DNA of 11,349 bases from Oscillospiraceae bacterium (GTDB lineage Bacteria; Bacillota; Clostridia; Oscillospirales; Ruminococcaceae), in assembly GCA_017396055.1 (NCBI GenBank), contig JAFQND010000301.1:1-11349 (forward strand). The letters are read 5' to 3'. The position numbers and the translations under genes are program-made. Positions within the stretch are counted from its first letter, which is position 1. Each line of letters begins with the position of its first letter. Shown here piece after piece: positions 1 through 11,349 of the stretch. Under the pieces are notes generated by a model that searched no databases, was not told where the DNA came from, and saw only the letters and a program-made list of their open reading frames with translations.

Positions 1-497
1 AGCCAGTGCAAAGCGAGGATATGTGGATTTTTTCCCTGTTTTCTGAAATCGTCCATGACGGCGCGCATGATGCCGCAGGCGAGAGGATAGAGCGCCATTT
101 TGACAGTACCCAGAGGACCGGGGATCAGGACACGCTCATAATCAGGATGCCACATGAATTTTTCGGTGACACCTTCTGCACCGATGGAGATGCGGATGAT
201 GTACAGGTCTGGGAACTGACCCGGATGGTCTTCACAGAGTTTCTGCCAGCGGTTTGCGAGAAATCCAGGCAGACAGTAGGTATCGTCCTGTGTTTCGCCG
301 AGATTTGTGCCGGCAGAGGTATAACCGCTCCAGACGGGGCGGTCGGGAGTAAAGGTCAGATTCTCCTCCTGCCGGAGGGTGTGCACATGGGAGAGCGGAG
401 CGGTGATGCGGTCCTCCGGCGCCATGGCGAGGGAGTGCCCGTGGGCGTTGGACTGTCCGAATACCAGAAGAATGGGCACGTCATTTGAAGCGAACAT
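1..497 (-). CDS. SASA-like (sialate O-acetylesterase/SGNH) esterase, 3' end cut by window
   Basis: Reading from the ATG at 495-497, 165 residues are open to the window edge, so only the N-terminal part is visible. The motif GQSNAHG at residues 14-20 matches the block carrying the nucleophile serine in SASA/SGNH carbohydrate esterases (usually GQSNMxG). A segment around residue 105 (ISIGAEGVT) fits the glycine-rich second block. The last visible residues, ALHW, are where family members usually continue into QGExD, which would lie outside the window. Such enzymes remove O-acetyl groups from sugars such as sialic acid or xylan. There is no signal peptide, so a cytoplasmic protein acting on imported sugars is likely. 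A Shine-Dalgarno GGGAGGT (505-511) lies 7 bases before the start, and a SigA-type promoter lies just upstream. The family assignment is fairly sure; the substrate is unknown. Confidence 0.75.
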   Translation of the reverse strand, partial: MFASNDVPILLVFGQSNAHGHSLAMAPEDRITAPLSHVHTLRQEENLTFTPDRPVWSGYTSAGTNLGETQDDTYCLPGFLANRWQKLCEDHPGQFPDLYIIRISIGAEGVTEKFMWHPDYERVLIPGPLGTVKMALYPLACGIMRAVMDDFRKQGKNPHILALHW

Positions 498-529
498 ACA
501 GATTACCTCCCGAGGACTTTTCTGTCTTC

Positions 530-558
530 ATTATACCCGGGCAGAACGTTTTTTGCAA
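530..558 (-). promoter_or_regulatory. SigA-type promoter for the esterase gene
   Basis: On the minus strand, TTGCAA (553-558) is followed after exactly 17 bases by a perfect TATAAT (530-535). The start codon is about 33 bases downstream of the -10, leaving room for the GGGAGGT ribosome binding site. The -35 matches consensus at 4 of 6 positions. It lies immediately past the hairpin that ends the cotJ operon, so the esterase is transcribed separately from cotJ. Confidence 0.75.
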
Positions 559-563
559 TACAG

Positions 564-594
564 ATGCCCCATCCGTTTTGAACGGACGGGGCAT
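564..594 (-). terminator. Hairpin terminator after cotJC
   Basis: Two 14-base arms (564-577 and 581-594) enclose a 3-base loop. Read as minus-strand RNA, every position pairs, with one G-U at 571/587. Read as plus-strand RNA, that pair becomes an A-C mismatch, which favours minus-strand use just after the cotJC stop at 599. The U-tract on the minus side is weak (CTGTATTGC), whereas the plus side has TTTT, so efficiency is uncertain. Confidence 0.6.
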
Positions 595-598
595 TTTC

Positions 599-1231
599 TC
601 AGCAGCAGGGGTTTTTGGTGATGAGATTGGCAGCTTTTGTGTCGAACGAGGGGTTGAAGGCAAAGAAATTCTTCGCGCAGACCTTATCCTGTGCGATGCG
701 CAGCGCTTCACCGAAACGCTGATAATGGACGATCTCGCGCTGACGAAGGAAACGGATAGCGTCTTTTACGTCGGGATCATCCACCAGGCGGAGGATATTG
801 TCATAGCTGAGTCTTGCCTTCTGTTCGGCGGCAAGGTCTTCGTTCAGGTCGGCAAAAATATCACCGGTGGAAGCGAGGGTTTCGGCACTGAAAGCTGCCC
901 CGGAAGCGGCCTGCGGCCAGATGCCGGCGGTGTGATCGACAAAATAGGCATCGAATCCTTTTCGTTTGATCTCTTCGGGGGTAAGATTACGGGTCAGCTG
1001 ATAGAGGATCGCCGAGATCATCTCCACATGGGCAAGTTCTTCGGTGCCGACGTCGGTAAGGATTCCGGTCACTTCGCCGTATGGCATGGCAAAACGCTGG
1101 CTGAGATAACGGGTGGCTGCGCCCAGTTCGCCGTGGGGACCTCCCAGCTGGCTCATGATGACCGATGCGGCCTGAGGGTCGGGGCGTTTTACCTTGACGG
1201 GATGGATCAGTTTTTTCTCATAACTCCACAT
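599..1231 (-). CDS. cotJC: Spore coat protein CotJC, manganese-catalase family
   Basis: This 210-residue protein has the N-terminus typical of CotJC (MWSYEKKL) and the ferritin-like four-helix layout of manganese catalases. Likely dinuclear metal ligands are visible: Glu35 in GGPHGELG, Glu65 and His68 in GTEELAH, Glu136 in AAEQKAR and Glu166/His169 in REIVHY. The order and spacing follow known Mn-catalases. In Bacillus the protein is made in the mother cell and built into the inner spore coat; a peroxide-removing role is inferred from the fold. It is the last gene of the cotJA-cotJB-cotJC operon and begins 3 bases after the cotJB stop. Its ribosome binding site GGTGGAGGG lies inside the cotJB end. 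The protein ends in a Cys-Cys pair, which could be cross-linked in the coat, but that is speculation. Confidence 0.95.
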   Translation of the reverse strand: MWSYEKKLIHPVKVKRPDPQAASVIMSQLGGPHGELGAATRYLSQRFAMPYGEVTGILTDVGTEELAHVEMISAILYQLTRNLTPEEIKRKGFDAYFVDHTAGIWPQAASGAAFSAETLASTGDIFADLNEDLAAEQKARLSYDNILRLVDDPDVKDAIRFLRQREIVHYQRFGEALRIAQDKVCAKNFFAFNPSFDTKAANLITKNPCC

Positions 1232-1234
1232 AGC

Positions 1235-1483
1235 TTAACCCTCCACCTGCCAGGGCCAGGGGGAATCGACCCACGCCCAGCGCATCTGACCGTTTTCTTT
1301 ACGGATATCGGGACAGGCTTTTTCCCAGCGTGCCGTCAGTTCTTCCAGCTTTTCCTTCTGACAGAGATAGTATTCCATCGCTTCACAGTCACAGGGATGG
1401 GTATCCAGAAAGAGTTTTGTTTCGATCAGGGCAAATTTCACCGCCTGGATCTCCCGAAGAAGGGACTGCAGATTATTTTCCAT
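1235..1483 (-). CDS. cotJB: Spore coat protein CotJB
   Basis: This 82-residue protein carries the CotJB signature: an N-terminal helix (LLREIQAVKFALIE), then LFLDTHPCDCEA around residues 24-35, and a C-terminal tryptophan-rich segment (WVDSPWPWQ). Size and order match the family. The open frame extends upstream to 1594, but that part lies inside cotJA and shows no CotJB similarity, so I take the ATG at 1481-1483. It has an unusual G-rich ribosome binding site (AAAGGGGG, 1493-1500) about 9 bases upstream. The gene overlaps the end of cotJA by 11 bases, so translation is probably coupled. It is a coat component of the developing spore, with no enzymatic role known. Confidence 0.93.
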   Translation of the reverse strand: MENNLQSLLREIQAVKFALIETKLFLDTHPCDCEAMEYYLCQKEKLEELTARWEKACPDIRKENGQMRWAWVDSPWPWQVEG

Positions 1484-1670
1484 CCGGCACAGCCCCCTTT
1501 CCGATAAACGGCAGATCGAGTTTACAAAAAAGCGTTCCTCTTTCGAGCGCTTCACAGGGTTCATAGAGCTTTTCCCACTGCTGCATGGGAACATAAGTCA
1601 TGGCGAGGGGGAGGTCATCGATCTCACAGCCCTCGCCGAAGACGGAACAGATTTTATCTTTGTGTTCCAT
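1473..1670 (-). CDS. cotJA: Spore coat associated protein CotJA
   Basis: This 65-residue protein has the CotJA core: PLAMTYVPMQQWEKLYEP (residues 21-38) followed by ALERGTLFCKLDLPF (41-55). CotJA is needed with CotJC for coat assembly in Bacillus. An in-frame ATG three codons earlier (1677-1679) directly abuts the Shine-Dalgarno GGAAAGGAG (1680-1688), which is too close. The ATG at 1668-1670 has 9 bases of spacing and is preferred. The gene is first in the cotJ operon and is divergent from the lipoprotein gene at 1816. Expression in the mother cell under SigE is known for Bacillus cotJ, but I found no convincing SigE promoter here. Confidence 0.93.
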   Translation of the reverse strand: MEHKDKICSVFGEGCEIDDLPLAMTYVPMQQWEKLYEPCEALERGTLFCKLDLPFIGKGAVPDGK

Positions 1671-1679
1671 AGGCGGCAT

Positions 1680-1688
1680 CTCCTTTCC
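1680..1688 (-). promoter_or_regulatory. Ribosome binding site that decides the cotJA start
   Basis: GGAAAGGAG on the minus strand sits directly against the ATG at 1677-1679 and 9 bases before the ATG at 1668-1670. Only the second spacing is usable, which shortens CotJA from 68 to 65 residues. Confidence 0.7.
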
Positions 1689-1750
1689 ATGGGACTGTTT
1701 CAGAATATGCCGCGAAAAGAGAGAAGGTGCGGAAAAATATGGCAGATTCG

Positions 1751-1779
1751 TGCAACGAAAAGGAGCGCTCAGGCGTATT
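1751..1779 (+). promoter_or_regulatory. ECF-type promoter for the lipoprotein gene (copy 1 of 3)
   Basis: TGCAAC (1751-1756), a 17-base spacer and CGTATT (1774-1779) form a -35/-10 pair like those of ECF sigma factors, which favour AAC in the -35 and CGT in the -10. The same pair with the same 17-base spacing occurs before the ECF sigma operon and before the LRR protein gene. A transcript starting near 1786 would carry the ribosome binding site at 1802-1809 and reach the GTG start at 1816 after about 30 bases. I see no good SigA promoter for this gene. Confidence 0.68.
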
Positions 1780-1815
1780 CAGCATAGAGAATATTATTTC
1801 CGGGAGGTGTTTTTC

Positions 1816-2580
1816 GTGAAGAAATGGCTGAAAATACTGGCAGGAGGATGCTGCGCACTGATCCTTGCAGCCTGCGGGATACCAAAGGCGGCGGCAACTG
1901 CCAATGTGACCATCATCGAAAATAACGGCAGCAGTCTTCTGGTGGTTGTCGACGGTCAGGGAGCGGGCAGTGCGGCGACAGTCGGAACAGGTTGTCCCAT
2001 CTATGACGAGAAGGGAAAAGAATTTCCTGCCGATGGGCTGAAGCCCGGTATGCAGCTGGAAGTCGGTTTTGACGGTTCGGTCATGGAGACCTATCCCGCA
2101 CATTTTGGCGGGTGTGAATATCTGAAACTGACCGGTACCGAAACGGATATCACGGCGATCGTCGCCGAACTGGAGGAGATGCTGCCAAAGGCAGAGCCTG
2201 ATCCCATGCCGGTTTTACAGGTGGAATGTGCGGGGAAACAGGTTACCTCCTGTCTCAATGCACCGAGGGGCTCCTCCTCGTGGGTAAACGGTGACGAGGC
2301 GATGCTGATGGATTCGCCCCATCCGCTGCAGTGGTCGGAAGAACGGCTGCAGGCGGTATCGGTGCCGGAAGGCTGCAAAAAGATGCGGTTCATCTTGTCG
2401 AAGGAACCGGAAAGCCTGACGGTACGTAGGTGGGACCTTTCGGACGCGGGCGATACTTCGGCAGAGGAAGAACTGTTCACTCCCGATGAAAAAGGAATGC
2501 TTTCACTGAAAGCCGGTATCTATGAGGTTGAGTCGGTTTATGCGGAAGGTGCGCTCACCTGGGTGTTTACCGTAAAATAA
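1816..2580 (+). CDS. Secreted lipoprotein, two-domain, function unknown
   Basis: This 254-residue protein has a classic lipoprotein signal: two lysines, a hydrophobic stretch and the lipobox LAAC with Cys20. The mature protein would be anchored outside the membrane. Residues 28-110 look like a small beta domain (ETYPAHFGG at 91-99), reminiscent of short OB-like domains in YobA/DUF3221-type lipoproteins, though that link is tentative. Residues 130-254 are a second beta-rich, possibly Ig-like domain ending in YAEGALTWVFTVK. The open frame starts at 1600, but the GTG at 1816-1818 has GGAGG (1803-1807) at 8 bases and begins the signal peptide, so I use it. The gene is preceded by an ECF-type promoter and is convergent with the anti-sigma gene, sharing its terminator. 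It is probably part of the envelope-stress regulon; its biochemical role is not recognisable. Confidence 0.8.
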   Translation: MKKWLKILAGGCCALILAACGIPKAAATANVTIIENNGSSLLVVVDGQGAGSAATVGTGCPIYDEKGKEFPADGLKPGMQLEVGFDGSVMETYPAHFGGCEYLKLTGTETDITAIVAELEEMLPKAEPDPMPVLQVECAGKQVTSCLNAPRGSSSWVNGDEAMLMDSPHPLQWSEERLQAVSVPEGCKKMRFILSKEPESLTVRRWDLSDAGDTSAEEELFTPDEKGMLSLKAGIYEVESVYAEGALTWVFTVK

Positions 2581-2608
2581 AAAACAGGAGGTCAAAGCCT
2601 CCTGTTTT
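2581..2608. terminator. Bidirectional terminator between lipoprotein and anti-sigma genes
   Basis: AAAACAGGAGG (2581-2591) pairs perfectly with CCTCCTGTTTT (2598-2608) around a 6-base loop. A T-run follows on the plus side, and TTTTATTTTAC follows on the minus side. The lipoprotein stop ends at 2580 and the anti-sigma stop begins at 2612, so it fits tightly between the convergent genes and can serve both. Confidence 0.92.
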
Positions 2609-2611
2609 CTG

Positions 2612-3415
2612 TTATCCGATGATTTCGATCAGAGCGTCCATATCGGTCCCGGGTTCGGCAAAGAGACTGAAGGTCATGCCGTCCCGTTTCCAGAGGGCAA
2701 GGGAGAAGGTGTTTCCGTCGCCGCTGAACTCCACAGGGAAAGAAGTATCGCAGTCATCCAGCTGTGCGACCTCGGTATATTTGCGGCTGGTATAGATGCC
2801 GCTGACATCGGCATCGCCCAGGGCGGTACGGTAGGTATAATCCACGCCGTCCTGCTCCCAGCAGAGCTGCAGCACTTCACCGCCGATGACGGTCACATCA
2901 CCGTTGATAGCCTCGACAGGAACGACGGGCATAAACTCCAGCACGGGCAGCGCGTCTTCCAGGTATTTGTATTTTACCACGGGATTGGCGATCAGTACGT
3001 CCGGGGTATCTTCGGTGGGTTCTGCGGCAGGGATATCGTCGGTATCCGGCTCGGATTTCATATCCGCTTTGGCAGAACCGTCGGCGGCTTCTTCCATGGC
3101 GGTTTCTCCGGCACTGAAGGAATACGCTTCGCTTTCGATCGAATCTTCCAGCACATCAAAAGCACCCTCAGCCGGCGCGGCGGTTTTGTTCGCTCCGTTC
3201 ATTCCCGCATCCATGGCGGCTTCCGGCGCGGCATCCAATGTCTGAAGTCCCACATATCCCACTGTACAGAGCAGTGCGAAACATGCCGCAGCACCGCAGG
3301 CTGTTCTGACCCATCCATAACGGTTTTTGGGTTTTGCGGTTTTTGCCAGTATTCTTGTTCTCATGTGATCGGATACGGCGATCTGATCCATGGCCTGTTT
3401 ATATGCTTTCTTCAA
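2612..3415 (-). CDS. Membrane anti-sigma factor partner of the ECF sigma
   Basis: This protein of about 267 residues has a short cytoplasmic head (1-35, basic near the membrane), one transmembrane segment (about 37-60), a long acidic Ala/Glu/Asp-rich extracellular linker (about 62-140) and a C-terminal beta-rich domain (about 145-267). The last part resembles DUF4367-like sensor ends of other Firmicute anti-sigma factors (LFAEPGTDMDALIEII). The role follows from topology and from its place directly after the ECF sigma gene, which it overlaps by 17 bases: the head should hold the sigma at the membrane until a signal frees it. No ZAS zinc motif (HxxxCxxC) is present, so the binding domain is of another type. 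The start is taken as the TTG at 3413-3415, with AAAGGAG 9 bases upstream. A TTG at 3421 is too close, and an ATG ten codons downstream remains possible. Confidence 0.82.
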   Translation of the reverse strand: MKKAYKQAMDQIAVSDHMRTRILAKTAKPKNRYGWVRTACGAAACFALLCTVGYVGLQTLDAAPEAAMDAGMNGANKTAAPAEGAFDVLEDSIESEAYSFSAGETAMEEAADGSAKADMKSEPDTDDIPAAEPTEDTPDVLIANPVVKYKYLEDALPVLEFMPVVPVEAINGDVTVIGGEVLQLCWEQDGVDYTYRTALGDADVSGIYTSRKYTEVAQLDDCDTSFPVEFSGDGNTFSLALWKRDGMTFSLFAEPGTDMDALIEIIG

Positions 3416-3908
3416 GATCAACCGCTCCTTTCAGTTTTTCTTTTAATATCGCTCTTGCGCGGAACATCAGCGAACGGACAGTGGATTCCTTTTTACCCAG
3501 AAGGGCGGCTATCTGTCCGACACTGTAATCCTCATAATAAAACAGATGGATGACCTCCCGATATTTGTCCGGAAGCGCCATAACAGCATCCAGAACAATG
3601 TTTCCCTCCAGCCAGTTTTCCTCTGCCGCGGCGGCATCGGTCTCTTCCAGCTCTTTGTGCCGTCTCCAGGGGGAACGGAGCCGGCTGCGGCAGATATTGA
3701 CGGTGACCCGGATAAGCCAGGCTTTGCGGTGCTCTTCGCTTTCAAAAGCCGGAGCCTTTTCCAGAACTTTGACGAGAACATCCTGCAGAACGTCTTCAGC
3801 GTCCGGGATGTTTTTCATACAGGAGAAAGCCAGCCGCAGGATCATATTGCCGTAACGGTCAAGAAGAACATCTGCTGTTTCATCGCGCGCCAATGAAACC
3901 TGATTCAA
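3399..3908 (-). CDS. ECF (sigma-70 family, group 4) RNA polymerase sigma factor
   Basis: This protein of about 169 residues contains only regions 2 and 4, as ECF sigmas do. Region 2 spans about 18-80, with the core-binding stretch DAEDVLQDVLVKVLE (36-50) and the -10 reading helix AWLIRVTVNICRSRLRS (63-79). A charged linker (about 81-105) follows. Region 4 spans about 112-160, with LPDKYREVIHLFYYEDYS and the helix-turn-helix IAALLGKKESTVRSLMFRAR. An in-frame ATG at 3924-3926 lies upstream, but its codons are themselves the Shine-Dalgarno (AAAGGAGG, 3916-3923). The TTG at 3906-3908, 7 bases after GGAGG, is therefore the likely start. The anti-sigma gene overlaps its end. Two promoters precede it, one SigA-like and one ECF-like that suggests autoregulation. 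Confidence 0.93.
   Translation of the reverse strand: MNQVSLARDETADVLLDRYGNMILRLAFSCMKNIPDAEDVLQDVLVKVLEKAPAFESEEHRKAWLIRVTVNICRSRLRSPWRRHKELEETDAAAAEENWLEGNIVLDAVMALPDKYREVIHLFYYEDYSVGQIAALLGKKESTVRSLMFRARAILKEKLKGAVDLEESI
3425..3431 (-). promoter_or_regulatory. Ribosome binding site that decides the anti-sigma start
   Basis: AAAGGAG lies inside the sigma gene end. Its GGAG core is 3 bases from the TTG at 3421 but 9 bases from the TTG at 3415, which favours the latter. No ATG is available at usable spacing. Confidence 0.6.
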
Positions 3909-3915
3909 TGTTCCC

Positions 3916-3923
3916 CCTCCTTT
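3916..3923 (-). promoter_or_regulatory. Ribosome binding site that decides the sigma-factor start
   Basis: AAAGGAGG on the minus strand is contained in the codons of the upstream ATG (3924-3926). It lies 7 bases before the TTG at 3906-3908, so translation should begin at TTG rather than ATG. Confidence 0.7.
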
Positions 3924-3930
3924 CATCTAT

Positions 3931-3959
3931 AATACTTTCGGGCGGCCCGAAAAGTTGCA
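3931..3959 (-). promoter_or_regulatory. ECF-type autoregulatory promoter of the sigma operon (copy 2 of 3)
   Basis: On the minus strand TGCAAC (3954-3959) is followed after 17 bases by AGTATT (3931-3936). The -35 is identical to the other two copies and the -10 shares GTAT. TTTCGC stands just before the -35; similar TTTCGCTG occurs a few bases before copy 3. A transcript would start near 3924, giving a very short leader that just includes the ribosome binding site. No SigA -35 fits this -10. Confidence 0.65.
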
Positions 3960-3984
3960 GCGAAAAAAGATTTTCTTCAGTCCG

Positions 3985-4013
3985 ATTGTAACATGAATTG
4001 GTTCCGGAATCAA
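3985..4013 (-). promoter_or_regulatory. SigA-type upstream promoter of the sigma operon
   Basis: TTGATT (4008-4013), a 17-base spacer and TACAAT (3985-3990) on the minus strand match the housekeeping consensus well (4 of 6 and 5 of 6). The predicted leader is about 70 bases. It could supply basal sigma and anti-sigma, with the proximal ECF promoter adding the induced level. Confidence 0.6.
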
Positions 4014-4047
4014 CGAAGCAGGAAAAAAATTCAAAATTTCGCTGGGA

Positions 4048-4076
4048 TGCAACTACTTTACCCCGTCGGGCGTATA
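4048..4076 (+). promoter_or_regulatory. ECF-type promoter of the LRR surface protein gene (copy 3 of 3)
   Basis: TGCAAC (4048-4053), a 17-base spacer and CGTATA (4071-4076) on the plus strand repeat the element found before the lipoprotein and sigma genes. The predicted transcript starts near 4083, about 73 bases before the ATG at 4156. It overlaps a SigA-like promoter offset by 9 bases. Confidence 0.62.
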
Positions 4077-4085
4077 TGATATAAT
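4057..4085 (+). promoter_or_regulatory. Possible overlapping SigA-type promoter of the LRR surface protein gene
   Basis: TTTACC (4057-4062), 17 bases and a perfect TATAAT (4080-4085) form an alternative housekeeping promoter that overlaps the ECF-type one. Either or both could be active; sequence alone does not separate them. Confidence 0.5.
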
Positions 4086-4094
4086 AAAATATAT

Positions 4095-4114
4095 CTCCGC
4101 GGCGGGGCGCGGAG
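4095..4114 (+). promoter_or_regulatory. GC-rich hairpin in the 5' leader of the LRR protein gene
   Basis: CTCCGC (4095-4100) pairs with GCGGAG (4109-4114), with one further G-C inside and flanking ATAT/ATAT outside. It falls 30 bases upstream of the ribosome binding site and has no T-run after it, so it is not a terminator. It may stabilise the mRNA 5' end; no known riboswitch is recognisable. Confidence 0.4.
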
Positions 4115-4155
4115 CATATCGAATGCGCACAGACCCTTTTTACAGGAGGAGACCC

Positions 4156-5997
4156 ATGACAAAAAGAATTCTGACAAAAGCTGCCGCGGTCGTGACTGCA
4201 ATGGCCGGTGCGGCTGTCTTCACTTTTTCAACATTTGCAGCTTACGGTTATACCAACGATGTTGTTCCCAGCGCGAAATTTGATGCCGATATCTATGATG
4301 TTCTTTTATATGAATTTGATATCGATGACAGCGGCGACTTAAGCGAGTATGAGCTGGCCTGCATCACCGAGCTGGACTTGTCCGAGATGGATCTGACCTC
4401 GCTGAGAGGACTTTCCTATCTGCCCAATCTGGCAAAGCTGAATGCGTCGTACAACAGACTTCGCAACCTGTCCACCCTGAAGGGGAATACAAATCTGCAG
4501 ATGCTGGACGTTTCGGAAAACAGTCTGACCACACTGGACGGTGTGGGTAAGCTGACAAAGCTGCAGCAGCTGACTGCAAACGGCAACAAGATCAAGAACC
4601 TTGGCGATATCGGTGATTGTTCGAGCCTTGTTTCTGCCAATCTGAACGACAATAAGATCTACAGTACCTCCGGTCTGGAAGACCTGGAAAAGATCACTTC
4701 CCTTTCTCTGGATGACAATACCCTTACATCTCTTGGCGCGCTTCCCGCGAGTCTGACGAGTTTTTCCGCTGTGGGCAATGAGCTGAGCGAACTGGGCGGC
4801 GTCAAAAAGCTGCAGAAGCTCACGTATCTGGATCTTTCGGACAACGGCATCGAGTCGCTGTCGGGAGTTCCCTCTTCGGTCAGGACACTTTATATGGTGA
4901 ACAATCAGATCAGCTCGCTCGCCGGTCTGGAGAATCTCAGCGGTGTATATGCCGACCTCAGCTGGAATCTGATCGCTCTTGACAGTTCGGCACAGCAGGC
5001 TATCCTCAAAAAGCTTTCTTCCGGCACTACGCTGGTCACCCTGCCGCAGGCAATGTCCGGCTGGCAGCTGCACGGAAAAGACTGGTACTGGTTCACCGAT
5101 GCGAACGGCAGCTATGCGACCGGTTCGATGACGATCAACGGCACCGCTTACTGGTTTGACGATTACGGCGTCTGGAACGGTACCAACACGGCACCTTCCA
5201 TACCTGCTCTTCCCGATGAGGGCGGAAATGATGCGCCCGAGCTTCCTTCCGGTTCCGAAGGTCCCACTCCCGTTCTGGGCGGTGATACACCCGGCGGCCC
5301 TTCGACGGATGACGGCTCCTCCATCAGCTGGACTGTAAAGGAAGACGGCAAATATTATCTGGACGCTGCCGGCAATATCATTGCGACCGGCTGGGTACAG
5401 GCAGATGAAGGGTACTATTTTGTCGACGAAAAGGGTAAAATGGTCACCGGCTGGCAGGAATGGAAGACCTCTCAGTATTACATGAACGAAAAAGGTCTGA
5501 TGGTCACCGGCTGGCAGACTGTCGACGGACAGACTTATTATTTCTATAACTGGGGCGGCAGAGCCCGCGGCTGGTTCCAGGTGGACGGCAAGTGGTACTA
5601 TGCCTATATGAACGGTGTGCTGTACAAAAACAGCTGGGCTTATGTCTCCGGTAAATGGTACTGGCTCAGAGCTGACGGCACTATGGTCGCCAACGGCTGG
5701 CAGCAGGTGGGCGGTCTGTGGTATTACTTCGGTTCGTCCGGCGCAATGGTCGCCAACGACTGGGTCACCTATGGAAACAGCAAATGCTGGCTTTCTTCCT
5801 CCGGCGCGATGCTGACCGGCTGGCAGAATATCAACGGCCAGACCTACTATCTCTCCAAGGCCACCGGCTGCCGTGTACAGGGACAGTGGGCGCGTATCGA
5901 CGGCAAGACCTATTATTTCAACGGAGAAGGTCATCTTCTCAGAAATACCACCATCGACGGCTATAAGGTCGGCGCAGATGGTGCCTGGATCGCATAA
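4156..5997 (+). CDS. Secreted surface protein: EF-hand loop, leucine-rich repeats, cell-wall-binding repeats
   Basis: This 613-residue protein has a signal peptide (about 1-28, cleavage near FAA/YGY). A perfect EF-hand-type calcium loop follows at 55-66 (DIDDSGDLSEYE). About nine to ten leucine-rich repeats of roughly 22 residues of the SDS22/internalin kind span 67-290. A first cell-wall-binding-like segment lies at 303-344, a Pro/Gly/Asp linker at 345-390, and nine CW_binding (choline-binding-type) repeats at 391-613 with tryptophans every 20-22 residues (W413 to W578). The C-terminal repeats should hold it non-covalently on wall polymers, and the LRR face would bind a protein or glycan; no ligand is evident. 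The start is ATG 4156, with AGGAGGAG (4144-4151) upstream; an in-frame ATG at 4123 would place this site inside the gene and spoil the signal peptide. It is divergent from the ECF sigma gene and has a matching ECF-type promoter. Confidence 0.9.
   Translation: MTKRILTKAAAVVTAMAGAAVFTFSTFAAYGYTNDVVPSAKFDADIYDVLLYEFDIDDSGDLSEYELACITELDLSEMDLTSLRGLSYLPNLAKLNASYNRLRNLSTLKGNTNLQMLDVSENSLTTLDGVGKLTKLQQLTANGNKIKNLGDIGDCSSLVSANLNDNKIYSTSGLEDLEKITSLSLDDNTLTSLGALPASLTSFSAVGNELSELGGVKKLQKLTYLDLSDNGIESLSGVPSSVRTLYMVNNQISSLAGLENLSGVYADLSWNLIALDSSAQQAILKKLSSGTTLVTLPQAMSGWQLHGKDWYWFTDANGSYATGSMTINGTAYWFDDYGVWNGTNTAPSIPALPDEGGNDAPELPSGSEGPTPVLGGDTPGGPSTDDGSSISWTVKEDGKYYLDAAGNIIATGWVQADEGYYFVDEKGKMVTGWQEWKTSQYYMNEKGLMVTGWQTVDGQTYYFYNWGGRARGWFQVDGKWYYAYMNGVLYKNSWAYVSGKWYWLRADGTMVANGWQQVGGLWYYFGSSGAMVANDWVTYGNSKCWLSSSGAMLTGWQNINGQTYYLSKATGCRVQGQWARIDGKTYYFNGEGHLLRNTTIDGYKVGADGAWIA
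4354..5025 (+). repeat. Leucine-rich repeat coding tract
   Basis: About nine to ten repeats of 20-22 codons encode the pattern LxxLxLxxNxLxxLxGLxxL within the surface protein. The conserved Asn positions (for example N100, N122, N144, N166, N188, N208, N230, N250) repeat at near-constant spacing. The tenth unit is degenerate and probably caps the solenoid. Confidence 0.85.
5326..5994 (+). repeat. CW_binding (choline-binding-type) repeat tract
   Basis: Nine units of 20-22 codons carry the TGW...YY or NGW...WYY pattern. At DNA level an 18-base identical stretch (ATGGTCACCGGCTGGCAG) occurs at 5440-5457 and 5500-5517, exactly 60 bases apart. ATGGTCGCCAACG occurs at 5683-5695 and 5746-5758, exactly 63 bases apart. 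These in-phase repeats could allow unit gain or loss by recombination. Confidence 0.85.
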
Positions 5998-6009
5998 AGG
6001 AGACGGTTT

Positions 6010-6468
6010 ATGGCAATCAGAAGTGCTGCGAAAGCATTGCTCATCAAAGACGGAAAAATTCTGCTCAACCGCTGCAGACGGGATAACGGAACGATTTATT
6101 ACGATCTGCCCGGCGGCGGTCAGCATCAGGGCGAATGCCTGGAGGACGCGGTCCTTCGCGAGATCAGAGAAGAGACCGGCTGTGAAGCAAAGATCATCCG
6201 TTTTGCCGCGTTGGCAGAGGAGATCTATACCGATCCCGAACTCTGTGCGAAATATCCCGATTATTGCCACCGGATGATGCATATTTTCATTGCGGAGCCT
6301 GTTTCGTGGGGAGATCCCACCGAGATGGACCACCAGATGGAAGGCTTTGAATGGGTTTCTCTGGAGGATATCGGTTCCATCGAGCTGCTTCCCCATATGC
6401 TGAAAGAAAATCTGCCCCGTATTTTTACGGGCGAGACCCTTTGGGTCGGCAGCGAGATCATACCGTAA
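6010..6468 (+). CDS. Nudix hydrolase
   Basis: This 152-residue protein has a complete Nudix box at residues 36-58: G36, E42, then REIREETGC at 50-58. This matches GX5EX7REUXEEXGU, with the paired glutamates E54 and E55 for metal binding. Nudix enzymes hydrolyse nucleoside diphosphates linked to another group. The substrate cannot be read here, and the His-rich stretch HRMMHIF (about 86-92) is not diagnostic. It is cytoplasmic, with no signal peptide. It starts 12 bases after the surface-protein stop, and its ribosome binding site AAAGGAG (5996-6002) overlaps that stop codon, so the two genes are probably co-transcribed. A shared function with the surface protein is not obvious. A strong terminator follows. 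Confidence 0.92.
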   Translation: MAIRSAAKALLIKDGKILLNRCRRDNGTIYYDLPGGGQHQGECLEDAVLREIREETGCEAKIIRFAALAEEIYTDPELCAKYPDYCHRMMHIFIAEPVSWGDPTEMDHQMEGFEWVSLEDIGSIELLPHMLKENLPRIFTGETLWVGSEIIP

Positions 6469-6472
6469 AAAG

Positions 6473-6501
6473 AAAAGCTCCCTCGATGAGGGAGCTTTTT
6501 T
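6473..6501. terminator. Bidirectional terminator between Nudix and deaminase-like genes
   Basis: AAAAGCTCCCTC (6473-6484) pairs perfectly with GAGGGAGCTTTT (6488-6499) around a 3-base loop, with further T's on the plus side. The minus-strand product also has a U-run from the left arm and flank. It lies 4 bases after the Nudix stop and 7 bases before the convergent gene's stop. Confidence 0.93.
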
Positions 6502-6508
6502 GCTGTGT

Positions 6509-7327
6509 TTATCCCAGAGCAGCGACAAATTCGCTGATGGTGATGCGGGCGTCGGGGTGACTCTGCAGTAAGGTCACGGGGAAGTGACCGCTTTCCTCGC
6601 CGTAACAGGCCTGACGGACGACGGCACGGTGCCAGTCGCGGAAGCAGGCGAGACGGACTTTCTTTGCGGCGAAAATCTCGTCAAAACCGATGGTGATACA
6701 GAAATCGGGCATGGCGTCCATGGCACCGTTCAGGGTACCCAGTGAGTTGATGGCACGGGTGGCGGGGCTGATGGGAAGGACACGGGTGGGAAGTGCTCTG
6801 AACTGATCGGGAGTGAGGGTATCATCCGCTTCGTTGAAGGCCACATGACCGTTGATGCCGATGCCGCCGAAGCAGATGTCCACACCGCCTAAGTTTTTGA
6901 TCAGCCGGGAGATGGCTTCCGGGTCGCGGGGGTCGGGGAAGATACGCTGGTTTTCCGGCATGACCAGCTCTGGGCGGATCTTTTCATAGACATTTTCTTT
7001 CATAAATCCGCGGAAGCTCATGGGATCGGAAGCGTCGATCCACTCTTTTTCGTCGGTCAGATATTCGTCCATGTTGATAAACCAGGTATCTTTCAGCGAA
7101 ATGCGGCGAGAGTTGATCAGATCGACAAAGATAGGGTACTGTCCCACAGGACCGACAGGAACGATAAAGACGGTGTGTTTGCCGGCGGCATTGTTGGCTT
7201 CGATGGTATCGGCCATCTCGTGAGCCATGTCGGAAAAGGCAGCCTCGCTGTCGGGAAGAATGACAAGGGGAATTTTCGGAGCAGAGAGCAGCTCTGCCCG
7301 TTCATAGGTGAAGTAGGGATGTTTCAT
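6509..7327 (-). CDS. Glucosamine-6-phosphate deaminase/isomerase (NagB) family protein, variant active site
   Basis: This 272-residue protein is close to NagB in length and shows its landmarks: INMDEYL (85-90, with Asp87 matching E. coli Asp72) and FGGIGINGHVAFNE (153-166) with His161 and Glu166 matching His143 and Glu148. NagB converts glucosamine-6-phosphate to fructose-6-phosphate and ammonia. However, residue 159 is Asn (codon AAC at 6851-6853) where NagB has catalytic Asp141, and the N-terminal phosphate loop reads PVGPVGQYP (57-65) rather than a TGxTP form. It is therefore a divergent subfamily; it may act on another aminosugar phosphate or have altered chemistry. The start at ATG 7327 is fixed by AAAGGAG (7333-7339), which overlaps the upstream gene's stop. 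It is second in an operon with the DUF4838 gene, which fits catabolism of released N-acetylhexosamine. Confidence 0.85.
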   Translation of the reverse strand: MKHPYFTYERAELLSAPKIPLVILPDSEAAFSDMAHEMADTIEANNAAGKHTVFIVPVGPVGQYPIFVDLINSRRISLKDTWFINMDEYLTDEKEWIDASDPMSFRGFMKENVYEKIRPELVMPENQRIFPDPRDPEAISRLIKNLGGVDICFGGIGINGHVAFNEADDTLTPDQFRALPTRVLPISPATRAINSLGTLNGAMDAMPDFCITIGFDEIFAAKKVRLACFRDWHRAVVRQACYGEESGHFPVTLLQSHPDARITISEFVAALG

Positions 7328-7338
7328 ACGGACTCCTT

Positions 7339-9243
7339 TCAGAACATCTTCGGTCCGAAGAAGAAGTTTCTGGCGATCGCCTGGACGCGGTAGGCGTCCA
7401 TATAAGGCTGCAGAGCACTTTCTGTCTGCCACAGGAAGCGGCAGAAATGTTCCCATTCGGCTTTTCCTTCGGCGGGTTCTCCTTCTGCACAGCGGATCAG
7501 CGCGTTGGCATAGTGGGTCAGATATTGTTCATACAGAGCAAGGTGGCTGATCGAAATATCTTCACAGGAGTTTTCCGGCACAGCGTTTCGCGCAAGTTCT
7601 CCTGCCCTGACGGCAAGAGGGAGAGCCTTTTTCATTTTTTCAGCCAGACCGGGCTGCATGGCGGGACGTCCTCTGAACCAGAAATCGATATCAAAGGAGC
7701 CGGACACTTCTTCCATCAGGGACCGGACGTCGGTGCCCAGACTGCCGTAAGCAGCAGAGAAATATTCATCGGCGATCTCGTCATAGGTGAGCGAGCTGTT
7801 CCAGAGTTTCATTCCCATCAGATAGTTGGGCAGACCGGTAGGATAGAATGCCCGCAGCTCCTGACAGGAGAGGATACCGTTAAGCCCCAGAGCGGGCAGA
7901 TTGTCGATATCTTTTGCGATGATCTTCGAAATGGCGCAGTAACCGGGGTCTCCGTAATGGGCACGGCCGAGGTAATAGTCAAAATCAAAGGAGTCATAGC
8001 CTTCGCCCATATAGCCCTGCCAGGCTTTCAGACAGGCGAGATTTTTCTCGATGGTGCGGGGAATGGGCGTTTCGTTGAGAAGATACTCCTCCAGGTCATC
8101 CGCTGCCTTGAAATCGGCCAGCGACTGGCTGAAGGGACGGGAGATGGGAGCAAACATCAGCACAAAGCGGTCTTTGTTGTGCAGCCTTTCGGTTTTGGGT
8201 GGGAACAGAAGATCGAGATAGAGAAGATAGACCACCTTGGTGTCGATTCCTTCGGCGGTGAGGCGCTGATCGAACTCGTTGAGCAGGATCAGATACCAGT
8301 CGGCAGGAACCTTTTTCCGGCAGTTTTCGCATTCACAGAAGGAATGGATGGAATCTGCCAGCCAGAGATGCAGATATTTTACGCCGGGATGCTCCTTCAG
8401 ATATTTCACGGCATAATCACAGATGGCCTCTCTTGCCTTTGGATTGGAGTAACAGAGATTGGTGCCGGCGGCAACACCTTCAAAGAGCTCCCGCTTGCCG
8501 TTTACCATGGCCAGCAGCTCCCGGTTTTCGGGGGAGATATCGAGGGTCACTTCATCCCAGCCTCTTCCCTCGATGCCGAGAGGTTCGGTGGTCCAGCCAT
8601 GTCCCATGGCGTGGTGATGAAGACTTCTGCGGGCGATCTCGCGCCAGATCTGAGCCTCGTATTCCCGGCTCAGCTGATCGTTATAGGGCTCTTCGGCGAG
8701 ATAAGGGTTCTCTTCATGGCTGTACCAGCGTTTGAAGAAACAACTCAGATCCATAAACTGGGTGAAGAAAGCGTTGTAGCCTGCTTTGGGCAGCCATTCG
8801 ATGAAATCCAGTACGTTTTCGACCGAGTCGGCACCTTCGATGACAACACCTCTGTGCCGGAAGGAGGCGCTCTCGTCCAGAGAGACATTCAGCTGTCCGA
8901 TGCACAGTCTGGGAATGATCTCGCCTTCTGTTTTCGGGCGGATAAACCGGCAACCCAGTGCCCGCAGAAAACGATAGACACCCAGAAGAACGGCGCGGGG
9001 ATTGGTACCGGCGATAAAGCCGACTCCTTCGGTCACACGGATGCTGATGGCATCATCCAGTTCGGGATCGGTCACCGGTGCAAGGGCAGGGTCCACCTTC
9101 AGCTCAATGACAGGCAGATCTTCGGGACGTTCGGCGGTAACAAGGATACCACAGGGGAATCCGAGCATTTTATCGAGATATTTACACAGCTCCCGCCCGG
9201 CATAGACAAGGGTGGGATGATTTTCAGCGATGATGGCGATCAT
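7339..9243 (-). CDS. DUF4838-containing glycoside hydrolase candidate (GH163-related)
   Basis: This 634-residue protein has an N-terminal alpha/beta domain (about 1-120) like those preceding GH20/GH67 catalytic domains (ELCKYLDKMLGF, then VGFIAGTNPRAVLLGVYRFL). A barrel-like region follows from about 128. It carries DUF4838 hallmarks: LHLWLADSIHSFCECENC (291-308) with its CxCxxC, and the late segment YLMGMKLWN...IADEYFSAAYG (475-500). Some DUF4838 proteins are classed in CAZy GH163 and cut the chitobiose core of complex N-glycans; whether this one does so is inference. There is no signal peptide, so it is probably cytoplasmic. The start at ATG 9241-9243 is set by AAAGGAG (9252-9258) 8 bases upstream; a longer in-frame ATG at 9273 would engulf that site. 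It is first in an operon with the NagB-like gene, behind a SigA-type promoter. Confidence 0.82.
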   Translation of the reverse strand: MIAIIAENHPTLVYAGRELCKYLDKMLGFPCGILVTAERPEDLPVIELKVDPALAPVTDPELDDAISIRVTEGVGFIAGTNPRAVLLGVYRFLRALGCRFIRPKTEGEIIPRLCIGQLNVSLDESASFRHRGVVIEGADSVENVLDFIEWLPKAGYNAFFTQFMDLSCFFKRWYSHEENPYLAEEPYNDQLSREYEAQIWREIARRSLHHHAMGHGWTTEPLGIEGRGWDEVTLDISPENRELLAMVNGKRELFEGVAAGTNLCYSNPKAREAICDYAVKYLKEHPGVKYLHLWLADSIHSFCECENCRKKVPADWYLILLNEFDQRLTAEGIDTKVVYLLYLDLLFPPKTERLHNKDRFVLMFAPISRPFSQSLADFKAADDLEEYLLNETPIPRTIEKNLACLKAWQGYMGEGYDSFDFDYYLGRAHYGDPGYCAISKIIAKDIDNLPALGLNGILSCQELRAFYPTGLPNYLMGMKLWNSSLTYDEIADEYFSAAYGSLGTDVRSLMEEVSGSFDIDFWFRGRPAMQPGLAEKMKKALPLAVRAGELARNAVPENSCEDISISHLALYEQYLTHYANALIRCAEGEPAEGKAEWEHFCRFLWQTESALQPYMDAYRVQAIARNFFFGPKMF

Positions 9244-9251
9244 AGGGAAAA

Positions 9252-9258
9252 CTCCTTT
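9252..9258 (-). promoter_or_regulatory. Ribosome binding site that decides the DUF4838 start
   Basis: AAAGGAG on the minus strand is 8 bases before the ATG at 9241-9243, whereas nothing comparable precedes the in-frame ATG at 9271-9273. The protein is therefore 634 rather than 644 residues long. Confidence 0.7.
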
Positions 9259-9301
9259 CGGCGGCTTTGCCATGGTTCCGCATCCTTTTGTTGTCAGTTT
9301 T

Positions 9302-9330
9302 ATTGTAGCATGACCGGCGGGGAAAGTAAA
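9302..9330 (-). promoter_or_regulatory. SigA-type promoter for the DUF4838-deaminase operon
   Basis: TTTACT (9325-9330), a 17-base spacer and TACAAT (9302-9307) on the minus strand agree with consensus at 4 of 6 and 5 of 6 positions. The leader to the ATG at 9243 would be about 52 bases. It begins just past the terminator of the regulator gene, so the operon is transcribed on its own. Confidence 0.65.
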
Positions 9331-9339
9331 GAAGAGGAC

Positions 9340-9365
9340 AAAAAAACCGCCCCGGGATGAGGCGG
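9340..9365 (-). terminator. Terminator after the XRE-type regulator gene
   Basis: On the minus strand CCGCC (9361-9365) pairs with GGCGG (9347-9351) around a 9-base loop, and a run of seven T's (9340-9346) follows. It starts 9 bases after the regulator's stop codon at 9375. Confidence 0.78.
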
Positions 9366-9374
9366 CTTTTGATT

Positions 9375-9593
9375 TTATTTTTCATGCAGAGTGATGCAGC
9401 GGTTATTGCTCTGATAGCAGAAGCAATCAGGGCGATGGATCAGTTCCAGAGCGAACATCAGAAAAGGAATGATTGCCGGATTTTCCCATTTACTTACCGC
9501 CTGCATGGAAACACCCACAAGATTGCCCAGCTCTTCCTGCGTCAGTCCCTTTTCCTTTCGCAGCACAGCGATATTGTCGTGCAGATTGTTCAT
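9375..9593 (-). CDS. Small XRE/Cro-type helix-turn-helix regulator
   Basis: This 72-residue protein has a clear XRE DNA-binding head: IAVLRKEKGLTQEELGNLVGVSMQAVSKWE over about residues 8-37, with the turn-recognition helix at about 18-37. After KWEN the usual continuation (a Gly/Pro-Asp turn and a Leu-rich fifth helix such as LxxLAxxLGV) is replaced by a hydrophobic PAIIPFLMFALELIH and a Cys-rich tail (residues 38-72). Neither other reading frame restores the usual sequence. It may be a short variant or an eroded gene. The ribosome binding site AAGGAGGT (9601-9608) is excellent. It is divergent from the sulfatase and upstream of the DUF4838 operon, so it could control either; the target is unproven. 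Confidence 0.78.
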   Translation of the reverse strand: MNNLHDNIAVLRKEKGLTQEELGNLVGVSMQAVSKWENPAIIPFLMFALELIHRPDCFCYQSNNRCITLHEK

Positions 9594-9623
9594 AAGATCG
9601 ACCTCCTTGTTTGATCTGCTTTA

Positions 9624-9652
9624 AGGATAGCACATCGGCCGGTTGTGCACAA
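9624..9652 (-). promoter_or_regulatory. Likely SigA-type promoter of the regulator gene
   Basis: TTGTGC (9647-9652), a 17-base spacer and TATCCT (9624-9629) on the minus strand give a moderate match (3 of 6 and 4 of 6). The leader to the ATG at 9593 is about 24 bases and contains the ribosome binding site. Confidence 0.45.
9643..9652. promoter_or_regulatory. Palindrome TTGTGCACAA over the regulator's -35
   Basis: A perfect 10-base palindrome covers the predicted -35 of the XRE gene. A small XRE protein binding there would repress its own promoter, a common arrangement, but no second copy confirms it. Confidence 0.35.
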
Positions 9653-9671
9653 TGGATGCTTATTTGCGGAA

Positions 9672-9688
9672 CTCAACCGGCAGTTGAG
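9672..9688. promoter_or_regulatory. Inverted repeat CTCAAC-N5-GTTGAG in the divergent intergenic region
   Basis: Six-base arms (9672-9677 and 9683-9688) with a 5-base centre lie between the predicted regulator promoter and the predicted sulfatase promoter. This is a position expected of an operator serving divergent genes. There is no T-run, so it is not a terminator. Which protein binds is unknown. Confidence 0.35.
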
Positions 9689-9717
9689 GTGCAAAGCGGG
9701 GACGAAAAACGATTTCC

Positions 9718-9746
9718 TTGCCTTTTTGCTGATTCTGTGATAAATT
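9718..9746 (+). promoter_or_regulatory. Possible SigA-type promoter of the sulfatase gene
   Basis: TTGCCT (9718-9723), a 17-base spacer and TAAATT (9741-9746) on the plus strand match consensus at 4 of 6 positions each. The transcript would start near 9753, about 54 bases before the ATG. Confidence 0.45.
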
Positions 9747-9762
9747 GGTAGTAGTGAAAATG

Positions 9763-9775
9763 CGGCCCCAGGCCG
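9763..9775 (+). promoter_or_regulatory. Small GC hairpin in the sulfatase leader
   Basis: CGGCC (9763-9767) and GGCCG (9771-9775) form a 5-pair stem with a 3-base loop, 13 bases upstream of the ribosome binding site. No T-run follows. Function unknown; it may only stabilise the leader. Confidence 0.3.
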
Positions 9776-9806
9776 AAACGATGTACCTGAAAGGAAGGAC
9801 TTTGAC

Positions 9807-11309
9807 ATGCTTCAAAACAGAAAGATCGTTCTGATCATGACCGACTCCCAGCGCTGGGATATGGTCAACTGCTACCGTGAGACCGGTCTGAAGACCCCCA
9901 ACATCGACCGCCTTGCCGCTGAAGGTGTCCGCTGCGAACGCGCCTATACCACGCAGCCTGTCTGTCAGCCTGCCCGTGCCGGTATCTTTACCGGTCAGTA
10001 TCCTCACTCGGTCGGCAGCTGGACCAACAGCTACGGCATCTCTGACACTGCTCATTCGGTGGGCGAGCGCCTCGCTCTTGACGGCGTTCACACTGCCTAT
10101 ATCGGTAAATGGCATCTGGACGGCGGCGATTATTTCGGTCTGGGCAAATGCCCCAAAGGCTGGGATGCCGATTACTGGTATGACATGAAATGCTATCTGG
10201 ACGAACTGACCGAAGAAGAACGTCTCATGTCCCGTCAGCCCTGGCAGATGGCCGAGCGCGATTTCTCGCCCGAATTCCTGTACGGCCACCGCGTTTCCAA
10301 CCGCGCTATCGATTTCCTGCAGAAATACAATCAGGATGACTTCTTCCTGGTCGTTTCCTATGACGAGCCCCATGACCCCTTCCTCTGTCCTCCTCCTTAC
10401 TCCACCATGTACAAGGATTTCTGCTTCCCCAAGAGCGAGAATATCTGGGATACCATGGAGGGCAAACCCGAGCACCAGAAAGTCTGGGGCGCACGCAATG
10501 CTGCCCTCGATAAGGATGCGCTGGAACTGAAAGAACCTTATTTCTTCGGCTGCAACAGCTATGTTGACGAAGAGATCGGCCGTGTTGTCGACGCCATCGA
10601 GCAGTATGCTCCTGATGCGATCGTGATCTATACTTCTGACCACGGCGATATGATGTATTCCCACGGTCTGTGGGCAAAGGGCCCCTGCGCTTACGACGAG
10701 ATCACCCGCATTCCCTTTATCGTCAAAGGTCCCGGCATCCCCAAAGGTGTTGTGGACACGAATCCCGTCTCCCACATCAACATCACTCCCACCGTTCTGG
10801 AACTGATGGGTGCCAAGCTGCCTCCCGTGCTGGAAGGAAAGAGCATGCTTGCCGAGCTGGAAGATCCCTCTGTCCGCACCAACGAGTATGTCTTTACCGA
10901 ATTCGGCCGCTATGAGGTCGACCATGACGGCTTCGGCGGTCTGCAGGTCATGCGTGCCGTCTTTGACGGCCGGTACAAGCTGGTGCTGAACCTGCTGACC
11001 AGTGACGAACTGTATGATATGGACAATGACCCTGCCGAGATGCACAACCTGATCGATGATCCGGCACTGGCTGCTGTCCGCGACCGTCTGCATGACGCGA
11101 TCCTCGAAAACATGAACGTTACCCGTGACCCCTTCCGCGGATATTACTGGGAGCGCCGTCCCTGGAGAACCGACGCTTCTCCCGCCGACTGGGAATATAC
11201 CCTGATGACCCGTCAGCGTGAAGAGGACGAGCGTTTCGAGTCCCGTCAGCTGGACTACTCCACCGGCCTTGTGATGAAAGAGGCTTCCCGCAAAAAAGCA
11301 AAAATCTGA
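9807..11309 (+). CDS. Type I (formylglycine-dependent) sulfatase, Cys-type, cytoplasmic
   Basis: This 500-residue protein has all main S1 sulfatase landmarks. The nucleophile signature CQPAR lies at 53-57 and continues GIFTGQYPHSVG, so Cys53 would become formylglycine. A metal-binding start TDSQRWDM lies at 12-19, with Asp13. YIGKWH (98-103) gives Lys101 and His103, EPHDPF (187-192) gives His189, TSDHGD (276-281) gives Asp278 and His279, and WAKG (289-292) gives Lys291. Cys-type enzymes in anaerobes are activated by the radical SAM enzyme anSME, which is not in this window. There is no signal peptide, so it should act in the cytoplasm on imported sulfated sugars; the exact substrate cannot be told. 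The ribosome binding site GAAAGGAAGG (9789-9798) is 8 bases from the ATG. Codons are strongly biased to C-ending forms, hinting at high expression. Confidence 0.95.
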   Translation: MLQNRKIVLIMTDSQRWDMVNCYRETGLKTPNIDRLAAEGVRCERAYTTQPVCQPARAGIFTGQYPHSVGSWTNSYGISDTAHSVGERLALDGVHTAYIGKWHLDGGDYFGLGKCPKGWDADYWYDMKCYLDELTEEERLMSRQPWQMAERDFSPEFLYGHRVSNRAIDFLQKYNQDDFFLVVSYDEPHDPFLCPPPYSTMYKDFCFPKSENIWDTMEGKPEHQKVWGARNAALDKDALELKEPYFFGCNSYVDEEIGRVVDAIEQYAPDAIVIYTSDHGDMMYSHGLWAKGPCAYDEITRIPFIVKGPGIPKGVVDTNPVSHINITPTVLELMGAKLPPVLEGKSMLAELEDPSVRTNEYVFTEFGRYEVDHDGFGGLQVMRAVFDGRYKLVLNLLTSDELYDMDNDPAEMHNLIDDPALAAVRDRLHDAILENMNVTRDPFRGYYWERRPWRTDASPADWEYTLMTRQREEDERFESRQLDYSTGLVMKEASRKKAKI

Positions 11310-11316
11310 TGATCCC

Positions 11317-11342
11317 GCCCGCCTTTCCAATGGAAGGCGGGC
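11317..11342 (+). terminator. Probable terminator after the sulfatase gene
   Basis: GCCCGCCTTTC (11317-11327) pairs with GGAAGGCGGGC (11332-11342), with one G-U pair and a 4-base loop, 8 bases after the stop. The run that follows is short (ATTTGCC) and the window ends, so strength is uncertain. Confidence 0.7.
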
Positions 11343-11349
11343 ATTTGCC

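What the first reader, a model, noticed from the sequence alone, without database searches (positions are those of the whole stretch)
1751..4076. Three matching ECF promoters mark a local sigma-factor regulon
Seen: TGCAAC-N17-CGTATT at 1751-1779 (+, lipoprotein), TGCAAC-N17-AGTATT at 3931-3959 (-, sigma/anti-sigma operon) and TGCAAC-N17-CGTATA at 4048-4076 (+, LRR surface protein). The hexamer is identical and the spacing exactly 17 each time, while the spacers differ. The only other TGCAAC I noticed by eye is inside the sulfatase gene (10551) and lacks GTAT at that distance. Known: ECF sigmas of the SigM/SigW/SigX kind prefer AAC in the -35 and CGT in the -10, and usually transcribe their own operon. 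Inference: this sigma controls itself, a lipoprotein and an LRR/wall-binding protein, forming a compact envelope-response module whose signal is unknown.
Basis: partly seen in the sequence, partly recalled or inferred. Interest (0 to 1): 0.75.

Follow-up and report, generated by a model that had tools for sequence, protein, structure and literature searches.

The report
Sigma factor regulon for surface proteins
Three matching DNA switches next to a gut bacterium's stress-type sigma factor look real, and sister species carry the same switch, often elsewhere in the genome, in front of related surface lipoproteins, wall-binding proteins and a protease inhibitor.

Summary
In detail: TGCAAC-N15-19-NGTAT occurs three times in the window, at the stated places (0 of 200 shuffles reach three). 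The window's draft genome (1.9 Mb, 68% complete) holds four sites with spacing 17; three are these, the fourth lies inside a long frame. Thirteen other genomes of the genus (apparently Candidatus Faecivivens) support the regulatory reading. The sigma gene's own site is present in all 12 that have an ortholog. A lipoprotein site is present in 10 of 10 relatives with a homolog (two weak), on other contigs than the sigma gene in the 9 that show both. The LRR site is weaker: strict in 2 of 12 relatives, with a changed -10 in 6 more, cut in one, absent in three; in the window it overlaps a sigma-A-like promoter found in 13 of 13 homologs. Of 76 distinct genus sites 33 precede signal-sequence genes, against 0 of 17 control sites. 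Targets include choline-binding proteins, a lipoprotein serpin and an ABC transporter. So 'sigma controls itself and a lipoprotein' is well supported, the LRR protein likely; 'local module' is not: in relatives the regulon is scattered. The signal is unknown. New member of a known kind.

The parts
1751..1779 (+). ECF-type promoter TGCAAC-N17-CGTATT of the lipoprotein gene (no T-tract after the -35)
   Evidence: a [TC]GCAAC-N17-NGT site before homologs in 10 of 10 relatives
1816..2580 (+). lipoprotein (GTG start, lipobox LAAC), family of unknown function; weak DUF3221 resemblance below cut-off
   Evidence: E 0.044; 14 invariant columns in 9 rows, one of them the weak G003 homolog
2612..3421 (-). 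putative anti-sigma factor: short cytoplasmic head, one membrane helix, variable linker, C-terminal beta domain outside (topology inferred)
   Evidence: overlaps the sigma gene by 23 nt; 12-row alignment; model of mean pLDDT 68.8 with residues about 145-268 confident; Pfam only DUF4367 at E 0.15
3399..3908 (-). ECF sigma factor (likely TTG start at 3908; ribosome-binding site about 3913-3923)
   Evidence: Sigma70_r2 and Sigma70_r4_2 above cut-off; 12 of 13 other genus genomes hold a 60-72% ortholog
3931..3959 (-). autoregulatory ECF-type promoter TGCAACTTTT-N13-AGTATT
   Evidence: same place in 12 of 12 orthologs in relatives (about 50 nt before the likely start)
3985..4013 (-). sigma-A-like promoter TTGATT-N17-TACAAT with TG, upstream of the ECF site: possible basal expression of the sigma operon
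   Evidence: 9 of 12 matches; 6 such sites in the region scanned against 3.8 in shuffles; promoters scoring 10 or more on my score in 7 of 12 testable genomes incl. the window
4048..4076 (+). ECF-type promoter TGCAAC-N17-CGTATA of the LRR gene, overlapping a sigma-A-like promoter
   Evidence: same composite arrangement in G004, where the LRR gene is not on the sigma contig
4057..4085 (+). sigma-A-like promoter TTTACC-N17-TATAAT with TG before the -10
   Evidence: 10 of 12 matches; TTTACC-N17-TAYAMT in 13 of 13 LRR homologs
4156..5997 (+). secreted LRR protein with C-terminal choline-binding (wall-binding) repeats
   Evidence: LRR_4, Choline_bind_1/2/3 above cut-off

Best explanation
An ECF sigma factor with a membrane-bound partner anti-sigma (overlapping genes, 3908-2612) recognises [T/C]GCAAC-HTTTT-N12-NGT[A/T/G]TT. 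A signal acting on the outer domain of the anti-sigma releases the sigma, which then transcribes its own operon and a set of genes mostly for proteins outside the membrane: in the window a lipoprotein and an LRR/choline-binding wall protein; in sister species also other choline-binding proteins, a lipoprotein serpin, further lipoproteins and an ABC transporter ATPase. The LRR gene, and perhaps the sigma operon, also has a sigma-A-like promoter for basal expression. Shown by sequence comparison: the sites, their conservation and the nature of the genes behind them. Inferred: that this sigma binds them, that the anti-sigma holds it, and the signal.
For: Three exact sites, none of 200 shuffles reaching three. 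Autoregulatory site in 13 of 13 orthologs incl. the window, 11 TGCAAC and 2 CGCAAC. Genus-wide 81 matches of TGCAAC-N17-NGTDTT against 18 for the reversed pattern. A T-tract that was not part of that pattern: TTT at positions 8-10 in 55 of 76 distinct sites. 33 of 76 distinct sites precede a signal-sequence gene within 5-300 nt, against 0 of 17 distinct control sites (Fisher p 0.0004); 56 of 76 against 7 of 17 have any gene with a ribosome-binding site there. Lipoprotein homologs: site in 10 of 10 relatives. Family level: refined motif 15 matches in the 3 genus genomes sampled (control 0) but 12 in the 145 others (control 5), and only those 3 have a sigma match with E below 1e-60; three others at 1e-41 to 1e-43 have no site.
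Against: G001 has five TTT-type sites but no detected ortholog of the sigma (best match 38%; assembly 69% complete). One paralogous ECF in G011 has TGCAAC-TTTT-N13-CGTC before it, so the -35 is shared by at least one paralog. Among 72 more distant sigma homologs (40-58%) 19 also show [TC]GCAAC-NTTT upstream (read), so the -35 belongs to a wider clade. The two non-self window sites lack the T-tract. 43 of 76 distinct sites have no signal-sequence gene by my rule; part are the sigma operon, the ABC gene or wrongly set starts, part are plainly inside genes. For the LRR gene only 3 of 13 homologs have a strict -10; G003 and G007 have the gene divergent from the sigma as in the window but no ECF site. 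No expression data.
Confidence: 0.77

Rival explanations
1. The LRR gene is transcribed from the conserved sigma-A-like promoter alone, and the TGCAAC/CGTATA at 4048 is a by-product or a remnant. (Odds raised from 0.27 to 0.30 on recount of the -10 forms.)
For: TTTACC-N17-TAYAMT is present in 13 of 13 LRR homologs, while a strict ECF-type site is present in 3 of 13 (window, G004, G010), a looser one in 6, none in G002, G003, G007; at 4057-4085 the sigma-A match is 10 of 12 with TG.
Against: G004 keeps TGCAAC and GTATA at the same distance although the spacer between differs, on another contig than the sigma; seven further relatives have a separate TGCAAC site 57-114 nt above the sigma-A-like promoter. 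Of these seven, G010 is strict; G008, G009 and G011 have GTAC at spacing 17; G005 and G006 GTAC at spacing 16; G013 ATAC at spacing 16.
Confidence: 0.3
2. The sites are real ECF promoters but are served by a paralogous ECF sigma, or by several ECF sigmas together.
For: Each genome has several related sigma genes (4 to 14 matches per genome); one paralog in G011 has a TGCAACTTTT-type site before it; G001 has sites without a detected ortholog.
Against: Of 23 loci of other sigma genes scanned (two are the same gene, and some may not be ECF) 3 hold a [TC]GCAAC-N16-18-NGT match and only the G011 one lies just before the gene, against 13 of 13 for this sigma; ECF sigmas commonly transcribe their own operon (recalled).
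Confidence: 0.13
3. The three matches are coincidence.
For: Short motif; -10 hexamers differ in the first and the last base.
Against: shuffles; conservation in relatives; control pattern.
Confidence: 0.01

Closest known systems
Bacillus subtilis sigma-W / RsiW and related envelope-stress ECF systems (SigM, SigV, SigX)
   Same: Two-domain ECF sigma, membrane anti-sigma next to it (recalled for Bacillus), AAC-type -35 and CGTA-type -10 (SigW TGAAAC-N16,17-CGTA, passage in PMC2375139); SigW (5wuq) is the best PDB match by sequence.
   Different: The -35 is TGCAAC, mostly with a T-tract; curated SigW, SigV and SigM models fall far below their cut-offs; none of the 12 anti-sigma rows has the Hx3Cx2C zinc motif (motif as given in passages of PMC7406223; checked).
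Streptomyces coelicolor sigma-E regulon
   Same: ECF regulon in which lipoproteins and wall proteins are frequent, target promoters compared across a genus (passages of PMC6767563).
   Different: Sigma-E transcription depends on a two-component system and its own promoter is not a sigma-E target; listed targets mostly end in CGTCT-like -10.
[quoted passage not shown]
   Same: A bacterial serpin under an inducible sensing system (passages of PMC8012564).
   Different: Here the serpin in sister species has an ECF-type promoter instead; its inducer is unknown.

Membership tests
ECF sigma factor | sigma region 2 and region 4 only, short protein | tested here: met
   PF04542 47.5 bits and PF08281 54 bits, both above cut-off, 170-175 aa
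ECF sigma factor | anti-sigma encoded next to it, membrane-spanning | tested here: inconclusive
   adjacent overlapping gene with one hydrophobic stretch in the rows of the 12-row alignment, but no anti-sigma family reached its cut-off and binding is not testable
ECF sigma factor | own promoter of the class it recognises | tested here: met
   13 of 13 orthologs incl. the window; recognition itself not testable
SigW / SigM / SigV (Bacillus) | curated family score | tested here: not met
   SigV 74.8 of 190, SigW 68.9 of 209, SigM 75.5 of 190 bits
SigW / SigM / SigV (Bacillus) | -35 TGAAAC (SigW; taken for the group from recall) | tested here: not met
   TGCAAC or CGCAAC in all 13 autoregulatory sites
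zinc-type class I anti-sigma domain | Hx3Cx2C motif | tested here: not met
   absent from all 12 rows of A1
DUF4367 domain | Pfam gathering score | tested here: inconclusive
   13 of 22.1 bits, E 0.15, 1 of 12 members
sigma-dependent regulon | loss of transcription without the sigma | not testable with these tools
   no expression data

The most novel reading that the evidence does not exclude
The regulon is a protease-defence and host-contact programme: an outside protease cuts the exposed linker or beta domain of the anti-sigma, the sigma is released and switches on a lipoprotein serpin together with LRR and choline-binding wall proteins. The serpin as an ECF target in gut Clostridia is the new element; the trigger is speculation.
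Probability: 0.13. Interest if true: 0.68.

Novelty: new member of a known kind. Interest (0 to 1): 0.5.

Why it matters
It gives a concrete promoter consensus and a target list for an ECF sigma of gut Clostridia known mainly from metagenome assemblies, tying surface LRR/choline-binding proteins, a lipoprotein family of unknown function and a serpin to one switch. It makes the signal question testable, and shows that a three-site local pattern can be the visible corner of a wider regulon.

Tried and rejected
Perfect inverted repeat TTTCGGGC-G-GCCCGAAA inside the spacer of the autoregulatory site (3936-3952): considered as an operator, but absent from the orthologous sites and not unusual as a fold (z -1.47); rejected.

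Fold of the anti-sigma outer domain: confident beta domain, but no PDB match better than E 0.15; no function drawn from it.

Other own-genome sites: a looser pattern gave 7 matches against 2 for the control; besides the three, four remain, each inside a frame of 194 to 717 codons. The one-mismatch search gave 6 against 1; two are new: one inside an 885-codon frame, one (C92, TGAAAC-N17-CGTATT) outside any frame longer than 106 codons, which I did not follow.

Papers: no description of this regulon turned up in the listings (held open-access library only; listings, not full texts). PMC7438776 (passages) says that consensus sequences for the three C. difficile ECF sigma factors remain to be identified.

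Limits: the signal-sequence rule is home-made and misses genes whose start it sets wrongly; the 76 sites are the 81 after identical 36-mers were merged (rechecked, where 12 later sites from other genera bring the count to 88), and the 17 control sites are the 18 merged likewise. In one search I grouped 54 of the 85 sites (a slightly looser pattern) into six gene families; 31 were left out, among them a paralogous sigma gene of G003, a family of two secreted proteins, a second copy of the 4048 site and sites inside genes; in the 54, T stands at position 8 in 52, 9 in 51, 10 in 52. The -10 pattern for the LRR gene was loosened after reading. Two lipoprotein homologs are weak (G003 E 6.7e-4, G001 E 1.5e-5), and a second weak G007 homolog (C26) has no such site in its locus.
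Full report
Observation. Shuffled sequence gives 0.07 such sites on average and never three in 200 tries. The window is contig C215 of a draft genome of 1.9 Mb, 351 contigs, 68% complete; that genome holds four matches of TGCAAC-N17-NGTAT, three of them here, none for the reversed pattern, and the fourth lies inside a long frame.

Genes. The minus strand carries an ECF sigma factor (sigma regions 2 and 4 above cut-off) and, overlapping it, a protein with a short head, one hydrophobic helix and a confident beta domain, the expected shape of an anti-sigma; no curated family claims it. Divergent to it lies a secreted LRR protein with choline-binding repeats. Beyond the anti-sigma gene a lipoprotein is read on the plus strand; it has no family above cut-off.

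Relatives. The search found 14 genomes of the genus, own included. Twelve of the 13 others have an ortholog of the sigma with 60-72% identity; the exception, G001, is 69% complete. All 12 carry [TC]GCAAC-N17-NGT at the same place before the gene, as the window does. This is the strongest evidence that the sigma serves this motif. The -35 with T-tract is older than the genus: 19 of 72 more distant homologs show it too (read).

Genus-wide sites. TGCAAC-N17-NGTDTT has 81 matches in the 14 genomes against 18 for the reversed control. I read the genes behind 76 distinct sites and 17 distinct control sites with one script: 33 of 76 have a signal-sequence gene within 5-300 nt, 0 of 17 in the control; among the 55 sites with TTT after TGCAAC 30 do, among the 21 others 3. 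The T-tract was not part of the pattern and emerged from it. Recurrent targets are the sigma operon, the lipoprotein family of the window, choline-binding proteins (some with LRR, one with a CAP domain), a lipoprotein serpin, an ABC transporter ATPase and other lipoproteins (Pfam on 10 representatives).

Each window site in turn. Sigma: above. Lipoprotein: homologs in 10 other genomes; a site lies before all ten: nine (G001 with CGCAAC; G001 and G003 weak homologs) and G007 about 75 nt before a GTG start. In the window and in G004 this site lacks the T-tract. LRR gene: among 13 homologs including the window, TTTACC-N17-TAYAMT, a sigma-A-like promoter, stands before all 13, and a TGCAAC site before 9; G012 is cut by a contig end where the site would be, G002, G003 and G007 have none. 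Of the nine, only the window, G004 and G010 have a strict -10; G008, G009 and G011 read GTAC at spacing 17, G005 and G006 GTAC at spacing 16, G013 ATAC at spacing 16. In the window and G004 the two promoters overlap; in G004 the LRR gene is on another contig than the sigma. G003 and G007 have the LRR gene divergent from the sigma as in the window, yet without an ECF site. So this third target is likely but less sure.

Local or not. The enlarged use of the motif is a genus matter: 15 refined matches in the three genus genomes of a 148-genome family sample (control 0) against 12 in the other 145 (control 5), and only those three have a close sigma match. In relatives the sites are scattered over contigs. 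In the window's genome only the three are seen, but it is broken into 351 contigs; its serpin gene begins at a contig end, so the place of a site is missing. Of the seven serpin genes over the cut-off in the genus, five have the site, one (G010) has none in the 350 nt read, and the own one cannot be judged.

Mechanism. Most likely the anti-sigma holds the sigma at the membrane; an outside signal frees it; it then drives its own operon and the surface-protein genes. A sigma-A-like promoter above the autoregulatory site, with counterparts scoring 10 or more in 7 of 12 testable genomes including the window, could supply basal sigma. Binding, release and signal are inferred.

What is known. It works like the envelope-stress ECF systems of Bacillus (SigW consensus TGAAAC-N16,17-CGTA, passage of PMC2375139), but fails the curated models of SigW, SigM and SigV and has its own -35. 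[quoted passage not shown] an ECF-type promoter before a serpin was not met in the listings, whose papers I did not open except PMC8012564.

Noticed in passing
L138, L133, L096, L146, L151 (relatives); G000 contig C200 (L263): A lipoprotein serpin gene (PF00079) follows the same ECF-type site in five genus members; the window's own genome has a serpin gene cut by a contig end at its start.
   Followed up: partly
window 4057-4085 and LRR homologs L298-L310: TTTACC is invariant as the -35 of the sigma-A-like promoter in 13 of 13 LRR homologs, perhaps more than such a promoter alone would need.
   Followed up: partly
window 3936-3952: Perfect 8+8 inverted repeat in the spacer of the autoregulatory promoter, not kept in relatives.
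   Followed up: yes
window 599-1483, minus strand: A manganese-catalase-like gene (PF05067) and a CotJB gene (PF12652), resembling a spore-coat operon, divergent from the lipoprotein gene.
   Followed up: no
L031 (G011 contig C19): A paralogous ECF sigma has TGCAACTTTT-N13-CGTC before it: same -35, other -10, a hint at overlapping regulons.
   Followed up: no
L185-L189 and other loci: Clostridium relatives of the sigma (51-56%) carry TGCAACATTT-type sites 50-62 nt before the matched start, so the -35 is older than the genus.
   Followed up: partly
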